A DNA stretch of 64,000 bases from Anaerolineae bacterium (GTDB taxonomy: Bacteria > Chloroflexota > Anaerolineae > Anaerolineales > Anaerolineaceae), in NCBI GenBank assembly GCA_013178295.1, contig JABLWW010000004.1, positions 124,001 through 188,000 on the forward strand, written 5' to 3'. Made by a program: the position numbers and the translations under genes. Below the pieces are notes generated by a model. That model saw only the letters and a program-made list of their open reading frames with translations, was not told where the DNA came from and searched no databases. Shown here one piece after another: positions 1 through 64,000 of this stretch; within the stretch, counting starts at the first letter, position 1, and each line of letters begins with the position of its first letter.

Positions 1-1
1 C

Positions 2-346
2 GCCATGTCCACGGGGGCCGTTAAACTGATACTCGACCATAAGATCAACATTGAGGGGTGGGATGTTATTCTTGTTGATGATATTATTGATACAGGTTAC
101 ACTGTGGATGTGGTCAGCCGCTTGTTAGCAACGCGCAACCCTCATAGCCTGAAGATTTGCGCCCTGCTGGATAAAGTGGAAAGACATAGAGTGGATATTC
201 AGATTGATTACTGTGGGTTTGTCATTCCAGACCGTTTTGTTGTGGGCTATGGGTTGGACATTGATGAACAGGGAAGACATTTACCATACATCGCCACAGT
301 GAATCTAGCAAAATACAACCGTCCCAATTACCGCTTGCACCATTAA
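2..346 (+). CDS. hpt: Hypoxanthine phosphoribosyltransferase, C-terminal part
   Basis: The open frame enters from the left edge, so the 5' part is missing; about 114 codons remain of a family usually near 180 residues. The PRPP-binding loop VDDIIDTGYT is intact, followed by the purine-binding end of the family (CALLDK, then FVVGYGLD and LPYIA). Family knowledge: the enzyme makes IMP or GMP from hypoxanthine or guanine and PRPP in the cytosol. The first ATG in view (position 5) is internal, not the start. Purine salvage fits the nucleobase theme of the window. Assignment is firm for the family; substrate preference between hypoxanthine and guanine cannot be read. Confidence 0.9.
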   Translation, partial: AMSTGAVKLILDHKINIEGWDVILVDDIIDTGYTVDVVSRLLATRNPHSLKICALLDKVERHRVDIQIDYCGFVIPDRFVVGYGLDIDEQGRHLPYIATVNLAKYNRPNYRLHH

Positions 347-392
347 TTATTTGCAGAAACCGCTGCATCGGTCAACCGACACACCCAAATTT

Positions 393-401
393 TGCTATAA
401 T
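393..401 (+). promoter_or_regulatory. Extended -10 promoter candidate for the DHH gene
   Basis: TGC-TATAAT (TG at 393-394, TATAAT at 396-401) is an extended -10 element about 92 bases upstream of the predicted ATG of the DHH gene. No good -35 is visible, which extended -10 promoters can tolerate. The rest of the 347-492 gap shows nothing else I can name. Confidence 0.45.
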
Positions 402-492
402 ATTATTAGGAACGCCGAAGTGTGTGGCGAGGGGTTTATTTGCCATTCAGGCGAATCGTAAAGCTGAATGTTGTGCTATCTGGAGGTGCTCC

Positions 493-1431
493 ATGACAGA
501 AGAAGCAAAAAAATATGGGCTCGTCACGCGCAGCGACATGGATGGATTGGTCTGCGCGATTCTGCTCAAGCAATTAGGATTAATCGAGGACATCACCTTT
601 GTTCACCCCAAAGACGTCCAGGATGGCAAGATCGAGTTGAACGAGAACCATATCACCACCAATCTTCCCTATCAGGAGAAGGTACATCTTGCCTTTGATC
701 ATCATGCCAGCGAGGAGCTGCGTATCAAAAAACCCAGAAAGAACTACATCAATATTCCCAACGCGCCGTCAACAGCGCATGTTGTCTATGAATATTATGG
801 CGGCAAAAAGACCTTCCCTAATATCTCCCCCGAGATGATGGAAGCGGTGGACAAATCTGATTCGGCGCGCTTTACACTGGAAGAAGTACTCAACCCACAG
901 GGCTGGGTGTTGTTAAGCTTCCTGATGGACCCCCGCACGGGTTTGGGGCGATTCCGAACGTTCAGGGTCTCCAATTACCAGCTCATGATGGACTTGATTG
1001 ATTATTGCCAGGACCATACCATTGATGAAATCTTGCAATTGCCCGACGTTGTTGAGCGCACAAAATTGTATAAAGAACTCTATCCGCAATTCATCGAGCA
1101 AATCAAACGCTGTGCCACCGTCCACGATAAACTTGTGGTGCTTGACCTGCGCAATGAAGATCCTATCTACCCAGGCAACCGCTTTGTCATCTATGCTCTG
1201 TATCCGCAGTGCAACATCTCGATGTATGTCATTTGGGGCGTCAAAAAACAGAACACAGTCTTTGCAGTGGGGAAGTCTATCTTTAACCGCACCTCAACAA
1301 TTGATGTCGGCGAGCTGATGCTGCGATACGGAGGCGGTGGACACGAGGCGGCGGGAACCTGTCAGGTGGCAAACGAGCGCGCAGAACAGGTGAAACAAGA
1401 ATTGATACAGGCAATTACGATGTCAGCATAG
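493..1431 (+). CDS. DHH-family phosphoesterase
   Basis: A 312-residue protein of the DHH superfamily (exopolyphosphatase-like / oligoribonuclease-like). The N-terminal metal site shows as SDMDG (14-18) and the signature DHH at 69-71; the C-terminal DHHA1 substrate domain shows the glycine-rich GGGGHEAAG at 280-288. The frame is open back to 424, but ATG 493 has GGAGG at 482-486 with good spacing and starts directly at the domain, so I chose it. Family members hydrolyse phosphoester or phosphoanhydride bonds in short nucleotides, cyclic dinucleotides or polyphosphate with Mn2+. Which substrate applies here cannot be read from sequence. It is followed by two small genes on the same strand with short gaps, so it may head a small operon. 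Confidence 0.85.
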   Translation: MTEEAKKYGLVTRSDMDGLVCAILLKQLGLIEDITFVHPKDVQDGKIELNENHITTNLPYQEKVHLAFDHHASEELRIKKPRKNYINIPNAPSTAHVVYEYYGGKKTFPNISPEMMEAVDKSDSARFTLEEVLNPQGWVLLSFLMDPRTGLGRFRTFRVSNYQLMMDLIDYCQDHTIDEILQLPDVVERTKLYKELYPQFIEQIKRCATVHDKLVVLDLRNEDPIYPGNRFVIYALYPQCNISMYVIWGVKKQNTVFAVGKSIFNRTSTIDVGELMLRYGGGGHEAAGTCQVANERAEQVKQELIQAITMSA

Positions 1432-1454
1432 ATAGAAAAGCGGAGAAGGGAATT

Positions 1455-1682
1455 ATGGCAATCTATCTATTGGATAACAGTCTGCGTGTCGAGATATTTT
1501 TTGAGCAAAACGATTGCGATTTTGCGGACAACATTTGCGTTTCAATCCGCGAAGATTGCCCGGATGAGGAAAAATTGTTTCGGGCAGACGAGACCAATAT
1601 TTACATTACCAGGCATGAGGCACAGCAACTGATCACCGCACTTCTGCAGGCAATTGCGGAAAGCGATGAGCAAGCGCTTTGA
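1455..1682 (+). CDS. Small protein of unknown function
   Basis: 75 residues, acidic, with GGAGAAGGG about 6 bases before ATG 1455. I do not recognise the family. The N-terminal half reads as alternating strand-like segments (IYLLDNSLRVEIFF) containing three cysteines, and the C-terminal half as an amphipathic helix (EAQQLITALLQAIAESDEQAL). There is no signal peptide or membrane segment. It lies 23 bases after the DHH gene and 25 bases before the flavin-reductase-like gene, so it is probably co-transcribed. The good ribosome binding site and its place in a tight gene string support it as real. Confidence 0.65.
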   Translation: MAIYLLDNSLRVEIFFEQNDCDFADNICVSIREDCPDEEKLFRADETNIYITRHEAQQLITALLQAIAESDEQAL

Positions 1683-1707
1683 GAAATTATCCAGAACGGA
1701 GCTAGCA

Positions 1708-2247
1708 ATGAAGCGAGAGCAAATCCCATTCGAGCGGTTTAGCATGGAAGTTTACTCGGTCTGGGCTGACCGCTGGCTATTGCTCACATGTGGAGATTAT
1801 GCCAGCGGTCAATACAACGCCATGACCATTGGTTGGGGCAGCATAGGGCGCATGTGGCAAAAACCTTTTGTGCACGTAGTTGTACGTCCTTCACGGTACA
1901 CTTTTGAGTTTATGAACCAGTATGACACATTCACCTTGTGTGTCTTTCCGCCCCAGTATCAAAAAGCCCTTCAATTACTGGGTAGTGAGTCTGGCCGAGA
2001 TAGCAATAAAATCGCCCGGTCGGGGTTGACCCCTATTGCTTCTCGGTTGGTCGCTGCACCAAGTTTTGATGAAGCGGAATTGATCATCGAATGTCGAAAA
2101 ATCTACTGGCAGGATTTTGATCCTACCCATTTTCTTGATCCAAAAACTGAAGCGTTGTACCCTTCAGGGGATTATCACCGCGCCTACTTTGGCGAGATCA
2201 TGGCAATCTTTGCTGCGGACGCTCGCTATGCGGGGAAGAGCAAGTAA
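1708..2247 (+). CDS. Flavin reductase-like FMN-binding protein
   Basis: 179 residues from ATG 1708, which has CGGAG about 9 bases upstream; the frame is open back to 1654, where it would overlap the preceding gene. The pattern CGDYASGQYNAMTIGWGS, followed by PFVHVVVRPSRYTFEFM and FTLCVFP, is that of the split-barrel flavin reductase / FMN-binding family. Members bind FMN or FAD and reduce it with NAD(P)H, or serve unknown flavin roles in anaerobes. The segment RDSNKIARSGLTP is also typical of the family. No partner oxygenase is nearby, so a role in redox stress or flavin handling is only a guess. Confidence 0.8.
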   Translation: MKREQIPFERFSMEVYSVWADRWLLLTCGDYASGQYNAMTIGWGSIGRMWQKPFVHVVVRPSRYTFEFMNQYDTFTLCVFPPQYQKALQLLGSESGRDSNKIARSGLTPIASRLVAAPSFDEAELIIECRKIYWQDFDPTHFLDPKTEALYPSGDYHRAYFGEIMAIFAADARYAGKSK

Positions 2248-2271
2248 ACCCTTCTTCAGGTTGTTTTTAGG

Positions 2272-3159
2272 ATGTCGGTCGAAGAGATTACCAATTTCCT
2301 GCGCATCTCAGACCGCATTGGCAGCGGTGGGATGCCAACGCGCCAGCAACTTGAGGATATCAAACAAGCGGGATATGAGGCTGTCATCAATCTGGCGCTG
2401 CCCGATTCTCCAAACGCCATCCCTGACGAGCGCCAGCGGGTAGAAGAACTGGGAATGGAATATTACCATATCCCGGTGGTCTGGGAGCAGCCCAAACTGG
2501 GCGATTTGCAAAAGTTTTTTGCGCTCATGCGTCAGCTAGAACAACGGAAAGTCTTTGTCCACTGTGTTTTAAATATGCGGGTAACCGCTTTTCTCTACCT
2601 TTATCGTGTGCTTTGCCAGGGGGATGCACCAGAAGACGCTTTGCAAATGGTACACCAAATCTGGCAACCTAACCCTGTCTGGCAGGAATATATGCATTTT
2701 GCTCTGGAGTACTTCGGCGCGCTTGCACAAAGCGGCGCAGGTTCAGAGTGTGCAACAGGACCACAACAGTGGGTCATCGAAGGGCTGCTGGCGCGTTCCA
2801 GCCGCCCAGGATTTCCGGATCAGGAAATTGCCGAATCCACGGTCGCTGAGTGGCTGGCAGGTCTAAGAAAAATGAACATCAAGAGCATTATCTGCCTGCT
2901 TTCTGCCGAGCAGCTGGAATATTACCGCCAGATGGATGGCGGCTTGCTGACATATTACCGCAAACAGGGCTTTGAGGTGTGTTCGTTTCCCATCACAGAC
3001 CCCTACTATGATCCAACCGGGTGGGGCGAATTGGAAAGCCGTCTGCCGCAGATATGGCAGGCTTTTCGTAGTTTGCCCAAGCCCGTCCTGGTTCATTGCA
3101 GCGCAGGGATCTCCCGCACCGGTCGTGTGGTAGATTATATTCTCGCCCAGCTTTCCTGA
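2272..3159 (+). CDS. Tandem dual-specificity-phosphatase-like protein
   Basis: 295 residues with two phosphatase-like domains. The C-terminal domain has a canonical P-loop, HCSAGISRT, with Cys276 and Arg282 (Cx5R). The N-terminal domain (about 8-150) resembles the DUF442-type phosphatases and ends in HCVLNMRVTAF, where Cys98 to Arg103 is Cx4R, one residue short of the classic loop. Family knowledge: Cys is the nucleophile and Arg binds the phosphate. The second domain should be active on phosphotyrosine, phosphoserine/threonine or a small phosphate ester. The first may be inactive, or a variant. ATG 2272 lies 24 bases after the preceding stop. It converges on recO with only 14 bases between stops. 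Confidence 0.8.
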   Translation: MSVEEITNFLRISDRIGSGGMPTRQQLEDIKQAGYEAVINLALPDSPNAIPDERQRVEELGMEYYHIPVVWEQPKLGDLQKFFALMRQLEQRKVFVHCVLNMRVTAFLYLYRVLCQGDAPEDALQMVHQIWQPNPVWQEYMHFALEYFGALAQSGAGSECATGPQQWVIEGLLARSSRPGFPDQEIAESTVAEWLAGLRKMNIKSIICLLSAEQLEYYRQMDGGLLTYYRKQGFEVCSFPITDPYYDPTGWGELESRLPQIWQAFRSLPKPVLVHCSAGISRTGRVVDYILAQLS

Positions 3160-3173
3160 GTAGAGGAGCAAGA

Positions 3174-3944
3174 TCATCCTTTGACTGCCCGTAGAAATGC
3201 GGGGGTCTTGAGATTGCGTTCCAATACATAAATAAGATAACCCTGCAAAATCGCTTCCATCTCTGTCTGTATTGCAGGTTGGATGTTGCGTGCCCGTTGG
3301 GCTTCGGAAAAATTGCTGCGCTGAAAGTGGCGCATATAGCGCAATGTATCCATTGCCACCGGCTGAGCACCAGAATCTACACCGGTTTTTCCGCAACGCG
3401 GGCACAAAATCCCCCCCATGCTGTTGGAGAAATACTGAGCCTCGGGTTTGATAAGCGTCTGGCAGCCCACGCAGTGAACAAGCTCCGGACGAAAACCCAT
3501 CAGATTCAGAAGATGAATTTCATAGTAGCGCACAACAAGGAAAAAATCTTCCCCCTGAGACAGGCGTTCAAGCGTATCCACCAGCAGCGTATAAAGAGCT
3601 GTCATTTGCTCTTCCTCGTACGTAAACCGGTCAAGAAGCTCTATCACATAGGAGGCATACCCAACGCATAACAGATTTTCGCGCAGCGGCAAATAAGCAT
3701 CCACCGTTTCCGCCTGGTTCACAATCCAGATATCATGTCCGCGTGCCAGTAGCAGGGCAACCCTGGTAAATGGCTGCAGATGCCCCGCCTTGCGTGAGCG
3801 CAAGCGGCGCGCTCCCTTTGCCACCGCGCGCAGCTTCCCCTGCTCGCGGGTATAAAGGGTCAACATGCGATCAGCCTCCCCCCAATCAGAATGCCGCAAC
3901 ACAACGGCTTCTACCCGCAGAGAACGAGGTAGCTCAGACATCAT
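3174..3944 (-). CDS. recO: DNA repair protein RecO
   Basis: 256 residues. An N-terminal OB-fold (VEAVVLRHSDWGEADRMLTL) is followed by an alpha-helical domain and a zinc motif with Cys158, Cys161, Cys181 and Cys184 (CVGC then CPRC). Family role: RecO loads RecA onto SSB-coated DNA with RecR in gap and double-strand-break repair. The frame is open further upstream (to 4070), but that extension runs into cdd and has no RecO similarity. The two adjacent ATGs at 3944 and 3941 fit the family N-terminus. The ribosome binding site there is weak, so the exact start is uncertain. The gene lies 31 bases after cdd on the same strand and is probably translated from the same transcript. Confidence 0.88.
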   Translation of the reverse strand: MMSELPRSLRVEAVVLRHSDWGEADRMLTLYTREQGKLRAVAKGARRLRSRKAGHLQPFTRVALLLARGHDIWIVNQAETVDAYLPLRENLLCVGYASYVIELLDRFTYEEEQMTALYTLLVDTLERLSQGEDFFLVVRYYEIHLLNLMGFRPELVHCVGCQTLIKPEAQYFSNSMGGILCPRCGKTGVDSGAQPVAMDTLRYMRHFQRSNFSEAQRARNIQPAIQTEMEAILQGYLIYVLERNLKTPAFLRAVKG

Positions 3945-3975
3945 CTGCCAGAGATAAACAAAGCACACCACACAG

Positions 3976-4395
3976 CTATGTGGCGCGCGGCAGATCCCCA
4001 GCGCCAAAAGAGCCGGGCAACAAGTCCGCAACGGTACATTCCTGCACCACTTTGCCCTCACCATTGGCAATTAACAAAACAGTATCCAAACCAAACTCGG
4101 ACATTACCTGCCGGCACCCTCCACAGGGGGTACCGCCATTCTCCGTAGCCACCGCAATTGCTACAAAGCGTCGCTCGCCCTCCGATACAGCTTTGAAGAT
4201 AGCAACCCGCTCTGCGCACATGCTTTGCGGATAAGCGGCATTTTCAACATTGACCCCATCATAGATTTTCCCTGAAGCGGTCAGTATTGCTGCCCCTACC
4301 GCATAATGTGAATAGGGCACATACGCCCATCGGCGTACCTCAAGGGCAGTCTGAACCAATTTCTCACGCATTTCATCGTTTAAGTCCATCTTCAT
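3976..4395 (-). CDS. cdd: Cytidine deaminase
   Basis: 139 residues, the usual length for the small tetrameric form. The active-site pattern is complete: NVENAAYP (49-56), Cys60-Ala-Glu62 and PCGGCRQ with Cys91 and Cys94. Glu62 is the proton shuttle and the three cysteines hold zinc. It deaminates cytidine and deoxycytidine to uridine forms in the cytosol. Its ATG overlaps the stop of the upstream CNNM gene by four bases (ATGA), which suggests translational coupling. An alternative start two codons in (MDLND) is possible. The C-terminal LPRAT tail is slightly longer than usual. Confidence 0.93.
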   Translation of the reverse strand: MKMDLNDEMREKLVQTALEVRRWAYVPYSHYAVGAAILTASGKIYDGVNVENAAYPQSMCAERVAIFKAVSEGERRFVAIAVATENGGTPCGGCRQVMSEFGLDTVLLIANGEGKVVQECTVADLLPGSFGAGDLPRAT

Positions 4396-5654
4396 TTTCT
4401 ATTCTCCGTTTGATCCACAGACAGGCGAGCAGCCCGCACCAGACGAATGCGGCGACCACTGACCTGCTGAACGCTGAAAACCCAATCCTCTAAAATCACC
4501 TGTTCTCCCTCTTCGGGGATATGACCAAGCTCACTGTAGATCAAGCCCCCCAGGGTTTCAGCGGTGTCCTTGCTCACCTCAGTCCCCAACAGCTCATTAA
4601 GATCGTCAAGGTCAATTCTAGCCTGTAACAGATATTCATCCTCACTCAACTTGGTAAAAGGCAATTCCTCAGCCTGATCATATTCATCACGGATTTCGCC
4701 AACAATCTCTTCAACAATATCCTCCAAAGTAACCAGCCCTGCCATCCCGCCATATTCATCAATCACCACAGCAATATGGATGCCATTTGCCTGTATCTCA
4801 CGCAGCAGTTCATCCACTTTTTTTGCCTCAGGCACAAAATACGCAGGACGCATAATTGAGCGAATATCGGTTGATGCTTCACAATCCAATTTCACAGACA
4901 GGAGATCTTTGGCATAGAGCATCCCGATCACATTGTCAATCACTTCCTCATATACGGGAACACGTGAATGACCGGACTGATTTACCAGTCGAATGGCTTC
5001 GTCCAGCGGGGTGCCCACTTCCAGTGCAAAAACATCAATACGCGGCACCATGATCTCGCGGCAAAGCGTATCACTAAAGTGAAAGATGGAATAGATCATC
5101 TTTCGCTCACCCTTTTCCAGAGTGCTTTCCACCTGTTCAGATTCCGCCCAGGATTTGAGCTCGTCCTCTGTCACAGAGCCAAGTGTACGCTGCATATCTG
5201 GGGAGGAAAATTGCAATATGCGAAAAATCCATCCCAGCGGCCGAGAGATGAAATCAACTACTATTGCCAGGGGAGTTATCTGTACGGCCCATTTTTCAGC
5301 GTCCTGTGAGACAAAGCTTTCTATCCAGAATTCCAGCATCAGGACAACAATTGCCAGCAAAAGCGTTATTCCCAATGCAAGCAGGGGGTCAGCAGCACGA
5401 TTCGTCAGCCTCTCAAACACAAGCAGAAAAGTGCCGCCCAGCAAGAAATGAACCATCACGGAAGCAGAGCGTAAAGTGGTGCGCAGGGTAGGGCGCTCCA
5501 TAAGGGCAAGCGTACGTTCGATAGCGCCCGGCGTTTTATCCTGCAGGGTAACCAACACCGGTAAACGCGCTTTAATAAGGCTGGCGCGCACCAGTGCAAA
5601 AGCCAGATCGGCGCATACAAGGATTGCAAATATTACCCAGACTGTGCTACTCAC
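4392..5654 (-). CDS. CNNM/CBS-domain membrane protein (HlyC/CorC family)
   Basis: 420 residues from a GTG at 5654 that overlaps the end of glmU by eight bases. The frame stays open upstream to 5765, but that part lies inside glmU. Order: DUF21-type membrane domain with about three hydrophobic spans (first 125 residues), a CBS pair (IMVPRIDVFALEVGT ... VIDNVIGMLYAKDLL, then IMRPAYFVPE ... VVIDEYGGMAGLVTLEDIVEEIVGEI), and a C-terminal CorC_HlyC domain. Homologues act in Mg2+ or Co2+ efflux and homeostasis; the older name hemolysin is misleading. It sits between glmU and cdd with overlaps on both sides, so the three genes are probably one operon. Ion specificity cannot be read. Confidence 0.85.
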   Translation of the reverse strand: MSSTVWVIFAILVCADLAFALVRASLIKARLPVLVTLQDKTPGAIERTLALMERPTLRTTLRSASVMVHFLLGGTFLLVFERLTNRAADPLLALGITLLLAIVVLMLEFWIESFVSQDAEKWAVQITPLAIVVDFISRPLGWIFRILQFSSPDMQRTLGSVTEDELKSWAESEQVESTLEKGERKMIYSIFHFSDTLCREIMVPRIDVFALEVGTPLDEAIRLVNQSGHSRVPVYEEVIDNVIGMLYAKDLLSVKLDCEASTDIRSIMRPAYFVPEAKKVDELLREIQANGIHIAVVIDEYGGMAGLVTLEDIVEEIVGEIRDEYDQAEELPFTKLSEDEYLLQARIDLDDLNELLGTEVSKDTAETLGGLIYSELGHIPEEGEQVILEDWVFSVQQVSGRRIRLVRAARLSVDQTENRK

Positions 5655-6999
5655 TTGTGCTCTTTTTGTGCAGCGGGCGCGCAGGGACGCCAACCACTGT
5701 CGTTTCGGGCGGCACATCATGGGTGATAACAGCACCCGCGCCAGTATGCGCGCCTTTCCCAACACGAACCGGGGCTACCAGCATCGTATCACTGCCAATG
5801 AAGACATCATCTTCAATAACCGTAGGGTGTTTTTTAACACCATCATAATTACAGGTGATTGTTCCACAACCAATGTTGACATTTTCCCCAATCGTCGCGT
5901 TGCCGATATACGAGAAATGTCCCATTTTTGTGCCCGGGCCAAGATAGGAATCTTTGACCTCGCCAAAGTTCCCTAGATGCACTCCCTTTCCAAGATGCGC
6001 ACCTTTACGTAAATGACCATAAGGCCCTATCTCAGAACCATCCTCCATGATGGCACTTTCCAAAAAAGAGGCAATCACATGACAACCTTTGCCAATCTGG
6101 GTATCCTCAATGACACTATTAGGGCCCAACACGCACCCCTCGTCAATGACCGTATGTCCTTTTAACATGGTGTTCGGGTAGATCACCGTGTCGCGCCCAA
6201 TTCTGACCTCTGTATCAATATATACTGTCTGAGGATCAACCATCGTAACACCCTCTTCCATCCAGCGTTGATTGATGCGCCTGCGCATCAGCGCCTCAGC
6301 CTCTGCCAGGTGTACACGGTTGTTGATGCCCACGGTCTCTGAAAGTTCGCTCACCGGCACAGTCGCAACATTCAGATGATCTGCAACCGCAATTTGGACA
6401 ATATCAGTAAGGTAGTACTCTCCTTTAGGAGACTTCTCAACACGGCGCAAAGCATTCCACAGCCAGTCGTCCCGTGCACAGTATACACCCACATTAAGCT
6501 CTCCCAATGCAAGCTGTTCAGGCGTCGCCTGCGCTTCTTCAACAATCGCCTCAACGTTTCCATCCTCACTGCGGATAATCCGCCCAAAGCCGCGCGCTTC
6601 GCTGGAACAAGCCGTCAATATGGTGAGAGGGCCCTCGTTCCTCTTCTGAACCTCGACCAGACGCTCAACCGTTTGTGCGGTCAACAGGGGCAAGTCCGCA
6701 TTGATAATCAACACCAGGTCTGTATGACCCGCTACCTGTTCACTGGCAGCCAGGACGGCATGGGCAGTGCCAAGTTGCTGTTCCTGTATAGCAAAACGTG
6801 CCATAGAACCGACCGCCTTTTGCACTTCTTCGGCGCCGTGACCAATGACGACCACCGGTGTCTGATCGCTGACGGTCATGGCAGCACGCAGAGGGTAACT
6901 GAGCAAAGGTTGCCCGCACAAATTGTGCAGGACTTTCGGCAGGCGAGATTTCATTCGCGTGCCCTGTCCGGCTGCCAGAATGATGGCAGTAATTTTCAT
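5647..6999 (-). CDS. glmU: Bifunctional GlmU: UDP-GlcNAc pyrophosphorylase / GlcN-1-P acetyltransferase
   Basis: 450 residues, full family length. The N-terminal nucleotidyltransferase domain carries LAAGQGTRMKSRLPK (8-22); the C-terminal half is a left-handed beta helix built from hexapeptide repeats, with the acetyltransferase segment GHFSYIGNATIG and NYDGVKKHPTVI. It makes UDP-N-acetylglucosamine for peptidoglycan in two steps. ATG 6999 has AGAGGAG about 8 bases upstream; the 22-residue upstream extension is not family-like and was dropped. It is the first gene after tRNA-Gln on this strand and its stop overlaps the next start. Confidence 0.95.
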   Translation of the reverse strand: MKITAIILAAGQGTRMKSRLPKVLHNLCGQPLLSYPLRAAMTVSDQTPVVVIGHGAEEVQKAVGSMARFAIQEQQLGTAHAVLAASEQVAGHTDLVLIINADLPLLTAQTVERLVEVQKRNEGPLTILTACSSEARGFGRIIRSEDGNVEAIVEEAQATPEQLALGELNVGVYCARDDWLWNALRRVEKSPKGEYYLTDIVQIAVADHLNVATVPVSELSETVGINNRVHLAEAEALMRRRINQRWMEEGVTMVDPQTVYIDTEVRIGRDTVIYPNTMLKGHTVIDEGCVLGPNSVIEDTQIGKGCHVIASFLESAIMEDGSEIGPYGHLRKGAHLGKGVHLGNFGEVKDSYLGPGTKMGHFSYIGNATIGENVNIGCGTITCNYDGVKKHPTVIEDDVFIGSDTMLVAPVRVGKGAHTGAGAVITHDVPPETTVVGVPARPLHKKSTSE

Positions 7000-7108
7000 C
7001 GTCAACACTCCTCTAAAAACAAATAACCACAAAGGCTCGATCAGCACGGAAATACGCTGTAGCAAGCTGCCTGCTAGGGAGTCCCTGTGGCTTATTATTC
7101 AGCAAAGG

Positions 7109-7179
7109 CTGGGGCGCTCGGATTCGAACCAAGATCCACAGATCCAAAGTCTGGTGTGCTGCCATTGCACTACGCCCCA
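7109..7179 (-). tRNA. tRNA-Gln (anticodon TTG)
   Basis: A cloverleaf folds on the minus strand. Acceptor stem TGGGGCG/CGCCCCA pairs in all seven positions, D stem GTGC/GCAC, anticodon loop CTTTGGA with TTG at the centre, and T arm CTTGG-TTCGAAT-CCGAG. The discriminator is G, as in tRNA-Gln. The CCA end is not encoded (GCCT follows). The first anticodon-stem pair (27-43) is a C-U mismatch; the remaining four pairs are good. Confidence 0.93.
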
Positions 7180-7203
7180 GTATTCTCATACCAAGAGGAC
7201 TTG

Positions 7204-7232
7204 ATTTTAACATAAAAGTCCAGATTGGGCAA
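7204..7232 (-). promoter_or_regulatory. Promoter candidate for tRNA-Gln
   Basis: On the minus strand, TTGCCC (7227-7232) and TAAAAT (7204-7209) are separated by 17 bases, and the expected start lies about 15-20 bases before the mature tRNA. It sits in the gap after the response-regulator stop, so the tRNA need not depend on read-through. Confidence 0.5.
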
Positions 7233-7238
7233 AGGCTG

Positions 7239-8300
7239 TTAGATTTCGGGCGCCAGCCCCAGCTTCTTTGCTTGCTCATAAGTAAGAACATCAGGGCTGG
7301 CTGGTTCAATGTCCAGATTATGTTCAGCCGAGCTCCAAAAGCTTTCAGCTTCCTCCAGGCGAATACCTGCTGCCTGCGACAGGATTTCTCCCAGAGCAGC
7401 AACAGCTTCGGGTGATTCTATCTCCTCTGCTTCCGGAGGAGGCTGTCCAGCGGGCGCCAATCCCTTCTCAGAAATACCCTTGATGCCCTCAGCAGACACA
7501 AGCCCCTGCTTCTGAAGATAGCATAGCAATTCGGCCTGGGCATCAAAGGTCTTTTGAATAACATGCTCCAGACTCACCCTGGCAACAGGAACATCGATTA
7601 TCAGAATCAATGCAAAGTCTACCACCGCCGCCAAGATGAAATAATATGCTGCGGTTTGGTACATCTGAAGGTTACCAGGCAAGCTCATATCCATCAACCT
7701 TGCCAGGCGTATGCTGGTGTTCAGCGCTGCCATAATTGGGGCAGCCCACTGCTCTGAAAAATTTTCAAAGGGCATATCTCCGGATTGGGCAACCAGACGC
7801 CCGCGTTCATCAAGAAGGAGAACCCCGCGCGCCGGAATTTCCTGGCAAAGCTGGGCTAGAACTTCCGACAGACCTCTTGGCGTTGCCAGCGCAGACTCCT
7901 CCTGGGCTGTAGGCTGCGCTTCTGCTGCGACTTCAATGCCCAGACAATTGCGCACTGTCTCCACAAACACCGAAATATCCATCGGCTTGAGAAGAAATTC
8001 ATTCACATTCAACGCCTTTGCCTGATCCACCAGTGTGTCGTCTGTCAAACCAGTAATCATAATCACCTTGAGCTGGGGGATACGCTTACGAATTTTCTGT
8101 ACCAGTTCCAAGCCTGTCATGCCCGGCAGGCGGATATCGGTAATCAGCAGGTCAATGGGAGGCTCGCGGGTTGCTTCCAGCATGGCTTCTTCGGCGGAAG
8201 GGACAATGCTGGTGAGCATATTGGGCAGCGAAATACTCAGCGCTGCCTGCAGAAGACGGCCAAGATCAATTGCATCATCAACAATCAGTGCACGTGGCAT
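7239..8300 (-). CDS. Response regulator with a C-terminal roadblock- or GAF-like region
   Basis: 353 residues. Residues 1-120 are a receiver domain with acidic pocket Asp8/Asp9, phosphoacceptor Asp55 (LLITDIRLPG), Thr83 and Lys105. A second globular region (about 140-265: GVLLLDERGRLVAQSGD ... YYFILAAVVDFALILIIDV) has the strand pattern of roadblock/LC7 or GAF-like domains and no DNA-binding motif. The rest is an acidic tail. Start: ATG 8300 has AGGAG with 8-base spacing; the GTG at 8309 overlaps that site. No histidine kinase is nearby. It probably acts by protein-protein contact, for example on a small GTPase or kinase, but this is inference. Confidence 0.75.
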   Translation of the reverse strand: MPRALIVDDAIDLGRLLQAALSISLPNMLTSIVPSAEEAMLEATREPPIDLLITDIRLPGMTGLELVQKIRKRIPQLKVIMITGLTDDTLVDQAKALNVNEFLLKPMDISVFVETVRNCLGIEVAAEAQPTAQEESALATPRGLSEVLAQLCQEIPARGVLLLDERGRLVAQSGDMPFENFSEQWAAPIMAALNTSIRLARLMDMSLPGNLQMYQTAAYYFILAAVVDFALILIIDVPVARVSLEHVIQKTFDAQAELLCYLQKQGLVSAEGIKGISEKGLAPAGQPPPEAEEIESPEAVAALGEILSQAAGIRLEEAESFWSSAEHNLDIEPASPDVLTYEQAKKLGLAPEI

Positions 8301-8319
8301 GTTTTCCACTCCTGCTTAT

Positions 8320-8348
8320 ATTTTACTGAAAATGCTTTCTTTTTCCAA
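8320..8348 (-). promoter_or_regulatory. Promoter candidate for the response regulator
   Basis: TTGGAA (8343-8348) and TAAAAT (8320-8325) on the minus strand lie 17 bases apart, just upstream of the response-regulator ribosome binding site and downstream of the terminator that ends the molybdenum hydroxylase operon. Confidence 0.5.
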
Positions 8349-8391
8349 ATAAAATTGTGCAAATTATTTTGGTAACAACTGCAGCAGTTAC

Positions 8392-8427
8392 AAAAAAGCC
8401 TCTCACAAGTTTGCACCTGTGAGAGGC
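8392..8427 (-). terminator. Rho-independent terminator of the molybdenum hydroxylase operon
   Basis: A perfect 10-base stem, GCCTCTCACA / TGTGAGAGGC with a 10-base loop, is followed on the minus strand by six T residues. It lies 18 bases past the stop of the last Mo subunit, in the right direction. Confidence 0.9.
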
Positions 8428-8445
8428 GAGAGAAGGGAGAAGAAA

Positions 8446-10767
8446 CTACTTCCTGCTTTTTATGGCTTTTAGCACCCTTTCAGGCGTCAGAGGCAGCTCA
8501 TGAATACGAACACCTATTGCATCAGCTACGGCATTGGCTACCGCTGGGGCAGCTGGTGTGAGCGAAGGCTCACCAATACCTTTAGCGCCAAACGGGCCAA
8601 CGCCTGTGCCGGATTCGAGAATGATCGCCTGCGTGGTGGGAATATCACAACTGGTTGGGATGAGATACTCTGCCAGGTTGCGGGTCTGCATAATACCTTC
8701 CTTGACAATCACATCTTCCATCAGCGCATATCCTAACCCTTGTGCTGCCCCACCCTGAATTTGCCCGGTAGCGGTGGCATAGTTGATGGCGCGCCCGATG
8801 TCATGGCAGGCAACGCTTTTCAGAAGGGTAACTTCGCCGGTTTCAATATCCACAGCTACCTCAACTGCCATTGAGCCAAAGGTGAAATCGGGCCAGATGC
8901 GTCCCTGACCGGTTTCGGGGTCAATAGGATCAGTGAAGGGGGCTTTGAACATGGCAAGATCGTTGAGCTTGATACCCTCAGCAGCGCATATCTTTGCCAT
9001 TTCGGCCAGTTCTATGCTCTGGGAAGGGTCTTTTTTGACAAATATCTTGCCATCGGCAATGTCCAGTTCGCTGGGGTCTTCCTCAAAATACTTGGAGGCA
9101 CGATCAAGCACCGCGTTGCGCACTGTGGTAGCTGCCATGACCGTTGCGTTCCCGGACATGTAAAGCTGGCGTGTGGCAGTGGATGTGCCAGCCAGCGGGG
9201 TTACAGCCGAATCGGTGTAATAGACACTGACACGTTCCATCGGTACGCCCAAAACTTCACTGGCAATCTGGCAAAGTGAGGAGATTTGCCCTGCCCCCAA
9301 ATCGGGGACACCGGCGCGGATGATCACACTGCCATCCAGTTCCAGACTGACCCAGGCATGCGAGGTGTCATGCAGCCAGGTGATGCGACCATAGCTTTGC
9401 ATATAAGAGGAAAATCCCTGACCAATGACCGTGTGATCGTTTGGCGGGGGAGTTTTTTCGCCAAGCGCTTCCAACGCTCGCGTGGCACACTCTTCAAGCC
9501 AGGCAGCGCTTTCGATGACCTGCCCGGTACAGGTGGTATCACCAGTGCGGATGTAGTTGATTTTGCGGAATTCGAGACGATCCATCCCCAATGCCTTTGC
9601 ACACTCGTCCATTTGCTGCTCATAAGCAATGGCTGCCTGCGCTGCGCCAAACCCGCGAAATGCGCTGGAGAAAGGACCATTGGTCGCAACGGAATAGCTG
9701 TCTATTTTGACGTTGTCCACCCGATAGGGGCCAACCGCTGTGCCGGTACTGTACAGCAACACGTAGGGGCTGAGATAGACATACGCGCCCGAGTTAGAGA
9801 TAATTTCGATTTCCGCGGCAGTGATACGCCCATTCTTTTGCAAGCCGGTTCGATGTTTGATAATATAAGGATGACGTTTACCATGGGCAAGCAGGGATTC
9901 TTCACGGGTGTATTCGAGACGCACCGGTCGGTTGGTTTTCATTGCCATCAGCCCAACAAATATTTCTACCGTGATGTCTTCCTTTCCGCCAAAACCACCG
10001 CCCAGCAAAGTGCCCTGGATGTGTATCTTGTTTTGCGGTATTCCCAAAGCCAGAGCAATGGAGCGGAAGTGCTCAACCACCTGTGTATTGACGCGGATGT
10101 TCACCACGCCCTGATCATCCACCCAGGCAACCCCTGACTCAAGCTCCAGGTAGGCATGGTCAATATAGGGCATCTTAAACGTATTTTCCACCACAATATC
10201 CGCCGCGGCAAAACCTTTGGCAATATCACCTTTGCGTACTTTGTAGCGTGCCACGATGTTATCGGGAGGGGTAACCACCGGAGCACCCGGCTTCATTGCC
10301 TCCAACGGATCAAACACGGCTGGCAGTGGTTCATATTCGATTTCAATGAGTTTGAGTGCCTTTTCGGCAATCTCCAACGTCTCGGCAGCCACCAGAGCGA
10401 TCGCCTCACCCTGATAGCGCACCACATCCTTTGCCAGAACAGGGGCATCGGAGCCTGCGCGGCGCTTTTGTCCGGTCTGACCAGGCATATCAGTCACCAG
10501 AATGGAAGCGGGAAGATCATCCGCTGTCAGCACACAGGCAACACCCGGCAGCGCCTGGGCTTTGCTGACATCTAGTTTTTTAATGCGCGCATGCGGCACA
10601 CTGCTGCGGAAAACCTTGCCATGTAACAAATTGGTGGGGTAATAATCTCCGGAGTAAACCGTGGCGCCCACACATTTTCCCAATGCTTCCACACGGCGCA
10701 GCGGTTTGCCAATCTGGCGCAGTTCGGGGAGTTTTACCTCAGGTAGGGGTTTGGCTTTATACGTCAT
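8446..10767 (-). CDS. Xanthine dehydrogenase-family molybdenum-binding subunit (distal copy)
   Basis: 773 residues, full length for the large Mo subunit. It has the MPT/substrate motifs in classic form: GGGFGGKED (256-264), AFRGFGAAQ (369-377) with the substrate-contacting Arg, and GAKGIGEPS with catalytic Glu733. The family hydroxylates purines, other N-heterocycles or aldehydes using water, passing electrons to 2Fe-2S and FAD subunits. The intact Arg and Glu favour a purine-like substrate, but the substrate is not proven. It is the last gene of a five-gene operon; its ATG overlaps the 2Fe-2S subunit stop by four bases. This copy, the 160-aa 2Fe-2S protein and the 286-aa FAD protein form a standard three-subunit set. 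Confidence 0.87.
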   Translation of the reverse strand: MTYKAKPLPEVKLPELRQIGKPLRRVEALGKCVGATVYSGDYYPTNLLHGKVFRSSVPHARIKKLDVSKAQALPGVACVLTADDLPASILVTDMPGQTGQKRRAGSDAPVLAKDVVRYQGEAIALVAAETLEIAEKALKLIEIEYEPLPAVFDPLEAMKPGAPVVTPPDNIVARYKVRKGDIAKGFAAADIVVENTFKMPYIDHAYLELESGVAWVDDQGVVNIRVNTQVVEHFRSIALALGIPQNKIHIQGTLLGGGFGGKEDITVEIFVGLMAMKTNRPVRLEYTREESLLAHGKRHPYIIKHRTGLQKNGRITAAEIEIISNSGAYVYLSPYVLLYSTGTAVGPYRVDNVKIDSYSVATNGPFSSAFRGFGAAQAAIAYEQQMDECAKALGMDRLEFRKINYIRTGDTTCTGQVIESAAWLEECATRALEALGEKTPPPNDHTVIGQGFSSYMQSYGRITWLHDTSHAWVSLELDGSVIIRAGVPDLGAGQISSLCQIASEVLGVPMERVSVYYTDSAVTPLAGTSTATRQLYMSGNATVMAATTVRNAVLDRASKYFEEDPSELDIADGKIFVKKDPSQSIELAEMAKICAAEGIKLNDLAMFKAPFTDPIDPETGQGRIWPDFTFGSMAVEVAVDIETGEVTLLKSVACHDIGRAINYATATGQIQGGAAQGLGYALMEDVIVKEGIMQTRNLAEYLIPTSCDIPTTQAIILESGTGVGPFGAKGIGEPSLTPAAPAVANAVADAIGVRIHELPLTPERVLKAIKSRK

Positions 10768-11246
10768 TTTTTCCCTCCTGCCATTTTATCGGCGGCAATT
10801 TGAATAGCTTCGATAATCTGAGCATAACCGGTACAGCGGCACAGGTTGCCTGAAAGCGCGTGACGGATTTCGTCCTCCGTCGGATGTGGATTCTCATCCA
10901 GCAGCGCCTTTGCAGAGAGAATCATGCCGGGGGTGCAATAGCCGCACTGGGCAGCGTTGGTATCGGCAAATGCCTCCTGAAGCGGATGTGGGTGACTTGT
11001 GCTGCCAAGCCCCCGCAGGGTGATGATTTCGGCGCCATCTGCCTGCCAGGCAAGCACCATACACGAATTGACTGGTTGTCCATTCATGATCACCGTACAG
11101 GCGCCACAATCACCGTTCTCACACCCATTTTTGACATCCAGATATCCCAGCTTTTCGCGCAGGGCGCGCAACAGGGTAACATTGGGGGGCAGCGCCAGGC
11201 TGTGGGTCATTCCATTGACTTTCAGGGTAATGGTTTTTAGTTCCAT
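10764..11246 (-). CDS. 2Fe-2S subunit of molybdenum hydroxylase
   Basis: 160 residues, the usual size of the small CoxS/XdhC-type subunit. The plant-ferredoxin cluster ligands are Cys42, Cys47, Cys50 and Cys62; the second cluster has Cys101, Cys104, Cys136 and Cys138 (CGYC and CRC). It carries electrons from the Mo site to FAD. ATG 11246 has AGGAGA 6-7 bases upstream; the 21-residue upstream extension overlaps the FAD gene region and was dropped. ATGA overlap with the next gene indicates coupled translation. Confidence 0.93.
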   Translation of the reverse strand: MELKTITLKVNGMTHSLALPPNVTLLRALREKLGYLDVKNGCENGDCGACTVIMNGQPVNSCMVLAWQADGAEIITLRGLGSTSHPHPLQEAFADTNAAQCGYCTPGMILSAKALLDENPHPTEDEIRHALSGNLCRCTGYAQIIEAIQIAADKMAGGKK

Positions 11247-11256
11247 GATGTCTCTC

Positions 11257-12117
11257 CTATTTCCAGATATCAGCGCAAGTCTGGCGTAGCAGACGGGCAA
11301 CCAGAACACCGCTCATTTCACGGCGATAATCAGCCGAAGCCCTCACGTCGCTGATGGGCGAAACCGCCTGTTCTGCCAGGCTGGCAGCATTGCGGAACAG
11401 TTCAGCAGCAGGTTTTTGCCCCTTAAGCATTTCTTCGGCTTTTTTGACACGCAACGGTGTGGGAGCTACAGACCCAAGCGCGATCCTCGCACAGGCAATC
11501 CGCTCTCCATCAGCTTCTACCATGACCGCTGCGCTTACCACCGAGATGGCATCTGCCTTGCGCAACCCCAATTTATAAAAGGCATTTGCGCTCTTTGTCT
11601 TGGGTATCTGCCAGCGGACTTCGCCAATAAGTTCATCAGGTTTGAGAACCGTTTTGCGCACATGAAGGAAAAATTCCTCCAGCGGGACAAGGCGCGTACC
11701 AGAAGCACTGATCAGCAATAAGGATGCCCCCAGCGCCAGAAGCGGCGTGGCAGTATCTGCAGCGGGGGAAGCATCTGCCAGGTTGCCGCCAATGGTAGCC
11801 CGGTTGCGAATGAGCGGGTTAGCAAAAAGTCTTGCAGATTGCTGCAAACAGAAGCCATGCTCAGCGATGATTGGGCTTCTTTCCAACTCGCGAATAACGG
11901 TGCCGCCACCCACCTTTACCCAGCCATCTTCTACCTTAACTCCCGATAGTTCTTTGAGGTTATGGATGTTGATAATCGCTTTGGGTGTATGCCGTCCGCT
12001 GCGCAGGTCTACAACAACATTTGTTCCGCCCGCAATTGGGACAACAGGCCGTGCCGCCATGGTTTTCAGGGCTTCCTCAAGTGTTTGCGGCAGAACCATT
12101 TCAAATTCTGGTAACAT
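11257..12117 (-). CDS. FAD-binding subunit of molybdenum hydroxylase
   Basis: 286 residues of the CoxM type. FAD-binding loops are AGGTN (29-33) and TIGGNLADASPAADT, followed by the CO_deh_flav_C domain. It accepts electrons from the 2Fe-2S protein and passes them to NAD+ or another acceptor. The start ATG 12117 has an AAGGAGGTG ribosome binding site. The 10-base gap to the 2Fe-2S gene places it in the same transcript. With the fused protein upstream, the operon encodes two FAD modules and two 2Fe-2S modules for two Mo subunits. Confidence 0.9.
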   Translation of the reverse strand: MLPEFEMVLPQTLEEALKTMAARPVVPIAGGTNVVVDLRSGRHTPKAIINIHNLKELSGVKVEDGWVKVGGGTVIRELERSPIIAEHGFCLQQSARLFANPLIRNRATIGGNLADASPAADTATPLLALGASLLLISASGTRLVPLEEFFLHVRKTVLKPDELIGEVRWQIPKTKSANAFYKLGLRKADAISVVSAAVMVEADGERIACARIALGSVAPTPLRVKKAEEMLKGQKPAAELFRNAASLAEQAVSPISDVRASADYRREMSGVLVARLLRQTCADIWK

Positions 12118-12214
12118 TTACACCTCCTTGGGCAATGATTGGTCTGTTTTCATGCAGAACTTTCCAGCTTTGGGTATGGACTAACCCCAACAGCATATCA
12201 ACGAATAAATTCCC

Positions 12215-13678
12215 TTATGAGTTTGACTCGGCATACTTCATGATGGCTCGCACAATGCTTGTATACCCCGTGCAGCGACAACGGTTGCCCTTGACATAAT
12301 CACGCACTTCTTCTTCTTTGGGATGTGGATTCTCCGCTAACAGGGATTTGGCAGTTAGAATAAAACCAGGCGTGCAGTAGCCGCATTGGTAGGCGGACTC
12401 TTCTATGAATATATCCTGCAATGGGTCAAGCCCGTTTGCCGGCCCTTTAAGCCCCTCAATTGTTACAATCTCTTTTCCTTCTGCTGAAGCTGCCAGAATC
12501 AGACAGGAAAGCGCTGCTTTGCCGTTGATCAGCACCGTACATGCCCCACATTCCCCCAAACCACAGCCGTATTTTGTCCCAGTAAGATGCATTCTTTCGC
12601 GCAATACGTTGATGAGCAGTTCGTTGGGGGCAACCCACAGCAGGTGATGTTCGCCATTGATGGTAAGCTGCACTTCCTGCTTGGAGTGTGCAGCAATATT
12701 GTGGGGTGTTCCTGAGCGCTTGTGCGCGCCAGCACCGTCTGTAGAGACGGAAAGGGAAGGCTGTGGAGATGTAGCCATTTTCCAGAGACGATTCAACACA
12801 TCCACCGTGATTGCCCGGCAGACTTTACGGCGGTACTGCGCCGTTGAGCGAAAATCATCAATGGGGCGGATGTCTTCCGAAACTATTTGCCCGGCCTGCT
12901 CCAGCACCTCATCAGAAAACGGTTTCCCTTTCAAAAAGGCTTCAGCCCGCGGCATGCGTATAACCGTAGGGGCAACAGAACCAAGCGCCAGGCGACATTC
13001 CGCAATCGTGTTACCGTTGCGTACGATCATGGCGGCAATGCTGGCTTTGGCTAAGTCAGCTGCCACGCGCGATATTTTGATAAATGTGCTGCTTGCCCCC
13101 GAAGGTGGTGGTGGAAGGATAATCTCCAATAATAATTCGTCTTCTTTACGCTCCGTTTTACCCGGCCCAAGCAGGAAATCAGCAAGTTTGATGCGTCTCT
13201 CACCCCTTGGAGATTTCAACAGCAGTTGCGCATCAAACAGCAGCAGAGCGGGTACGGTATCTGAGGCGGGCGAGCCATTGCAGATATTCCCACCCAGCGT
13301 GCCCATGATCTGAATTTGTGTGCTCCCAAACGATGCACAAGCTTCCGCTAGCGCAAAATACGATGTTTGCACCAGCGGGTGATAGCGGATGGCATGAATG
13401 GTAGCAGCCGCGCCGATGCAGAGCTCGCCTTGGTCATTTTTCTGGATGGTGTCCAGTGCGGGGATACGCCCAAGACTGATAATGGCATCCGGCGCCTCAC
13501 GTTCCATTTTGAGCATGGTGATCAGATGTGTGCCGCCCGCCATGACCTGTGCCCGACCACCATAGCGCACCAGCAGTTGCAAGGCTTCGTCAACGCTGAC
13601 AGGCTCAAAATAGTCAAAAGCATTGACAAGAATATGGGAATTTGTCATTTGGTTTTTATGTGTTTTGATCTCGGTCAT
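12215..13678 (-). CDS. Fused FAD-binding and 2Fe-2S subunit of molybdenum hydroxylase
   Basis: 487 residues. Residues 1-300 are a CoxM-like FAD domain (AGGTH at 47-51, MGTLGGNICNGSPASDT at 126-141). A low-complexity linker of about 30 residues (302-332) follows. Residues 335-487 are a complete 2Fe-2S subunit with Cys372, 377, 380, 392 and Cys432, 435, 467, 469. In most bacterial members these are separate chains; in eukaryotic xanthine dehydrogenase they are fused in the opposite order (2Fe-2S first). The ATG overlaps the stop of the upstream Mo subunit (ATGA), so this is the partner of the 806-residue Mo chain. No frame change is needed to read the fusion. A start at codon 11 is possible. 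Confidence 0.88.
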   Translation of the reverse strand: MTEIKTHKNQMTNSHILVNAFDYFEPVSVDEALQLLVRYGGRAQVMAGGTHLITMLKMEREAPDAIISLGRIPALDTIQKNDQGELCIGAAATIHAIRYHPLVQTSYFALAEACASFGSTQIQIMGTLGGNICNGSPASDTVPALLLFDAQLLLKSPRGERRIKLADFLLGPGKTERKEDELLLEIILPPPPSGASSTFIKISRVAADLAKASIAAMIVRNGNTIAECRLALGSVAPTVIRMPRAEAFLKGKPFSDEVLEQAGQIVSEDIRPIDDFRSTAQYRRKVCRAITVDVLNRLWKMATSPQPSLSVSTDGAGAHKRSGTPHNIAAHSKQEVQLTINGEHHLLWVAPNELLINVLRERMHLTGTKYGCGLGECGACTVLINGKAALSCLILAASAEGKEIVTIEGLKGPANGLDPLQDIFIEESAYQCGYCTPGFILTAKSLLAENPHPKEEEVRDYVKGNRCRCTGYTSIVRAIMKYAESNS

Positions 13679-16095
13679 TTGACACGCTCCTCAACAGGTG
13701 CAGGTGTCTTTTCCGCAGCAGGCAATGGCTGACGGAACTGCTCTCCTTTTGCAAGTTTCTCGCGCTCCTCGAGAGCTGCCAAAATCTTCTCGGGAGTGAT
13801 GGGCAGTTCATAGAAGCGTACGCCAATCGCGTTGTAAATCGCATTAGCATACGCGGCAGCCACCGGGTTGGTAGCTGCTTCGCCAATTCCCTTTGCCCCC
13901 AGTGGTCCAGTTGGTTCATAAGTGTGAGCAAACATGGTCGTCAGGTTATGCACCAGTGGGCTTTCCATGGCGCCCGGTGTCTTAGCATCAATCCAGTAAC
14001 CCTTGGAAGTAAGCTGTCCATCTGCATCCCATTCGTTGTCTTCATACAGGGCAAAACCTGCGCCTTTGGACAAACCACCTTCCAGCTGACCAGCGGCGCC
14101 ATCAGGGTTGACGACAGTGCCGCAATCGCTTCCCATCACTGCCCTGACAGTGCGTACAATCCCTGTCCAGGTATCCACTTCAACCTCAACAAAAACGCTG
14201 ACATAAGCAGGCGGACAGCTAACAGCGCGGTAGCTATCCACCTTGGCAATGGTTTTCCAGCTATCCGTCCAGCAGCGATGCGCAATCTGTCCAATGGTCA
14301 TCTTTTTGTCCGGTATGGCTGGCACGTAAACTTCTCCCTGCCCCAGCTCCTTGTTCATGCGCAAAGCCAGCGATTCGGGCATGACATTGAGATAACGGGC
14401 AGCAGTCTCAAACAGTTCCTGCTTGACCTGATTTGCCACACGCACGGCAGCACCAGCACCAATATAGGTGCCGCGCGTGGCATGTGTGGTGACGTCATAA
14501 ACCGTCGAACAGGTCTCCGCCGGAGCCAGATTGACCTTGTCCAGCGGTACACACAGCGTTTCGGCAACCAGCTTTGCCATTGCTTCCAGCGTTCCGCCGC
14601 CATGATCCATCAACGCGGTAACAATATCAATGGAGCCATCCTGATTGACCTTAACCATCGCCCCCGAGAAGTCAATCACATCACCGGGCTGCGGCGCGCC
14701 AGCGCCAGAGGTGTGAAAACCACGCCCGTTTCCAATACCGCGCACAAAGCGCCCGGTCTGCGAACCTGCTTTGGGACGGTTTTTCCAGCCAATCGCCTCC
14801 GCCCCGCGTTCAAGAAGCTCAGCCACTCCATCACTTTGCACAATCGAGCGCACCAGCGGTCCCTGTCCCCAGAAGGTATCTCCCAACCCTACATAATTTT
14901 TAAGCTTGAGCTCAAGGGGATCCATCCCCAATTTCTCTGCCAGCTCATCCATCAACGATTCAACCGCAAAGGTAACCTGGGGATTGCCATAACCCTGCAT
15001 AGCGCATGAGATCGCTTTATTCGTATAAACAGCCACGCCGTGATACTTGATATTCTTAAAACGATAGAGAGAGGACATCCACCCAACCAGAACGCCCAGA
15101 TAGGAATACCCCTGCGTGATGTGAGCGCCAATGTCGGCAATGGCTTCCATGTGCGCCCCACACAACGTGCCATCCTTTTTGGCATAGATCTTAAGGTCAA
15201 GCGTGGCGGGATAGCGAGTATGATCATGCATATCCTCTTCCCGCGTCAAAGAAAGGCGCACAGGGCGCTGCGCCTTTAATGCCAACGCAGCACAGATGGG
15301 TATGACTGTGTTGGTTTGAATGCTGGAGCCAAACGAGCCACCAATGGGAACACGAATGACGTTGATCTTGCTCAACGGGATGCCAAAAATTTGCCCAAGC
15401 AGGATGCGGGTATTATGCAGACATTGGGTTGTAGGCCACAAAGTCAGTCCGCCGTCGGGTTCAGGACGGCAAAGGCAGCTCTTGGTCTCCATCTGGGCAT
15501 GATAGATTTTATGGGTGCGGAAAACACCCTGTACGCAGATATCTGCTTCAGCAAACCCTTTATCAGGGTCTCCCTCAATAATCTCGCGCTCGCAGGCAAT
15601 GTTATTTTCAATTTTGATAATCTTGTCGCCGTACTCTACCTCATCATACAGTTGTGGCGCACCCGGTTTCATTGCTTCAACAGGGTCAATCACCACTGGC
15701 AAGGGTTCATATTCCACTTTGACCGCCCTGGCAGCCTTCTCGGCCAATTCTTCGGTTTCAGCTGCCACGGCAGCCACTGCTTCGCCCATGCGCCGCACCT
15801 TATCCGCCAGCACATAGCGGTCTTTATGCAGCACCCACGGGGCAGTGATAATACGCTCATTGTAGCGAACTTTAGGGATATCATCAAAAGTCAGCACCAC
15901 AGCGCCCATCGCCTCAGCCGCGCTGGTATCAATGCTTTTGATCAGGGCATGCGCATAGGGGCTGGAAACAATGCGCCCATGCAACATGCGCGGTAGCGTG
16001 TGATCCACTGTATACAACTCTCGCCCAGTGACTCTGGCAACACCGTCTTTGCGCCTTGTCACTTTCCCAACGATGTTAAAATCTTTTCTTTCCAT
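13675..16095 (-). CDS. Xanthine dehydrogenase-family molybdenum-binding subunit (proximal, divergent copy)
   Basis: 806 residues, first gene of the operon. The fold motifs are recognisable but altered: GGSFGSS (252-258) replaces GGGFGGK, and AMQGYGNPQ (365-373) has Gln367 where purine-hydroxylating members usually have Arg. The catalytic region GAKGIGEAA keeps Glu739. About 25 extra C-terminal residues are Pro/Glu-rich. These changes suggest a substrate other than xanthine, but which one cannot be read. ATG 16095 has AGGAG 10 bases upstream; a 12-residue upstream extension was rejected. It pairs with the fused FAD/2Fe-2S protein just downstream. Confidence 0.85.
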   Translation of the reverse strand: MERKDFNIVGKVTRRKDGVARVTGRELYTVDHTLPRMLHGRIVSSPYAHALIKSIDTSAAEAMGAVVLTFDDIPKVRYNERIITAPWVLHKDRYVLADKVRRMGEAVAAVAAETEELAEKAARAVKVEYEPLPVVIDPVEAMKPGAPQLYDEVEYGDKIIKIENNIACEREIIEGDPDKGFAEADICVQGVFRTHKIYHAQMETKSCLCRPEPDGGLTLWPTTQCLHNTRILLGQIFGIPLSKINVIRVPIGGSFGSSIQTNTVIPICAALALKAQRPVRLSLTREEDMHDHTRYPATLDLKIYAKKDGTLCGAHMEAIADIGAHITQGYSYLGVLVGWMSSLYRFKNIKYHGVAVYTNKAISCAMQGYGNPQVTFAVESLMDELAEKLGMDPLELKLKNYVGLGDTFWGQGPLVRSIVQSDGVAELLERGAEAIGWKNRPKAGSQTGRFVRGIGNGRGFHTSGAGAPQPGDVIDFSGAMVKVNQDGSIDIVTALMDHGGGTLEAMAKLVAETLCVPLDKVNLAPAETCSTVYDVTTHATRGTYIGAGAAVRVANQVKQELFETAARYLNVMPESLALRMNKELGQGEVYVPAIPDKKMTIGQIAHRCWTDSWKTIAKVDSYRAVSCPPAYVSVFVEVEVDTWTGIVRTVRAVMGSDCGTVVNPDGAAGQLEGGLSKGAGFALYEDNEWDADGQLTSKGYWIDAKTPGAMESPLVHNLTTMFAHTYEPTGPLGAKGIGEAATNPVAAAYANAIYNAIGVRFYELPITPEKILAALEEREKLAKGEQFRQPLPAAEKTPAPVEERVK

Positions 16096-16179
16096 AACAA
16101 CCAAACTCCTGGAAAAATATTGAGTAATCAACCATGAAAGTACGTAGCGGGGGATATGTATGGCAACAAAAAGTTCCGA

Positions 16180-16202
16180 ATAGTGGAATTATGTTCCACT
16201 AT
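16180..16202 (-). promoter_or_regulatory. Repressor operator over the start of the molybdenum hydroxylase operon
   Basis: A perfect inverted repeat, ATAGTGGAA-5 bases-TTCCACTAT, lies directly downstream of the -10 box, so it should cover the transcription start. Read on the minus strand it continues after 5 bases into CGGAAC (to about 16174). A very similar element lies upstream of the gene at 59202, at the same distance from its -10. The regulator is unknown. Confidence 0.8.
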
Positions 16203-16207
16203 ATAAG

Positions 16208-16236
16208 ATTATAGCGCAATTGAAAGTGAAAGTCAA
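16208..16236 (-). promoter_or_regulatory. Strong sigma70-type promoter of the molybdenum hydroxylase operon
   Basis: On the minus strand, TTGACT (16231-16236) and TATAAT (16208-16213) are exactly 17 bases apart. The leader to ATG 16095 is about 100 bases. A near-consensus promoter with an operator just downstream is the usual arrangement for a repressed, inducible operon. Confidence 0.85.
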
Positions 16237-16261
16237 TCATGTAAAGTGGCTATTTTCTCAA

Positions 16262-16276
16262 ATAGTGCACTATAAT
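16262..16276 (+). promoter_or_regulatory. Palindrome overlapping a TATAAT upstream of nuoA
   Basis: A 12-base perfect palindrome, ATAGTGCACTAT (16262-16273), overlaps TATAAT (16271-16276), about 80 bases before nuoA. No convincing -35 is seen at 16-18 bases. A second -10-like TATACT occurs at 16312-16317. This is the only sign of a nuo promoter in the 16214-16354 gap. Confidence 0.4.
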
Positions 16277-16354
16277 ATGCTGTAGGGTTTCTTTCCCCTG
16301 GCGAAATGTGATATACTATAGACCACAAATTTGATTAGAAAAGTAGAGTTTATC

Positions 16355-16711
16355 ATGCTCAACGAGTACTACCCATTGGTCGTTATTTCTATGATTGCCA
16401 TCGCCTTGGGATTCTTTGTTGTGCTGCTTGGCTCTATTTTAGGGCCGCGCCGACCTACACAACACAAGGGGCAGCCCTACGAATCGGGAATGATTCCCTA
16501 TGGACCAGGGACGCGCCGCATCTCGGTGCGGTACTACCTGGTTGCTGTTCTGTTTATCCTCTTCGATATTGAGGTTGTTTTTTTTCTTCCCTGGGCAGTG
16601 GCTTTTCGTAAATTGGGTGTCTCTGGCTTCATTCTGATGGTGATCTTTGCTGTTATCCTCGAAATTGCCTTTGTCTATGCCTGGAAAAAGGGTGCGCTGG
16701 AATGGGAATAG
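16355..16711 (+). CDS. nuoA: NADH-quinone oxidoreductase subunit A
   Basis: 118 residues with three membrane helices. The conserved loop after helix 1 ([14 protein letters not shown]) and the helix-2 segment [15 protein letters not shown] are typical; the Glu in the latter lies in the quinone/proton channel region. ATG 16355 was chosen over an upstream TTG (16331) because it gives the family N-terminus. First gene of the 14-gene operon. Its last codons overlap nuoB by ten bases. Confidence 0.95.
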
Positions 16712-17184
16712 AACAAAAAACGGGCAATTTGGGTATTATCACGACCACGCTGGAGGCTGCTGTCAACTGGTCTCGCACCAATTCCATGTGGCCAATGCTG
16801 TTCGGTTTAGCCTGTTGCGCGATCGAGATGATGTCGGCACAGGCTTCGAATTATGATATGAGCCGCTTTGGCATGGAACTGATGCGCGCTAGCCCGCGCC
16901 AGTCAGACCTAATGATCGTTGCCGGGCGGGTAAGCCGCAAAATGGCTCCGGTGCTGCGCCATCTTTACGACCAAATGCCCGATCCCAAATGGGTAGTTTC
17001 CATGGGTGACTGCGCTTCCTGCGGCGGCATCTTTAACAATTATGCCATTGTGCAGGGCGTGGATGAGGTCGTTCCGGTAGATGTGTACGTGGCGGGCTGT
17101 CCGCCCCGCCCCGAAGCGCTGATCCATGGCATTCTCACCTTACATGAAAAAGTGAAAAAAGAAAATATCAAAAAATGGGGGTAG
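16702..17184 (+). CDS. nuoB: NADH-quinone oxidoreductase subunit B
   Basis: 160 residues. The N2 4Fe-4S cluster ligands are all present: the adjacent pair Cys38-Cys39 (LACCAIE), Cys104 (GDCASCGG) and Cys133 ([10 protein letters not shown]). It forms the last cluster before quinone in the peripheral arm, next to NuoD and NuoI. It overlaps nuoA by ten bases and is followed after 10 bases by nuoC. Confidence 0.96.
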
Positions 17185-17194
17185 GCGCACATCC

Positions 17195-17704
17195 ATGAAT
17201 GATGCATTGTTTGCGGTTGTCAATCACATACAGCAACAATTTCTGACCAAACTTGAGATTAACCGGGAACAGCTAAGTCTGGTTGTGTCAGCAGAAAAGA
17301 TCATCCCCATTACAAAAGCGCTGAAAGAAACGCATGGCTTTTATTTGCGCGACATCACCGCAGTGGACTATTTTCCGCAGATGGAACCGCGTTTTCACGT
17401 CGTTTATCAGCTCTGCGCCATGAGAGAAAACCTGCGTCTGAGCCTGCGTGTGCCCATCCCCGGCAAAGAACCTCACCTGGCAAGCATTACCGGGGTATTC
17501 CCCGGGGCGAACTGGTACGAACGCGAGGTTTGGGATATGTTCGGTATCCGCTTTGACGGACATCCGGACTTGCGCCGCATTCTCATGCCTGCCGATTGGC
17601 AAGGGCATCCGCTGCGCAAAGACTATCCCTTGGGATATGAAGAAGTACAATTTACCTTCAACTTCGATGAAATCGCCCGGCGCAAACCAAAGGGACAGAT
17701 GTAA
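17195..17704 (+). CDS. nuoC: NADH-quinone oxidoreductase subunit C
   Basis: 169 residues with the 30-kDa subunit signature [20 protein letters not shown] and the end LRKDYPLG. It is separate from NuoD here, unlike the fused NuoCD of enterobacteria. Structural subunit of the connecting module of complex I. Confidence 0.95.
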
Positions 17705-17724
17705 AGACCAGGAGACAGACGGGG

Positions 17725-18957
17725 ATGACCGAATTTCGTTCCGTTGACCTTGTCAAGGAATTTCGCCACCTGGTTTCGGAGCGCGCCCTCACAGGCGAAA
17801 CGATGGTGCTTAATATGGGCCCACAACACCCCAGCACACATGGGGTGTTGCGGTTGATCCTTGAGCTGGACGGCGAAATTGTGGTCAATGCCATTCCTGA
17901 TATTGGCTTTCTGCACACCGGCGTCGAAAAAAACATGGAAGCCAAAACCTATCAAAAAGCCGAAGTCATGACCGACCGCCTGGACTACCTGAACCCGATG
18001 GGCAACAATCTGGTCTACTCGCTGGCAGTGGAAAAACTCTGCGACCTGGATGTCCCCCCACGCGCACAGGTGCTGCGGGTCATCCTGGCAGAACTGACGC
18101 GTTTGAATTCACACCTTCTCTGGCTGGGCACCACCGGGCTGGATGTAGGTGCAATGTCTGTCTTTCTGTACTGTATGCGCGAACGCGAAATGCTTCTGGA
18201 TATTTTCGAGATGTGTTCTGGGGCGCGCATGATGACCACCTACATTCGCCCCGGCGGATTGTGGCGCGACGTGCCGGTAGAGTTTGAAGATGCCGTCAAC
18301 AGGTTTATCCGTCTCATGCCGCGCCAGATAGATGAATACGAAGCGCTCTTAACCAACAACCCCCTCTTTCTGGAGCGCACCAAAGGTATTGGCAAGATCA
18401 CTAACGAACAGTGTCATGAATATAACATTACTGGCCCAATCCTGCGCGCGACAGGTGAAGCCTACGACCTGCGCAAAGCACAACCCTACTGCGGGTACGA
18501 GCAATTTGAATTCGACATCCCCACCAGAAACGAGGGTGATGTTTACGCGCGCTATCGTGTGCGTATCGAAGAGATGCGCCAATCTGTACGCATCCTCGAA
18601 CAGGCAATGCGCAACATCCCCTACGGCCCGGTGCGCAGCAATAACCGCAAATTTATCCCCCCGCCGCGCTCTGAGATCGGCGTCAGTATGGAGGCGCTAA
18701 TTCACCATTTCAAGATATGGACGGAGGGCTTCCCCGTCCCCAAAGGCGCAGTATATGTATCCGTTGAGTCACCGCGCGGGGAGTTGGGCGTGTATATGGA
18801 GAGTGACGGCGGAAGCAAACCCTATCGGGTACATTACCGCACACCAACCTTTGCCAACCTGCAAATTTTGCCCATTCTGACCCGCGGGCACTTTGTCGCT
18901 GATGTGGTAGCCATCATCGCCAGCATTGATATCGTTTTGGGAGATGCAGACCGTTGA
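17725..18957 (+). CDS. nuoD: NADH-quinone oxidoreductase subunit D
   Basis: 410 residues, full length for the 49-kDa subunit. Starts its core with MGPQHPSTHGVLRL, followed by PDIGFLHTGVEKNME; the conserved His and Tyr of the quinone pocket lie in this region and in later segments. Distantly related to NiFe hydrogenase large subunits but lacks the metal-binding cysteine pairs. The stop overlaps the nuoE TTG start (TTGA). Confidence 0.96.
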   Translation: MTEFRSVDLVKEFRHLVSERALTGETMVLNMGPQHPSTHGVLRLILELDGEIVVNAIPDIGFLHTGVEKNMEAKTYQKAEVMTDRLDYLNPMGNNLVYSLAVEKLCDLDVPPRAQVLRVILAELTRLNSHLLWLGTTGLDVGAMSVFLYCMREREMLLDIFEMCSGARMMTTYIRPGGLWRDVPVEFEDAVNRFIRLMPRQIDEYEALLTNNPLFLERTKGIGKITNEQCHEYNITGPILRATGEAYDLRKAQPYCGYEQFEFDIPTRNEGDVYARYRVRIEEMRQSVRILEQAMRNIPYGPVRSNNRKFIPPPRSEIGVSMEALIHHFKIWTEGFPVPKGAVYVSVESPRGELGVYMESDGGSKPYRVHYRTPTFANLQILPILTRGHFVADVVAIIASIDIVLGDADR

Positions 18958-19475
18958 AAAAACTGGCTGAACTGTATGAGGATGAAATCCAAGTCATCCT
19001 GGCAAAATACCCTGACGAGCAAAAGCGCTCTGCCGTGATGCCGCTTCTCTATCTGGCGCAACGTGCCAGCGGGCGCATCTCACAGGAAGCCATGCAGGAG
19101 ATTGCCGAAATCCTGGATATCGCCATCACCGATGTAGCATCCATTGTCGGTTTTTACAGTCTGTTCCATGAAGAACCCGGTGGGCGTTACCGCATTCAGG
19201 TATGCACCGACCTGCCTTGTGCGCTGCGCGGCGCCGACGCCTTTCTGCGACAACTATGCGATCTGCTGGGGGTGGAAGTTGGAGAAACCACTGCCGACGG
19301 TTTATTCACCATTGAAGAAGTCAAATGCCTGGCTGCCTGCCACCGCGCTCCCGTTTTTCAGGTGCAGAACGGTGATGGTTTGGAATACCACGAGAACCAA
19401 ACTATTGACACGGCGCGGCTGGTCATAGACGAATTGCGGTTAAGGGCACAAAAGCCGCCCGGAGGAGCCGCATGA
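18954..19475 (+). CDS. nuoE: NADH-quinone oxidoreductase subunit E
   Basis: 173 residues, thioredoxin-like 24-kDa subunit with N1a 2Fe-2S ligands Cys84, Cys89, Cys125 and Cys129. The start is a TTG overlapping the nuoD stop, with GGGAGA upstream; no ATG fits the family N-terminus. Forms the NADH-oxidising module with NuoF. Presence of nuoE, nuoF and nuoG means this complex I has the full NADH arm, unlike the 11-subunit forms of many anaerobes. Confidence 0.94.
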   Translation: MKKLAELYEDEIQVILAKYPDEQKRSAVMPLLYLAQRASGRISQEAMQEIAEILDIAITDVASIVGFYSLFHEEPGGRYRIQVCTDLPCALRGADAFLRQLCDLLGVEVGETTADGLFTIEEVKCLAACHRAPVFQVQNGDGLEYHENQTIDTARLVIDELRLRAQKPPGGAA

Positions 19476-20737
19476 GCGAGCATTATCTTTTGCGTCATCG
19501 CAGTGTACCCCACATTGATCGTCTCGATGTTTACCGTTCACAGGGAGGATTTGAAGCCTTTCACAAGGCAGTAACCTCACTGAAACCTGGTGAGGTCATC
19601 GAGGAAATCAAAAAGTCCGGTTTGCGCGGGCGCGGGGGAGCAGGTTTCCCAACGGGCACAAAATGGGGTTTTCTGCCCAACACCTTGTGGCCGCACTATG
19701 TGGTTGCCAATGCTGACGAATCAGAGCCGGGCACATTCAAAGACCATGAAATCCTGGAAAGTAACCCTTTTCAATTCCTGGAAGGGCTGATGATTGCAGC
19801 GTACGCGGTGCAGGCACAGCGTGCCTATATCTATCTGCGCGGCGAATTCTGGCAACTGGCACAGGCACTGGATCAGCGCATTGCTCAGCTCGAAGCAGAT
19901 GGCTTGCTGGGAGAGGATATCTTCGGAACGGATTACTCTTTGCGCTTGTTTACGCACCTGGGAGCCGGAGCGTATATCTGTGGAGAGGAAACAGCCCTGC
20001 TGGAATCTCTGGAGGGCAAACTTGGTCAGCCGCGCTTGCGCCCGCCATTCCCAGCAACCGCTGGTCTCTATAATTCTCCTACAGTCATTAACAATGTTGA
20101 AACACTGACCAATGTCCCCCTGATTATTGGGCGGGGCGCAGACTGGTTTCGGTCATTTGGAACAGACAAAAGCCCTGGTCTTAAGATTTTCAGCCTTTCG
20201 GGATGTGTTAACCGGCCAGGCAACTATGAGCTTCCGCTGGGATGCACATTTCGGGAATTGATTTATGACCACGGCGGCGGGATTGTGCAGGATCACGCGA
20301 TCAAAGCCATCATGGCAGCGGGGGCCTCTTCGGTCTTGATCGCCGCAACCCCCGAAGCGCTGGAAACGCCCATGGACTACGAAACAACCCTTGAAAAATT
20401 TGGCGCGCCGTTGGGCTCAGCCTCCATCATCGTTCTGGACGAGACGGTCAACATGGCATGGCTGGCATTCAAAACCATTGGCTTTTTCAAGCATGAATCC
20501 TGCGGCAAGTGTACTCCCTGCCGCGAAGGCACCTTCTGGATGAATCAGATTGCCACCCGCATCATGCGTGGAAAAGCCACACGTGCGGATATTCATTTGC
20601 TGGAGAATGTCGCCCAACAGATACAGGGTAAATGCCTGTGCGCCTTGGGTGAGTTTTCAATCATGGCGGTGCTTTCCAGTCTCAAACTGTTTGCAAAAGA
20701 TTTCGAGCAGCTTATCAAGGTTGAACATGACGGATAA
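19472..20737 (+). CDS. nuoF: NADH-quinone oxidoreductase subunit F
   Basis: 421 residues, NADH- and FMN-binding 51-kDa subunit. GRGGAGFPTGTKW is the NADH/FMN glycine-rich loop, GAYICGEETALLES the second FMN region, and SCGKCTPCREGT with a later Cys in KCLCALG bind the N3 4Fe-4S cluster. ATGA overlap with nuoE; its end overlaps nuoG by eleven bases. Confidence 0.96.
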   Translation: MSEHYLLRHRSVPHIDRLDVYRSQGGFEAFHKAVTSLKPGEVIEEIKKSGLRGRGGAGFPTGTKWGFLPNTLWPHYVVANADESEPGTFKDHEILESNPFQFLEGLMIAAYAVQAQRAYIYLRGEFWQLAQALDQRIAQLEADGLLGEDIFGTDYSLRLFTHLGAGAYICGEETALLESLEGKLGQPRLRPPFPATAGLYNSPTVINNVETLTNVPLIIGRGADWFRSFGTDKSPGLKIFSLSGCVNRPGNYELPLGCTFRELIYDHGGGIVQDHAIKAIMAAGASSVLIAATPEALETPMDYETTLEKFGAPLGSASIIVLDETVNMAWLAFKTIGFFKHESCGKCTPCREGTFWMNQIATRIMRGKATRADIHLLENVAQQIQGKCLCALGEFSIMAVLSSLKLFAKDFEQLIKVEHDG

Positions 20738-23219
20738 ACTTGTCCACCTGACAATAGACAATATTCCTGTCAGTGTGCCGCCGGACACGCTGGTTGTGGA
20801 TGCCGCAAAACAGGCAGGTATCAATATTCCCGTATTCTGCTATCACCCCAAGCTGCATCCGGTAGGGATGTGCCGTATGTGTCTGGTGGAAATTGGACGC
20901 CCACTGCTTGACCGTGCCAGCGGGGAATTTGTACGCGACGCAGATGGCGCCCCGAAGCTGCAATTTTCTCCCAAACTTGAAACCGCCTGCACAACACCAG
21001 TTACAGAGGGCATGGTCGTCATCACCAACAGCCAGAAAGTGGCAGACGCCCGGCGCGAAGTTCTTGAGTTCATCCTCACCTCACACCCGCTAGACTGCCC
21101 CATTTGCGATAAGGGCGGCGAATGCCCATTACAAAACTTGACTATGGAACATGGGCCTGGGCAAAGCCGCTTTTTATTTGACGAAAAAATGCACCTTGAT
21201 AAGCATGTCCCGCTGGGTGAATTGATCTATCTGGATCGCGAGCGCTGCATCCAGTGCGGGCGCTGCGTTCGTTTCCAAAATGAAGTTGCCGATGACCCCG
21301 TGATCGCTTTCTCACAGCGCGGGCGCGCGCTCGAAATCATCACCCAGTCCACCCCCGGTTTTGACTCGATTTTTTCTGGTAACACAACCGATATCTGCCC
21401 GGTTGGGGCTTTAACCACGGCCGACTTTCGCTTTGCTGCCCGCCCATGGGAACTTAAGGCAGCCGCTTCTATCTGCCAACACTGCGCTGTGGGATGTAAC
21501 ATTGTGTTCAATGTGCGCCGCGAGGCGCTTCAGGGGGGACGCATGGTCATCAAGCGCGTAATGCCCCGCCAGAACGAGCAGGTCAACGAAATATGGATTT
21601 GCGACAAAGGACGCTTTGCATACCACTATGTCGAAAGCCCGCAACGTTTGACGCAACCCATGATCCGCAAGGATGGCGCCCTGATAGAGGCAGAATGGGA
21701 CGAAGCGCTTGACCTGGTGGCAAAGAAATTGACAGCTTATGGCGCCTCGCTGGTAACGCTGGCAGGGGGACGTTTATCCAACGAAGACCTGTTCAACCTG
21801 TACAGTCTTACCCACACACAGGGCGGGCAGGCAGTGCTCTATAGCTACATGGCAGGGGGCGACCTGACCGCTCAGGTAGGGATACCGCCGCAAACAGACC
21901 TTGGCAAACTTGGCGCTGGCTGTGTCATTCTGGTTATCGCCTGCGACCTGCACGAAGAAGCGCCGCTGTGGTGGCTGCGGATCAAAGCCGCCGCGCAGCG
22001 AGGAGCTTCCCTGATTGTTCTCAACCCCCGCACCACCCGCCTTGACCGCTATGCACGGCATGTGATTCGTTACGAGTATGGGGCTGAGTTAGCCGCCCTT
22101 TCCGCTTTCCAGCCGCAATCTCGCGGAGATCTACCCGAACCCGTTCGCAGCGCTGTCAAAACATTCCAGGAAGCAGAAAACGTTATCATTCTCTATGGAA
22201 GTGAAGGTCTGGGGCTACAAGAGTCGAAGGCGCTGGCACACGCCTGCGCCGGGCTGCTCATCAAAACGTATCACATCGGGCGCAGCAACAATGGTTTGGT
22301 GGCAGCCTGGCACAATGCAAACCTGCAGGGGGCATGGGATATGGGCTTTTCTCCCATTAACAACCTTGCAGAAACACTAAGCAAAGCGGGAGTAACCTAC
22401 GTTGTCGCAACCGACCCAGCAGGCGATGACCCTCAGCTGGCAGAAGCTTTGCAACACTCCGGCTTTCTGGTTGTGCAAGATATCCTCATGACCGAGACGG
22501 TCAAGATGGCTGACGTTTTCCTGCCCGCTCAGGCATACATGGAACGCGGGGGAAGTTACACCTCCGGTGAACGGCGTCTGCAGCGGTTTTACCCCGCCGT
22601 ACCGCCTCCCGGCAATACTCTGCCAGACTTTGCTATCACCGCCCGGATTTCTCAGCGCCTGGGTCGCACGGCAGAGGAGCAATCCCCCGCACGCATCCTT
22701 TTGCAAATCGCTGCAACGAACCCCGCCTATGCTGAAATGGATTATCAGCTTCTGGCGCAGGTGCACGAACAGCAACCGCTGATGGGTCGGCATGACCTGT
22801 ACTATGGTGGCACAACATACGAAAACCGCCAGGGCTTAGGTGCTCACTTGAGCACAGCTGCCAGCCGTGTGGAACCTTTAAACATCCCTGACGCCCCGCC
22901 CCCACCCGTATTTCCCGTGCAAGAGGGCTTGCTGACCGTCGTACCAACAACCCGCTTATACGATCGCGGTTCTTTGCTCATCCATTCAAATCTGCTACAT
23001 CAGCGTCTGGCGCATCCGACACTTACCATGCACCCCAAAACAGCAGAGGCATATCAACTGTCTCGCGGTCAAACAGCGGTGATGTTGCTCGAGAAAACGC
23101 CTTATAGGGTCGAAATTGACCTGGACGAAGACCTGCCGCACGGCATTGCCCTGCTGCCGCGCAGTGTGGGCATCCCGTTAAACGCCCCCCAGGCGGTGAA
23201 ATTGCGCCCCGAAAGCTGA
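20727..23219 (+). CDS. nuoG: NADH-quinone oxidoreductase subunit G
   Basis: 830 residues from ATG 20727; the open frame begins at 20550 but that part lies inside nuoF. N-terminal 2Fe-2S domain with Cys38, Cys49 and Cys52, the Cys/His cluster region (LDCPICDKGGECPLQ), a 4Fe-4S binding part CIQCGRCVRFQ and an extra cluster segment ICQHCAVGCN typical of the molybdopterin oxidoreductase-like domain that follows. That C-terminal domain carries no Mo site in this family. Electron relay from NuoF to NuoI. Confidence 0.94.
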   Translation: MTDKLVHLTIDNIPVSVPPDTLVVDAAKQAGINIPVFCYHPKLHPVGMCRMCLVEIGRPLLDRASGEFVRDADGAPKLQFSPKLETACTTPVTEGMVVITNSQKVADARREVLEFILTSHPLDCPICDKGGECPLQNLTMEHGPGQSRFLFDEKMHLDKHVPLGELIYLDRERCIQCGRCVRFQNEVADDPVIAFSQRGRALEIITQSTPGFDSIFSGNTTDICPVGALTTADFRFAARPWELKAAASICQHCAVGCNIVFNVRREALQGGRMVIKRVMPRQNEQVNEIWICDKGRFAYHYVESPQRLTQPMIRKDGALIEAEWDEALDLVAKKLTAYGASLVTLAGGRLSNEDLFNLYSLTHTQGGQAVLYSYMAGGDLTAQVGIPPQTDLGKLGAGCVILVIACDLHEEAPLWWLRIKAAAQRGASLIVLNPRTTRLDRYARHVIRYEYGAELAALSAFQPQSRGDLPEPVRSAVKTFQEAENVIILYGSEGLGLQESKALAHACAGLLIKTYHIGRSNNGLVAAWHNANLQGAWDMGFSPINNLAETLSKAGVTYVVATDPAGDDPQLAEALQHSGFLVVQDILMTETVKMADVFLPAQAYMERGGSYTSGERRLQRFYPAVPPPGNTLPDFAITARISQRLGRTAEEQSPARILLQIAATNPAYAEMDYQLLAQVHEQQPLMGRHDLYYGGTTYENRQGLGAHLSTAASRVEPLNIPDAPPPPVFPVQEGLLTVVPTTRLYDRGSLLIHSNLLHQRLAHPTLTMHPKTAEAYQLSRGQTAVMLLEKTPYRVEIDLDEDLPHGIALLPRSVGIPLNAPQAVKLRPES

Positions 23220-23256
23220 TGAAAATGCTCAATGACGTTAAGGTGAACGCTTTGCC

Positions 23257-24261
23257 ATGAACGCTACTCTGGTTATCGAATGGGTTGTCAAATCGCTGGT
23301 GATCATCCTGGTACTGACGGGAGGGTTTGCCTACACCACGCTGTACGAGCGCAAGGTGCTGGCACGCATGCAAGTGCGGCGCGGTCCAAACCGTGCCGGC
23401 CCATTGGGCATCCTGCAACCAGTAGCAGACGGCATCAAGCTCATCTTCAAAGAAGAGTTAACCCCTCACAATGCAGATAAGTTCATCTTCACGGTAGCGC
23501 CGGTAATCACCGTTGTTCCAGCACTGGTCATCACCGCCGTTGTCCCATGGGGGCGGGAGATCAGCCTGTTTGGGCGCACCTTCACGCTTTACCTTTCCAA
23601 TGTCAATGTGGCGGTGCTATATATTCTTTCAGTTACTTCCATCTCGGTTTATGGCATCACCCTGGCAGGATGGTCATCGAATAACAAATATGCCACATTG
23701 GGCGGTGTGCGCGCAACAGCTCAGATGATCAGTTATGAGCTGGCGTTGGGCTGTGCCTATATTGGGCCAATTCTGATTGTGGGCTCCATGAGCCTAGTGG
23801 ACATCGTCGAAGCACAGGCAGGGGTGTGGTTCATATTCTTACAGCCGGTTGCCTTTCTGGTTTATTTTCTGGCAAGTTTGGCGGAAGTTAACCGCGCCCC
23901 GTTCGACATGCCCGAAGCCGAACAGGAATTAACCGCCGGTTACCACACGGAATACTCCGGAATGAAATTTGCCCTGTTTTTTATGGCGGAATATATCAAA
24001 ATGATTGCCGTTGCAATGATTGGGGTATCTCTTTTTCTCGGCGGCTATTTAGGGCCTGGGATTGACCGCTTCCCAATACTTGGACCCGTATATCTTTTTA
24101 TCAAAGTGGCGGTGTGGCTGTTTGTCATCATCTGGGTGCGGGCTACCCTGCCGCGCATTCGCTATGACCGCCTCATGGCGCTGGGCTGGAAAGTGATGTT
24201 CCCTCTGGCACTGCTCAGCGTCATGATCACCGCGCTGGTGCTTCTTTTTGTGGAAAGTTAG
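23257..24261 (+). CDS. nuoH: NADH-quinone oxidoreductase subunit H
   Basis: 334 residues, about eight membrane helices. Signature [15 protein letters not shown] and the acidic quinone-funnel loop [16 protein letters not shown] are intact. It links the quinone site to the proton-pumping arm. AAGGTG lies about 10 bases before ATG 23257. Confidence 0.96.
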
Positions 24262-24264
24262 CCT

Positions 24265-24753
24265 ATGCTTGAAGGACTGTTAACCACCCTCAAATCGATG
24301 GTCAAAAAACCTGTTACCATCGAATACCCGGAACAAAAGCGCCCGGTGCGCCCCCGTTTCAAAGGCAGACATTCGCTGAAGCGCTATGAAAACGGGCTGG
24401 AAAAGTGCATCGGCTGTTCGCTGTGTGCAGCAGCCTGCCCGGTGGAGGCAATTTTTGTCGAATCGGCAGAAAACACTGACGATGAACGCTATTCCCCCGG
24501 CGAGCGCTATGCCCGTACCTATGAAATCAACATGTTACGCTGTATTTTCTGTGGTTTCTGTGAGGACGCCTGTCCAACTGAGGCAATTGTGCTGGGCGAC
24601 AACTACGAACTATCCTTCACTGATCGCGCTGCGGCAATCTATACAAAAGACATGCTCCTCGATCCTGTTCCCCCCGGCGGGCAGCCCACACCACAGAAAA
24701 CGCCTGTGGGAATGTACACCCGCTCCATACCCGAAATGAAAGACCCATTGTAG
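24265..24753 (+). CDS. nuoI: NADH-quinone oxidoreductase subunit I
   Basis: 162 residues with two 4Fe-4S motifs: CIGCSLCAAACPVEA and CIFCGFCEDACPTEA (clusters N6a and N6b). Starts three bases after the nuoH stop. Carries electrons from NuoG to NuoB. Confidence 0.96.
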   Translation: MLEGLLTTLKSMVKKPVTIEYPEQKRPVRPRFKGRHSLKRYENGLEKCIGCSLCAAACPVEAIFVESAENTDDERYSPGERYARTYEINMLRCIFCGFCEDACPTEAIVLGDNYELSFTDRAAAIYTKDMLLDPVPPGGQPTPQKTPVGMYTRSIPEMKDPL

Positions 24754-24764
24754 GAGAAAGCCCA

Positions 24765-25298
24765 ATGTTGACCGAGATGGCGATTTTCATTTTTCTGGCA
24801 CTGGTCGTAGTCGCTTCAGCGATGGCAATGCTCTTGAGCCGCAATGCAGTTTATGCCGCCCTTTTTCTGGCAATGAACTTTGTTACCGTGGCGCTGCTAT
24901 ATTTGATTTTGGGAGCGCCGTTTATTGCCCTGGTTCAGGTTACAGTGTATGCTGGTTCCATCATGGTATTATTTCTGTTTGTGATTATGATGCTGGGTGC
25001 TGAGCGCCTGCCGGGCGGCGAGCCGCTGCGTGGACAGCGGGTACTAGCTATCCTGCTAGGCTGTGTCCTGCTTGTGGAGATGGGATTGATATTCGCCCTG
25101 CGTAGCGGGTTGCTGCAAATACAGATGCCCGCGGTAGTGTTTTCTGAACCGGTTGACCTGGGTGAGCTGCTCTTTACCCGTTATCAACTGTTATTCCTGG
25201 TCACCTCTGTCATTTTGCTGGCTGCCACAGTTGGTGCTATTCTGCTCACGCGTGGGGATAAGGTCAGCCTGCGCGACCTGCTGCAACGCAAGGAGTAA
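24765..25298 (+). CDS. nuoJ: NADH-quinone oxidoreductase subunit J
   Basis: 177 residues, about five membrane helices. The segment [20 protein letters not shown] contains the pi-bulge region seen in helix 3 of this subunit. GGAG precedes ATG 24765 at good spacing. Confidence 0.95.
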
Positions 25299-25306
25299 TA
25301 ATCGGG

Positions 25307-25612
25307 ATGGGTATACCTGTTTCCTACTATCTTGTTCTATCCGCTATCATGTTTGTCATTGGCATTTTGGGCGTGCTTTTGCGCCGCAATGCGCTGGTAA
25401 CTTTCATGTCGCTGGAAATGATGTTCAACGCCGCCAATCTGATATTTGTGACCTTCGCCGCTTACTACCGCGTTCTCACCGGGCAGATCTTTGTTTTCTT
25501 TGTGATGACCGTCGCAGCGGCAGAGGTTGCCGTTGGACTTGCCCTGATGGTGGCTATCTTCCGCACAAAACACAGTATTGATCTGGATCAGATGAGCAGT
25601 CTGAAGGGATAA
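25307..25612 (+). CDS. nuoK: NADH-quinone oxidoreductase subunit K
   Basis: 101 residues, three membrane helices, the usual size. Conserved glutamates of the proton path are in [11 protein letters not shown] and [12 protein letters not shown]. Follows nuoJ after eight bases. Confidence 0.96.
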
Positions 25613-25654
25613 TTACCACATGGTATCAGCCTCTGCCGGATGGAGACAACAAGC

Positions 25655-27649
25655 ATGATCTTCCTCGAAAAAAATATTGCTGACCCGCTTCTCAACCTTG
25701 CCCCTCTGGTTATCCTTTTTCCTCTGCTGGGGTTGGCAATCAACCTTTTGCTGGGCAGGCGGTTGGGAGAAAAGGGCGCTGGTGTGGTCGCAAGTTTGGC
25801 AAGCGGCTCTTCTTTTGTTATCTCACTGCTCCTGACCCTTTCCCTGCAAGCACATCCGCAGGCTTTTACCCTGCCGCTGTTCCAGTGGATATCCATAGGT
25901 AGTCTCTCCGTCAGCTGGGACATGCGCGTGGACACGCTTTCAACAACCATGATGCTGGTAGTCAGCGGCGTGGGGACGCTGATTCATGTTTACGCCATCG
26001 GATATATGTACAACGACGTCCACCACCAGGGTGATGTGGGGCGTTACCGCCGCTTCTTTGTCTTTTTCAACCTTTTCATCGCCGCGATGATGTTGCTAGT
26101 CAGCGCCAATAACTACCTGGTGCTGTTTGTCGGCTGGGAAGGTGTGGGGTTATGCTCATATCTTCTGATTGGTTTTTGGTTTGAGAAAGGCAAAGACGGG
26201 ATAGGCAATGCCCGCGCAGCCCAAAAAGCATTTGTGGTCAACCGTATCGGGGATTTCGGGCTGCTGATTGCCTTGTTTATGATGTTTTGGTGGTTTGGCA
26301 GCCTGGAGTTTGAACGGGTATTCAATGCAGCGCGATCGTTGGCACCTGCCCAACAGGGTGTCCTTCTGGCAATGACACTCTTTATGCTGATGGGCGTAGC
26401 GGGTAAGTCAGCTCAGCTGCCGTTGTATGTCTGGCTGCCGGATGCAATGGCAGGTCCAACGCCGGTCTCGGCATTGATCCATGCCGCCACAATGGTTACC
26501 GCCGGAGTTTACCTGATAGCCCGTTCTCAACCACTGTTTGCTCTTGCGCCTGCCGCTCAGGGAGTTATCTGCTGGGTCGGCGCGCTGACCGCCTTGCTGG
26601 CAGCTACCATCGCCGTAGGGCAAATGGACATCAAAAAGGTGCTGGCATATTCCACCATCAGCCAGTTGGGGTTCATGGTGGCTGCTGTGGGCATGGGAGC
26701 AATTACAGCCGGGATGTTTCACCTGATCACGCATGCTTTCTTTAAGGCACTTCTCTTTCTGGCTGCCGGTTCGGTCATCATGGGCATGGAGGGCGCTAAC
26801 ACTGTAGCACACCATCATGCTGGCAACCCTGAGGAAGAGATAGACCCCCAGGATATGCGCAACATGGGAGGGCTGCAAAAGCGTATGCCGCTGACATACG
26901 GGGTGTATCTGGTGGGTGCTTTGGCACTGGCAGGGATTGCCCCCCTGGCAGGTTTCTTCTCCAAAGACGAGATTCTGGTATCGCTTTGGGATTACTCCCT
27001 GCCCATCTTTTTATTGTTGCTGCTGACCAGTTTTCTGACCGCTTTTTATATGGGCAGACAGGTGCTGATGGTCTTTGCGGGCAAAGCGCGCAGCCAGGCA
27101 GCCCAGCAAGCCAGCGAAAGCCCCAAAGTGATCACCATCCCTCTGCTCATTTTGGCTGTCCTCTCCCTGCTGGGCGGTCTCATCAACCTCCCAGGTGTGG
27201 CAACGCTTGAAAAATGGCTGGAACATACTGTTGCCATGCCTGAAGCGGGTCATTTCTCACCGGCAATTGCGCTATCTTCCACACTGCTGGCGCTTCTGGG
27301 TTTGGCGCTTGCCTGGGTTCTCTATGGTTACCGCTCATTGGCAAAATTACAGCAGTCTGACCCTCTGGCAAACTATCTGGGAGTCATATTCCACGCCGTG
27401 CAAAACCAGTGGTGGATAGACTCTCTCTATCAGCGAGTTTTTGTGATTCCTTACCGTTACATATCACACGAAGTCCTGGCACAGTGGTTCGATCAGGAAA
27501 CCATTGACACGATGGCGCATGACTTAGGAAGATGGAACCAGTGGTTCGCCCGTGTTTTGAGTTATTTGCAGAACGGTTTTGTACGTACATACGGTTTAGT
27601 AGTTCTGTTGGGTGTCGTTGTTATGCTGGCTTTTCTGGCAACGCGCTAA
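25655..27649 (+). CDS. nuoL: NADH-quinone oxidoreductase subunit L
   Basis: 664 residues from ATG 25655, which has GGAG 9 bases upstream; an in-frame ATG at 25640 has no ribosome binding site. Antiporter-like subunit with GWEGVGLCSYLLIGFW and LPLYVWLPDAMAGPTPVSAL, and a long C-terminal part that supplies the lateral helix. The linker after about residue 385 (HHHAGNPEEEIDPQDMRNMGG) is typical. Proton-pumping subunit at the distal end of the membrane arm. Confidence 0.94.
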   Translation: MIFLEKNIADPLLNLAPLVILFPLLGLAINLLLGRRLGEKGAGVVASLASGSSFVISLLLTLSLQAHPQAFTLPLFQWISIGSLSVSWDMRVDTLSTTMMLVVSGVGTLIHVYAIGYMYNDVHHQGDVGRYRRFFVFFNLFIAAMMLLVSANNYLVLFVGWEGVGLCSYLLIGFWFEKGKDGIGNARAAQKAFVVNRIGDFGLLIALFMMFWWFGSLEFERVFNAARSLAPAQQGVLLAMTLFMLMGVAGKSAQLPLYVWLPDAMAGPTPVSALIHAATMVTAGVYLIARSQPLFALAPAAQGVICWVGALTALLAATIAVGQMDIKKVLAYSTISQLGFMVAAVGMGAITAGMFHLITHAFFKALLFLAAGSVIMGMEGANTVAHHHAGNPEEEIDPQDMRNMGGLQKRMPLTYGVYLVGALALAGIAPLAGFFSKDEILVSLWDYSLPIFLLLLLTSFLTAFYMGRQVLMVFAGKARSQAAQQASESPKVITIPLLILAVLSLLGGLINLPGVATLEKWLEHTVAMPEAGHFSPAIALSSTLLALLGLALAWVLYGYRSLAKLQQSDPLANYLGVIFHAVQNQWWIDSLYQRVFVIPYRYISHEVLAQWFDQETIDTMAHDLGRWNQWFARVLSYLQNGFVRTYGLVVLLGVVVMLAFLATR

Positions 27650-27670
27650 TTTCTCTATAACGGATTGATT

Positions 27671-29185
27671 ATGTCTGCCGCTTTTCATCCTCTCGTCAGT
27701 CTGATTTTCCTCCCTGTGTTTGGGGCAGTTCTGCTTTTGCTGTTCAAGCCTGAGCAAAAAAATCTCATCCGTTGGATAGCGTTGCTCACCAGCCTGGCTA
27801 CCTTTATCCTCTCGTTATGGGTTCTGAGCATCTTTAATCCACAGACGGCAGGGATACAAATGGATTTTGACCCGCCAACGTGGTTGAAAATTGCAAGCCT
27901 GTCGGTACATTTTCATCTCGGTATTGACGGCATCAGCCTGATGATGGTACTGCTGACGTCCTTTCTCACGCCCATTGCGATTCTCTCGGCATGGAGAGCA
28001 ATCGAAGAACAGGTAAGAGGGTTTATGGCTTTCTTTCTCCTACTGGAAGCCGGAATGTTGGGGGTATTCCTGTCTCTCGACCTGGTGCTTTTTTATATCT
28101 TCTGGGAATTTACCCTTGTGCCCATGTATTTCCTGATTGGCATCTGGGGAGGCGAGCGGCGTGTTTACGCAGCCATTAAGTTTTTCTTGTTTACAATGAC
28201 TGGCTCTGTGCTCATGCTGCTGGCAATCCTGGTGCTGGGATGGCAGGGGGGAACCTTTTCACTGCCGGAGCTGATTGCCAACCGGCAGAGTTTTGCCGCC
28301 ATGCAGCTCTGGCTGTTTCTGGCTTTTGCTACCGCTTTTGCTATCAAAGTGCCTCTCTTCCCGCTGCACACCTGGCTTCCGGATGCCCATGTCGAGGCGC
28401 CTACCGCCGGGTCGGTCATCCTGGCGGGGATACTGCTCAAGATGGGCGTGTACGGCTTTTTGCGCTTTAACCTGCCACTGTTTCCGGAAACAGCATTCAA
28501 ACTGGCGCCCTGGATGGCGCTCCTGGCAGTAATTGGCATCCTTTACGGCGCAGCGGTTTCGTACGCGCAAAAGGATATCAAAAAGCTGGTGGCGTACTCT
28601 TCCGTCAGCCATCTGGGGTTTGTTATGCTGGGCGTTTTTGCGCTGAATGCACAGGGAATCAGCGGCGCCGTCCTGCAAATGGTCAATCATGGATTGAGCA
28701 CTGGTGCGCTGTTTTTGATCGTGGGCATGTTATACGAACGTCGCCATAGCCGATTGATGGAAGCTTTTGGTGGGCTGTGGAAACTAACCCCTCTTCTTGG
28801 CAGTTTGATGTTGATCGTTACCCTTTCTTCACTGGGGCTACCCGGTTTGAATGGATTTGTGGGTGAGTTTACGATTCTCTTGGGAAGCTTTGGCTCGGCT
28901 GCCATTGCCAGCCCATGGTTTGCAGGTCTGGGGGCAGCAGGGGTCGTATTGGCTGCGATCTATCTGTTGCACATGTTTGAAAGGGTGTTTTTGGGCAATA
29001 TCAGGCACTCTGAAAACGAAAAACTGCTTGACCTCAACAAACGCGAAATTATGCTTCTGTTGCCCATTGTGATTCTCATCTTCTGGATCGGAATATACCC
29101 CCAACCGTTCTTTGATCTGATCAACCCCGCCGTGAATCAGCTCGTTGCACTGACACAGGTTGTCTCCACCACAGCCCTGCGTTAG
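27671..29185 (+). CDS. nuoM: NADH-quinone oxidoreductase subunit M
   Basis: 504 residues. FWEFTLVPMYFLIGIWGG and KVPLFPLHTWLPDAHVEAP are the NuoM signatures with the pumping Glu and Lys. ATG 27671 was preferred to the TTG two codons upstream (27665). The ribosome binding site is weak (GGA). Confidence 0.94.
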   Translation: MSAAFHPLVSLIFLPVFGAVLLLLFKPEQKNLIRWIALLTSLATFILSLWVLSIFNPQTAGIQMDFDPPTWLKIASLSVHFHLGIDGISLMMVLLTSFLTPIAILSAWRAIEEQVRGFMAFFLLLEAGMLGVFLSLDLVLFYIFWEFTLVPMYFLIGIWGGERRVYAAIKFFLFTMTGSVLMLLAILVLGWQGGTFSLPELIANRQSFAAMQLWLFLAFATAFAIKVPLFPLHTWLPDAHVEAPTAGSVILAGILLKMGVYGFLRFNLPLFPETAFKLAPWMALLAVIGILYGAAVSYAQKDIKKLVAYSSVSHLGFVMLGVFALNAQGISGAVLQMVNHGLSTGALFLIVGMLYERRHSRLMEAFGGLWKLTPLLGSLMLIVTLSSLGLPGLNGFVGEFTILLGSFGSAAIASPWFAGLGAAGVVLAAIYLLHMFERVFLGNIRHSENEKLLDLNKREIMLLLPIVILIFWIGIYPQPFFDLINPAVNQLVALTQVVSTTALR

Positions 29186-29197
29186 AATGGACTGCCT

Positions 29198-30643
29198 ATG
29201 AACCTATCAGACTACTATGCCATTACCCCCCTAGTCTTTCTGGTATGCTGGGCAATTTTCCTCCTGCTGGTTGATCTGTGGATACCAGCAGGACGCAAAG
29301 GGATTACCGCTCTGCTTTCTGCGGCTGGTTTGCTGATTGCCCTGGTGCTGGTCTTGCGCAGTGGCGAACAGGTTTTGACCGCTTTTGAGGGTAGTGTGGT
29401 GGTGGATGGCTTTTCTGTATTTCTCAGCGTCCTGTTTCTCGTCAGCGCACTGGCAGGCATTGCCCTGGCGCACGATTATCTGCAGCGGCTGGGGCTGGAG
29501 CGCGGCGAATATTATCCCCTCCTGCTCATTTCTACCAGCGGGATGATGCTGATGACCTACGCCTACGACCTGATTGAAGTGTTTCTGGCACTGGAGTTGC
29601 TTTCGATACCGTTGTATATCCTGGCAGGATTTTCACGGCTTAATCTGGAATCGGAAGAAGCATCTCTGAAATACTTTTTGCTGGGAGCATTTTCTTCCGG
29701 TTTTGTCCTCTATGGGGTAGGCTTGGTCTTCGCCGCAACCGGTTATACGGACTTCCCCGGCATTGCCAAGGCTGCCCAAAATGGCAGCCTCAACCCAACC
29801 CTATTTCTGATCGGCGCAGGTCTGGTGCTGACCGGTTTTGGTTTTAAGTCTGCGCTGGTTCCCTTCCACATGTGGTCGCCAGATGTCTATCAGGGCGCAC
29901 CCTCCCCCGTTACAGCGTTTATGTCAGTTGGCGCCAAAGCGGCGGGATTTGCTGCCCTGTTGCGCGTTTTTGTGGTTGTCTTTCCCGGCATGTCCGTCAA
30001 CCTCACCCCGCTGTTATGGGCGCTGGCAGCGCTCACCATGTTCGTTGGCAATATTGTTGCCCTGGTTCAATCAAATATCAAGCGTTTGCTGGCATATTCC
30101 AGTATTGCTCATTCTGGTTACCTTCTCATGGCGTTTGTCCCCTACGGCAATGCCAGCGTCCGGTCAGATGCCATAGCGGGGATGCTGTTTTATCTGGCAG
30201 CCTATTGCCTGACAACCTTCGGCGCATGGGCGGTGGTCATTGCCCTCGAAAAGGCTGAGGGCAAAGGATTGGAGCTGGAAGATTATGCCGGTTTGGGACA
30301 TAGATATCCATTTCTGGCTGCCACCATGACCATATTTCTGCTCTCCTTCACCGGTGTGCCGTTGACACTGGGTTTTTGGGGCAAGTTCTATCTCTTCAGC
30401 ACAGCCGTAGAGGGAGGATTCTGGCAGCTTGCGCTGATCGGCTTGCTGACCTCGCTTATTTCCGCATACTATTACCTGCGCGTTGTGGTGATCATGTACA
30501 TGCGCCCAGGCACGCCGCAGGTGCAGCGCAATTTCTGGCCGCTGTTAACCTCCGGGGTAGGCGCGCTGGCAGTGGTAATACTGGGCATAGCGCCAGGGGT
30601 GTTGCTCAACCTTGCAGTCAGCGCTTTGCTAAAGGGGCTATAA
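29198..30643 (+). CDS. nuoN: NADH-quinone oxidoreductase subunit N
   Basis: 481 residues, about 14 membrane helices. Signature GFGFKSALVPFHMWSPDVYQGAP and the helix with EVFLALELLSIPLYIL are present. Last gene of the operon. No clear hairpin terminator follows; the 30644-30914 gap carries a promoter for the next gene instead. Confidence 0.94.
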   Translation: MNLSDYYAITPLVFLVCWAIFLLLVDLWIPAGRKGITALLSAAGLLIALVLVLRSGEQVLTAFEGSVVVDGFSVFLSVLFLVSALAGIALAHDYLQRLGLERGEYYPLLLISTSGMMLMTYAYDLIEVFLALELLSIPLYILAGFSRLNLESEEASLKYFLLGAFSSGFVLYGVGLVFAATGYTDFPGIAKAAQNGSLNPTLFLIGAGLVLTGFGFKSALVPFHMWSPDVYQGAPSPVTAFMSVGAKAAGFAALLRVFVVVFPGMSVNLTPLLWALAALTMFVGNIVALVQSNIKRLLAYSSIAHSGYLLMAFVPYGNASVRSDAIAGMLFYLAAYCLTTFGAWAVVIALEKAEGKGLELEDYAGLGHRYPFLAATMTIFLLSFTGVPLTLGFWGKFYLFSTAVEGGFWQLALIGLLTSLISAYYYLRVVVIMYMRPGTPQVQRNFWPLLTSGVGALAVVILGIAPGVLLNLAVSALLKGL

Positions 30644-30774
30644 AGCCTGCCACCGCAATACCACTGAATAAAAAACTCGTTTCTCCCAAAACCACAACCT
30701 AAATCTCCGCTGCCGGGCTTTCATCTGGCATATATATTGCAATCTCTAGCTGTATCGGAGACTCTGAAGCCATA

Positions 30775-30803
30775 TTGTATCAGGCGCTGAGAGACTCTAT
30801 AAT
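30775..30803 (+). promoter_or_regulatory. Promoter of the proline-rich lipoprotein gene
   Basis: TTGTAT (30775-30780) and TATAAT (30798-30803) are 17 bases apart, giving a leader of about 105 bases before ATG 30915. The rest of the 30644-30914 gap is AT-rich with no other feature I can support. Confidence 0.7.
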
Positions 30804-30914
30804 ATTTCAAAAGCCTTTTCGTTAACAAAACAAAAGCCGCCCTGACCACGCAGCTGATGTACCCAATGTCAAATACGGAGATGTTTTAATCAAGAAAGAC
30901 AGGTGGATACTGCC

Positions 30915-31673
30915 ATGAAGAGTAAATGGATTTTATATATCATACTGCCCTGTGTATTAGCCGCTTGTGGCACACTATTGGGGACGCCGGCAGCAAATGT
31001 TGAAGTCTCAACTGCTCCGCCTGCCATGCCACCGACCATCACCTCCCCCGTACAACAAGTAACGGTGATGAAAGTGCTGCCAACACTGCCGCCAACACCC
31101 ACCGAAACACTGATGCCCCCCCCTTTCACACAGGAACCCCCCGAAGAGGAACTTCCACCCCCGCCAGTAGAAACCCCAACGCTGTTTTCTTTGGTCAATC
31201 TAACCCCCACGATCGAGCAACCGCCGGAGGAGCCCACCGAAGAGCCAGCCCCCGTTACCCTGGAAGACACTGTGCGCTACTTTAGTCCGGGCGGTGCAAT
31301 CGTTTATCATCGCGCTACAGGCAGAGAGGTATGGATGGGTTACTTTTACGGCGGGGATCGCATCCCTGACCCAGCAAGTTACAATGCGGTAGTGATGGGG
31401 CTAAAAGAGGAATTGCGTGTGCCGTGCAGCACGTTGGAGGGAGATCGATATGAACATGTGCTGGTATGTATTGCACCCAAAGCGCAAGTTGATCCTTACC
31501 TCGACGACGGCAAAAAAATTTACTACCGATTGGAAAAGACACTCTCTGACGGCAGCACCGTGATCGCCTACCCGCCGCTGTACAGACCAATCGAGACGGT
31601 TATCTACCCGCCGACCACCACGCCCACGCCCTGGGGAACAACGCGCACGCCCTATCCTACGGCAACGCCTTAA
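30915..31673 (+). CDS. Proline-rich lipoprotein of unknown function
   Basis: 252 residues. A short signal with lipobox VLAAC (lipidated Cys18) is followed by about 100 residues rich in Pro, Thr and Glu (for example TEEPAPV, PPPVETPT), a likely extended wall spacer. A small globular part follows from about residue 118 (YFSPGGAIVYHRATGREVWMG), and a second Pro/Thr tail ends the protein. AGGTGG precedes ATG 30915; an in-frame GTG four codons upstream was not used. It should be anchored outside the membrane. I do not recognise the globular part. Confidence 0.7.
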   Translation: MKSKWILYIILPCVLAACGTLLGTPAANVEVSTAPPAMPPTITSPVQQVTVMKVLPTLPPTPTETLMPPPFTQEPPEEELPPPPVETPTLFSLVNLTPTIEQPPEEPTEEPAPVTLEDTVRYFSPGGAIVYHRATGREVWMGYFYGGDRIPDPASYNAVVMGLKEELRVPCSTLEGDRYEHVLVCIAPKAQVDPYLDDGKKIYYRLEKTLSDGSTVIAYPPLYRPIETVIYPPTTTPTPWGTTRTPYPTATP

Positions 31674-31739
31674 GAGAGCCCATCACAGCACTTCCTACCC
31701 ATGCCGTCTGCAAAAAAGCGGATGGGAAACTCTGTGATA

Positions 31740-32228
31740 TCAGTCTTTGATCAGGTTAATGACCGCCTTGTAAAAATCTTCAAGCACAGGCAACGGCCCA
31801 GCACCCAACTTTTCACGCCGCATCTTTCGATCCCATTCCACAAGCAGGGTCTCATTCTCCCCTACAGTCGGGTGATATTCCAAGACAACAACCTTGGTTG
31901 CATCCGAGATGTGGAAAATAGGCGTAATGCGATAAGGACGATATGCCAGAGCAACATAAAACGCTTCCCCAGCAGTCAACGGTTTGGGCAGGATAATCAG
32001 CCCCACCGCAGCGTCTTTCCAGGGAAAACGGAGATCATAATTTAAGCCAAACGAAGAACGCCGCTGGGAGGGGTCTATTCTTTTAGCAGACTCCTCCCAA
32101 TAAAAGTTTAAGAATTTGGTGCCGTCGCGCGCCAGAAAATTTAGGCACAGTTGCGGTGTGTCGTGAAAAAGCGAAGTCAGAACCTCTGAGACGAAAACAG
32201 CGGAGTGCGTTTTGCCGGAAACCGCCAT
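31740..32228 (-). CDS. Conserved-looking protein of unknown function
   Basis: 162 residues, soluble, with no signal or membrane segment. I do not recognise the family. It has a mixed alpha/beta look: SEVLTSLFHDTPQLCLNFL at the start, WKDAAVGLIILPKPLTAGEAFYVALAYRP in the middle, VVVLEYHPTVGENETLLVEWDR and a C-terminal helix. It starts 21 bases after the cytosine deaminase gene on the same strand, so the two are probably one transcript. It converges on the lipoprotein gene; the 66-base gap has an imperfect hairpin (CCCAT...TGGG) without a T-run. Confidence 0.55.
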   Translation of the reverse strand: MAVSGKTHSAVFVSEVLTSLFHDTPQLCLNFLARDGTKFLNFYWEESAKRIDPSQRRSSFGLNYDLRFPWKDAAVGLIILPKPLTAGEAFYVALAYRPYRITPIFHISDATKVVVLEYHPTVGENETLLVEWDRKMRREKLGAGPLPVLEDFYKAVINLIKD

Positions 32229-32249
32229 CGCCCTATCTAAAACATCAGA

Positions 32250-32687
32250 CTACACGCCGATGTCTTCGTTCCACAGCTCGGGTTTGGCGGCAATGAAGTC
32301 GCGCATCAGTTGAATGCACTCAGGATCATTGAGAATCACCAGTTCCACACCGCGCGAGCGCACATACGCTTCGGGCCCCTGAAACGTTACATTCTCACCG
32401 ATAACGATTTTGGGAATCTTATACAACAATGCCGTGCCGCTACACATATCACACGGTGAAAGAGTTGAGTATAACACAGCGCGCTGATAGTCCCTGGCTT
32501 TCAAACGCCCGGCGTTCTCGATGCAATCCATCTCAGCGTGCAGAATGGCACTGCCCTTTTGAACACGGCGGTTGTGCCCACGTCCGACAATTTTGCCGTC
32601 AATCACCAGCACGGAGCCAATGGGAATACCCCCCTCCTGCCATCCCTGTTTTGCCTCCTCAATAGCAGCCTGCATAAACTCATCCAT
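32250..32687 (-). CDS. Cytosine deaminase, yeast (Fcy1) type
   Basis: 145 residues with the zinc deaminase motifs His50-Ala-Glu52 and SPCDMC (Cys79, Cys82). Several stretches recall yeast Fcy1 rather than tRNA or guanine deaminases: GGIPIGSVL, GRGHNRRVQKGSAILH, TLSPCDMCSG and the C-terminal tail ending ELWNEDIG, which in the yeast enzyme closes over the pyrimidine. Bacterial cytosine deaminases are usually the unrelated amidohydrolase CodA, so this form is less common. It converts cytosine to uracil plus ammonia. It is transcribed divergently from the nucleoside importer. Assignment rests on remembered motifs, not a search. Confidence 0.78.
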   Translation of the reverse strand: MDEFMQAAIEEAKQGWQEGGIPIGSVLVIDGKIVGRGHNRRVQKGSAILHAEMDCIENAGRLKARDYQRAVLYSTLSPCDMCSGTALLYKIPKIVIGENVTFQGPEAYVRSRGVELVILNDPECIQLMRDFIAAKPELWNEDIGV

Positions 32688-32818
32688 GCGCTTCCTCCTT
32701 CAAGAACAAAAGTCTGAGTGTGTGTCATTCTCTTTTTCAGGAACACTCATCATACACTAAAAATATTATACCCTGTCCAACGGGTTGCTGCACGCGATAT
32801 ATTCTCTTTTCACGTGAT

Positions 32819-32834
32819 TGATTGTTAACCATCA
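32819..32834. promoter_or_regulatory. Near-palindrome over the importer -35 region
   Basis: TGATTGTTAACCATCA matches its own reverse complement at 14 of 16 positions and overlaps the -35 box of the importer promoter. Possible operator; no regulator is assigned. Confidence 0.4.
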
Positions 32835-32850
32835 AAAAAATTGCTATAAT
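32822..32850 (+). promoter_or_regulatory. Promoter of the nucleoside ABC importer
   Basis: TTGTTA (32822-32827) and TATAAT (32845-32850) are 17 bases apart, and TGC before the -10 makes it an extended -10 as well. The leader to ATG 33018 is about 160 bases. I looked for a purine riboswitch in it and saw no conserved core; a 6-base pair AATGCC/GGCATT is the only obvious stem. The rest of the 330-base gap between the divergent genes shows nothing further. Confidence 0.75.
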
Positions 32851-33017
32851 CATATTTACCGATAAATCATTGTTCTCCCTGAATGCCTGAACAAAAGCTT
32901 ATGGGAGGAAGGGCATTTTGATCAAGAGAAAGGAGGCTAAGAGCAAACTTTTTCAATGCCTATCAGTACCCTCGTCATATCGTAACAGCTTTGTATTCGA
33001 AAAAAGGAGAGAAAAGA

Positions 33018-34112
33018 ATGTCAAAGAAAGTGATAGCATCCCTGTTGGTGTTTCTCACGCTGGCTTTTGTCGCCGGTGCATGCGGCCCTGCGCCAACGCC
33101 TGAGAAGATTGTAGAGCAGATAGAGGTTACCCGTGTCGTTGAGAAAGAAGGGGAAAAGGTTGTCGAAATCATCACTGCCACCCCAGAACCGGTTGGTAAA
33201 CTCAAAGTCTTTGGTGCCTTTGCCACCCCTATCGAAGAGCCTTGGGATGGTGTGATTCATGATGCCCTACTCAAAGCTAAAGAGGCTGGCAAGATCGAAT
33301 ACACCTACACCGAGGATATTGGCTATGCGGGCGATATGGAGCGCGTGCTGCGTGAAATATGTGAGCAGCAAAAGCCAGACCTGATCATGGGCGATGCCTT
33401 TGGGAATGAAGAAGCTGTACGCCGGGTTGCAAAAGATTATCCCGAGATCGCCTTTGCATTTGGCTCCGGTCTTGGTCCTACCGAACCGAACGTTGCCGTA
33501 TTTGATAACTGGATTCACGAACCGGCTTACCTTTTGGGTATGCTGGCGGGTGGATTAACCAAAAGCAACAAAATCGGTGTGGTTGGCGGTTACCCGGTGC
33601 CCGAGGTTAACCGTATTGTCAACGCGTTTATCGCTGGTGCCAAAGAGGTCAATCCGAACGCAACCGTCCTGGTGACATTCATCAACAGCTGGTTTGATCC
33701 GGCGGCTGCCAAAGAGGCTGCCATTGCCCAGATTGACAACGGTGCCGATGTTCTCTTTGCCGAGCGCTTTGGCGTGATTGAAGCTGCCGCTGAAAAGGGA
33801 TTGTGGGCATTCGGCAATATGTCTGACCAGAACGAACTGGCACCCGACTATGTGGTCAGCAGCGCCGTCTGGAACATGGAACCTACCGTGGAGTACCTGA
33901 TCAAGCAGGTATCTGCTGGCACCTTTACCGCTCAGGACCTCAAGGACTTCAGTATGGTTGCTAAAGGCGGTGCTAGCCTGGCGCCATTCCACAACACCGA
34001 AAGCAAACTGCCTCCCGAACTGATACAAAAAGTCAGAGAGCGTGAGGAACAAATCAAGAGCGGCGCATTCCGCGTGGATATTGACGAAGCGCAGCCCCAA
34101 GCTGTCAATTAA
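33018..34112 (+). CDS. BMP-family lipoprotein, nucleoside ABC importer binding protein
   Basis: 364 residues. Signal peptide with lipobox VAGAC (lipidated Cys22), then a charged linker and a Bmp/PnrA/Med domain: KVFGAFATPIEEPWDGVIHDALLKA, DLIMGDAFGNEEAVRRVAKDYPEIAFAFGSG, PAYLLGMLAGGLTKSNKIGVVGG. The family binds purine or other nucleosides for uptake. ATG 33018 has AAGGAGAG upstream; the nine-codon extension was rejected. A strong hairpin separates it from the ATPase gene, so it is probably made in excess of the rest of the importer. Confidence 0.9.
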   Translation: MSKKVIASLLVFLTLAFVAGACGPAPTPEKIVEQIEVTRVVEKEGEKVVEIITATPEPVGKLKVFGAFATPIEEPWDGVIHDALLKAKEAGKIEYTYTEDIGYAGDMERVLREICEQQKPDLIMGDAFGNEEAVRRVAKDYPEIAFAFGSGLGPTEPNVAVFDNWIHEPAYLLGMLAGGLTKSNKIGVVGGYPVPEVNRIVNAFIAGAKEVNPNATVLVTFINSWFDPAAAKEAAIAQIDNGADVLFAERFGVIEAAAEKGLWAFGNMSDQNELAPDYVVSSAVWNMEPTVEYLIKQVSAGTFTAQDLKDFSMVAKGGASLAPFHNTESKLPPELIQKVREREEQIKSGAFRVDIDEAQPQAVN

Positions 34113-34131
34113 ATCAAGCATAACTGACCAT

Positions 34132-34167
34132 AGGCTCTGAAGGTTTTACAGACCTTCAGAGCCTTTT
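34132..34167 (+). terminator. Hairpin between binding protein and importer genes
   Basis: A 13-base perfect stem, AGGCTCTGAAGGT / ACCTTCAGAGCCT with a 7-base loop, ends in TTTT. It lies 19 bases past the binding-protein stop. It probably acts as a partial terminator that keeps the binding protein in excess. Confidence 0.85.
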
Positions 34168-34279
34168 GCAAATCCTGTCAGATGTAGCGCACATACAGTT
34201 GCCTGTCTTTATCTGGATGTGCGAAAGGGCAATTCATCTTACTTCATGGTAAAGAGACAGTATTATAAGGAAATGTTCA

Positions 34280-35779
34280 ATGTATGCTGTGCAGATGAAA
34301 GGCATCACCAAACGCTTTGGTGATCTGATCGCAAATCATCAAATTGACTTTGACCTAAAACAGGGGGAAATTCATGCCTTGCTTGGCGAAAATGGTGCTG
34401 GGAAAACAACGTTGATGCGTATTTTGTACGGACTATATCACGCTGATGAAGGCAGCATTTACATCGAGGGAAAACTGGCACACATCACCTCGCCGCGGCA
34501 GGCTATCCAGCTGGGCATTGGCATGGTAACACAACATTTCACCCTTGTACCCACATTAACGGTAACAGAAAACCTGACATTGGGAGAGAAGGGTTTTCTT
34601 GTCAACGTCTCCGAAATGGAAATGGAAGTTGCCAAAGCCTCTGAGCGGTTTGGCATCCCGGTAAAACCCTCGGCGCTGGTGCGTCATCTTTCGGTAGGAG
34701 AGCGCCAGCGGGTTGAGATTCTCAAAGCGCTGTACCGCAATGCGCGTATTTTGATTCTGGATGAGCCAACAGCAGTGCTGGTGCCGCAGGAGGTAGAAGC
34801 CCTGTTTGAGGCACTGGAGCGTCTGCGCAAAAGCGGTCTTTCGGTTATCTTTATCAGCCACAAGCTCAACGAGGTGATGACCGTATGCGACCGCATCTCT
34901 GTGCTGCGGGACGGACAACACGTTGGCACTGTTGAGAAGGATTCTACCACCCAAACCGAGCTGGCACGCATGATGGTAGGGCGCGAAACATTTGGCATCA
35001 CCAGGCAGGGAGAGCAAAAACCAGGGAGACCCCTTCTCCAGGTGCAAAACCTGAACGTTCTGGATAGAAAGGGGCTTCCTGCGCTCAAAGATGTGTCATT
35101 TGAGGTGCATGGCGGCGAAATACTGGGCATCGCCGGAGTCTCTGGCAATGGGCAATCCGAGTTATCTCAAACGCTTTCGGGAATGATTAAACCGACCAGT
35201 GGGAAGATTCTGGTAGATGGGGTTGACCTCAGCAAAGCCGACCCGGCGCAAATGGCTGCCGCACAGGTTGGCTGCATACCGGAAGACCGCCACGCCGGGC
35301 TGGTAAGCGAGCTGAATGTGGCTGAAAACATTGCCCTGATGCACCTGGAAGCGCTGTCAAGTCGAGGCGTCATCAATCAGATACAAATGAAAAGCTTTGC
35401 GCAGCAATTGATTGACGAGTATCAAATCAAAGCGTCTCCGCGAGACCGTACACGCACACTTTCAGGCGGTAACATGCAGAAGGTCATTCTGGCGCGCACG
35501 CTTTCACGGCATCCGAAAGTGATTGTTGTTTCACAACCTACGCGCGGTCTGGATGTTGGCGCCACCGAATATGTACGCAGCAAACTGCTGGAACAACGCG
35601 AGCGTGGGGCAGCTGTGCTGCTGATATCCGAAGATTTGGATGAGGTGCTGGCTTTATCCGATCGTATCGCAGTTATTTATGAAGGGCAAATCACCGGTAT
35701 TCTTCCCGCCAGTCAAGCCACCCCCGAACGATTGGGGTTGATGATGTCTGGCAGCATTAAGGAGGTTACAAGTGGCTAG
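34280..35779 (+). CDS. Nucleoside ABC importer, tandem ATP-binding protein
   Basis: 499 residues with two ABC domains, as in the sugar/nucleoside (RbsA/NupO) type. First domain: Walker A GENGAGKTT (36-44), signature LSVGERQRVEIL, Walker B ILILDEPTAVL. Second: a degenerate Walker A region GVSGNGQSELSQTLSG, signature LSGGNMQKVILART, and a Walker B in which SQPTRGLD replaces DEPTRGLD. The weak second site is usual for this subfamily. It supplies energy for the two permeases downstream, overlapping the first by eight bases. Confidence 0.93.
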   Translation: MYAVQMKGITKRFGDLIANHQIDFDLKQGEIHALLGENGAGKTTLMRILYGLYHADEGSIYIEGKLAHITSPRQAIQLGIGMVTQHFTLVPTLTVTENLTLGEKGFLVNVSEMEMEVAKASERFGIPVKPSALVRHLSVGERQRVEILKALYRNARILILDEPTAVLVPQEVEALFEALERLRKSGLSVIFISHKLNEVMTVCDRISVLRDGQHVGTVEKDSTTQTELARMMVGRETFGITRQGEQKPGRPLLQVQNLNVLDRKGLPALKDVSFEVHGGEILGIAGVSGNGQSELSQTLSGMIKPTSGKILVDGVDLSKADPAQMAAAQVGCIPEDRHAGLVSELNVAENIALMHLEALSSRGVINQIQMKSFAQQLIDEYQIKASPRDRTRTLSGGNMQKVILARTLSRHPKVIVVSQPTRGLDVGATEYVRSKLLEQRERGAAVLLISEDLDEVLALSDRIAVIYEGQITGILPASQATPERLGLMMSGSIKEVTSG

Positions 35780-36824
35780 ATTTCGCATCGAACGCGCCCC
35801 AGCGCCAGTCTGGATGCGCGCCATCATCCCGGTTGCCGCCGTTTTGGTAACGTTTATTCTCACCTCTGTGTTAGTCATCTGGGCAGGGGCAAATCCGCTC
35901 AAGGCGTATTACCAATTTATCGTTGCGCCGCTGTCTAACAAGGTCAGCGCAATCGAGATACTGGTCAAATCAACCCCACTGCTTCTGACTGGAGCCGCCG
36001 TTGCTTTTGCCTTTACGGTGGGTTACTGGAATATTGGCGCCGAAGGGCAGTTGCTCGCTGGGGCAATTGCCGCCGCATGGCTGGGTATTGTGCTAAAGGA
36101 TGTCCCACCATCCATTGGTATTCCCCTGATGCTGATCGGTGGTTTTCTGGCTGGTATGCTGTGGGCGCTGATCCCCGCCTTGCTCAAAGTTCAGCTGGCT
36201 GTTGATGAGGTGGTAACAACCCTGCTGCTAAACTCGGTGATTTTGTTTATCATCAGCTTTTTGCTCAACGGGCCCTGGCGCGACCCAATGTCAGGATGGC
36301 CACAGTCGCCAGAAATTGCCGCCGGTACCGTTTTCTTCAAACTGATTCCCCGTTCAAGGCTGCATCTTGGCTTTATCGTTGCCCTGATTGTCATTGCACT
36401 GGAATGGTTTATCCTCGCACGCACCAATCTGGGGTTAAAAATGCGGGCTGTCGGTCTGGGTAAAGAGGCAGCACGTCTGGCGGGTGTCAATGTCAACCGC
36501 ACCCTGTTGATTGGAGCCCTGGTCAGCGGTGGCATTGCCGGTCTGGCAGGTGTGGGCGAAGTAGCCGGTATCCATTTTCACCTGATCGAGGCAATCTCCA
36601 GCGGGCTGGGATACAGCGGCATCATTGTTGCCACTCTTGCCAGCCTGAATCCGCTAGGGGTAGTGCCCGCAGCACTGTTTATTGGATTGATCGAGACGGG
36701 GGCGCAATCCGTCAGTCGGGCGCTAGGCGTCCCCATTTATCTAGGGGAAGTTGTCCAGGCAACATTGCTGCTGGTTACCCTGGGAATGTTTATCTTGCAA
36801 AACTACCGCATCCGGAGGTCATGA
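35772..36824 (+). CDS. Nucleoside ABC importer permease 1
   Basis: 350 residues from a GTG inside the end of the ATPase gene. About nine to ten membrane helices of the BPD_transp_2 (RbsC-like) family, with GYWNIGAEGQLLAGAIAAAW and GLGYSGIIVATLASLNPLG, the nucleoside-importer form (YufP/NupP-like). A GGAGG just after its C-terminal codons drives the next gene. Confidence 0.92.
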   Translation: MARFRIERAPAPVWMRAIIPVAAVLVTFILTSVLVIWAGANPLKAYYQFIVAPLSNKVSAIEILVKSTPLLLTGAAVAFAFTVGYWNIGAEGQLLAGAIAAAWLGIVLKDVPPSIGIPLMLIGGFLAGMLWALIPALLKVQLAVDEVVTTLLLNSVILFIISFLLNGPWRDPMSGWPQSPEIAAGTVFFKLIPRSRLHLGFIVALIVIALEWFILARTNLGLKMRAVGLGKEAARLAGVNVNRTLLIGALVSGGIAGLAGVGEVAGIHFHLIEAISSGLGYSGIIVATLASLNPLGVVPAALFIGLIETGAQSVSRALGVPIYLGEVVQATLLLVTLGMFILQNYRIRRS

Positions 36825-36825
36825 A

Positions 36826-37737
36826 ATGGAGATTTTTATTCTGGGTCTCATTGCTGCAACCCTGCGTGTTGCCACACCTCTCATCTTTGGGACACTGGGC
36901 GAATTGTTCGCCGAGCGTTCTGGTGTTCTCAATCTTGGGATTGAAGGCACCATGTTTCTGGGTGCATTTGTCGGTTTTGCGGTAGCTTCGCAATCGGGTT
37001 CACTGTGGTTAGGGTTCTTCGCTGCCATTTTGGCTGGTATCATCTCCGGCTTGTTGATGTCGCTGCTGGCTGTCTGGCTGGGCGTCAATCAGCACGTATC
37101 CGGTCTGGGTATCACCATTCTGTGGACAGGGTTCTCGCTTTTTGGATTCCGCCTCATCTTCGGAGAACCCAAAATTCCTCCTTCCATTGATCCATTTGTC
37201 CCCATTTCGCCGTTCAAGAATGTGCCTGCTTTGGGGACAATCTTTGAGCAACATATTCTCACGTATGTCAGCCTGCTGCTGATACCGGTCGTGTGGTGGA
37301 TCATCAATCGCACCCGCTTTGGGCTCAACATCCGCGCAGTGGGCGAAAACCCCGAAGCAGCAGACGCAGCCGGGCTAAATGTTTATGCCATCCGCACCCT
37401 GGCACTGGCGATTGGTGGCGGTTTGATGGCAGCAGGCGGGGCTTTTCTTTCGCTGGCGCAGCTGGGAGCTTTCACGTATGGGATCATTGCCGGGCGAGGC
37501 TGGGTATGTATTGCGCTGATCATCTTTGCCAACTGGAACGCAATCGGCGTATTATGGGGGGCATTGATCTTTGGGGGTGTCTCAGCGTTGCAACTTCGCT
37601 TGCAGGTTACAGGCATCAAACTTCCCTATGAAGCCTTCCTGGCATTGCCTTACCTGGTAACCATTATCGCCCTCGCCATCGCCGGGAGAAACGCTTCCGC
37701 GCCAGCTATGCTCCTCAAACCCTATCGGCGCGAGTAA
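36826..37737 (+). CDS. Nucleoside ABC importer permease 2
   Basis: 303 residues, about nine membrane helices, BPD_transp_2 family (YufQ/NupQ-like): GELFAERSGVLNLGIEGTMFLGA, NRTRFGLNIRAVGENPEAADAAGLNVY, GRGWVCIALIIFANWN. ATG 36826 lies 7 bases after GGAGG; the longer open frame (to 36751) sits in permease 1. Last gene of the importer operon. Confidence 0.92.
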   Translation: MEIFILGLIAATLRVATPLIFGTLGELFAERSGVLNLGIEGTMFLGAFVGFAVASQSGSLWLGFFAAILAGIISGLLMSLLAVWLGVNQHVSGLGITILWTGFSLFGFRLIFGEPKIPPSIDPFVPISPFKNVPALGTIFEQHILTYVSLLLIPVVWWIINRTRFGLNIRAVGENPEAADAAGLNVYAIRTLALAIGGGLMAAGGAFLSLAQLGAFTYGIIAGRGWVCIALIIFANWNAIGVLWGALIFGGVSALQLRLQVTGIKLPYEAFLALPYLVTIIALAIAGRNASAPAMLLKPYRRE

Positions 37738-37763
37738 AACCGCGCTACTGCCTGGTATATCAG

Positions 37764-37796
37764 CCCCCTTGCTCAAAACATGGCAAGGGGGTTTTT
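37764..37796 (+). terminator. Terminator of the nucleoside importer operon
   Basis: Perfect 9-base stem CCCCCTTGC / GCAAGGGGG with a 10-base loop, followed by TTTTT. It lies 26 bases past the last permease stop. Confidence 0.92.
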
Positions 37797-37828
37797 CGCT
37801 TGCAAATTGGACTACCTGTATTTAGAAA

Positions 37829-37881
37829 CAATTGGCTCTACACACCACTGCAATTATCAATTAATATAACAGAGCCAATTG
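37829..37881 (+). promoter_or_regulatory. Predicted PdxR-type operator of pdxST
   Basis: A widely spaced perfect inverted repeat, CAATTGGCTCT (37829-37839) and AGAGCCAATTG (37871-37881), flanks the likely promoter; TATAAC at 37865-37870 is the only -10-like sequence between the arms and no good -35 is seen. The same GGCT...AGCC spacing (39 bases start to start) occurs upstream of the MocR gene at 44219. Such spacing suits a dimeric MocR/PdxR factor. About 80 bases of leader follow to pdxS. Confidence 0.72.
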
Positions 37882-37960
37882 CTCAAGACATGGTTTCAGC
37901 CGCAATCCTCAAAGAATTCCAACGCGGCGATGAGTTCTACATCAAAAAGGAGAAACAAGA

Positions 37961-38851
37961 ATGGCAGAGGAAATTGTCGCATCATTTGCTGTCAAAAAGG
38001 GGTTGGCGCAAATGCTGAAAGGTGGTGTCATCATGGATGTGGTTACACCGGAGCATGCCCGTATTGCCGAAGACGCAGGCGCCGTGGCGGTCATGGCGCT
38101 GGAGCGCGTCCCGGCGGATATCCGCGCTCATGGCGGCGTGGCACGTATGAGCGATCCGGAACTTATCCTCAAAATTATGGACTCCGTTACCATTCCAGTC
38201 ATGGCGAAATGCCGCATCGGTCATTTTGTTGAAGCTCAAATTCTGGAAGCCATTGGCATTGATTACATTGACGAATCGGAGGTGCTCACCCCAGCCGACG
38301 AGGAACATCATATCAACAAGCACGCCTTCAAAGTACCTTTTGTCTGCGGCTGCCGCAATCTGGGTGAAGCCCTGCGGCGTATTGGCGAGGGAGCAGCCAT
38401 GATCCGCACCAAAGGCGAAGCTGGCACCGGCGACGTGGTCGAAGCAGTACGTCATGCACGCACTGTGCTGGGGGAGATACGCCGTTTGCAGGCGCTCGCG
38501 GAAGAAGAGGTGATGGCTTTTGCCAAACAGATTGGGGCGCCGTATGAGCTGTGTATGGAAACGCGCAATTTAGGCCGTTTGCCAGTGGTGAATTTCGCCG
38601 CTGGCGGCATTGCCACACCAGCAGACGCCGCATTGATGATGCAGCTAGGGGTAGATGGGGTTTTCGTTGGGTCAGGCATTTTCAAGTCCGGCGATCCCGC
38701 CAAACGGGCTGCTGCTATTGTCAAAGCCACAACCCACTACCGCGATGCCCACATCCTCGCTGAAGTCAGCCGCAACCTGGGCGAACCTATGGTAGGCAGA
38801 CAAATATCTGCCATCCCCGAGGGAGAGCTGATCGCACAGCGCGGCTGGTAA
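37961..38851 (+). CDS. pdxS: Pyridoxal 5'-phosphate synthase subunit PdxS
   Basis: 296 residues, full length. The TIM-barrel motifs are clear: [31 protein letters not shown] near the start, [15 protein letters not shown], and [19 protein letters not shown]. It condenses ribose 5-phosphate, glyceraldehyde 3-phosphate and ammonia from PdxT into PLP. AAAGGAG precedes ATG 37961. Operon with pdxT (18-base gap). Confidence 0.97.
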
Positions 38852-38869
38852 ATCGGGAGGTGATGGAAG

Positions 38870-39508
38870 ATGAAGATTGGGGTGCTGGCTCTGCAAGGGG
38901 CTTTCATTGAACATTGCCAGATGCTGGAGCGTTTGGGCGTGCAGTCATACCAGGTGCGCCTGCCGCAACAGCTGCAGGGGTTAGATGGGCTAATTATTCC
39001 CGGTGGGGAATCGACCACCATTGGCAAACTGGCGCAAGATTACAATTTCATCGAACCGCTGCGCGCTTTTGGTGCCACAAAGGCAATTTGGGGCACCTGC
39101 GCTGGCGCAATCCTGTTATCCAAAGACGCCCACCGCGACCAGCCGCTGCTGAGATTGATGGATATCACCATCGTGCGCAACGCCTTTGGCAGACAGGTGG
39201 ATAGTTTTGAGATTGCGTTGGAAATGCCCTGTCTGAGTCAGAACGGCAGCCAGGCGCCGCCCTTTCACGCCGTTTTCATCCGCGCGCCGATCATTGAAAC
39301 GGTGTCCGCTGATGCCCGCGTCCTGGCGCGTCTGGCGGACGGGCGCATTGTCGCTGCACAACAGAAGCATTTTCTGGCAACTTCATTTCACCCAGAGCTA
39401 ACGCAAGACGACCGGTTGCACCGTTACTTCCTGCGAATGGTGGAAGACGCCCAAAAGACACATGAGCAGCGCGGCGCTGTGCTGGTGATTAACAAAGAGA
39501 ATAGCTAA
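38870..39508 (+). CDS. pdxT: Pyridoxal 5'-phosphate synthase glutaminase subunit PdxT
   Basis: 212 residues, slightly long for the family because of a short C-terminal tail. The triad is complete: Cys77 in GTCAGA, His174 and Glu176 in FHPEL. LIIPGGESTTIGKL is the oxyanion/substrate loop. It supplies ammonia to PdxS. Its stop overlaps the stop of the convergent aminotransferase gene by four bases. Confidence 0.96.
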   Translation: MKIGVLALQGAFIEHCQMLERLGVQSYQVRLPQQLQGLDGLIIPGGESTTIGKLAQDYNFIEPLRAFGATKAIWGTCAGAILLSKDAHRDQPLLRLMDITIVRNAFGRQVDSFEIALEMPCLSQNGSQAPPFHAVFIRAPIIETVSADARVLARLADGRIVAAQQKHFLATSFHPELTQDDRLHRYFLRMVEDAQKTHEQRGAVLVINKENS

Positions 39509-40587
39509 AGTGACTTTCGGATTGCCTCCAGAGCCCGCTCCACCAGTTCCATACTGGCTTGAGAACCCATGTGCCCCAGCCGAAAAACCTTCTCTGCCAG
39601 AGGCCCATAACTGCCCCCCACCGCTAGACCATGCCGGCGGAAGCGGGCATTCAATTCCCGCCAGCCAACTGAAATGGGAACCTTCACCGCTGTAACAGTA
39701 GGAGAGGGAACAGCACCCGCAGCAGGGAAAAGCTCCAGCCCCATTCTCTCCAGCTCTTGCCGACAAAAGGCAGCAACTTTTTGATGACGGGCAAAGCTAT
39801 TTTCTAACCCCTCCTCCAGCAACATCTCTACACCAATATTGAGCGCCGCAACACCATGCCAGTAAGGGGTATAAGGGAAATAGAAATCCTTCTGTGCTGT
39901 GGCAAAAGGCTTGAGGGCATCATATCCGGGATAGTTGACTTGATGAATGATCTCCCATGCCTGGTCACTGACCGAAAGAAAAGCCATGCTCGGTGGGACC
40001 GACAGCACTTTTTGCGAACCGCCCAGACACAGGTCAATATTCCACTCGTCCGTCTTAACCGGCGCTCCGCCCAAACTGGCGACGGCATCCACATATAGCA
40101 ACGGCACACGGTGCTTCACCTTCAATGCCCCGATCTGCGCAATTGGGTTTAACGTTCCAGAGGGTGTTTCGCAGTGTACAACAGTGATCATTTTGGGCTT
40201 GTAATCAAGAATTACCTGCTCAATTTCGTCCCAATCTGAAACCGTCTGGTCATAGGGGATGGCAATTGTCCTCACCACTGCCCCAATGGCTTCCGCCATC
40301 TCGCCAATTCCATAACCAAAAACACCTGTAGCGATTGCCAGCACGCGGTCTCCCGGCAGCAAACAGCTTTTCAACGCACCCCATAATGCAATCATCCCTT
40401 CGCCAGTGTGAATGACCACTTTGTTCCTGGTCTGCATCATCTGCTGCAAATTGGCTTCGGTACGATTGTAAAGTTCCAAAAACTCTGTTTCCAGGTCTCC
40501 CGACCCAAAATTGTTGCGGTACACATCAAGAATCCTTTGCGGCACCACCACAGGGCCGGGCACCATGGGGATAGGATATGTTTCCAT
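39505..40587 (-). CDS. Class V aminotransferase (alanine-glyoxylate / PucG-like)
   Basis: 360 residues of the small-molecule class V aminotransferase family. The substrate entry MVPGPVVVPQRIL, the cofactor Asp167 (YVDAVASLGG) and the PLP lysine Lys193 (GGSQKVLSVPP) match alanine-glyoxylate, serine-glyoxylate and ureidoglycine-glyoxylate (PucG) aminotransferases. These act in glycine/serine metabolism or late purine breakdown. The exact donor cannot be read. Its position next to pdxST may reflect PLP dependence; the purine role is tempting given the hydroxylases in this window but is not shown. Confidence 0.83.
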   Translation of the reverse strand: METYPIPMVPGPVVVPQRILDVYRNNFGSGDLETEFLELYNRTEANLQQMMQTRNKVVIHTGEGMIALWGALKSCLLPGDRVLAIATGVFGYGIGEMAEAIGAVVRTIAIPYDQTVSDWDEIEQVILDYKPKMITVVHCETPSGTLNPIAQIGALKVKHRVPLLYVDAVASLGGAPVKTDEWNIDLCLGGSQKVLSVPPSMAFLSVSDQAWEIIHQVNYPGYDALKPFATAQKDFYFPYTPYWHGVAALNIGVEMLLEEGLENSFARHQKVAAFCRQELERMGLELFPAAGAVPSPTVTAVKVPISVGWRELNARFRRHGLAVGGSYGPLAEKVFRLGHMGSQASMELVERALEAIRKSL

Positions 40588-40749
40588 AGCTCACCTCTCA
40601 ATAGCAGGAGAATCGCAAACAATAACCGAACAGGAGATATATATAACATTGTACCATGTCGTAAAAACGGCTTTGCAAAGGAATTGTAAGTGACCACACA
40701 GCCATACATGCTCCCGGCCAAATCGGATGACCCTATCCAAATAATCGGA

Positions 40750-40785
40750 ATATATGGCGTCAAATTGTTAAAACGCGCCATATAT
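40750..40785. promoter_or_regulatory. Inverted repeat upstream of the nrdD promoter
   Basis: Perfect 10-base arms ATATATGGCG and CGCCATATAT with a 16-base spacer, about 25 bases upstream of the nrdD -35. A run of six T follows on the plus strand after ACGGG. Could be an operator for nrdD or a terminator-like hairpin. It does not look like the known NrdR boxes. Confidence 0.45.
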
Positions 40786-40809
40786 ACGGGTTTTTTAAGG
40801 TTGATTCTA

Positions 40810-40838
40810 TTGCAACGCGACCGCCTTTATGGTATATT
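40810..40838 (+). promoter_or_regulatory. Promoter candidate for the nrdD operon
   Basis: TTGCAA (40810-40815) and TATATT (40833-40838) are 17 bases apart. The leader to ATG 41030 would be about 185 bases. Confidence 0.6.
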
Positions 40839-40873
40839 GCTGATGCAAGTTAGAACAAATATCAAAACAAGTC

Positions 40874-40955
40874 TGACCCTTGGGGGTCAATCATGGTGCG
40901 AATATACCTTACGGCTCGTCACCCATCATCAAAACAGAAAATGTAAGGGTTTTTT
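40874..40955 (+). promoter_or_regulatory. Two hairpins in the nrdD leader, the second attenuator-like
   Basis: First, TGACCC-TTGG-GGGTCA (40874-40889) is a compact perfect palindrome. Second, CCTTAC (40907-40912) pairs with GTAAGG (40943-40948) around a 30-base loop and is followed by GTTTTTT, as in a weak terminator. Both lie between the promoter candidate and nrdD. They may control read-through; I recognise no known riboswitch class. Confidence 0.4.
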
Positions 40956-41029
40956 GTTGTCCGAGCGTCTGTGCTTTTATATACACTGCTACAGAATAAT
41001 GAGTCAAATCTAGGAGACCTTCACAAACG

Positions 41030-43078
41030 ATGAAAATTGACCAGGTGATCAAACGTGATGGAAGCATTGTGCCCTTTGACCGCAAGCGCATCGAAAATGC
41101 CATCTACGCCGCAGCGCGGGCTACCAATTCCAGCGAGACACGCCTTTGGGCAGAAACCCTTTCGTGGGCAGTCGTGGGTCTGTTGGAGCAACGCTGGCAA
41201 ACCCGTGTCAATCCCCCTCACGTTGAAGACATCCAGGACATTGTCGAAGAAATATTGATCAAATCCGGCAACCCTGTGATCGCCAAAGCCTATATTCTTT
41301 ATCGCGAGAAGCGTTCTGAGGCACGCTCGACGCGCCAAATGCTGCTCGATTACGAAAAACTGGTTGAGGATTATTTGGGGGAATCGGACTGGCGGGTCAA
41401 CGAAAACAGCAACATGAACTACTCGCTGCAGGGCTTAAACTTTTATCTCTCATCCACCATCGCTGCACAGTACTGGCTGCAAAAGATTTATCCGCCGGAG
41501 GTGCGCCGCGCTCACACTGAAGGCGATTTGCATCTGCACGATCTGGGCATGCTCTCCGTCTATTGCTGCGGGTGGGATCTGCATGACCTGTTGCTGCAAG
41601 GCTTTGGCGGCGTGATGGGCAAAACCGAGAGCAGCCCACCAAAACATCTGCGGACAGCGCTCGGACAACTGGCGAACTTCTTCTATACCATGCAAGGCGA
41701 GTCCGCTGGAGCAGTAGCAGTTTCCAACTTTGATACCTATCTGGCGCCCTTTATCCGCTACGACCAGCTGGACTATAAAGGTGTCAAACAGGCTATTCAG
41801 GAATTTATATTTAACCTCAACGTCCCTACGCGGGTTGGCTTTCAAACCCCCTTCACCAATATAACGATGGATCTGACACCGCCTGCCATGCTGCAGAACC
41901 AGCCTGTCCTCATCAGCGGTGAATACCAAAACGCCACCTACAGCGAATTTCAGCCAGAGATGGACATGCTCAACCGCGCCTTTGCCGAGGTGATGCTGGA
42001 AGGCGACGCCAAAAAGCGCGTTTTCACCTTTCCAATCCCTACATACAATATTACTCCTGACTTCAATTGGGAAACAGAGCAGCTTGAACCCCTGTGGCGC
42101 ATGACGGCACGTTATGGCATTCCTTACTTCGCCAATTTCGTTAATAGCGATATGAAACCGGAGGACACGCGCAGCATGTGCTGCCGGTTGCGACTGGATA
42201 ACCGCGAGCTGCGCAAACGCCTGGGAGGGTTATTTGCCGCGGCTCCCCTGACAGGCTCTATCGGTGTGGTTACGATAAATATGGCACGCTTGGGCTTTGT
42301 CGCCCAAACAGAGGCGGAATTCCGCCAGCAGCTAGAACACCTGATGGAAATTGCCCGCACCAGCCTGGATATCAAACGAAAGACTATCGAAAACTTCACA
42401 CAGCAAGGGTTATATCCATATAGCCGCCATTATCTGCAGGGAGTGTACCAGCGCACAGGTTCGTTCTGGAGCAATCACTTTTCCACCATTGGTCTGGTCG
42501 GGATGAACGAAGCCTGCCAGAACCTGATAGGGGTGGATATTGCCCATCCTGATGGAAGGCTATTTGCAACACGCACATTAGAATTTATGCAAAGTGTCAT
42601 CATACGCTTTCAGGAAGAAAGCGGGCATCTGTTTAACCTCGAAGCCACACCCGCCGAGGGGGCCTCTTATCGGCTTGCCCGCGCTGACAAAAAACGTTAT
42701 CCGCAAATCATCACCGCCGGTACGCCCGAAATCCCCTACTACACCAACTCCACCCAGCTGCCCGTCAGCTTCACCGACGACATTTTCGAAGCCTTGGAGC
42801 ACCAGGACAAACTGCAAACACTCTATACAGGCGGCACGGTGCTACATATCTTTCTTGGCGAGCAGCTAGACGACTGGCGCCAGGCGCGGCGGCTGGTGCG
42901 CTTGATAGCAGAAAATTATCATCTGCCATATTTCACCCTTACGCCCACTTTCAGCATTTGCCCGGTGCATGGCTACATCTCCGGCGAACATGCCTTTTGT
43001 CCATACGATCATACCCCTGAAGCACTGGCGCTCTATGGAGTGCCCTTCCAGGAAACCAGCCAGACACTCTCTCAATGA
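41030..43078 (+). CDS. nrdD: Anaerobic (class III) ribonucleoside-triphosphate reductase, catalytic chain lacking the glycyl-radical domain
   Basis: 682 residues. Residues 1-95 are an ATP-cone; the ten-stranded barrel follows, with active-site cysteines in SVYCCGWDLHD (179-180) and RSMCCRLRLD (384-385) and the segment TGSIGVVTINMARLG. Near the end, CPVHGYISGEHAFCPYDH gives zinc-ligand candidates Cys644, His647 and Cys657. The chain then stops after 22 unrelated residues without the usual C-terminal RVxGY glycyl-radical segment. That segment is in the next gene (43112). Two stops in the same frame (TGA 43076, TAA 43088) separate them. The enzyme makes deoxyribonucleotides without oxygen. GGAG precedes ATG 41030. 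Confidence 0.93.
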   Translation: MKIDQVIKRDGSIVPFDRKRIENAIYAAARATNSSETRLWAETLSWAVVGLLEQRWQTRVNPPHVEDIQDIVEEILIKSGNPVIAKAYILYREKRSEARSTRQMLLDYEKLVEDYLGESDWRVNENSNMNYSLQGLNFYLSSTIAAQYWLQKIYPPEVRRAHTEGDLHLHDLGMLSVYCCGWDLHDLLLQGFGGVMGKTESSPPKHLRTALGQLANFFYTMQGESAGAVAVSNFDTYLAPFIRYDQLDYKGVKQAIQEFIFNLNVPTRVGFQTPFTNITMDLTPPAMLQNQPVLISGEYQNATYSEFQPEMDMLNRAFAEVMLEGDAKKRVFTFPIPTYNITPDFNWETEQLEPLWRMTARYGIPYFANFVNSDMKPEDTRSMCCRLRLDNRELRKRLGGLFAAAPLTGSIGVVTINMARLGFVAQTEAEFRQQLEHLMEIARTSLDIKRKTIENFTQQGLYPYSRHYLQGVYQRTGSFWSNHFSTIGLVGMNEACQNLIGVDIAHPDGRLFATRTLEFMQSVIIRFQEESGHLFNLEATPAEGASYRLARADKKRYPQIITAGTPEIPYYTNSTQLPVSFTDDIFEALEHQDKLQTLYTGGTVLHIFLGEQLDDWRQARRLVRLIAENYHLPYFTLTPTFSICPVHGYISGEHAFCPYDHTPEALALYGVPFQETSQTLSQ

Positions 43079-43111
43079 TCAACTTCTTAATTCATCTTGA
43101 CGAGGTATACC

Positions 43112-43315
43112 ATGGAGCCATTAATGGATATAGAATTTAAAATTGAGCAATTTGCCACTCGCAACCAGACAACCAAGCGTGTACAGTCATTGGCACTGCG
43201 CGTTCCGTGCGAGGTTTATTCGCGTGTGGTGGGCTACTTGCGCCCGGTGCAAAACTGGAACGTTGGCAAACAGCAGGAATTCAAAGAACGCTGTAACTTC
43301 CGCATCCGCGAATAG
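43112..43315 (+). CDS. Stand-alone glycyl-radical domain of NrdD
   Basis: 67 residues. Residues 33-62 match the C-terminus of class III ribonucleotide reductases: CEVYSRVVGYLRPVQNWN, then GKQQEFKERC, with Gly41 as the expected radical carrier in RVVGY. Cys33 sits where the last zinc ligand of fused NrdD lies, so it could complete the zinc site in trans. Residues 1-30 (MEPLMDIEFKIEQFATRNQT...) are not NrdD-like as far as I recall. ATG 43112 has GAGG six to eight bases upstream; a TTG at 43097 is in frame. It lies between nrdD and the activase. By analogy with the YfiD/GrcA spare part of pyruvate formate-lyase it could dock onto the catalytic chain. Confidence 0.85.
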   Translation: MEPLMDIEFKIEQFATRNQTTKRVQSLALRVPCEVYSRVVGYLRPVQNWNVGKQQEFKERCNFRIRE

Positions 43316-43324
43316 AAAGAGAAC

Positions 43325-44113
43325 GTGAAAGCAACGCACCTCAAGCAGGGGATCATTGAACATATTCCGCCAACTCATACCTGGTATGCACCGGCTAGCA
43401 GACAGGCTCTTTCAATGGACTTCAAGGGCTGGATACGCACCTCGCTGATCGAATACCCCGAGCATATCGCTTCGGTTTTATTCTGCAGCGGTTGCGACTT
43501 CCGTTGCCCAATGTGTCATAACGCCCATCTGCTGCTTGAATCCAATACGCCCGTCATCGAACCGGAACAAATTGCCGAATTCGTGGCGCGCCGCCGTGGA
43601 TTGGTAGATGGAATCGTCATCAGTGGCGGCGAGCCGACACTGCGACCAGGGCTGATTCCTTTCCTGCAGCAGGCACGTTCATGGAAAATAGACATTAAGC
43701 TGGATACCAACGGCTACCACCCAGAAGTGCTGCAAGTTTTGCTGAATGAGAAGCTGGTGGACTATATCGCCATGGATATCAAAGCGCCTCCCGAAAAATA
43801 TCCAGCGCTGACAGGTGTACCTGCGGTGGATATCAACCGCATTGAAAAAAGCATGGCGCTGATTCGCGCTTCGGGTCTGGCATACGAATTTCGTACAACC
43901 GTTGTACCGGGCAGTTTGTCCATAGAAGATATTGTAAAAATTGCAGGCTGGATACAGGGCGCACAGTGTTACATCTTACAGCAGTTTCGCCCGATTTCTA
44001 CCCTTGACCCTGCACTGCAACAGCTTTCCCCATATCCTCGCCAACTCTTATACCAGATGGCAAATGCTGCAAAACCTTTTGTTGAACTGGTGCGAGTCAG
44101 AGGGATAGAATAA
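43325..44113 (+). CDS. nrdG: Anaerobic ribonucleotide reductase activating enzyme (radical SAM)
   Basis: 262 residues of the NrdG2/PflA-like type. The radical SAM motif is Cys57-x3-Cys61-x2-Cys64 (GCDFRCPMC), then ISGGEPT for SAM binding, KLDTNGY and DYIAMDIKAP. It should abstract hydrogen from the glycine of the small protein just upstream. GTG 43325, ten bases after that gene, has AGAAAGAGA before it. ATG 43415 (MDFKGWIRTS) matches the usual family start, so the true N-terminus is open. If the GTG is right, there are about 30 extra N-terminal residues. Confidence 0.9.
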   Translation: MKATHLKQGIIEHIPPTHTWYAPASRQALSMDFKGWIRTSLIEYPEHIASVLFCSGCDFRCPMCHNAHLLLESNTPVIEPEQIAEFVARRRGLVDGIVISGGEPTLRPGLIPFLQQARSWKIDIKLDTNGYHPEVLQVLLNEKLVDYIAMDIKAPPEKYPALTGVPAVDINRIEKSMALIRASGLAYEFRTTVVPGSLSIEDIVKIAGWIQGAQCYILQQFRPISTLDPALQQLSPYPRQLLYQMANAAKPFVELVRVRGIE

Positions 44114-44143
44114 CACAACATTGGCTGGGTAATTTCACCTCAA

Positions 44144-44190
44144 AATTGGCTCTATTAGTAGCCGTTAATATATGCTATATTAGATAAGCC
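44144..44190 (+). promoter_or_regulatory. Predicted autoregulatory PdxR-type operator
   Basis: AATTGGCTCTA (44144-44154) is identical to the left arm upstream of pdxS. A weaker right arm, AAGCCATT (AGCC at 44187-44190), has the same 39-base start-to-start distance. A further half-site, ATTGGCT, lies at 44120-44126. The element ends about 28 bases before ATG 44219. Confidence 0.65.
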
Positions 44191-44218
44191 ATTTTTGTGT
44201 CGTGAGGTGAGGTTCAAG

Positions 44219-45703
44219 ATGCGCATTCCCATAGACCATCAGAGTAACACAGCCATGTACAAACAAATCTCCGAATTTCTAAGGGAAAGCATTTACTCGG
44301 GCAGCCTTCAGGCAGGGACGCGCCTGCCAGCCACAAGGCAGCTGGCGCGCGATCTTGGGGTGAACCGTATCACCATCGCAAACGCATACGCAGAACTGCA
44401 AGCCGACGGACTCATCTACAGCCAGCAAGGCAGTGGAACGTATGTGGCAACACCGCCTGCCCTGCCACCTTGCGCAAAAAAAGAGGAAAACAACGACCAC
44501 CTGCCTCCCTGGCAACAACAGCTGCAGGAGCAACCCTGGATGCCCTCTACAAGATTCCTGGAAGCCCTTTCACAAAAGTATGCGCGCCCGGGAATCATAT
44601 CGTTCGAAGGCGCCACCGGAGACAGCAGGTTATTCTCGATTGATGACTTCCGCAAAGTCATTCAATCCATTCTGCGGCGGGATAGAGAGGAAGCGCTGGA
44701 CTACGGCGAACGCGCCGGGTACTCTTCCCTGCGGCGCACCATCGCCCAAATTCTTACCACACAGGGCATCGCCGCCCGACCTGAAGAAGTGTTAATTGCC
44801 TCTGGGTCGCAACAGGCGCTGGCACTGGTGATTCAGGCGCTACTCCACCCCGGAGATACCATTCTGGTAGAATGTCCCACGTACGCCGGGGCGTTAGACT
44901 TGTTTAGAGCGTATGGTCTTAACATCACAGGTGTTCCGCTGGATGAAAAAGGGATGTGTGTGGAAAAAGCAGAAGAAATTATCCAGCGTGAACAACCGCG
45001 CTTAATCTACACCATCCCCAATTTCCAGAACCCGACCGGTGTCTGTCTGAGCGGCTACCGGCGTCGGCAGTTGATTGCCTTGGCATGTAACCACAACATC
45101 CCCATCCTGGAAGACGATTTTGTCGGTGACCTGCGCTACGAGGGCTATATCCAACCGGCGCTCAAGGCGCTCGACCCGGGCGGGTGGGTCATCTACGTTA
45201 GCACATTTTCGAAAATGCTGATGCCGGGTTTAAGAGTAGGCTTTCTTGTTGCACAGGGACCCATTTACGAACGTTTGCTCTCCTACAAACGTGTCAGCGA
45301 TCTGGCCACCTCAAATCTGGTGCAGCGCGCGCTGGATGCTTATATCACAGTAGGGCGTTACCAGGCGCATCTGCGCCGCTCATGCCAATCCTACCGCCGC
45401 CGCTGTCAGGCAATGATTAACGCCATCGAGCATCATCTTCCTTCTGGAGTACGTTTCATTCCTCCAAAAGGTGGTATCTTTGCCTGGCTGCAACTGCCGC
45501 ACAACCTGGACACGCTCAAGCTATACCCTATGGCTTGCGAAGAGGGAGTCGCTTATACCCCCGGTTTTGTCTTTTGCTGTGATAGCTCTGGAAAAGACTG
45601 TCTCCGTTTGAACTTTGCCGCGCAGCCGCCAGAAATGATCGAGGAAGGCATCAAAAGACTGGGGAAAACACTGCAGCGCGCCATAAAGACGTATGCCATT
45701 TGA
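44219..45703 (+). CDS. pdxR: MocR-family transcription factor, PdxR-like
   Basis: 494 residues. Residues 1-75 are a GntR winged helix (MYKQISEFLRESIYSGSLQAGTRLPATRQLARDLGVNRITI). After a polar linker (80-105), residues 120-494 are a fold-type I aminotransferase with QNP (270-272), Asp300 and PLP lysine Lys332 in STFSKMLMPGLRVGF. In PdxR members PLP binding controls pdxST. ATG 44219 has GAGG about 7 bases upstream; the TTG at 44195 lies inside the predicted operator region. The name is inferred from the shared dyad with pdxST, not from the protein alone; other MocR members control unrelated genes. Confidence 0.82.
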   Translation: MRIPIDHQSNTAMYKQISEFLRESIYSGSLQAGTRLPATRQLARDLGVNRITIANAYAELQADGLIYSQQGSGTYVATPPALPPCAKKEENNDHLPPWQQQLQEQPWMPSTRFLEALSQKYARPGIISFEGATGDSRLFSIDDFRKVIQSILRRDREEALDYGERAGYSSLRRTIAQILTTQGIAARPEEVLIASGSQQALALVIQALLHPGDTILVECPTYAGALDLFRAYGLNITGVPLDEKGMCVEKAEEIIQREQPRLIYTIPNFQNPTGVCLSGYRRRQLIALACNHNIPILEDDFVGDLRYEGYIQPALKALDPGGWVIYVSTFSKMLMPGLRVGFLVAQGPIYERLLSYKRVSDLATSNLVQRALDAYITVGRYQAHLRRSCQSYRRRCQAMINAIEHHLPSGVRFIPPKGGIFAWLQLPHNLDTLKLYPMACEEGVAYTPGFVFCCDSSGKDCLRLNFAAQPPEMIEEGIKRLGKTLQRAIKTYAI

Positions 45704-45746
45704 GCACTGTGTTTCTGTCCAGCGTACCAGGTAACACAGCAACCCT

Positions 45747-46214
45747 TCAACGGACAAAATACAGGATCAGCGCAAGCAAAAGCAAAGCAATCCCAATAAA
45801 CACCCAGATAGGAACATGCCTTTGCGTATTTTGAACCGGGTGGCTTCTTTGCGGCTCGGCAGGCAATTCGTCCCCAGAGGATAGGTCTTCCAGTGTTTCA
45901 GGCGGAAACGCAGGCAACTGGTCAACCTGCACTTCGCCGGGGCGGTCAGGTAGGCGAATATCAGGCTGACTGGGTATGGGCGTGCCTGCCCAGCGTACGG
46001 GTTGCTGCTTTTCAGAAGGGTCATCTTGGTACCACTTTCCCCCTTCATAACGGTACCACTTACCGCTGGCAACCCCTTGCTGCCAGACATAACCATGACG
46101 ATCTCTCACCATCAATGCATTCGCCAGTTTCTCAAACTCACTGGAAATCATTTGCCCAGCCTGATAGCGGGCTTTCAGGCGCAAGTATTCGCGTTCAGCC
46201 TGCAAAAAGTCCAT
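45747..46214 (-). CDS. C-terminally anchored membrane protein of unknown function
   Basis: 155 residues. Residues 1-40 form a helical segment (YLRLKARYQAGQMISSEFEKLANALMVRD) with a SHOCT-like look. Residues 40-68 are Trp/Tyr-rich (YVWQQGVASGKWYRYEGGKWYQDD), reminiscent of small all-beta repeats. A Pro/Glu-rich spacer of 60 residues leads to one C-terminal membrane helix (WVFIGIALLLLALILYFV). Without a signal peptide, the N-terminal part should face the cytosol (tail anchor). I do not recognise the function. It converges with the MocR gene. Confidence 0.65.
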   Translation of the reverse strand: MDFLQAEREYLRLKARYQAGQMISSEFEKLANALMVRDRHGYVWQQGVASGKWYRYEGGKWYQDDPSEKQQPVRWAGTPIPSQPDIRLPDRPGEVQVDQLPAFPPETLEDLSSGDELPAEPQRSHPVQNTQRHVPIWVFIGIALLLLALILYFVR

Positions 46215-46335
46215 GCCGCTTATTCTCCCATTTCACAATTCATACGCAGTATAACTGGAGTTGAGCAGACTGGCAAGCCATTGTTTGCTGATGTAAAATA
46301 CGCACAATAAACCACTTTTTTGAGAGACATGAAAT

Positions 46336-46755
46336 ATGCCTGTGAAAACATATCACCTCAGTTTTTCTACGCGGGGCAATGCGGATATGCTGGATATTAC
46401 CCCGCAAGTTGCAAAGACAGTGAACGAATCAGGGCTGCAAGATGGCATTGTAACCATTTTCTGTCCTTCGTCAACCAGCGCCTTAACCACCATCGAGTAC
46501 GAACCCGGTTGTCTCAAAGACCTTCGGCGGCTATTTGATGAAATTCTTCCCGAAAGCAAAGACTATGCCCACAATGAACGCTGGGGAGACGGCAATGGGC
46601 ACAGCCATGCCCGCGCAGCGCTGCTCAAAGCCTCTCTGACCATTCCGTTTGCAGCCAAAACACTCACGCTGGGAACATGGCAGCAGATTATCTACGTAGA
46701 CTTCGACAACCGCAGCAGACAACGTCAGGTGGTTGTACAGGTTATGGGAGAATGA
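46336..46755 (+). CDS. yjbQ: YjbQ/UPF0047 family protein
   Basis: 139 residues, usual length. The family core shows as GIVTIFCPSSTSALTTIEYEPG, HNERWGDGNGHSHARAALL (His and Asp cluster) and LGTWQQIIYVDFDNRSRQRQVVVQVMG. Some members show weak thiamin-phosphate-synthase activity, but the cellular role is unsettled. ATG 46336 fits the family start. Confidence 0.92.
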   Translation: MPVKTYHLSFSTRGNADMLDITPQVAKTVNESGLQDGIVTIFCPSSTSALTTIEYEPGCLKDLRRLFDEILPESKDYAHNERWGDGNGHSHARAALLKASLTIPFAAKTLTLGTWQQIIYVDFDNRSRQRQVVVQVMGE

Positions 46756-46830
46756 TCCCCTGCAGATTTTCGCCCTTCAGCGCTGATTGGCTGTTAGAAT
46801 GATCTCATCTGGCTGAGGAAGGTGTACAGC

Positions 46831-47571
46831 CTACCCTTCCGGATTTTCATCCCAGGGATAAACTTCCGTCCCGCGCGCCGCTTCACGAATTGCTGGGTCG
46901 CTGGAATAGCAACCGCGCTGTTCTTCGGGGATAAGCTCGGCAATGTGACGCATGATGTCATTGCCAATTGCATCGAGCTGCGCGCGGTCATCACGATTGC
47001 GCACAGACAGCTTGAAGGGGCCAAAAAGCTTGCCAATGCGAATGACTGCATGAGGGCGCTTGCCAGCGCGCAGACGCTTAAAGAAATCCGCAAAGCCATC
47101 GAGACCAACAGGCAAGATGGGCGCTCCGCTGCGCACTGCAAGAAACGCTGCACCAGGACGAGCTGGACGCAACACAGTCGCCCAGCTTCCGCCTTCCGGG
47201 AATATTGCCAGTGCGCCATTCTGTGCCAACACCGCCTGGGCAGCCGTCAGTGCCTCGCGCGAGACCGAGCCGCGATATACCGGGTACGTTTTCCAGATAT
47301 TGCGAATCCAGCTCAGCGCGCCCGGAGCGTTGGGCGTTGCTGCCCCGCCCAAAAACTCAGGCTGCATGGGCATCACATCAATAACCGCCAGTGGATCCAG
47401 AAAGCTAAAATGGTTGGCGACAATAATTGCGGGCCCGTGTGCAGGGATATTCTCCCGCCCAAATATATCCACATCACCCAGTACACCAAAAGCCGCATGG
47501 ATCAACGTCTTAAGAATACGCCGAATCACGCGCCGACGCGGGTAAGGGTAGCGATTTTTGACAGCATCCAT
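46831..47571 (-). CDS. plsC: 1-acyl-sn-glycerol-3-phosphate acyltransferase family
   Basis: 246 residues. Acyltransferase block I appears as NHFSFLDPLAV (His and Asp with four residues between) and block III as FPEGGSWA. The N-terminal third is basic and amphipathic. It should transfer acyl groups to lysophosphatidate or a related acceptor at the membrane. It starts two bases after the stop of the transporter gene, so the pair is co-transcribed. Acceptor specificity is not readable. Confidence 0.87.
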   Translation of the reverse strand: MDAVKNRYPYPRRRVIRRILKTLIHAAFGVLGDVDIFGRENIPAHGPAIIVANHFSFLDPLAVIDVMPMQPEFLGGAATPNAPGALSWIRNIWKTYPVYRGSVSREALTAAQAVLAQNGALAIFPEGGSWATVLRPARPGAAFLAVRSGAPILPVGLDGFADFFKRLRAGKRPHAVIRIGKLFGPFKLSVRNRDDRAQLDAIGNDIMRHIAELIPEEQRGCYSSDPAIREAARGTEVYPWDENPEG

Positions 47572-47573
47572 TC

Positions 47574-48950
47574 TTAATCGGCAATTTCTCTCACTGGTTC
47601 AAAGTATGTCTTCTTAATCGCCATCAACAGCCCCAATCCGACCAGCAGAAAGACAGCAATGGAAGCAATCGCCACCCGCTGTCCGCTTTGCTCAGCCAGC
47701 TTGGCTGGGTATCCCATTTCATGGAACCAGTAGGCTGCATTTGCCGCCAGCCAGCCATACACGGTAGGGCCAATGAAAGATGACGTGCGCCCAGCCACCG
47801 CAAACATCCCATAGAACTCGGCTGATTTGCCTTCGGGGCACATCAAACCTACTGCCGTGCGGCTGACTGACTGAACCCCAGTCAGGGCAAAACCTGCCAG
47901 CGCCGCCAAAATATAGAAAAGCACAACCGATTGGGCAAAAATTTGCACAATAACAATCGCAATGAGCATGAGCAGAGAAATCACCAGCGCATTTTTGCTG
48001 TTGAGGCGATCAGAAACCAGCCCGAACAGATACGCCCCCCCAACACTGGTAACCTGCACGATCAGCATGACAATGATCAGCTGTTGCTGCGTCAACCCAA
48101 ACAACACCGCGCCAATGATGGCAGCAAAATCCAACAGCATGATGATCCCATCATTGTAGATCAAAAATGCAATGATGAAGCGGACGAAAGGTTTAAACTG
48201 TTTGACTGATGTAAAGGTATAGCGCAAGCGCTGAGAAGCAACGGTAAGATGATTTTGACCGGGCGGCAGAGGCTGAGGAACAGCTTTCTCTTTGACCAAC
48301 AGGAAAAGTGGCAAAGCTGACAAAGCAAAAAAGGCAGCCGTTACCACCATTGAAAGCCGAACAATGAACTCCCCCTTAAAAGTCAAAATTAACGCCAGAA
48401 CAATCAGCAGGGAAACAAACCCACCCGCCGAACCAATTGCCCAGCCATTCCCAGAAACTTTACTCATCTCGTCCGGCGCAGCGATCTCCGGCAGAAGCGC
48501 ATCATAGAAGACCTGCGCGGCGCGGTAACCGATCTCCGCCAGGATGAAGAATAACATGCCTGTAACGATATCCCCCTTCTGGACAAAAAAGAGCATACCG
48601 GTGAACGCAATGGACAGCGCAGTGAAGAAAAACAAGAAGCGCTTTTTGGCACCCGCAAAATCGGCAATGGCGCCCAGAATAGGAGAAGAAATGGCAACCA
48701 CCAGCATGGCGATGCCCACGGATAGACCCCACAGCCATGAACCTCTCGGTCCTCCTACCACAGTGCCCTGAAAATATGCGGAATAGACCGCCAGCAGGAC
48801 AACCGAAGCATACGCTGAGTTGCCAAAATCATAGAGATACCAGGCAATACGGGCTTGTTTTGCCTGCCGCTCTTCCAAGGGAGTTAATTTACGCTTTCGC
48901 AACACAACGGGCGCCTGGATTTGTGGTTTACCAGCTTCGAGAGAAGTCAT
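47574..48950 (-). CDS. MFS transporter, UMF1/Atg22-like
   Basis: 458 residues with about 12 membrane helices. The start ARIAWYLYDFGNSAYASVVLLAVYSAYFQ carries the YDFGNSAY signature of the UMF1 (vacuole effluxer Atg22-like) family. The later GVQSVSRTAVGLMCPEGKSAEFYGMF matches MFS loop motifs. Yeast Atg22 exports amino acids; bacterial substrates are mostly unknown. It precedes plsC by two bases. Confidence 0.85.
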   Translation of the reverse strand: MTSLEAGKPQIQAPVVLRKRKLTPLEERQAKQARIAWYLYDFGNSAYASVVLLAVYSAYFQGTVVGGPRGSWLWGLSVGIAMLVVAISSPILGAIADFAGAKKRFLFFFTALSIAFTGMLFFVQKGDIVTGMLFFILAEIGYRAAQVFYDALLPEIAAPDEMSKVSGNGWAIGSAGGFVSLLIVLALILTFKGEFIVRLSMVVTAAFFALSALPLFLLVKEKAVPQPLPPGQNHLTVASQRLRYTFTSVKQFKPFVRFIIAFLIYNDGIIMLLDFAAIIGAVLFGLTQQQLIIVMLIVQVTSVGGAYLFGLVSDRLNSKNALVISLLMLIAIVIVQIFAQSVVLFYILAALAGFALTGVQSVSRTAVGLMCPEGKSAEFYGMFAVAGRTSSFIGPTVYGWLAANAAYWFHEMGYPAKLAEQSGQRVAIASIAVFLLVGLGLLMAIKKTYFEPVREIAD

Positions 48951-49034
48951 AATCTATTTGCCTTTCATTCAGAGGGTTTAGGGGAGACACAATAACCGCG
49001 CTTTAAAACACCAGTTATGAGATTTAGATACGCA

Positions 49035-50714
49035 TTATTTTGACCGCAGAATGCTCCACATCAACCATGCGCCAAAGACCAACGACGAGACAAAAGCCAG
49101 ACCAAACAACCAGTCCCCCAGACGCTGCCACTCTTGCGGATGATACACCACAGTTACCATTCCCAGCGCGACAATGGTGCCCGCCAAAACTACCGAGAGC
49201 GCCAGTCGATTGGTCATGTGCTGCATCTGCGACATTAACTTTGCAAAACGGTCAACATTCAAATTAAACTCAATCTGCCCGCGCTCAAGCTGTTCCAGCA
49301 AACGCGTGATGCGGTGAGGCAATTCTATTCCCAGCTCAAAGCCGTCTATGGCCGCTTGTTTTAACCTCGGCAAAACTTCGGTAGGAGATTGCTGCATCAT
49401 CCACGAACGGCGCACATACGGGGCCGCCAGCGCGCTGATGCGCAAGCCCGGGTGCAGGGTCATCCCTGTGCCCTCACTGATGGCAATCGCCCGCACCAGT
49501 GCCACCAGTTCGCTGGGGAGCTGCAAACGATAGCGCAACGCCAGCCCCATCATCTCTTTTGCCAAACGGGAAGCCGTCAACTCTTTCAACGCCCCAGCAG
49601 AAAACAAATCCAGAAAGCGCCCCATCTCACGTACAAAAACTCTTCTCCGCATTCCATCGGTGAAAATACCAGACGCCAGCAGTTCATCCACCATACGGTC
49701 AGGGTCTTGCCGCTGAATCGCCTGGGCGATGCCCAGCAATGACCGCTTCATCTGGTTGCTCAACCTGCCAACCATGCCAAAATCCATCACCGCAAGGGAG
49801 CCATCGGGTTGAACGAAAAAATTACCGGCGTGCGGGTCAGCATGATACAGCCCAAACTCAAACAACTGGCGCAGGGCAAAATGCAGGAGATTCTCAGCAA
49901 CCGTTACCCGACTGATTCCCGCACGGTCAAGCGCATCCACGTCATTGATTTTAATTCCGCTGACACGTTCCAAAGTCAGCACACGGCTGGTGCAAAATTC
50001 CCAATACACTTTAGGAACATATATCCTATCATCATCAGCAAAATACTCTCTAAACAGATGAACATTTTGCGCCTCGCGAAAATAATCCAGCTCGCTCAGC
50101 AATGTGGCAGAGAACTCCTCTGCCAGCATCCGCAGATCATATAATTTGCCCAATGCTGTGTTCAATGATACCCAATCCACCATATCCATAAGGATTTCAA
50201 GGTCTTGCCGTATACCCTCTTCCACGCCAGGGCGTATTACCTTGATAACCACCTCTTGTCCATCATCCCGCAACCTGGCAGCATATACCTGACCAATCGA
50301 AGCAGAAGCTATCGGTTGGGTGTCAAATAAATCAAAAATACGATCAAGCGGCTCACCTAGTTCATTTTCCAAAACTTTACGAACATCTTCAAATGGACAG
50401 GGCGGGACATCATCCAGCAACCGCGATAGCTCATCAGTATATTCCGGGGGTAAAAGGTCAGAGCGCGCGCTTAACGCTTGCCCCATCTTAATAAACGTGG
50501 GGCCCAATTCATTGAGCGCCAAACGCAGCTGGCGGGCATATTTGGAAGATACGGGCTGTCGCCCAAGGGTGTTATCTGCCTCCCCCTTACGGAGATTGCT
50601 TTCCAGACGGGTAAAGAAAAAGAGCAACCCGCGCTTTGCCAAAACAGCAAGGATTTGTCGCGTCCGGGCAAGGAACGGGCGGCGCATAAGCCAGAAAATG
50701 GAATGGGGCGCCAT
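49035..50714 (-). CDS. ABC1/UbiB-family atypical kinase
   Basis: 559 residues. KMGQALSARSDLLPP is the KxGQ motif, VVIKVIRPGVEEGI contains the ATP-binding lysine, and FGLYHADPHAGNFF ... AVMDFGMVGRL give the catalytic Asp and the metal-binding DFG. The last 60 residues hold two membrane helices. Homologues support quinone biosynthesis or lipid handling, probably by ATPase activity, which fits a cell with complex I. The first 30 residues are basic. Gene is alone on this strand, divergent from the HD-GYP gene. Confidence 0.9.
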   Translation of the reverse strand: MAPHSIFWLMRRPFLARTRQILAVLAKRGLLFFFTRLESNLRKGEADNTLGRQPVSSKYARQLRLALNELGPTFIKMGQALSARSDLLPPEYTDELSRLLDDVPPCPFEDVRKVLENELGEPLDRIFDLFDTQPIASASIGQVYAARLRDDGQEVVIKVIRPGVEEGIRQDLEILMDMVDWVSLNTALGKLYDLRMLAEEFSATLLSELDYFREAQNVHLFREYFADDDRIYVPKVYWEFCTSRVLTLERVSGIKINDVDALDRAGISRVTVAENLLHFALRQLFEFGLYHADPHAGNFFVQPDGSLAVMDFGMVGRLSNQMKRSLLGIAQAIQRQDPDRMVDELLASGIFTDGMRRRVFVREMGRFLDLFSAGALKELTASRLAKEMMGLALRYRLQLPSELVALVRAIAISEGTGMTLHPGLRISALAAPYVRRSWMMQQSPTEVLPRLKQAAIDGFELGIELPHRITRLLEQLERGQIEFNLNVDRFAKLMSQMQHMTNRLALSVVLAGTIVALGMVTVVYHPQEWQRLGDWLFGLAFVSSLVFGAWLMWSILRSK

Positions 50715-50814
50715 GTTTTGATTTTACCACCCTGCCAGATTATACATCCGTAAAAAAAGGGGCGAGTTTATTGTAGACGATTCGCAAGATTTGGGGGATA
50801 ATAAAGCAAAGCGC

Positions 50815-52479
50815 ATGAAACAAAATATCAGATACAATCCCATCAAGCTGATACAGGCATTGGCGCTTGTTCTGCTTTTAACGTCCTGCTCTTCACCCAA
50901 TCTAGAAAAGGGCAGGGCTGATCCCACTGTGCTTGTTGCGCTTGTACTGATTTTTGTCCTGCTGGCTTTGGTGATATACCTGGTCATAACGCTAAGAAGC
51001 ATCAGGAAGAAAGCTTTAGACTTCGAGGAACGCTACCGCCGACTTCTTGATGACGCTACGCTAGGTATTTTCCAGGCAACCCTGGACGGGAAAAATGTCA
51101 TGGTTAACCCCGCACATGCCCACATGTTTGGCTATGAAGGCCCAGAAGAACTTCTCTCGCTCATCAATAACGTGGGTACGCAACTGTATGTACACCCCGA
51201 ACGGAGACAGGAAATCGTCGCTTGTCTGCTGGAAACAGGTAAGGCAGCAACCGAAAATCTATACCGACGTAAAGACGGCTCGACCTTTCCCGGCTACTTG
51301 CATGCCTGGCTGGTCAGGGATAAGGCTGGAAACCCACAGTACATTGAAGGTTTTGTAGAGGATATCACTGAACGCAAACAGACTGAAGAGCGCCTCAAAC
51401 ACCAGGTGCAGCGCCTGGAAGTTTTACGCCAGGTGGATAATGCTATCACATCAAGCACTGACCTGGAAGCCGTATTACGGGTTGTGTTGAAGCACATCCG
51501 CAGTCAGCTTGGCGTAGATGCTGCCGACATCCTGGTGCTTGACCCAAAATCTCAAAGGCTTGAATGTGCAGCGTATGCTGGTTTTAAAACAAACAAAATT
51601 GCCGCCACCAGTCTCAGACTTGGGGAAGGTTATGCGGGCACAGCCGCCAGCGAGCGGCGCATGATACGCGCTTCCAAGATAGGAACACAGACCGACCATC
51701 TGCTTGCCTCACCGATGCTTGGGGAAGAGGAATTTGTCTTATATTACGGCGTCCCATTGCTAATGAAAAACCAGGTCAATGGGGTACTGGAAGTATTCAG
51801 CCGTACCATGTTAAACACCGATGCTGATTGGGAGAACTTTTTGCAAATCCTGGCGGGGCAGGCTGCCATTGCGGTAGAAAATGCCTCTCTATACGAAAAT
51901 CTTAAGGCAGCTAACAGCAAACTGTTATTCGCTTACGATGAAACGATTGAAGCCTGGGCGCGCGCCCTCGAAATTCACGATAAAGAAACCAAAGATCACA
52001 GCCAGCGGGTAACCGAAAACACCCTGGTCATGGCAATTGCGCTGGGCATCAAAGACGGAGAAGAACTGGTACAGGCATATCGCGGAGCATTGCTGCATGA
52101 TATCGGCAAAATGGGCATCCCCGATACAATCCTCAACAAGCCCGGACCACTGACCAAAGAAGAATGGGAAGTGATGAAACAGCATCCCAACTACGCTTAT
52201 GAGCTGCTTTCGCCTATCGAGTTTCTGCAAAAAGCTTTGGACATTCCCTATTGCCATCACGAAAAGTGGGACGGAACAGGTTACCAGCGTGGGTTAAAAG
52301 GTGAAGAAATTCCGCTGACGGCGAGGATTTTTGCCGTTATTGACGTATGGGATGCCCTGCTGGCAGACCGCCCTTACCGCCCAGCATGGACGGAGGAACA
52401 GGCACGGCAATATCTGCGCGAACAGGCGGGCAAACACTTTGACCCGCGCGTGGTGGAGGTCTTTCTGCAGCGATTCTGA
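50815..52479 (+). CDS. Membrane-anchored PAS-GAF-HD-GYP protein
   Basis: 554 residues from ATG 50815 (an in-frame TTG at 50791 is less likely). A signal-like helix ends in LLTSC (candidate lipidated Cys25), then a membrane helix (about 40-60). A PAS domain (70-190) with YRRKDGSTFPGYLHAW, a GAF domain (205-365) and an HD-GYP domain (380-554) follow. HD (428-429) in LLHDIGKMGIP and HHEKWDGTGYQRGL show the phosphodiesterase site; GYP is GYQ here. The family degrades cyclic di-GMP or senses it. Both a lipobox and a membrane span are present, which would be unusual together. Confidence 0.87.
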   Translation: MKQNIRYNPIKLIQALALVLLLTSCSSPNLEKGRADPTVLVALVLIFVLLALVIYLVITLRSIRKKALDFEERYRRLLDDATLGIFQATLDGKNVMVNPAHAHMFGYEGPEELLSLINNVGTQLYVHPERRQEIVACLLETGKAATENLYRRKDGSTFPGYLHAWLVRDKAGNPQYIEGFVEDITERKQTEERLKHQVQRLEVLRQVDNAITSSTDLEAVLRVVLKHIRSQLGVDAADILVLDPKSQRLECAAYAGFKTNKIAATSLRLGEGYAGTAASERRMIRASKIGTQTDHLLASPMLGEEEFVLYYGVPLLMKNQVNGVLEVFSRTMLNTDADWENFLQILAGQAAIAVENASLYENLKAANSKLLFAYDETIEAWARALEIHDKETKDHSQRVTENTLVMAIALGIKDGEELVQAYRGALLHDIGKMGIPDTILNKPGPLTKEEWEVMKQHPNYAYELLSPIEFLQKALDIPYCHHEKWDGTGYQRGLKGEEIPLTARIFAVIDVWDALLADRPYRPAWTEEQARQYLREQAGKHFDPRVVEVFLQRF

Positions 52480-52494
52480 ATTATCGCAGATGGA

Positions 52495-54546
52495 TTACAC
52501 CGACTTGCGGATCACACGCACATCTCCTACCAGCAGCCCTTCGGGCAGTAGAAAGACAGGGTTGAGGTCGGCTTCCGCGATTTGGGGGTACTCAAACGGC
52601 AGCTCAGAAAAGCGTGCCAGAACACGCGCCAGGCTCTCCACATCGCGCGGGGGTTGCCCGCGCGTGCCTGTCAGCAGCTTAATTGAGCGTATCTCGTGGA
52701 TCATTCGACGCGCTTCATCAAGACAAATAGGTGCAATACGCAACACCACATCGCGAAACACTTCGGTATAAATACCGCCCAAACCAAAAGCCACCACAGG
52801 CCCAAACTGCGGATCGCACGAAAGACCAATCAGCACCTCAACCGCACCACGCACCATCGGATAAATAACAGCCCCCCGAAAATCCTTACCCGAAGCTGAC
52901 TGGCGAATGCGCTCAAACGCCTGACGGGCAGACTCAGCATCCTGGATGTTGACAATCACACCGCCAACATCAGACTTGTGCAGGATATCCGGCGATACAA
53001 CCTTCATCACCACTGGAAATCCCAGTTCCTCACAGGCTTTGACCACTTCGGAAGCATTGGAAACCAGTCGCAATGGCGGGGTAGGGATGCCATTTAGCCG
53101 CAGCCAGTCCATAGCTTCCGGCTCAAGCATGGGGTTTCCACCAGGTAAGGGTTTTGCGGCGCTGCTCAGCCGTTTTACTGTCTCATCAGCAGCAACGTTT
53201 TCCGCATCCGAGCGCGAAGACAAGTAATGCTGCATCGCGGCAATGACGTTGACCGCACGCTCGCCGCTGGGATAATTGACCACACCTGCATCTTTCATCA
53301 AGGCGCTACCAGCAGCAACCAGTTGTTGGGGCACAAAACTGGCAAATATCGGCTTGCCGCTCTGGATGGCAGCATCTGCGACCCCGCGCGCCAGACCAGT
53401 AGTATCGAGATATGAGGTGCTCACGTTGATTGCCAATCCTGCATCGTATTCTTTCAACATCGAAAGCAAGGAGCGGCGGAAACCTTCTTCGGTCCCCTCA
53501 ACTGTCAAGTCAACCGGGTTCTTGAGCGAACAGTTCGGAGGAAGATACACTCGCATTTCCTGTTGCAAGCTTGCACTCGGCTCATCCACCAGCAACCCCA
53601 ACTCCTCAGCGCGGTCGGCAGCCAGAACACCCGGACCTCCTGAATTGGTAACAATAGCAAGACGTTTTCCCCGCACCGGCGGCGCGCTGATAAAGCCCTC
53701 ACAAAGGTCAAGCAATTCCTCAACCGAACGGACACGGACAGCGCCGCTGGCTCGTATTGCCGCTTCATAGACAGCATCCGAACCCGCCATGGAACCTGTA
53801 TGCGACGCAGTCGCTCTTGTCCCCGCAGCAGTACGCCCAGATTTAATCACCACCACCGGTTTTTTACGGCTGCACACTCGCAAAGCCCGCATTAAAGCGC
53901 GCCCATCGCTCACACTCTCGATATACAACGCAATGACTTCACTTTCGTCATCCTCACTCAAATAATATAAAAAGTCCATCACGGTCAGATCAGCGCCATT
54001 GCCAAAACTGACAAATTTGGATATTCCCAATCCTTTCTGTGCTGCCCAGCCAAGCACAACCCCGCCAAGCGCTCCACTTTGCGATACCAACGCCACCTTG
54101 CCCGGCGGCGGTTTCATCTCCAGAGTGGGGAAAAATTGATACGGCGCATTGGCAAGACCAGCACAGTTAGGACCCACAAAGCGGATGCCATATTTTCGCG
54201 CCGTCTCCAAAAGCTCTTTTTCCGCCTGGTGGTTGCCAACTTCCGAAAACCCCGAGGTAATGATCACCGCGGCGTGCACACCCGCCCGTCCACATTCTTC
54301 CAAAACGGCAGCAACTGTCGCCGCAGGTGAGACAATCACTGCCAGTTCAGGCAATGGGTCAATATCCGAAAGGGAGGAAAAACCGGGCACCGCACCAAAT
54401 CCTTCAGCTTTTGGGTTAATGGCATAGAGTCTGCCCTGATAACCACCCTCGACAATCAGATTGACCAGGATGGAACCCAGCTTGCCCGGCGACATGGATC
54501 CAACCACAGCTACAGATTGTGGGTTAAAGAAGCTGCCAAAATCCAT
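52495..54546 (-). CDS. ADP-forming acyl-CoA synthetase (fused alpha-beta)
   Basis: 683 residues: CoA-binding domain (1-130), succinyl-CoA-ligase-like domain (145-290) with the phosphohistidine candidate His249 in ASHTGSMAGSD, a third flavodoxin-like domain (about 290-450), and a C-terminal ATP-grasp (about 465-683: LGFPVVMKVVSPDILHKSDVGGV). The enzyme turns acyl-CoA, ADP and phosphate into acid, CoA and ATP. Its start overlaps the iorB stop (TGATG), so it works with IorAB: aryl-acetyl-CoA made there would be converted to ATP here. Confidence 0.92.
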   Translation of the reverse strand: MDFGSFFNPQSVAVVGSMSPGKLGSILVNLIVEGGYQGRLYAINPKAEGFGAVPGFSSLSDIDPLPELAVIVSPAATVAAVLEECGRAGVHAAVIITSGFSEVGNHQAEKELLETARKYGIRFVGPNCAGLANAPYQFFPTLEMKPPPGKVALVSQSGALGGVVLGWAAQKGLGISKFVSFGNGADLTVMDFLYYLSEDDESEVIALYIESVSDGRALMRALRVCSRKKPVVVIKSGRTAAGTRATASHTGSMAGSDAVYEAAIRASGAVRVRSVEELLDLCEGFISAPPVRGKRLAIVTNSGGPGVLAADRAEELGLLVDEPSASLQQEMRVYLPPNCSLKNPVDLTVEGTEEGFRRSLLSMLKEYDAGLAINVSTSYLDTTGLARGVADAAIQSGKPIFASFVPQQLVAAGSALMKDAGVVNYPSGERAVNVIAAMQHYLSSRSDAENVAADETVKRLSSAAKPLPGGNPMLEPEAMDWLRLNGIPTPPLRLVSNASEVVKACEELGFPVVMKVVSPDILHKSDVGGVIVNIQDAESARQAFERIRQSASGKDFRGAVIYPMVRGAVEVLIGLSCDPQFGPVVAFGLGGIYTEVFRDVVLRIAPICLDEARRMIHEIRSIKLLTGTRGQPPRDVESLARVLARFSELPFEYPQIAEADLNPVFLLPEGLLVGDVRVIRKSV

Positions 54547-55148
54547 CAGGCTGCCTCCTCAACAGAATACTCTAGCCCGCAGCGGAAGGCAAACAGGTTG
54601 GATTCTACCTCACGGCTGAAGCGCGCACGGATAACCCGCTCCACATCCGAAGGTTGAAACATGTGCTTCAGCGCCGAAAGATGAACGAGCACCCCAAGCA
54701 CAAACAGATTGGCTCTGACGGTTTCATCTTGATACAGCGGCAATTGTGCTGGGTCAATGTAGATCAACCTCGCCCCAGCGAGGTGTATCTGTTCCTTGAC
54801 CTGTTCCAACGCAGGGTACGGCGCTTTACCCAGGGCAACCGCGGTAGGCGCCCAAACATTCCCCAGAAGGACAAACTCGCCGCCTTCTTTGATGAGTGGC
54901 AAAGCTTTCAACGATTCGGAAACTTCCATCGAGACAACAATATCCGCTCCGCGCGGGGGAATATTGGGGCCCACATGCTCGCGCCCGAGACGCAACTGGG
55001 CTTTGACAAATCCCCCGCGCTGCGCCATGCCCTTGCTGGGATAAAAATTTGAAGGAATACCCATAGAAACGGCTGTCTCAGCCAAAACCTCGCCAATGGT
55101 CAGAATGCCCTGACCGCCTACGCCGGTAAAATATATATCGCAATTCAT
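54546..55148 (-). CDS. iorB: Indolepyruvate:ferredoxin oxidoreductase subunit beta
   Basis: 200 residues, the gamma-type domain of 2-oxoacid:ferredoxin oxidoreductases: TGVGGQGILTIGEVLAE at the start, SKGMAQRGGFVKAQLRLG, and ADIVVSMEVSESL. It works with IorA to oxidise aryl pyruvates to aryl-acetyl-CoA with reduction of ferredoxin. ATGA overlap with iorA and one-base overlap with the synthetase gene. Confidence 0.93.
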   Translation of the reverse strand: MNCDIYFTGVGGQGILTIGEVLAETAVSMGIPSNFYPSKGMAQRGGFVKAQLRLGREHVGPNIPPRGADIVVSMEVSESLKALPLIKEGGEFVLLGNVWAPTAVALGKAPYPALEQVKEQIHLAGARLIYIDPAQLPLYQDETVRANLFVLGVLVHLSALKHMFQPSDVERVIRARFSREVESNLFAFRCGLEYSVEEAA

Positions 55149-57007
55149 GCCGCCAGCTCCTTATGCAAAGCTTCTTTATTACACGTCTGAACGCACATGC
55201 CGCACCCATAGCAAAGCTCGGGATCAATCTGGATCGCATCGCTCCCCAGACTCAGCGCCGGGCAGCCGGTTACAATGATGCACAGCTTGCACTTGTTGCA
55301 ATTCTCAGGAGTTATTTTGATTACCCCTTCCTTCTCCCCGCGGCGCTGGGCTTGAATGGCACATTCCTGCCGCGCCAGAATCACCTTGACCCCCGGCATG
55401 ACAAGCGCATTTTGTATTGCTGTGCTGGTCTCTTCCAATTTAAAGGGGTCAACAATTACAAAATGGTTCACGCCAAGTGCAGGCACAATACTGGCGATAT
55501 CTACCTGCTGATACCCTTTCAGCCCATCATAACAGGGCGTACCCGGGTTCACCTGCATCCCGGTCATCGCTGTCCAGCGGTTATCCATGATGATGAGCGT
55601 CATATTCACCTGATGTTGTACTGCATTGATTAACCCCGGTATACCACCGTGAAAGAAAGTCGAGTCTCCAATGGTAGCGATCACCGGCGTCTGCACCCCG
55701 GCGTGCACATAGCCCTGCGCCAGACTGACGCTGGCGCCCATTGAAATCTCATTCCAGACGGTATCAAAAGGCGGGTTCATGCCAAGAATGGTGCACCCAA
55801 TGTCACCGGTTACCATGACCTCATTCTTCTTGAGCTTGAGCCGTTTAATCGCCTGATTGATTGCCATATAAGTGCCGCGGTGAGGACAGCCAGCACAAAC
55901 AGTGATCGGGCGCGCGGCGGCAAGCTTCAACCCTTCCTGCCCGGCGTTAAAGAGCGTCTCGGGCAAATCCAGTTTAAGCGCAGCAGAGATGCCTTGGACG
56001 ACCTGTTTAACTCCATATTCGCCAATGCGGCTGAGCGTGCCGTCCAGTTTTCCCACAATGCGCCCGCGGTAACCAAGCTTTTGCGCCATCACATACACGC
56101 TTTTTTCGATGTACGCCTCAAGCTCCTCCAGAACCAAAACAGTGGGGCAACGATCAAGCAGTTGCGAAACTTCTTTCGAAGGAAACGGATGAGAAGCCTT
56201 AATCTCAAGGATCGAAGCCGTTTCTGGACGAAAACCATACGCTTGTGCAATCTCAAAACCTTCTTCGAGATAAGCCGCCGCCACACCACAGGCAATGATG
56301 CCAAGCCCCGCCTCTTTCGCCAATCTCAGCTGGTTAATGCCCGCCTGGGCAATGATCTTTTCTGCCAGTTCCAGACGCTCAATCAACTGGCGATGCTGCG
56401 TCATGGCAATCACCGACCCGGCTTTGGTATATCTGGCAATATCGCGCACAAGCAGGGGCGGCTTCTGGGAGACTGGCGCGGGTTCTTCGATTTCCACCTC
56501 TGCCTGTGAATCGGCAATGGCGGTCACAGAACGCAGAAAGACCGGACCCTTAATCTGCTCGGAGAGTTCAAATGCAAACTGTGTTAGCCAATACGCCTCA
56601 GCCACCGACTTGGGTTCCAGCATGGGCATATCAGACATGATAGCAAAGCCGCGCGTATCCTGCTCGCACATTCCAGCATTTGCCCCCGGGTCATCGGCCA
56701 CATAGATCACCATGCCGCCATCACAACCCGAATAGGCAACGGAAATCAAAGAGTCATAGGCAACATTCACACCCGACATCTTCATGGTGCATAGGGCACG
56801 GTGACCCGCCCAGGCGACTCCGGCAGCGATCTCCACCGCCACTTTTTCATTTACACTCCACTCAACATACGTATCTTTGAGATCCATTAGCAACAGACTG
56901 GCAAGGCAACCCGTCGAAGGGGTGCCCGGATAGCCACAAGCCACCTTGACGCCCGCGCGCAGAGCGCCATAAGCCACTGCCTCATTTCCAGTAATTAACT
57001 TTTTCAA
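55145..57007 (-). CDS. iorA: Indolepyruvate:ferredoxin oxidoreductase subunit alpha
   Basis: 620 residues. Pyrimidine-binding N-terminal domain (GNEAVAYGALRAGVKVACGYPGTPS), TPP-binding domain with GDIGCTILGMNPPF, and two C-terminal 4Fe-4S motifs: Cys570, 573, 576, 582 and Cys599, 602, 605, 609. It decarboxylates indolepyruvate, phenylpyruvate or hydroxyphenylpyruvate to the CoA thioester, sending electrons to ferredoxin. The start fits the family (MKKLITGNEA). A 67-base gap separates it from the hisC-like gene. Confidence 0.95.
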   Translation of the reverse strand: MKKLITGNEAVAYGALRAGVKVACGYPGTPSTGCLASLLLMDLKDTYVEWSVNEKVAVEIAAGVAWAGHRALCTMKMSGVNVAYDSLISVAYSGCDGGMVIYVADDPGANAGMCEQDTRGFAIMSDMPMLEPKSVAEAYWLTQFAFELSEQIKGPVFLRSVTAIADSQAEVEIEEPAPVSQKPPLLVRDIARYTKAGSVIAMTQHRQLIERLELAEKIIAQAGINQLRLAKEAGLGIIACGVAAAYLEEGFEIAQAYGFRPETASILEIKASHPFPSKEVSQLLDRCPTVLVLEELEAYIEKSVYVMAQKLGYRGRIVGKLDGTLSRIGEYGVKQVVQGISAALKLDLPETLFNAGQEGLKLAAARPITVCAGCPHRGTYMAINQAIKRLKLKKNEVMVTGDIGCTILGMNPPFDTVWNEISMGASVSLAQGYVHAGVQTPVIATIGDSTFFHGGIPGLINAVQHQVNMTLIIMDNRWTAMTGMQVNPGTPCYDGLKGYQQVDIASIVPALGVNHFVIVDPFKLEETSTAIQNALVMPGVKVILARQECAIQAQRRGEKEGVIKITPENCNKCKLCIIVTGCPALSLGSDAIQIDPELCYGCGMCVQTCNKEALHKELAA

Positions 57008-57074
57008 GTTCGTCTCCTTTCCGAAACTAACAATTCACAACCACACGCGCCACTAAGGAAGCAAAAAAACTAAC

Positions 57075-58184
57075 CTAAAGGGTCTTTCCTAGAGCAATTG
57101 CCAGGGCTTGCAAGGCACGCTCGTTCTGCTCCCGCGTGCCAATTGTGATGCGTATTGCATTGGGCAGTCCTTGTGGACCCAACGGGCGCACAATCACCCC
57201 CTGCCGCAGCATTGCCTCAAAGACTGGCTGCGCTGGCTGCCCCAGGTCAATAAAAACAAAATTCGTCTGACTGGGGCAATAGGATATCCCCAATGCATCC
57301 AACGTCCTGTAAAACTGTTGCCGCCCCTCGCGTGCGGCTTTTACACTGCGCTGAATAAACTCGTGATCATCCAGGCTTGCCAGAGCACCCACCTGAGCAA
57401 GACGGTTCACTGGAAACGGGTCTTTGACCTTATTTAACACGCGGATGATCTCTGGGTGGGCAATCGCATACCCCACGCGTACCCCCGCCAGCCCCATTGC
57501 CTTTGAAAAAGTGCGCAAAATCATCAGATTGGGGAATTTCTCCAGATAAGGGATGGTCTGAGGATAGTCAGGGTCTTCGGCAAATTCGTAATATGCCTCA
57601 TCGCAAACCACCAGAACGTGTTCAGGCACACGCGAAATCACACGATCAAACGCATCCCGAGAGATAATTGTGCCAGTAGGATTATTGGGGTTGCACAAAA
57701 ACACGATTTTGGTTCTCTCCGTTACCGCCGACAGGATGGCATCCACATCAAAGCGATAGCCCGGTAACATGGGCGTCAGGATGATTTTCCCATCCATCCT
57801 GCCAGTTACATTTTTGTAGGCGGGGAACGTAAACTGGCTGGTGATCACCTCATCACCCGGGTCAATAAAGCCAAGACCAATCGCGGCAATGACGCCATCC
57901 TCGCCATTGTTGACAAAAAATTGCTCCTGGCGCAACCCCAGCAACGCTGCCAGACGCTCGGTCAGCATCGGGGCGCTGCCCTCAGGGTAATAATGGGTAT
58001 TCTCTTTCAAATCCTGCATCATTGCTTCCAGTGCTTTTGGAGAAGTTCCCAGCGGGTTCTCATTGGAAGCCATCTTAAGAATATCCGTCAAACCAAGTTC
58101 GCGCCTGACCTCCTCAATTGGTTTGCCGGGTACATAATCGCTCAATTCCAGAACACAACGACGGGCTATTTTTCTAATATCCAT
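57075..58184 (-). CDS. HisC-like aminotransferase, probably acting on aromatic amino acids
   Basis: 369 residues, class I/II aminotransferase of the HisC subfamily: NENPLGTSPKALEAM, PNNPTGTI, DEAYYEFA and PLP lysine Lys228 in TFSKAMGLAGVRVGYA. By sequence it could be histidinol-phosphate aminotransferase. The context (GntR regulator, iorA, iorB, acyl-CoA synthetase) instead suggests transamination of Phe, Tyr or Trp to the aryl pyruvate that IorAB uses; HisC-type enzymes are known to do this. No other his gene is in the window. Its ATG overlaps the regulator stop by eleven bases. Confidence 0.85.
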   Translation of the reverse strand: MDIRKIARRCVLELSDYVPGKPIEEVRRELGLTDILKMASNENPLGTSPKALEAMMQDLKENTHYYPEGSAPMLTERLAALLGLRQEQFFVNNGEDGVIAAIGLGFIDPGDEVITSQFTFPAYKNVTGRMDGKIILTPMLPGYRFDVDAILSAVTERTKIVFLCNPNNPTGTIISRDAFDRVISRVPEHVLVVCDEAYYEFAEDPDYPQTIPYLEKFPNLMILRTFSKAMGLAGVRVGYAIAHPEIIRVLNKVKDPFPVNRLAQVGALASLDDHEFIQRSVKAAREGRQQFYRTLDALGISYCPSQTNFVFIDLGQPAQPVFEAMLRQGVIVRPLGPQGLPNAIRITIGTREQNERALQALAIALGKTL

Positions 58185-58950
58185 GACAGTTTTCTTCTCC
58201 TTTTGGTTTTATCGGGTTTTCGTTTTCTTGAGAGTCTTCACCCTCCGGCACAGAGCGCTGACCTTCAAGCCGCGCCATCAGGGAATCAACAGTAGAAGCG
58301 ATATGCCTACGGATAACCTGGGCAGCCTCTTCACCATCCCGCGCTTCCAGCGCCCGAAGCAGCTCTTCATGCTGCGCCAGATCAACACGACTGGTGTGTG
58401 CAATCTCACGCTCATCTTGATACAGCAACTCATACGCAAACATCATCTCCCATAACTGCTCAAGCACTCTCTGCAAGACCCTGGAACCTGACGCCCGTAT
58501 GGGTATCCAGTGAAACTGACGATTGCTTTCCTGAGCGAACTTCATGGAAGAAGCTGTGAGCGCCACAGTCGAAGGCAGCAACCGCCGCATTTGCTCCAGA
58601 TCGTCCGCGCACAGATGCTGGGCTGCTAACTCCACCGCGCGCCCTTCAAGAAGGGCGCGCATCATATACACCTCGCGCAGCTCTTCCAAAGGTAGGGCAG
58701 TAACACGTACCCCACGATAAGGCTCATGAACCGCCAACCCCTTTGCCACAAGCTGAGCGAACGCCTCTCTGACCGTGCGCTCACTGACCCCCAGTTGCCT
58801 GGCAAGCTCCACCTGTCCCATGCGCTCACCCGGCTTAATCCGCCCGGTAACAATCGCCTCGCGGATCGCTTCATAAGCCATCTGGGTCAGGCTGGTTTGC
58901 TTTTGAATGGGTTTGACGCGCTTTTCCTCTGTTTCAGGGGGAAACATCAA
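58174..58950 (-). CDS. GntR-family regulator, FCD (FadR) subfamily
   Basis: 258 residues. Winged-helix part at 20-85 (MAYEAIREAIVTGRIKPGERMGQVELARQLGVSERTVREAFAQL in parts) and an FCD ligand domain at about 90-230 (REVYMMRALLEGRAVELAAQ, and a later FHWIPIRASGSRVL). The ligand domain usually binds a small organic acid through metal-binding histidines. First gene of the aryl-acid operon and divergent from the aminotransferase operon. A palindrome over its own promoter suggests autorepression. The C-terminal 30 residues are polar and disordered-looking. Confidence 0.9.
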   Translation of the reverse strand: MMFPPETEEKRVKPIQKQTSLTQMAYEAIREAIVTGRIKPGERMGQVELARQLGVSERTVREAFAQLVAKGLAVHEPYRGVRVTALPLEELREVYMMRALLEGRAVELAAQHLCADDLEQMRRLLPSTVALTASSMKFAQESNRQFHWIPIRASGSRVLQRVLEQLWEMMFAYELLYQDEREIAHTSRVDLAQHEELLRALEARDGEEAAQVIRRHIASTVDSLMARLEGQRSVPEGEDSQENENPIKPKGEENCHGY

Positions 58951-58989
58951 GAAACCTCTACAAATCTCACAGCTTCAGCTTTAGCGCAA

Positions 58990-59008
58990 ATTGTGCACAA
59001 TGCACAAT
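58990..59008 (-). promoter_or_regulatory. Operator of the GntR operon
   Basis: Perfect 8-base arms ATTGTGCA-CAA-TGCACAAT. It overlaps the downstream edge of the -10 box and the expected start of the GntR operon. The TTGTGCA arm differs from the TGGAA operator on the opposite side of this gap, so two regulators, or two sites, act in one intergenic region. Confidence 0.75.
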
Positions 59009-59034
59009 ATAGTATAAACATTTGATGCTGTCAA
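59006..59034 (-). promoter_or_regulatory. Promoter of the GntR-hisC-iorAB-ACD operon
   Basis: On the minus strand TTGACA (59029-59034) and TATATT (59006-59011) are 17 bases apart. A consensus -35 with an overlapping operator suggests a strong promoter held down by repression. Confidence 0.82.
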
Positions 59035-59071
59035 TAGGATATTTTCCACGTTTCACAGAACGTTTGTCAGG

Positions 59072-59100
59072 TTGATTTTAAGAGTGGAATATTGTATAAT
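59072..59100 (+). promoter_or_regulatory. Promoter of the aminotransferase-amidohydrolase-pyrB operon
   Basis: TTGATT (59072-59077) and TATAAT (59095-59100) are 17 bases apart. A TGGAA half-site lies in the spacer (59085-59089). Leader of about 95 bases to ATG 59202. Confidence 0.82.
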
Positions 59101-59108
59101 ACTGATAT

Positions 59109-59134
59109 ATGGAACTCTATTCCATTATACGGAA
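59109..59134 (+). promoter_or_regulatory. Operator shared with the molybdenum hydroxylase operon
   Basis: ATGGAA-5 bases-TTCCAT (59109-59125), then 4 bases and CGGAAC (to 59135). Aligned with the element at 16174-16199 read on the minus strand, 21 of 26 bases from TGGAAC to CGGAAC are identical. In both, the centre of the dyad lies 17 bases past the last base of the -10 box. Confidence 0.78.
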
Positions 59135-59201
59135 CTACAAAACATTCCCTGCGACACCTCTCAACTTCCCTAACACCTTATTTCAACAATGAGGAAACAT
59201 T

Positions 59202-60278
59202 ATGACCACAACCATCGACCTGACACGGGGGATGCCCCCCGCCAGCACCTTTCCAACGGAAGATCTGATACACTGCTGTGAAAAAGTGCTTCGGAGGGAC
59301 GGACATACGCTGATGCAATACGGACGCTCCCCCGGATATGCGCCATTGAAGGAATGGATCGCTGCTTACCACCAAACCACCCCTGCCCGGGTTTTTATGG
59401 GTAATAGCTCTCTGGAAATTTTTGCTTTTATCACCCAGACAATACTGCCGCCCGGGGCGCGCGTCTTTGTGGAACGGCCTACCTATGACCGAAGCATCCT
59501 TTTACTGCGCCGCGCCGGAATGCACATTGTGGATATTCCTATTGAGCAGGACGGCGTCAGCCTGGAGCAATTTGAAGAAGAACTAAAACGCGGGGTGCCT
59601 CGCCTAGTATATCTCATCACCGATTTTCAAAATCCGATGGGTACCACCACCAGTCTTTCCAAACGGCAACAGCTGGCAAAATGGGCAGAAGAGTACGACT
59701 TCCTCATTGTGGAAGACGGACCCTACCGCGCCCTGCGCTACAAAGGTGAACAACCCCCAACGCTCTACGCAATAGCGCCGCAGCGAGTGTTGCACTTATC
59801 ATCTTTCTCCAAACTGCTCGCCCCAGGGCTGCGCGTCGGCTATATGGTAGGCAACGAAGCGGCAGTTAGCAAGCTGACCGAATGGGCAACCAACACTTAC
59901 ATTGGGCCTGTAACGCTTACCCAGGGCATGGTATATGAATATTGCGTCAGTGGACTGCTGGAGAAAAATATTGAAAAGCTCAAGCGCCTCTATGCTCCAA
60001 AGCTAGAAGCCATTCAGGCAGCCTTGCAGAAATATCTCCCCGATGTCAGCCGCACCCAGCCGGAGGGCGGCTACTACGTCAGCCTCAACCTGCCAGAGAG
60101 CGTGCGCATGGATGCCCTTCTGGCAAACGCAGCCAGTGTTGGGCTAAAACTCAGCGACGGGCGAGGGTTCTTTGTCAACCCAGCCGACGGCGAACGCTTT
60201 CTGCGCATCCCTTTCTGCAGTGTGGAGCCAGAAGATATTGAGCCTGCGGTGGTCAGGTTGTCGCAATTAATCGGTTAA
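59202..60278 (+). CDS. PLP-dependent class I/II aminotransferase
   Basis: 358 residues, fold type I, related to the aminotransferase half of MocR factors and to 2-aminoadipate transaminases but without a DNA-binding domain. Motifs: QYGRSPGYAPLKEW, DFQNPMGT (Asn144), Asp172 in VEDGPYRALRY and PLP lysine Lys204 in SSFSKLLAPGLRVGYM. First gene of an operon with the amidohydrolase (10-base gap) and pyrB. In that company it may deaminate the amino acid released from an N-carbamoyl intermediate (inference). Ends are complete; ATG 59202 fits the family N-terminus but has only a weak purine run (GAGGAAAC) upstream. Confidence 0.85.
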   Translation: MTTTIDLTRGMPPASTFPTEDLIHCCEKVLRRDGHTLMQYGRSPGYAPLKEWIAAYHQTTPARVFMGNSSLEIFAFITQTILPPGARVFVERPTYDRSILLLRRAGMHIVDIPIEQDGVSLEQFEEELKRGVPRLVYLITDFQNPMGTTTSLSKRQQLAKWAEEYDFLIVEDGPYRALRYKGEQPPTLYAIAPQRVLHLSSFSKLLAPGLRVGYMVGNEAAVSKLTEWATNTYIGPVTLTQGMVYEYCVSGLLEKNIEKLKRLYAPKLEAIQAALQKYLPDVSRTQPEGGYYVSLNLPESVRMDALLANAASVGLKLSDGRGFFVNPADGERFLRIPFCSVEPEDIEPAVVRLSQLIG

Positions 60279-60288
60279 GGAGGTTTCG

Positions 60289-61641
60289 ATGTACTTTGAC
60301 ATCCAGATCAAGAATGGCTTGCTGGTTCACTCCGATGGCATTCAGCGCGCCGATATTGGCATTGCCGCAGAAACGATTTCGGCAGTCGCACCGTCGCTGG
60401 AAGGGGCAGAGGCAGGCAGAGTCATTGATGCCGCTGGCTGCTATATCCTGCCGGGAGTGATTGACCCGCACACACATCCGGTATATGTAGATGACATGGG
60501 CGACACCTCCATCTCAGCTGCCTTTGGCGGGGTAACCACGCTGATACACTTTGCCTATGTAAAACCAGGAGAAGAAGTGTTACCCACACTGGAACGATTC
60601 CGCCGTGATGGGGAGCAAAAATCAGTGCTGGATTTTGCTTTGCACTTGGGATTGTTCGATGTTAAAAACCAAATCAAGGATTTGCCAGCCGCTTTTCAAT
60701 ATGGCGCCACTTCTTTTAAGGTCTTCATGACCTATGCAAAGCTGGGCTGGATGACAGACGACTACTGGCTGACGGCCGTGATGGATGTGGCTGCGCGCGA
60801 AAAAGGTCTGGTCATGGCCCATACCGAAAATGGGCTGGCAACCGATTACCTGGAGGACAAAAGCAACCGCGAAGGGATGGATGCCGTCAAAGCGTTCACT
60901 TATGTGCGCCCTGCCATTCTCGAAGCTGAGGCAGTCAACCGTGCCATTGCTCTAGCGCAAGTGATGGGATGTCCATTATATGTGGTACACAACAGCGCCG
61001 AATCCTGTCTGGAGCCGCTGCGCCGCGCGCGCCAAAACGGATGGAAAGTAATCGGAGAAACCTGTCCCCAGTATCTAACCCTGACAGAGGAAACCACTGC
61101 CGTATTCAAAGCACAGGCAAAAATGGGGCCTCCGCTGCGCACACGCCAGGATAATCTTGCACTCTGGGGCGGTCTGATGGACGATACGCTCCAAACCATA
61201 GGCAGCGATCATGCTCCCAAACCCAAAAAGGTGAGCGATGATTTCTTTGCCGCCCCATACGGAGCGCCTCAGGTAGAAACCAGCCTGACCATGATCTATC
61301 ACGAGGGGGTCAACGGCGGGCACATCACCCTCCCACGCCTGGTTCAGGTGATGAGCGAAAACCCCGCACGCGTCTTTGGCTTGTACCCCAAAAAAGGTGC
61401 TCTCAAAGTGGGCAGCGACGCCGATCTGGTGCTTTTTGATCCCCGCCACCAGCATACAATCACCGCAGCTTCGCAGCACTCCAATGTTGGATATACCCTG
61501 TACGAAGGTCGTCAGGTGATGGGGAAACCTATTCTGACCATGCAGCGCGGCAAAGTCATCGTTGAAAACGATCGGTTGATTGCCAAACCCGGCTGTGCCC
61601 ATTTTCTGCGCACAGACACCTCACACTTGTATAACTCTTAA
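60289..61641 (+). CDS. Cyclic amidohydrolase (dihydropyrimidinase / hydantoinase / dihydroorotase type)
   Basis: 450 residues of the metal-dependent cyclic amidohydrolase family. Binuclear site residues are all present: His61 and His63 (DPHTHP), Lys144 (TSFKVFMTYA, the carboxylated lysine), His178, His234 and Asp307 (IGSDHAP). The TSFKVFMTYA and ETCPQYLTL stretches are closer to dihydropyrimidinase and hydantoinase than to short PyrC forms. It opens a cyclic ureide to an N-carbamoyl amino acid. AAGGAGG precedes ATG 60289. The next gene, an aspartate carbamoyltransferase, could use that product if the substrate is dihydroorotate. Confidence 0.86.
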   Translation: MYFDIQIKNGLLVHSDGIQRADIGIAAETISAVAPSLEGAEAGRVIDAAGCYILPGVIDPHTHPVYVDDMGDTSISAAFGGVTTLIHFAYVKPGEEVLPTLERFRRDGEQKSVLDFALHLGLFDVKNQIKDLPAAFQYGATSFKVFMTYAKLGWMTDDYWLTAVMDVAAREKGLVMAHTENGLATDYLEDKSNREGMDAVKAFTYVRPAILEAEAVNRAIALAQVMGCPLYVVHNSAESCLEPLRRARQNGWKVIGETCPQYLTLTEETTAVFKAQAKMGPPLRTRQDNLALWGGLMDDTLQTIGSDHAPKPKKVSDDFFAAPYGAPQVETSLTMIYHEGVNGGHITLPRLVQVMSENPARVFGLYPKKGALKVGSDADLVLFDPRHQHTITAASQHSNVGYTLYEGRQVMGKPILTMQRGKVIVENDRLIAKPGCAHFLRTDTSHLYNS

Positions 61642-61665
61642 ACGCCATCAGGAAAGGAAAATGTC

Positions 61666-62601
61666 ATGACCACTGCTCTCAAAGGGAAGGATATTCTGCA
61701 CGTCAAAGACCTCAAGCTGGAACACATCAGCCTTATCATGGAGACCGCCGCACGTTATGAAAACGTGCTGGCTTCTGGAGGACGCCTGACAAACATGGCT
61801 GGAAAAGTGCTGGCAACACTTTTCTATGAACCTTCCACGCGCACGCGCCTGTCATTTGAAACTGCCATGCTGCGTCTGGGTGGGCAGGTGCTCTCGGTTG
61901 CCGAAGCCAAGACTTCCAGTTCTGCTGCCAAGGGCGAAACCCTTTTTGACACCGGCAAAATGATCGAGGGATACGCCGATGTGGCTGTTATCCGCCACCC
62001 GGTGGTGGGAAGCGCCGCTGAAATGGCAGAAGGTGCCAGTATTCCAGTGATTAACGGCGGCGACGGCGCAGGTCAACACCCCACACAATCACTTCTGGAC
62101 GTTTATACAATCCAGAAAGAAAAGGGGAGACTGCTTAACCTGACCGTTACGCTGGCTGGCGACCTTAAGAATGGACGCACAGTGCACTCACTCTCGTGGG
62201 TGCTGGGCAAGTATGGCCCGCGCTTCTACTTTGTTTCCCCAGAGGAACTGCGCATGCCGGAAGAAATCACCAAAGCACTTCGCCAGGACGGCATCGAGGT
62301 CATTGAAACAAGCAACATGGAAGAAGCGGTCGCAAAAAGCGATGTGCTGTACATGACCCGCATCCAGAAAGAGCGTTTCACCGACCCTGCCGAATACGAA
62401 CGCCTCAAAGGCTCATACGTGGTTACCCTCGACCTGGTAAAAAAAGCCAAAAGCGGGATAACCATCATGCACCCCCTGCCGCGTGTGGATGAGATTGCCA
62501 AAGAAGTGGACGACTACGAAGGTGCAGCTTATTTCCGCCAGGCATCCAACGGGGTGCCCGTCCGAATGGCTTTGCTTGCTCTGGTTACAGGCAGCGAATG
62601 A
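61666..62601 (+). CDS. pyrB: Aspartate carbamoyltransferase catalytic chain
   Basis: 311 residues. Carbamoyl-phosphate site STRTR (57-61), Ser85/Lys89 loop (TSSSAAKGET), Arg110 (VIRHP), His138 and Gln141 (HPTQSLLD), Arg171 (GDLKNGRT), the TRIQKERF aspartate loop and HPLPR are all present, so motifs favour aspartate over ornithine. No pyrI or other pyr gene is beside it. Normally it catalyses step 2 of pyrimidine synthesis. Here it follows an amidohydrolase and an aminotransferase under an operator shared with molybdenum hydroxylases, which leaves open a catabolic (phosphorolytic) role. AAAGGAAAA precedes ATG 61666. Confidence 0.92.
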   Translation: MTTALKGKDILHVKDLKLEHISLIMETAARYENVLASGGRLTNMAGKVLATLFYEPSTRTRLSFETAMLRLGGQVLSVAEAKTSSSAAKGETLFDTGKMIEGYADVAVIRHPVVGSAAEMAEGASIPVINGGDGAGQHPTQSLLDVYTIQKEKGRLLNLTVTLAGDLKNGRTVHSLSWVLGKYGPRFYFVSPEELRMPEEITKALRQDGIEVIETSNMEEAVAKSDVLYMTRIQKERFTDPAEYERLKGSYVVTLDLVKKAKSGITIMHPLPRVDEIAKEVDDYEGAAYFRQASNGVPVRMALLALVTGSE

Positions 62602-62610
62602 TTTCCATCA

Positions 62611-62648
62611 ACGCACCTCCTTTCACACAATCTTGAAAGGAGGTGCGT
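62611..62648 (+). terminator. Long perfect hairpin between pyrB and pckA
   Basis: A 14-base perfect stem, ACGCACCTCCTTTC / GAAAGGAGGTGCGT with a 10-base loop, begins 9 bases after the pyrB stop. It lacks a real T-run (GTTCTT follows). The right arm contains AAAGGAGGT, a perfect Shine-Dalgarno sequence masked by the left arm, just ahead of the actual pckA ribosome binding site. Terminator or translational control element. Confidence 0.6.
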
Positions 62649-62666
62649 GTTCTTAAGGAGGACAGC

Positions 62667-64000
62667 ATGCTGGATATCCAGAATACACGTTTTGAGTTGG
62701 TCACAAAAACCGTTGTCAGTGCAAAAAATGTGCATTGGAATCTGACCCCCCCAGTGCTTTATGAAGAGGTCATCCGTAAAAACGAAGCCATGATCGCCGA
62801 ACATGGGCCACTGGTTATCTATACCGGCAAATGCACCGGGCGCTCACCAAATGATAAGTTTTTTGTGCGCGAACCCTCAAGTCAGAATGACATCTGGTGG
62901 AGCAAGGTCAATCAACCCTTCGATGCGGATAAGTTCGAAAGGTTGAAAGCGCGTATTCTGGAATATTTCACCCAAAAGGAATTATATGTGCAGGATTGTT
63001 ACGGGGGCGCCGACCCGGCTTATCGTTTCCCGGCGCGCATCATCACCGACACCGCCTGGCAAAGCCTGTTTGCCTACAACATGTTCCTGCACGCTTCCGA
63101 TGCCTCACCGCGCGAGTTCATCCCTGAATTCACTGTTCTGGTGGCTTCAGGTTTTGAAGCTGAGCCAGCTATTGACGGCACGCGCTCAGACGTTTGCGTT
63201 GTCATTCATCTGGGTCAAAAGCTGGCGCTGATTGCTGGAACACGCTACGCTGGCGAGATCAAAAAGACGGTCTTCACTGTACTGAATTATCTTTTCCCGC
63301 TCAAAAACATCCTCTCCATGCACTGCTCTGCCAACATTGGACCGCGGGATGATACCGCTATTTTCTTTGGGCTGAGCGGCACCGGCAAGACAACTCTCTC
63401 TGCCGACCCAAAACGCCGCCTGATTGGAGATGACGAGCACGGCTGGAGCGATAGGGGTGTTTTCAACTTTGAGGGCGGCTGTTACGCCAAAGTCATTCGC
63501 CTTTCACCACAGGATGAGCCGCAGATTTTTGCCACCACGCGCCGCTTTGGCACCATCCTAGAAAATGTTGTCTTTGACCCAATCACGCGCAAGATTGATC
63601 TGAACGATGAAACCATCACCGAAAATACGCGCGCTTCTTACCTGCTCAGCCAGATTGAAAACTACGAACCAAGTGGAATGGGCGGACATCCCAAAAACAT
63701 CATCTTTCTCACTGCAGATGCCTTCGGCGTTCTGCCGCCAATCGCCAAACTCTCTCCCGAGCAAGCCATGTACCACTTTCTCTCAGGCTACACTGCCAAA
63801 GTAGCTGGCACCGAAAAGGGTATCAAAGAGCCGCAGGCAACCTTTAGCGCCTGCTTTGGAGGACCCTTCATGGTGCATAATCCAGCAGTCTATGCCCGCC
63901 TTCTGGGAGAAAAAATCAAAAAACACAATGCTCGCTGCTGGCTGGTCAATACCGGGTGGACTGGGGGACCCTACGGTGTAGGGTCACGCATGAAAATTGC
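62667..64000 (+). CDS. pckA: Phosphoenolpyruvate carboxykinase (ATP), 3' end outside the window
   Basis: The first 444 codons of a family of about 530; no stop before the window edge. P-loop GLSGTGKTT (235-243), the oxaloacetate-binding arginine in GRSPNDKF (58-65), the metal/kinase-2 region LIGDDEHGW and NTGWTGGPYG are present. It converts oxaloacetate plus ATP to PEP, or the reverse. AAGGAGG lies at 62655-62661, 5 bases before ATG 62667. If the upstream operon yields oxaloacetate from aspartate, this would be the next step. Confidence 0.95.
   Translation, partial: MLDIQNTRFELVTKTVVSAKNVHWNLTPPVLYEEVIRKNEAMIAEHGPLVIYTGKCTGRSPNDKFFVREPSSQNDIWWSKVNQPFDADKFERLKARILEYFTQKELYVQDCYGGADPAYRFPARIITDTAWQSLFAYNMFLHASDASPREFIPEFTVLVASGFEAEPAIDGTRSDVCVVIHLGQKLALIAGTRYAGEIKKTVFTVLNYLFPLKNILSMHCSANIGPRDDTAIFFGLSGTGKTTLSADPKRRLIGDDEHGWSDRGVFNFEGGCYAKVIRLSPQDEPQIFATTRRFGTILENVVFDPITRKIDLNDETITENTRASYLLSQIENYEPSGMGGHPKNIIFLTADAFGVLPPIAKLSPEQAMYHFLSGYTAKVAGTEKGIKEPQATFSACFGGPFMVHNPAVYARLLGEKIKKHNARCWLVNTGWTGGPYGVGSRMKI

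Follow-up and report, generated by a model that had tools for sequence, protein, structure and literature searches.

A class III ribonucleotide reductase locus with the radical glycine on a separate 67-aa protein in an Anaerolineae bacterium

In class III ribonucleotide reductases, the radical glycine usually lies in the same chain as the catalytic barrel, although this is not strictly definitional, and the parts of the class III literature that we covered place the radical domain within the NrdD chain. In a 64,000-nt stretch of an Anaerolineae bacterium genome (contig JABLWW010000004.1, positions 124,001 to 188,000; hereafter the window), the glycine instead lies on another protein. The coordinates given for the split nrdD locus by an initial annotation were all reproduced in the window sequence, and the TGA and TAA in the same frame, the GAGG and the ATG at 43112 were all found as it had described. 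The features are as follows.

41030..43078, + strand: nrdD large (catalytic) chain, 682 aa, with ATP-cone (PF03477), barrel domain and PF13597
42959..43012, + strand: candidate zinc ligands in the large chain, C644 (42959-42961), H647 (42968-42970), C657 (42998-43000) and H661 (43010-43012)
43076..43090, + strand: two stops in the nrdD frame, TGA (43076-43078) and TAA (43088-43090)
43102..43105, + strand: Shine-Dalgarno-like GAGG, 6 nt upstream of the small gene's ATG (43112)
43112..43315, + strand: small glycyl-radical subunit gene, 67 aa, CEVYSRVVGYLRPVQNWN
43208-43210, + strand: Cys33 codon of the small gene
43232-43234, + strand: radical Gly41 codon of the small gene
43325..44113, + strand: nrdG activase, 262 aa, GTG start, radical SAM (PF04055), NrdG2 type

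The large chain is homologous to the NRDD catalytic region over the barrel (595.6 bits against PF13597 and 1033.5 bits against NF006126), and its match covers positions 1-525 of the 562 in PF13597, with the last 37 profile positions absent. Thus, as first proposed, the 682-aa NrdD stops short of the RVxGY segment, and the glycine loop is found in the next ORF. The chain ends in CPVHGYISGEHAFCPYDH followed by a 21-residue tail and carries the finger-loop MCCR at 383-386, with M383, C384, C385 and R386 invariant in the alignment. The 67-aa ORF matches PF13597 at positions 533-562 (E 1e-9, above the gathering score) and TIGR02487 at positions 551-579, and it contains the RVxGY loop with the radical glycine at Gly41. 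The activase does lie directly downstream: the ORF at 43325-44113 begins 10 nt past the small gene's stop and scores 199 bits against TIGR02495 NrdG2 (cut-off 131), so that a radical-SAM activase adjoins the split NrdD pair. Promoter and terminator scans of the locus were near the shuffled expectation, and no NrdR-type box was found in the window within 3 mismatches of the consensus. By these sequence tests, the window system is a class III enzyme except for the radical glycine on the other chain, and we file it as a class III variant because that glycine sits outside the barrel's chain.

Across the genome (3.95 Mb, rated 97.8% complete), the only matches to PF13597 are the two pieces in the window. 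The search for a second full-length nrdD, which the initial annotation had proposed, thus returned none by this profile. One PF02867 match is present, in an 857-aa ORF that reads as a class II NrdJ (class recognised by eye). Since the 67-aa protein carries the only copy of the radical loop here, it would be an obligate subunit rather than a repair part.

The same layout, an NrdD ending near the zinc region and followed by a short RVxGY ORF, was searched for in other genomes as the initial annotation had suggested, and it recurs in several lineages; the 80 loci gathered are the nearest relatives of the query, and the genome pools are not random samples. In the window's family, 4 of the 17 NrdD-bearing genomes have a split NrdD (101 searched), not counting G072, whose gene is truncated at a contig end and is of a different NrdD type. 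In the window's class, NrdD was found in 43/396 genomes: 24 are split (including G338, with no tail detected, and G476, whose large gene is cut), 17 are fused, G258 has just the tail, and G304 is cut. In the order of Halanaerobium kushneri, 36/38 genomes match, of which 33 have a large chain and a separate tail, one has a lone tail and two have gene fragments; a full-length fused NrdD was found in none of the 36. A separate tail is present in 36 of the 38 matching genomes in the class of L012, a Thermodesulfobacteriales record (in G687 and G692, the large gene is represented by its end only), while G679 is fused and G695 is a fragment; G701 has a split pair and a second, uninterrupted match to positions 276-560. 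In the order of Desulfuromonas sp. BM509, where 120/136 genomes match, split NrdD predominates among the matches listed: 20 full-length hits cross 1-5 stops, the other near-complete large hits stop before the tail, G605 and G554 are uninterrupted, G563, G566, G568 and G639 have one weak match each, and G630 (locus L202) has a large match only, perhaps through incompleteness. Likewise, the small gene was undetected in G487 (locus L004), one of 21 split genomes in one set, perhaps for the same reason. In contrast, 56/60 genomes of the Syntrophus order match, and all 56 have at least one stop-free NrdD hit that reaches position 558 or beyond. Further split pairs come from records with Spirochaetes, Fermentibacteria, WOR-3 and Buchananbacteria in their titles.

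RefSeq also holds three-gene operons, in Cupriavidus necator H16 pHG1 (WP_011154155.1, WP_011154154.1 and WP_011154153.1), Bradyrhizobium japonicum p2S06B and Sulfuricurvum kujiense pSULKU01. As in the window, the large chain ends past the zinc site and is followed by a small 'nrdD' of 58-66 aa and then the activase; unlike the window, these operons belong to a different NrdD branch in the tree and have a CPxC zinc half. Their tails read EVWTRVMGYHRPV in C. necator and B. japonicum and MVYTRVMGYHRPV in Sulfuricurvum. The nrdD of C. necator pHG1 is thus split in the RefSeq annotation, and nrdDG on pHG1 has been called essential for complete denitrification (PMC2864759, excerpt). The split arrangement is not new to databases, as RefSeq names the small gene nrdD, and the rarity that had been supposed for it does not hold, given its spread through several lineages.

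We classified 152 distinct NrdD ORFs of the window's type by a tail profile, after 15 others (other types or fragments) were dropped, and found 70 split, 81 fused and 1 cut. The tail is in the same locus for 65 of the 70 split ORFs and on another contig for three (L003, L008 and L129), and none was found for L004 and L202. A quick maximum-likelihood tree was built from 61 representatives (30 split and 31 fused) with the tail region left out. On it, the split/fused label changes, in either direction, at least 6 times, 5 of them forced by starred branches, versus about 20 changes when labels are shuffled. Within a split clade lies one fused ORF, L114, in which a split-type CPYDH zinc half is joined by a linker to a split-type PCEVYSR start; L117, which is not on the tree, resembles it as a near-copy. 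L196, beside the C. necator pair on the tree, is fused through a longer linker. Such linker-fused homologues are a classic sign that both proteins work as one.

The small protein keeps R38, G41, P45, V46, G52, K53, E56 and R60 invariant, and the radical glycine is kept in 64/64 small proteins that could be cored. The median dN/dS of the 32-codon core of the small ORF was 0.19 (343 pairs, which are related, non-independent and in many cases near saturation) versus 1.55 in the +1-frame control (1655 pairs). The core is under purifying selection, and the open frame is not due to chance, because of this difference in dN/dS and because the two-ORF layout recurs across lineages.

Two explanations would remove the second chain. 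One is that the assembly is in error, or that nrdD has decayed and its tail stays open by chance; both stops of the window are in frame with the tail, and the class II enzyme could cover for a dead class III enzyme. However, the break recurs in many genomes with differing intergenic sequences, the small gene is preceded by a ribosome-site-like sequence of its own and shows the selection just described, and the zinc and finger-loop motifs are intact. We regard this explanation as extremely improbable, and the recurrence across genomes contradicts it. The case that the initial annotation had named against itself, such an error or a lone broken copy beside an intact nrdD, is likewise contradicted by the recurring split and by the single NrdD of this genome. 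The other explanation, that stop-codon read-through, recoding or splicing yields a single long chain after all, draws on the tails that follow 1-5 stops without a change of frame in the window, in G206 and, among the matches listed, in the 20 Desulfuromonas-order genomes with a full-length hit. Yet the window carries two different stops, and other genomes have the tail in a different frame or overlapping, on another contig or behind a complete nrdG. The small gene is on a separate contig in G486 (L003), G491 (L008), G442, G425 and G380, although these are draft genomes, many of them MAGs, in which binning can err; it is kilobases from the large gene in G109 and G389; and in L022 the order is large gene (6001-8049), NrdG2 (8050-8748) and small gene (from 8843). 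Read-through is therefore not the general route, being ruled out as such by the unlinked, out-of-frame or distant small genes, and we hold a single chain to be very improbable.

The two-chain reading had come with the proposal that Cys33 of the small protein supplies a missing zinc ligand. By sequence, none is missing: C644, H647, C657 and H661 form a Cys2His2 candidate set that is complete without the small protein. Four candidate ligands (CxxH plus C..[x]H or CxxC) are present in 61/70 split large chains, 56 of these 61 having the window-type CxxH...C..[x]H, and CxxH...CxxC is present in 77/81 one-chain relatives; the pattern is misplaced in L186 and unmatched in 9/70 split large chains, and a pattern match is not the same as a bound metal. 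In alignment, the window's Cys33 (in PCEVYSR) falls on an additional cysteine, present in fused enzymes on top of a full CxxH...CxxC (for example, CPVCVTDQSCEVYSR in L107). Cys33 as a zinc ligand was thus rejected for the window's clade, with four candidates already in the large chain and Cys33 off the zinc-cysteine register. In Desulfuromonas relatives, the fourth ligand is absent from some large chains (CPNNQ, CPHVS), and the small proteins carry KCxxKTEVYSR. A zinc ligand may be donated in trans by the small-protein cysteine in these relatives, an idea made plausible because that cysteine stands in the fused fourth-ligand register (judged by eye).

The window NrdD belongs to the PRK08270/NF006126 branch, and solved NrdDs are those of Prevotella copri (8p2s), phage T4 (1h7a) and Thermotoga maritima (4u3e). 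With one-chain NrdDs it shares the ATP-cone, the barrel, the finger-loop cysteines, the zinc motif, the radical loop sequence and the adjacent NrdG; unlike them, its chain is cut after the zinc site and the radical loop is a separate protein. Two AlphaFold2 models were built on a read-through of both chains, in which the fused alignment rows bias docking. The models superpose on P. copri 8p2s_B with Z of 33.7 and 33.4 and rmsd of 2.9 and 2.8 over 560 and 558 residues, tail included, and they put the tail where solved NrdDs have theirs. Against T4 1h7b, the alignment ends at 742/587, which would place Gly735 (Gly41 of the small protein) on T4 Gly580 if the end is gapless (numbering from PMC2795772, excerpt). 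The radical loop is modelled with low confidence, pLDDT being below 50 for residues 732-737 in the first model and 670-735 in the second, and the second, larger alignment gave no gain in confidence there. Since the loop confidence is this low and fused rows guide the fold, the models indicate only compatibility of the tail position.

Taken together, we propose, with a probability of about 0.88, that two NrdD chains and the activase make up a working class III ribonucleotide reductase, whose assembly, docking, in-trans radical installation and activity we infer. The large chain would contribute the catalytic barrel along with the ATP-cone and a candidate zinc site complete in itself, and the 67-aa chain would be the glycyl-radical loop that inserts into this barrel. 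NrdG would put the radical on Gly41 of the small chain, from where the finger-loop cysteine (MCCR) would receive it, as happens in one-chain enzymes. The earlier suggestion that the radical glycine must act in trans is favoured by the split state of the sole NrdD, the recurrence of the split and the linker-fused relatives, and these same three observations speak for the small protein as an obligate subunit.

Among known systems, YfiD/GrcA and T4 Y06I are likewise small free glycyl-radical proteins that complete a large chain in trans (PMC8683613, excerpt); unlike them, the window's small protein belongs to NrdD, not to pyruvate formate-lyase (PFL), and would be obligate. It is a small free glycyl-radical protein of 67 aa, as YfiD/GrcA would lead one to expect, whereas PFL radical-domain homology is lacking (only NRDD was significant in Pfam, and only NrdD models matched in NCBIfam), and no intact parent enzyme was found in this genome, whereas one is present in G195, G136 and four Syntrophus-order genomes. 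The likeness to YfiD/GrcA drawn at the outset thus holds for the free radical loop, which was already put forward as obligate, but viral tails, and those of cells whose NrdD is intact, suit it better than the window pair does. In Pseudomonas aeruginosa NrdJa/NrdJb, a ribonucleotide reductase catalytic unit is also spread over two genes (PMC4520616 and PMC9669993, excerpts); unlike the window, this is a B12 enzyme, and the split-off piece is not a glycyl-radical domain. In phages, nrdD has been reported to be split by introns or broken frames, in an account whose excerpted part does not mention the radical loop (PMC3653736). In the open-licence papers searched, we found neither the NrdD radical domain as its own gene nor an NrdD spare part.

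Free tails do occur beside intact enzymes. Of the 17 genomes with a fused NrdD in the window's class, two (G195 and G136) additionally encode a free tail; it lies in a 78-aa frame and, in both genomes, is oriented convergently to a formate/nitrite transporter gene. In the Syntrophus order, a free tail accompanies a fused NrdD in four genomes (G811, G774, G796 and G807), three of which (G811, G774 and G807) have an upstream CxxC...CxxC, unlike G796. A short fifth match was seen in G771 of the same order. No virion genes were found among ten neighbours in the four Syntrophus-order free-tail loci, so that these neighbours lend no support to prophage copies. One protein in L325, one of these loci, matches DNA-repair and anti-restriction families. 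Some split genomes have extra unlinked small genes (G506, G713, G716, G691 and G646).

A scan of virus contigs with the alignment of small proteins gave 491 coding matches. Among the best 80 loci from these matches, a few of which look like near-duplicate contigs, 70 have a free tail without a large chain in the stretch, 4 have both, 5 are fused and 1 is cut. When whole records were searched, only the tail was found in 46/46 of the free-tail records covered (46 of the 70, any of which may be a fragment), and the large chain was confirmed in all three records covered of the four loci with both. Portal, terminase or tail genes are present in 5/8 free-tail virus loci tested; of the other three, L291 has a DNA polymerase and L316 a glycosyltransferase, while the proteins tested in L289 yielded nothing. 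A free tail is also encoded by the archaeal virus ANMV-1, in whose 38 kb no large chain was found. In 72 of the 73 viral loci cored (one was mis-cored), the 31-residue core retains the radical glycine and shares 71-87% identity with its closest counterpart among cellular tails. The nearest cellular tail is a fused one for 10/16 viral tails with two upstream CxxC versus 14/55 without (Fisher p 0.014), in a comparison of non-independent rows that omits 2 single-CxxC loci and includes one mis-cored locus and loci with a large chain; a link of two-CxxC viral tails to fused cellular tails is a hint only.

Viral contigs with the tiny protein alone suggest an exchangeable radical part. Glycyl-radical enzymes are cleaved at the glycine by oxygen, and for PFL the piece that is lost can be supplied by YfiD/Y06I; T4 carries this spare part, and only PFL spare parts have been validated, others being speculated on (PMC8683613, excerpt). 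By analogy, the free NrdD-type tails are candidate spare parts for ribonucleotide reductase. We put at about even odds the broader idea that the class III loop is an exchangeable module, which would be a separate subunit in cells of several lineages and which, as free tails (often bearing a CxxC...CxxC ribbon) in intact-NrdD cells, many phages and an archaeal virus, would replace the loop of host NrdD after oxygen damage or boost the host enzyme in infection. It is a more tentative thought that the split itself is favoured since an oxygen-destroyed piece is cheaply replaced, the small subunit being an exchangeable cartridge produced apart from the large chain; this would add a reason to the two-chain enzyme. 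The PFL precedent, the extra unlinked small genes in split genomes and the free tails beside fused NrdDs and in virus contigs fit it. However, a free tail is found in only the two fused genomes of the window's class, the split could be neutral, and many lineages with split NrdD are known as anaerobes. Alternatively, the viral tails could act as decoys, shutting down the host enzyme by capturing its activase or large chain. Such competition by a free tail is conceivable, and the viral records searched whole hold no large chain beside it; but phages depend on a supply of dNTPs, T4 encodes a spare part for PFL, and the viral cores keep the radical glycine and their closeness to cellular tails, so that we think decoys unlikely.

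For the two-chain enzyme, the interest lies mostly in the breadth of the split and in the viral and cellular free tails. A natural split in cultured species would give a system for radical installation and transfer between two proteins, in which the radical loop could be swapped or labelled while the catalytic chain is left unchanged. With free tails in both viruses and intact-NrdD cells, it becomes testable whether glycyl-radical spare parts extend beyond pyruvate formate-lyase (PMC8683613, excerpt).

Glycyl-radical proteins of the NrdD type that are encoded apart from any large chain (free tails) were found in cells that also carry a fused, single-chain NrdD, and on virus contigs. Two such genomes encode free tails in 78-aa frames, which share a similar extra C-terminal tail, and at both loci a formate/nitrite transporter gene (PF01226) is convergent with the free-tail gene. 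In the Syntrophus order, three genomes with fused NrdD encode free tails that are 112-118 aa long and of the ribbon type, with CxxC...CxxC upstream of the radical loop, and in L326 the gene is adjoined by amidohydrolase and DUF4139 genes. The virus contigs (among L243-L322) encode free glycyl-radical proteins without NrdD, some of which also have the N-terminal CxxC...CxxC ribbon.

Free glycyl-radical genes (locus-internal coordinates)
L161:1740-1976, 78-aa frame, genome with fused NrdD
L162:1791-2027, 78-aa frame, genome with fused NrdD
L323:3963-4301, ribbon type, Syntrophus order, genome with fused NrdD
L324:4281-4616, ribbon type, Syntrophus order, genome with fused NrdD
L326:5541-5894, ribbon type, Syntrophus order, genome with fused NrdD
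L281:9776-10114, virus contig (example)
L262:9896-10216, virus contig (example)
L217:2680-3114, ANMV-1 virus

Second NrdD copies are common in the Syntrophus order. One such NrdD-like protein from a Syntrophus genome (L155, G509:C81) has ARITQYYS in its C-terminus compared to R(V/I)xGY in the others, and its radical glycine looks to be replaced by Gln. In a faecal phage contig (L219, MT835493.1), the NrdD ORF carries a C-terminal extension, which by eye resembles a glutaredoxin (TKTCPNCKMAK).

The large chains of split NrdD are often broken up by long in-frame insertions similar in size to inteins, with profile position 156/157 and the region of about 250-260 as common sites. Interrupted chains were found at L167, L168, L170, L171, L172 and L264, with many more in the order of Halanaerobium kushneri and in the class of L012 (a Thermodesulfobacteriales record).

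Gene order also differs among split systems. In the window, where the upstream ORFs at 37961-38851 and 38870-39508 are presumably pdxS and pdxT, respectively, as judged by eye from sequence, the small radical gene precedes the activase gene, whereas in H. kushneri it follows it:
L022:6001-8971, large chain, NrdG2-type activase and small radical gene, in that order
In addition, five split genomes (G506, G646, G713, G716 and G691) encode second, unlinked small radical genes (loci L327 and L329-L332).
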